This document shows, piece after piece, positions 1 through 5,402 of a stretch of 5,402 nucleotides of DNA. This DNA comes from Actinomycetota bacterium. Its GTDB lineage: Bacteria; Actinomycetota; Actinomycetes; Streptosporangiales; Streptosporangiaceae. The position numbers and the translations under genes were made by a program. The notes under the pieces were generated by a model. It was not told where the DNA came from. It made no database searches and saw nothing but the letters and a program-made list of their open reading frames with translations. The stretch spans positions 1 to 5,402 of the forward strand of contig PMOU01000366.1 of assembly GCA_003161205.1 (NCBI GenBank), given 5' to 3'. Each line of letters opens with the position of its first letter. Within the stretch, counting starts at the first letter, position 1.

Positions 1-1
1 A

Positions 2-298
2 GACAACAACCCGTATGAGATAATCTTCCCGCGCGGAACCATCAAGGTGGTTTTTCACCCGGGCAAGACGTCCACTCGCATTGTCTCGGCAACCTGCCTG
101 TACACGCAGGTGGAAGACGGTACCTACAAGCTGGACGGCGGCACCGGCGCGTACCGCAAGATCCAGGGCTCGGGCACCGGGGTCAGCCGCATCTGGTCCG
201 TTCTGGCGCGCAACTCCAAGGGAAAGTGCACATGGGCGAAGAACCCATTCGCTTACCAGCAGGTCATAACGCAGCAGGGCACGGTGTCCGGCTCATAG
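2..298 (+). CDS. 3' end of a probable secreted beta-rich hypothetical protein (partial)
   Basis: The frame is open from the first bases of the window and stops with TAG at 296-298, so only the last 98 residues are visible and the start lies upstream. The visible part is rich in beta-forming and Gly/Thr/Ser residues. It has a short Gly-rich motif, GGTGAYRKIQGSG (about visible residues 46-58), of a kind common in secreted beta-barrel proteins resembling the allene oxide cyclase or dirigent fold. Two cysteines (visible residues 32 and 76) could form a disulfide, which fits an exported protein, but the signal-peptide region is outside the window. I cannot assign a family or function. The gene converges on the biotin carrier gene, so it is not part of the sigma-factor cluster. 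Confidence 0.7.
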   Translation, partial: DNNPYEIIFPRGTIKVVFHPGKTSTRIVSATCLYTQVEDGTYKLDGGTGAYRKIQGSGTGVSRIWSVLARNSKGKCTWAKNPFAYQQVITQQGTVSGS

Positions 299-315
299 TG
301 GCGGCGTGGCGGCGT

Positions 316-345
316 GGTGGCGGCCCAGGTCGGGGCGCCGCCATC
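316..345. terminator. Hairpin between convergent genes, possible bidirectional terminator
   Basis: The arms TGGCGGC (318-324) and GCCGCCA (337-343) pair perfectly around a 12-nt loop. One G-T wobble and one further G-C pair extend the stem to 316 and 345. It lies between the stop codons of two convergent genes, where a terminator is expected. There is no T-run on either side, so it would be a GC-hairpin terminator of the kind common in actinobacteria, or only a chance stem in GC-rich DNA. Confidence 0.4.
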
Positions 346-370
346 TCATCCGGCTAGGTGAGGCGGGTCG

Positions 371-583
371 TCAGCTGATGATGGCGATCAGGTCGCCTTC
401 CTGGATGACGTCGCCCTCGGCGACGTGCATCTTGGTGACCACGCCCGGGCCTTCGGCCAGGACCGGGATTTCCATCTTCATCGACTCCAGGATCACCAGG
501 GTGTCACCGTCGTCGACGTGATCACCTTCCGCCGCGACGACCTTCCACACGTTCGCGACCATCTCCGCGCGGATCTCAGCCAC
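371..583 (-). CDS. Single-domain biotin carboxyl carrier protein (biotin/lipoyl attachment protein)
   Basis: This is a 70-residue protein consisting of one biotinyl domain. The biotinylation motif ESMKMEIP spans residues 33-40, with Lys36 as the predicted biotin-accepting residue. The flanking segments (GDHVDDGDTLVILE before, GVVTKMHVAEGDVIQEGDLI after) form the two quasi-symmetric halves of the barrel. The Met-Lys-Met core points to biotin rather than lipoate. The protein would shuttle carboxyl groups for an acyl-CoA or related carboxylase whose catalytic subunits are not in this window. The start is GTG at 583-581, preceded by TGAGGAGT with six bases between GAGGAG and the GTG. Size and position near sigR-rsrA resemble the small biotinylated protein TB7.3 next to sigH-rshA in M. 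tuberculosis (recalled, not checked). It lies 185 bp behind the HD genes and may have its own promoter. Confidence 0.93.
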   Translation of the reverse strand: MAEIRAEMVANVWKVVAAEGDHVDDGDTLVILESMKMEIPVLAEGPGVVTKMHVAEGDVIQEGDLIAIIS

Positions 584-768
584 CGGTGACTCCTCATCTG
601 TTCGCCCGGACCATGCCGCCCGGCGCCCCCAAGGACATTGTGCTACCTGGAGCGTAGCTTTGGCTTTGGCTCACCAGGGACGTATCTTGACTTCCACTCT
701 GTCCTGGAGGGCGGAGTTTCCCGCCTGTCACGCGGCTTCCCCGACGTGGCTTCGGGTGGGTTCCTGCC
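584..768. other. Intergenic region upstream of the biotin carrier gene
   Basis: These 185 bp separate the stop of the second HD gene from the biotin carrier start. They contain the hairpin listed at 709-726 and the carrier's Shine-Dalgarno sequence near the right end of the minus-strand transcript. On the minus strand a TANNNT-type hexamer (TACGCT) lies in the middle, but no convincing -35 partner sits upstream. GGAAA- and GGAAG-type hexamers are present but lack GTT at the spacing used by SigR. I see no small gene here; the plus-strand reading frame across it overlaps the HD gene antisense and lacks a ribosome binding site. Confidence 0.5.
709..726 (-). terminator. Possible terminator hairpin after the HD-GYP pair
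   Basis: On the minus strand GGCGG and CCGCC form a 5-bp stem around GAAACT, extendable by wobble pairing. It starts about 45 nt past the TGA of the second HD gene (769-771). No U-run follows, so termination is uncertain. It would separate HD transcription from the biotin carrier gene. Confidence 0.3.
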
Positions 769-2097
769 TCACATCTGGATGACTGACCTGCGGTTCACGA
801 CCCGGCTGAGAGCTTCGACGGCTCCGGGGTCATATTCACGAGCGGTGTCGAGCCGGAGCTGCTGCACTGCCGCCGCCGCCCGGCCAGGATCCAGCGAGCT
901 GCCCACCAGGTCGTCGAAGGCATTGGCCGCCTTGATGATGCGGCTGCTCAGCGGCGGGCCGGCCGGTTTGCGGTCGCCCGGGTTATTGCCGTAGCCGCCG
1001 GTCACCGGATCGCCGTCGCGGTAAGGGTCGTTCTGCCTGCGCACGATCTCCGCTACGGAACCCAGGACCTGCGCCTGCTGGATGACGTCGGCGCCGAGCT
1101 CGGCGATGCGCTGCTGATCCTTGGGCGAGACGAAGATCGTGGCTCCGCCGGTGATCGGATCGCGCAGCGAGAGCTGCCCGATGTCGTGCATGAGCGCCGC
1201 GTATTCCAGCTCGAGGAGCTGCGGTTCATGGATGCCGAGCTCCCGGCCGATGGCGACGGCAAGCCTGCTGACCCGTTCGGAGTGGCCGGGCTCGACGTAA
1301 CCGCCGATCTCGGTGACCTTGGCGAGCGCGCGGACGGTCTGCAGGTAGGTCGCGCGGATCCCGGCGTACCTGCGGAACGCCACCTGGGTGACGAGCAGCG
1401 GAGCGGTGAACACGGCCAGCGCGGCCAGCCCCATCACGTCCGCGGCGAACGCGATAAGCAGCGCCGAGGCGCCGACCGCGGCACCCAGCGGAAGCTGAAC
1501 GCGCAGCTCGTCCACCAGCGCCACCCGGAACCTGGCCCGCTGCTCGTCGACCCGCAGCACGGCGGTGAGAACCGCCTCGAGCAGCAGCGCGAAAATGGCC
1601 AGCAACGTCATCAGCGAGAACTCGAGCCCCGCGTCCCTGGCGAGGGCCGCGTTCCCCGCGAGCGGGCGGAAGATGTAGGCGACGCACGCGACGCACAGCA
1701 AGCGCGCGGCCATCCCGCTCAGCCGGGCGGGCCGGCCGACAGCCAGGTGCGGCAGGGCCCCGACGATCATGCCGATGGTGGCGACCGTCACCACCTGCGC
1801 GGCACTGTGCTGACTCGGGTGATCCCCGACCCGGATGAGCAGGGCGTAGGCCAGCGCCCCTGCGAACCCGATGGGCGCGGACTCGCGGTCACCCGGCAGG
1901 TTCAATCGGAGCACCTCGCCGAACGCGATCAGCGCGCCGAACGCGATCGCGATCCGGGCATCTTGCACGCCAGTCGCCGCGGTTTGCGCCACTGAGGCCA
2001 CCAGCCACACTCCGGCGGCCACCACGAGCAGCATCTGGCCGGAATCCCGTACCTGCCAGGGATACCAGCGAAGCTCGTTTCGTCGTTCGGTCATCAC
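769..2097 (-). CDS. Membrane-anchored degenerate HD-GYP-like protein (probable non-catalytic paralogue)
   Basis: This 442-residue protein has about six or seven hydrophobic segments over residues 20-240, then a cytoplasmic HD-type domain to the C terminus. Its layout matches the gene just upstream, so the two look like paralogues. Kept features are Glu263, His272 in GHSERV, and the His304-Asp305 pair. Lost features are: the Lys of HDxGK is Gln308; the downstream His-Pro is missing; the His-His motif is Arg/Gln (RRQND); the GYP motif is GGYG in a Gly/Asp/Asn-rich loop (about 358-372); and the Asp of ADAFD is Asn392. These positions bind metal or define HD-GYP phosphodiesterases, so hydrolysis of cyclic-di-GMP is unlikely. 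A regulatory or partner role for the intact paralogue is inferred. The start is GTG 2097-2095, immediately followed by ATG 2094-2092. Only five bases separate it from the upstream stop, so the pair is almost certainly co-transcribed. Confidence 0.85.
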   Translation of the reverse strand: MMTERRNELRWYPWQVRDSGQMLLVVAAGVWLVASVAQTAATGVQDARIAIAFGALIAFGEVLRLNLPGDRESAPIGFAGALAYALLIRVGDHPSQHSAAQVVTVATIGMIVGALPHLAVGRPARLSGMAARLLCVACVAYIFRPLAGNAALARDAGLEFSLMTLLAIFALLLEAVLTAVLRVDEQRARFRVALVDELRVQLPLGAAVGASALLIAFAADVMGLAALAVFTAPLLVTQVAFRRYAGIRATYLQTVRALAKVTEIGGYVEPGHSERVSRLAVAIGRELGIHEPQLLELEYAALMHDIGQLSLRDPITGGATIFVSPKDQQRIAELGADVIQQAQVLGSVAEIVRRQNDPYRDGDPVTGGYGNNPGDRKPAGPPLSSRIIKAANAFDDLVGSSLDPGRAAAAVQQLRLDTAREYDPGAVEALSRVVNRRSVIQM

Positions 2098-2102
2098 GAT
2101 CT

Positions 2103-3446
2103 CTACAGGCTATCGATCACCCGGAGCGGTGCGGTGGGATCGTCGTGATCCTGCGCCGCCACCGCGGCCAGCTCATCGGCGGCCACGACGGGCGGCGCCG
2201 GACGATGCCAGCCGTCACGCTTGATCGCGGCGACGAAGGCGTCGACGAAGGCCGGGTCGAACTGCGTACCCGACCATTTCCTCAGCTCGGCGATAGCTTC
2301 ATCGGCCGGGCGCGCACCCCGGTAAGACCGGTTGGATGTCATGGAGTCGAAGGCGTCCGCGACCGCGAGTATCCGGGCGAACTCGGGAATCTCATCGCCG
2401 GCCAGCCCCATCGGGTAACCGCGACCGTCGATGCGCTCGTGGTGGTGCATGATCCCGGCCAGGGCCTCGTCGAGGAAGCCGATCTCCCGGACGATATCCA
2501 GCCCGCGCATCGGGTGAAGCTGGATCGCCGCGTACTCCTCTTCGGTCAGCTTGCCCGTCTTCTGCAGGACCTTCGTCGGGACGCCGAGCTTGCCGACGTC
2601 GTGGAGCATGCCGGCGTACCTGATCGCCTCCACGCGATCGCCCCGCATGCTGACCTCGCGGGCGATCATCACCGATCCCCGGGAGACCCGGTCGCTATGA
2701 CCGCGGGTGTAGAAGTCCTTGGTCTCTACCGCCTGGCACAACGCGCCGACCGTGGCCTCGTAGGCCTGTTGCTGCTCGGTGAATTGCGCGACCGCCCAGC
2801 GGGCCACGAACAGCGGGATCAGCACCAGCAGCGGCGCGAACACCCCGACGACGGTCCATAGCGCCGCGATGAGCAGCCCGAACGCCCCGTAGGCGAGATC
2901 GGAGATCAGCAGCCGCGCACTCAGCCCGACGCCGGACCGGGACAACGGGCGCTCCGGCCCCCGGGTCAGCCACAGGATGCCGCCGAGCAACGCGTGATTC
3001 GCGGCCACCTGGACCAAGGCTGCGACGGCGAACGGCCTGATGATGCCGGGAAAGGAACTTGCCCGGGTCAGGCCGACGTGACCGCCGAGGGCAATAAAGG
3101 CACGTCCGGCTAGGTAAGCGCTGAGGGCGTACACCGCCGCGTTGAAACCGCGCTGCAAGGCAGTGGGGCCGCGGCGCAGGGCCAAGGCGCTGAACGTTCC
3201 TACCAGGGCCGCGCCGACAGGACCGGTCAGGACGACCGAGGCAAGCATGGCGACCGAACTAGGAGTCCAGCTCAGCTGTCCTTGCCGCAGTGGCGTCGGT
3301 CGTGATTCGGCGATGACAACGAGAATCCCGAGAGCAACGATGTAATGCCAGCTCAAGCCGGTAAATGGACCCTTGGCAACGAATACGGCGGCGGCGACCG
3401 CCACCGCGCCAATGTAAAGCAGCGCGACCCGCGAGAGCTTGCCCAA
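2103..3446 (-). CDS. Membrane-anchored HD-GYP domain protein, probable cyclic-di-GMP phosphodiesterase
   Basis: This 447-residue protein has an N-terminal membrane half with about six hydrophobic segments (roughly 5-25, 33-47, 64-90, 101-120, 135-162, 178-218). An HD-GYP domain follows (about 228-412), then a disordered, Ala/Asp/Pro-rich tail. All diagnostic residues are visible: Glu241; His250 in TRGHSDRV; His282-Asp283 and Lys286 in HDVGKLG; His311 in LHPMRG; HHHERIDGRGYP at 334-345; and Asp364 in VADAFDSMTS. This is the complete set for a metal-dependent cyclic-di-GMP phosphodiesterase. The membrane half would sense an unknown signal. The start is TTG 3446-3444, set by a strong ribosome site and by an in-frame TGA six codons upstream. 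It is the first gene of a pair with the degenerate paralogue and lies about 350 bp behind rsrA. Streptomyces encodes HD-GYP proteins named HdgA and HdgB (recalled); orthology to either was not tested. Confidence 0.92.
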   Translation of the reverse strand: MGKLSRVALLYIGAVAVAAAVFVAKGPFTGLSWHYIVALGILVVIAESRPTPLRQGQLSWTPSSVAMLASVVLTGPVGAALVGTFSALALRRGPTALQRGFNAAVYALSAYLAGRAFIALGGHVGLTRASSFPGIIRPFAVAALVQVAANHALLGGILWLTRGPERPLSRSGVGLSARLLISDLAYGAFGLLIAALWTVVGVFAPLLVLIPLFVARWAVAQFTEQQQAYEATVGALCQAVETKDFYTRGHSDRVSRGSVMIAREVSMRGDRVEAIRYAGMLHDVGKLGVPTKVLQKTGKLTEEEYAAIQLHPMRGLDIVREIGFLDEALAGIMHHHERIDGRGYPMGLAGDEIPEFARILAVADAFDSMTSNRSYRGARPADEAIAELRKWSGTQFDPAFVDAFVAAIKRDGWHRPAPPVVAADELAAVAAQDHDDPTAPLRVIDSL

Positions 3447-3450
3447 ACGT

Positions 3451-3457
3451 CCCCCTC
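3451..3457 (-). promoter_or_regulatory. Ribosome binding site that fixes the TTG start of the HD-GYP gene
   Basis: On the minus strand GAGGGGG lies four bases before TTG 3446-3444. An in-frame TGA at 3464-3462 rules out any earlier start. The next possible starts fall inside the first membrane segment, so TTG is the best choice. Confidence 0.7.
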
Positions 3458-3490
3458 GGAGTCAGGAGTTGAGCATGCCGGTAAGATCCG

Positions 3491-3583
3491 TCATCCCCAA
3501 ATCACGCCACGGGCACGTAGCTGGCAATACCCGCCTGCCACGACCGCACACCTGCCGGACCTGACATCACCGCCCGAAAACAT
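3491..3583 (-). CDS. Possible 30-residue leader peptide upstream of the HD-GYP operon
   Basis: ATG 3583-3581 is preceded by a perfect AAGGAGGT with a 6-base spacer, the strongest ribosome site in the window. The frame encodes 30 residues, including two cysteines, a cluster of Gly/Arg/Val, and Trp as the next-to-last residue. It ends at TGA 3493-3491. That stop overlaps ATG 3494-3492 of a second frame encoding MTDLTGMLNS, which ends at TGA 3464-3462, just before the HD gene's ribosome site. The chain of overlapping frames would fit a translational leader controlling the HD gene. Two AGG codons in 30 are unusual for a high-GC actinomycete, so this is either a regulatory leader or not a protein gene at all. 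No homologue is recognised. Confidence 0.35.
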   Translation of the reverse strand: MFSGGDVRSGRCAVVAGGYCQLRARGVIWG

Positions 3584-3589
3584 AGGCGG

Positions 3590-3597
3590 ACCTCCTT
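3590..3597 (-). promoter_or_regulatory. Perfect Shine-Dalgarno sequence of the putative leader peptide
   Basis: AAGGAGGT on the minus strand is fully complementary to the anti-Shine-Dalgarno end of 16S rRNA. It sits six bases before ATG 3583-3581. Actinobacterial genes rarely show all eight bases, so its presence in a supposed non-coding gap is notable. Confidence 0.6.
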
Positions 3598-3759
3598 AGG
3601 CGAAAAGTGCGTTCGCCGCCCTCGCCAGTAACCGTCCAAACACAGGATAACGCGAGCGCAGACGTTCGCGCAGGCCCAAATCTCTTCGTCAACGTAACGT
3701 GAGCAAGACCGTCACAATGGGCAATCAAATACAGCACATGCTGCGCAATTGCCACACAT

Positions 3760-3775
3760 CTGGCTAATCGGCCAG
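3760..3775 (-). terminator. Small hairpin after rsrA, possible terminator
   Basis: CTGGC and GCCAG form a perfect 5-bp stem around a 6-nt loop, starting 22 nt past the rsrA stop on the minus strand. No U-run follows. It could weakly terminate the sigR-rsrA message or be incidental. Confidence 0.3.
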
Positions 3776-3797
3776 CGGGGCCTAAAGTTCCGGACTA

Positions 3798-4070
3798 CTA
3801 CTCGGCGAACTCGATCGTCGTGCGGACTTCCCTGATCCTGACGAGAATCTTCGCACGCAGCGCCGCAGGCGCCGGGTCACAGCCGCAGTGCTTTTGCACC
3901 ACGCGCTTGACCGCCTCCTCCAGGCCGTATTCGCGCAGGCAGGGACCGCACTCCGTCAGGTGCTGACGGATCTTCGCGCAGTCCATGTCGTCAAGCTCGC
4001 CGTCGAGGTAGCCGTAAACCCGGTCGAGTACCTCGGTACACGGCGTCTCGTGCGGGTGTCCGCAGCTCAT
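3798..4070 (-). CDS. rsrA: RsrA/RshA-type zinc-binding redox-sensing anti-sigma factor
   Basis: This is a 90-residue zinc-containing anti-sigma protein. In the reduced state it would bind and silence the adjacent SigR-type sigma factor; thiol oxidation would expel zinc and release it. The core is present at the same numbering as recalled for Streptomyces coelicolor RsrA: Cys3, Cys11, Cys31, His37, Cys41 and Cys44, with HLTECGPC as the HxxxCxxC motif. Cys11, Cys41 and Cys44 are the ones tied to zinc binding and the regulatory disulfide. The C-terminal cysteines are Cys62 and Cys64 (HCGC) rather than the adjacent pair recalled for Streptomyces, and the tail after them is shorter. ATG 4070-4068 overlaps the sigma stop as ATGA and has GGGGAGGA at good spacing, so the two genes are translationally coupled at a fixed ratio. 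Confidence 0.95.
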
Positions 4071-4801
4071 CGCGATTCCTCCCCGGCTGCCGAGTCGTCC
4101 GAACCAGTCTTGGCCAGTCCGCGATCCGCCGCGTAGTCCTGGAGCAGTTCCCGCAGCTGGCGGCGACCGCGGTGCAACCGCGACATCACGGTACCAATCG
4201 GCGTTTCCATGATGTCGGCGATCTCCTTGTACGCGAAGCCTTCGACGTCGGCCAGGTAAACAGCGATCCTGAATTCCTCGGGCAGCGCCTGCAGCGCCTG
4301 CTTGATGTCAGAATCGGGCAGCCGTTCCAGCGCTTCGGCTTCGGCTGACTTCAGGCCGCCCGAGGTGTGCGACGCCGCCCGCGCCAGCTGCCAGTCCTCG
4401 ACCTCCTCCGCACCAGAACGCTGCGGCTCACGCTGCCGCTTGCGGTAGGTGTTGATGAAGGTATTGGTCAGGATCCGGAAGAGCCACGCCTTCAGGTTGG
4501 TGCCCTGCTGGAATTGGTGGAAGGATGCGTAGGCCTTGGCGAACGTCTCCTGCACCAGGTCTTCCGCATCCGCCGGATTGCGGGTCATCCGAAGCCCAGC
4601 GGAGTACAGCTGATCCAGGAAGGGCAGCACCTCCTGCTCGAAGCGCTCACCGCGCTCTTCGAGAGTCTCCGGAACGGGACCCACCCCCTCTAGGTAGTCC
4701 GAGGCCGGACTGCGAACATGCAGACCGTATGAGCGGGAGGATACCGTGCCGGAGCTAAAAGCTTCCGCCAGCATGCCCCGAGGGGGCGAAGCCACTGCCA
4801 T
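4067..4801 (-). CDS. sigR: ECF RNA polymerase sigma factor of the SigR/SigH family (thiol-oxidative stress)
   Basis: Region 2 is clear ([20 protein letters not shown] through [20 protein letters not shown], about residues 66-120 from the start chosen here). So is region 4 ([20 protein letters not shown] through [15 protein letters not shown], about 173-207). The sequence is nearly identical in these blocks to Streptomyces SigR and M. tuberculosis SigH as I recall them. It would direct RNA polymerase to thioredoxin, mycothiol and protein-repair genes under disulfide stress. The start is uncertain. The frame is open to GTG 4840, but a SigR-type promoter occupies 4836-4811, so a stress transcript begins near 4803. 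ATG 4801 is the first start such an RNA could use, perhaps leaderless. ATG 4774 and GTG 4684 are alternatives. GTG 4684 follows AGAGGGG closely and matches the expected core start. It overlaps rsrA by ATGA and is divergent from the methyltransferase gene. Confidence 0.95.
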
Positions 4802-4810
4802 GTCGCGTGT

Positions 4811-4836
4811 AACACGGTGCCGCTGCCGGTCATTCC
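4811..4836 (-). promoter_or_regulatory. SigR/SigH-type promoter upstream of sigR (autoregulatory)
   Basis: On the minus strand GGAAT (4836-4832) is followed by exactly 18 bases and GTT (4813-4811). This matches the GGAAT-N18-GTT consensus of SigR promoters. It faces sigR and predicts a transcript start about 7-9 bases on, near 4804-4802. This supports positive autoregulation, as known for sigR in Streptomyces and sigH in mycobacteria. Confidence 0.75.
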
Positions 4837-4840
4837 GCAC

Positions 4841-4977
4841 CCCTGCGGCCTTGTGGCCCGGAGCGAGAATATCCGGCCTAGTTACTGCGAGCCGGCAGGT
4901 GACAAAAGCGCCCAGCCGGGAAAGTATGTCGTAGGCGTGCTGGAGGCGAGGGACGCCGAGTCAGGAGTTCTGCGCTA
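4841..4977. other. Divergent promoter region between sigR and the methyltransferase-like gene
   Basis: These 137 bp separate the longest sigR frame from the GTG of the plus-strand gene. The plus strand carries AGGAG (4963-4967) ten bases before GTG 4978 and an in-frame TGA at 4900-4902. No plus-strand GGAAT-N18-GTT is present; the GGGAAA at about 4918 lacks a GTT partner. I could not find a convincing housekeeping -35/-10 pair on either strand, although a second, constitutive sigR promoter is expected from Streptomyces. Confidence 0.4.
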
Positions 4978-5402
4978 GTGCAACATGCGGCCAGCGCGAT
5001 CACCGCGCCGGACACTGATGACCTTCCGGCCTACTGGAAGTTTCACGAGGCCGTGACACGCGCGCAGCTGGCGGCCTGGCTGCCGCCGGGACGGCGCGTT
5101 CTCGTTGACGTGTCGGGACGGCGCGCGCCGGGCGCGGAGGTAGCCGCCCAGGCCGGGCACACCGTGATACGTGTTGTCAGTGCCGGCCCCGGGGGGCGAC
5201 CCCCCGGGATCCCCCCGATTACGGGGGGGCTTCCCGCCCCCCCGTACCCCCCTGGGCCCCCCTCCGGGGGGCGGATCATCCCGCTGATCGGCGACTCAAG
5301 CAGCCTGTCCTTCCTCACGGACGCCTGCGCGGACGGGGTCATCGCCGACGACCGGGCGCTGTCCACCTACCTGGCGGCCGAAACGATGATCGCGGAGATC
5401 GC
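4978..5402 (+). CDS. SAM-dependent methyltransferase-like protein with an in-frame low-complexity insert (5' part)
   Basis: Only the first 141 codons are visible; the frame is open to the window end. GTG 4978 is the first start after the in-frame stop at 4900 and has AGGAG ten bases upstream. LPAYWKFHEAVTRAQLAAWL (16-35) resembles the N-terminal helix of actinobacterial class I methyltransferases. It is followed by the first Rossmann strand, RRVLVDVSG (39-47), and by the next helix and strand (AEVAAQAGHTVIRVV, 53-67). The segment IIPLIGDSSSLSFLTDACADGVIADDRALS looks like the D-S/A-x-x-L acidic strand and the following strand of the fold (100-129). Motif I reads DVSGRRAPG instead of DxGxGxG, so SAM binding is not assured. 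Residues about 70-99 form a Gly/Pro-rich insert encoded by G/C palindromes. The substrate is unknown, and family assignment is by fold pattern only. It is divergent from sigR and could share its control region. Confidence 0.7.
   Translation, partial: MQHAASAITAPDTDDLPAYWKFHEAVTRAQLAAWLPPGRRVLVDVSGRRAPGAEVAAQAGHTVIRVVSAGPGGRPPGIPPITGGLPAPPYPPGPPSGGRIIPLIGDSSSLSFLTDACADGVIADDRALSTYLAAETMIAEI
5184..5274. repeat. Cluster of G/C homopolymer palindromes inside the methyltransferase-like gene
   Basis: Eight runs of six or seven G or C lie within about 80 bp: 5191-5196 G, 5200-5205 C, 5211-5216 C, 5223-5229 G, 5237-5243 C, 5247-5252 C, 5257-5262 C and 5266-5271 G. They form perfect hairpins. 5188-5208 has 9-bp arms around CGA. 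5211-5228 has 7-bp arms around ATTA. 5220-5246 has 10-bp arms around CTTCCCG. 5257-5271 has 6-bp arms around TCC. The block is translated in frame as about 30 Gly/Pro-rich residues. I know no named element with this sequence. Confidence 0.8.

Follow-up and report, generated by a model that had tools for sequence, protein, structure and literature searches.

In-frame palindromic inserts in protein-coding genes are described chiefly from Rickettsia, with isolated cases elsewhere (available excerpts of PMC3733652 and PMC10969869). In the excerpts of PMC10969869, a review of MITEs, the Rickettsia palindromic elements (RPEs) are presented as in-frame insertion at its most extreme, and actinobacteria are unmentioned there. 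The GTAG/CGTC REPs, as treated in the accessible part of PMC3733652, are small palindromes, one end of which bears an unpaired tag. They form dimers and clusters and lie mostly in intergenic regions; some of them are found within genes, dnaE2 and further repair genes among them. That part of the paper makes no mention of actinobacteria, Streptomyces or Frankia. Among the matches listed in a literature search, judged by their titles and with few subscription papers or preprints covered, there was no publication on such a repeat in Streptosporangiaceae.

We analysed a 5402-base stretch of actinobacterial DNA, hereafter the window, in which a block of G- and C-rich palindromes interrupts a methyltransferase-like gene. 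We read this block, with a probability of roughly 85%, as a single copy of a palindromic repeat, non-autonomous and dispersed, that belongs to soil actinobacteria of the Streptosporangiaceae type. The host gene (4978..5402, plus strand) is an open frame cut by the window edge; of its 96 homologues, one bears a database annotation of Pfam PF08241, and a Pfam search with the window's piece of the gene matched no model. Its context on the minus strand comprises genes for a SigR/SigH-type sigma factor (4067..4840; TIGR02947 above cut-off) and an RsrA-type anti-sigma factor (3798..4070; TIGR03988 above cut-off). Elsewhere in the window lie two adjoining minus-strand genes with HD_5 domains (769-3446) and a small biotin/lipoyl carrier gene (371-583). 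The frame from 4978 stays open across the insert, giving a 31-residue Gly/Pro-rich linker (residues 68-98), and returns to the motif IIPLIGD, which is conserved in the homologues. This bears out an earlier reading made from the sequence only, which had placed a frame-preserving linker of about 30 residues between GHTVIRVV and IIPLIGD.

The whole copy spans 85 bp (5178..5262, both ends approximate) on the plus strand, and is thus forward relative to the gene. It begins with a 5' tag, CAGTGCCGGCCCC (5178..5190, plus strand), corresponding to a family consensus of approximately TGYTRGCCC directly before the first G run. There follow, all on the plus strand, a first hairpin delineated by inverted-repeat and fold analysis (5188..5208, nine-base arms, loop CGA), a C6 tail 3' of it (5211..5216) that is conserved there in all four copy sets compared, a second hairpin with eleven-base arms that is present in only part of the family (5220..5246), and a C6-TGGG-C6 tail (5247..5262) that also occurs in two copies in relatives, L173 and L199. 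The bases beyond (5263..5271, plus strand) are probably the rest of the native linker, since the orthologue at locus L002 has CCGGGGGCGCGGATCATC at that place. We located all four of the tight, perfect inverted repeats of G/C runs that had been claimed for the block, at 5188-5196/5200-5208, 5211-5217/5222-5228, 5220-5230/5236-5246 (11-bp arms) and 5256-5262/5266-5272; because the second and third overlap, the four cannot all form simultaneously. The block had originally been delimited as 5184..5274, and while the interruption itself stands, its edges call for correction: the conserved tag moves the start to about 5178, and the last arm (~5263-5272) probably belongs to the native linker. The window has eight G/C runs of at least six bases, every one of them within 5184-5274; mononucleotide shuffles of the whole window yield about 10 such runs, and hence it is their clustering and not their number that is unusual. 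As single-stranded DNA, the segment 5180-5280 folds better than 200 of 200 shuffles (z -2.4). The copy is open in five of the six reading frames.

The case for a dispersed repeat comes from its relatives. These were located by a genome scan with an alignment of homologues (A1); the same scan with the window protein alone as query found no relative, and a search of viral contigs found nothing. Of the genomes with DNA, the nearest are metagenome bins, with identities adjoining the host gene of 86% for G002 (901 bases), 81% for G003 and 80% for G001. The best other copy, L173 in G002, is identical to the window copy at 68 of 75 ungapped positions, with an alignment score of 115, where 500 block shuffles scored 33 at most, and the copy in the ilvB gene of G003 (L199) shows 69 identities over a 75-base span. 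A comparison of four copy sets gave the family consensus as approximately TGYTRGCCC-GGGGGG(A)CGACCCCCC-nGACCCCCCG, with a second hairpin added in some copies. Of 341 genomes in the family, 173 contain the core, GGGGGG(N)CGACCCCCC, with tens of copies in some, against 0-1 per strand per genome for the reversed control; raw match counts for the core are upper bounds, as the optional base (N{0,1}) makes the pattern list seven-G copies twice in one orientation. The same core was present in 42 of 394 genomes sampled over the class, a sample that partly includes family members. It also occurs in named isolates, such as Herbidospora solisilvae (at most 11 matches) and Actinoallomurus iriomotensis (at most 8 matches). 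The copies elsewhere in the genome that the sequence-only reading had anticipated were sought in the nearest relatives with DNA, and after removal by eye of double-listed rows scattered copies were found at 45 places in G003 and 38 in G002; G003 contains a second, partial ilvB (C259:17159-18193, 86% identity), and hence this 9.5-Mb bin may be composite and its counts may cover more than one organism. A pattern in which a short loop separates six G from six C likewise far outnumbered its reversed form in part of the family, as in G003 (234 vs 17) and G033 (108 vs 4), with little or no excess in many other family members.

Copies occur singly or as short tandem arrays. The second hairpin was recognised in 14 of 76 copies in G002/G003 and in 22 of 36 tRNA-type copies. 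Among the 14, 12 preserve the hairpin's second outer pair, using three pair types (6.2 on average in shuffles, of which 1 in 2000 reached 12), and 11 preserve its first outer pair (reached in 21 of 2000), with no pairing excess at the third and fourth outer pairs. Tandem spacings were divisible by three in 18 of 27 cases (P 0.0004), collected by hand with equal spacings per array merged and with the opposite trend in G033 (1 of 6); given this collection, merging and counter-trend, and that unit length alone could suffice, we attach little weight to these spacings as an indication of selection for coding. On average, dispersed copies have 5.37 of six frames open (n = 152), a small excess over the 5.08 of random pieces from the same loci (n = 759). 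In G003, we also observed a second family of G6/C6 palindromes, which has cores like GGGGGGTTGGTTTGTACCCCCC (C19:17338, C38:7298/7352/7406 and others), one place showing a 54-base spacing.

A substantial number of the copies reside in frame inside genes. A crude codon model, trained on these same loci, classed 34 of 177 sites over all sets as in-frame genic, including 22 of 70 in G002/G003 (11/31 and 11/39, respectively), 7/13 in G253, 3/34 in G332, 1/25 in G033 and 1/35 in the tRNA-type set; this count excludes copies less than 270 bases from the locus start or less than 300 from its end, and includes one locus (L154) on both strands. With a stricter codon model, 14 of 74 sites in G002/G003 were in frame, 8 had different frames, 43 had coding sequence on a single side and 9 were noncoding. 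Thus, tabulated by place and frame as had been suggested, copies lie in frame in unrelated genes as well as in noncoding DNA. NCBIfam models cross the insert above cut-off in IlvB, HemA, SdaA, TreY, RhaI, HpnE and MurD, and below cut-off in MetH, GltB, PaoC and PcaB, the first two of which are truncated at the locus edge. In alignments to solved structures, the insert falls in a gap for GltB, HemA and rhamnose isomerase; for MurD and IlvB the alignment breaks into two pieces on either side of it, the second of which is weak for IlvB. The in-frame copies stand in both orientations relative to the gene and use all six frames, encoding peptides such as GDDPP, GGRPP and GGTTP in the forward frames and GGSSP, GGRPP and GVVPP in the reverse frames. 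At four loci (L245, L259, L270 and L322), tandem copies in open frames result in repeated peptides, for example RGGLGGSPPRAS twice in the MurD frame. One in-frame copy lies in a frame that appears DnaE-like by eye (L301).

A different association emerged in the tRNA-type set, where 28 of 38 distinct copies follow a tRNA or tmRNA gene, sharing its strand and lying at a near-fixed distance past its 3' end: 46-70 bp in 24 cases and 11-12 bp in four; these loci were picked for paired hairpins or as the first match of each genome, and are hence a non-random sample. The tRNA-linked copies come from, among others, Actinoallomurus iriomotensis, A. spadix, A. soli and Actinomadura sp. DC4. This raises the alternative that the element is a functional RNA, such as a terminator or stabiliser behind tRNA genes, with chance copying accounting for its presence elsewhere. 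Such an activity could be the role of the tRNA-linked copies, but as an account of the whole family we consider it unlikely: no copy lies past a tRNA/tmRNA 3' end among 77 in G002/G003, 15 in G253 and 13 in G332, the in-frame copies have either orientation, and an Rfam search of window positions 4850-5402 gave five matches, none at the gathering score, so that no known RNA family was matched. The notion that the repeat is always tRNA-linked was likewise rejected for the nearest kin by the 0/77 count. In two groups of loci (L117-L136 and L211-L237), the tRNA-linked copies apparently lie 3' of the tRNA's own terminator-like hairpin. Beyond the 28, three further copies (L133, L134 and L136) seem by eye to follow a broken tRNA 3' half of the kind that integrative elements leave; the remaining copies of the set have no such neighbour.

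We then considered the host gene among its homologues. The motif upstream of the linker is present in 90 of 96, and 26 of these 90 have a repeat-typical peptide somewhere downstream; several of the peptides (e.g., P0024 and P0052), judged from the peptides alone, read as the repeat in reverse orientation. In 61 of the 90 by pattern (about 58 by eye, the pattern mislabelling P0007, P0018 and P0019), the downstream motif is not reached in frame. Such a proportion might suggest a phase-variable tract, in which slipped-strand mispairing at the G/C runs switches the gene on and off, a possibility compatible with residence of a dispersed repeat. Nevertheless, we regard switching as improbable, as frame breaks, contig ends and assembly errors are indistinguishable among those proteins, runs of six or seven bases are short for switching, and the repeat is present in genes of more than one kind. 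In the comparison with relatives that had been proposed with the sequence-only reading, the three nearest orthologues with DNA (L001/L087, L002 and L003/L089) are free of the repeat, but they do not display its precise absence: their linkers are shorter, at 18-23 residues, and unrelated. Thus, an empty site shorter by exactly one repeat was not seen for the window gene, the linker of L002 being both different and shorter. Given a linker whose length varies in any case, and a repeat-typical peptide in 26 of 90 homologues, the methyltransferase linker is better viewed as a recurrent site than as the scene of one clean event.

The repeat occupies loops that are variable anyway in IlvB and HemA too. 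For IlvB, 30 genomes were searched and 29 loci read, of which 22 gave the region and seven, including that of G002, went unmatched by the reading pattern. Among the 22, only G003 has the repeat, in reversed orientation and of the window type; in the others the loop is nearly absent (LGTAIPDY) at one extreme and reaches about 30 unrelated residues at the other. The HemA search covered 15 genomes and yielded the region at 10 loci: the residues between landmarks number 63 in G002, which has the repeat, 39-52 in eight others, and 86 in G335, where the sequence is another one. Similar variable loops without the repeat in IlvB and HemA, together with the variation in length and sequence of the methyltransferase loop, are what one might expect of a native low-complexity linker grown by slippage of G/C runs with no dispersed repeat involved. 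This we hold to be very improbable, for slippage fails to explain the 68 of 75 identities with a copy in another species, and equally the common tag and tail and the intergenic and tRNA-linked copies. Sequencing or assembly artefacts, to which homopolymers are prone and metagenome bins (several of the source genomes) might add, can for practical purposes be set aside, as the core recurs in independent assemblies including named isolates and the frames of conserved enzymes continue over the copies.

Returning to the dispersed repeat as the preferred reading, the dispersed and in-frame copies support the original conjecture of a mobile or expanding palindrome that tolerates insertion into genes, with movement itself being inferred. 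The unit would spread as DNA, probably by means of an enzyme acting in trans. It would often land in genes, because such a genome is mostly coding; the flexibility of the Gly/Pro/Arg/Ser-rich peptide that the unit encodes may render it tolerable in proteins, and selection would retain the frame-preserving copies that fall in loops and remove harmful insertions. As for a mover, the transposase search relied on PF01797 (RAYT/Y1), beyond the reach of which Y1 genes could be missed. It gave no match in G002, G003, G040 and G335, some of the genomes being incomplete bins. Matches were obtained in G001, G033 and G332, and the six loci concerned (L165-L170) were without a G5...C5 hairpin with a 2-10 base loop. 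A RAYT system as the mover is thus not supported, no PF01797 gene lying beside copies. As a bolder and decidedly speculative proposal, the repeat could represent a new class of palindromic element in Actinomycetota, resident at a near-fixed distance past tRNA/tmRNA genes and in some lineages invading coding genes in all six frames; it would move without RAYT/Y1 and repeatedly lengthen the loops of housekeeping enzymes (IlvB, HemA and MurD), and its decayed copies would explain some of the extra loop sequence in relatives.

A seemingly unrelated family in free-living actinobacteria, whose genomes are large, would demonstrate that essential enzymes can acquire coding sequence from short repeats in genomes that are not reduced. 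The repeat is hence a possible source of new protein sequence, and, as differences at the same loops exist between related species, the question of how proteins gain segments becomes directly testable. There is also a consequence for annotation, as many predicted homologues of the host gene end before the conserved part 3' of the linker.

Finally, the repeat may be set beside the systems outlined at the outset. With MITEs, as described in the available part of PMC10969869, it shares shortness, non-autonomy and the ability to make in-frame fusions; it differs in that long terminal inverted repeats and a parent transposon were not found here. With the GTAG/CGTC REPs, it shares the form of a small palindrome tagged at one end, the grouping of copies and the presence of some copies in genes (excerpts of PMC3733652), as in the DnaE-like frame mentioned above. 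In contrast to them, its tag is TGYTRGCCC before and nGACCCCCCG after the first hairpin, which is not of the GTAG/CGTC form, and, unlike the GTAG REP/RAYT pairing, a RAYT gene flanked by the repeat was not found where Y1 genes are present. Together with REPs, the closest known kind is that of the RPEs, with which it had been compared in principle: these too are short, multi-copy palindromes lying in frame in unrelated metabolic genes (excerpts of PMC10969869 and PMC3733652), and in-frame insertion in coding genes was found here at 34 of 177 sites, with enzyme models spanning the inserts. However, the hosts are actinobacteria by their record titles and not members of the Rickettsiales, with a free-living habit and GC-rich genomes of several Mb, and the repeat, set against RPEs by description only, has G6/C6 arms, copies past tRNA genes and use of all six frames. 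We regard the repeat as a new form of the REP/RPE kind that lies outside the families tested.
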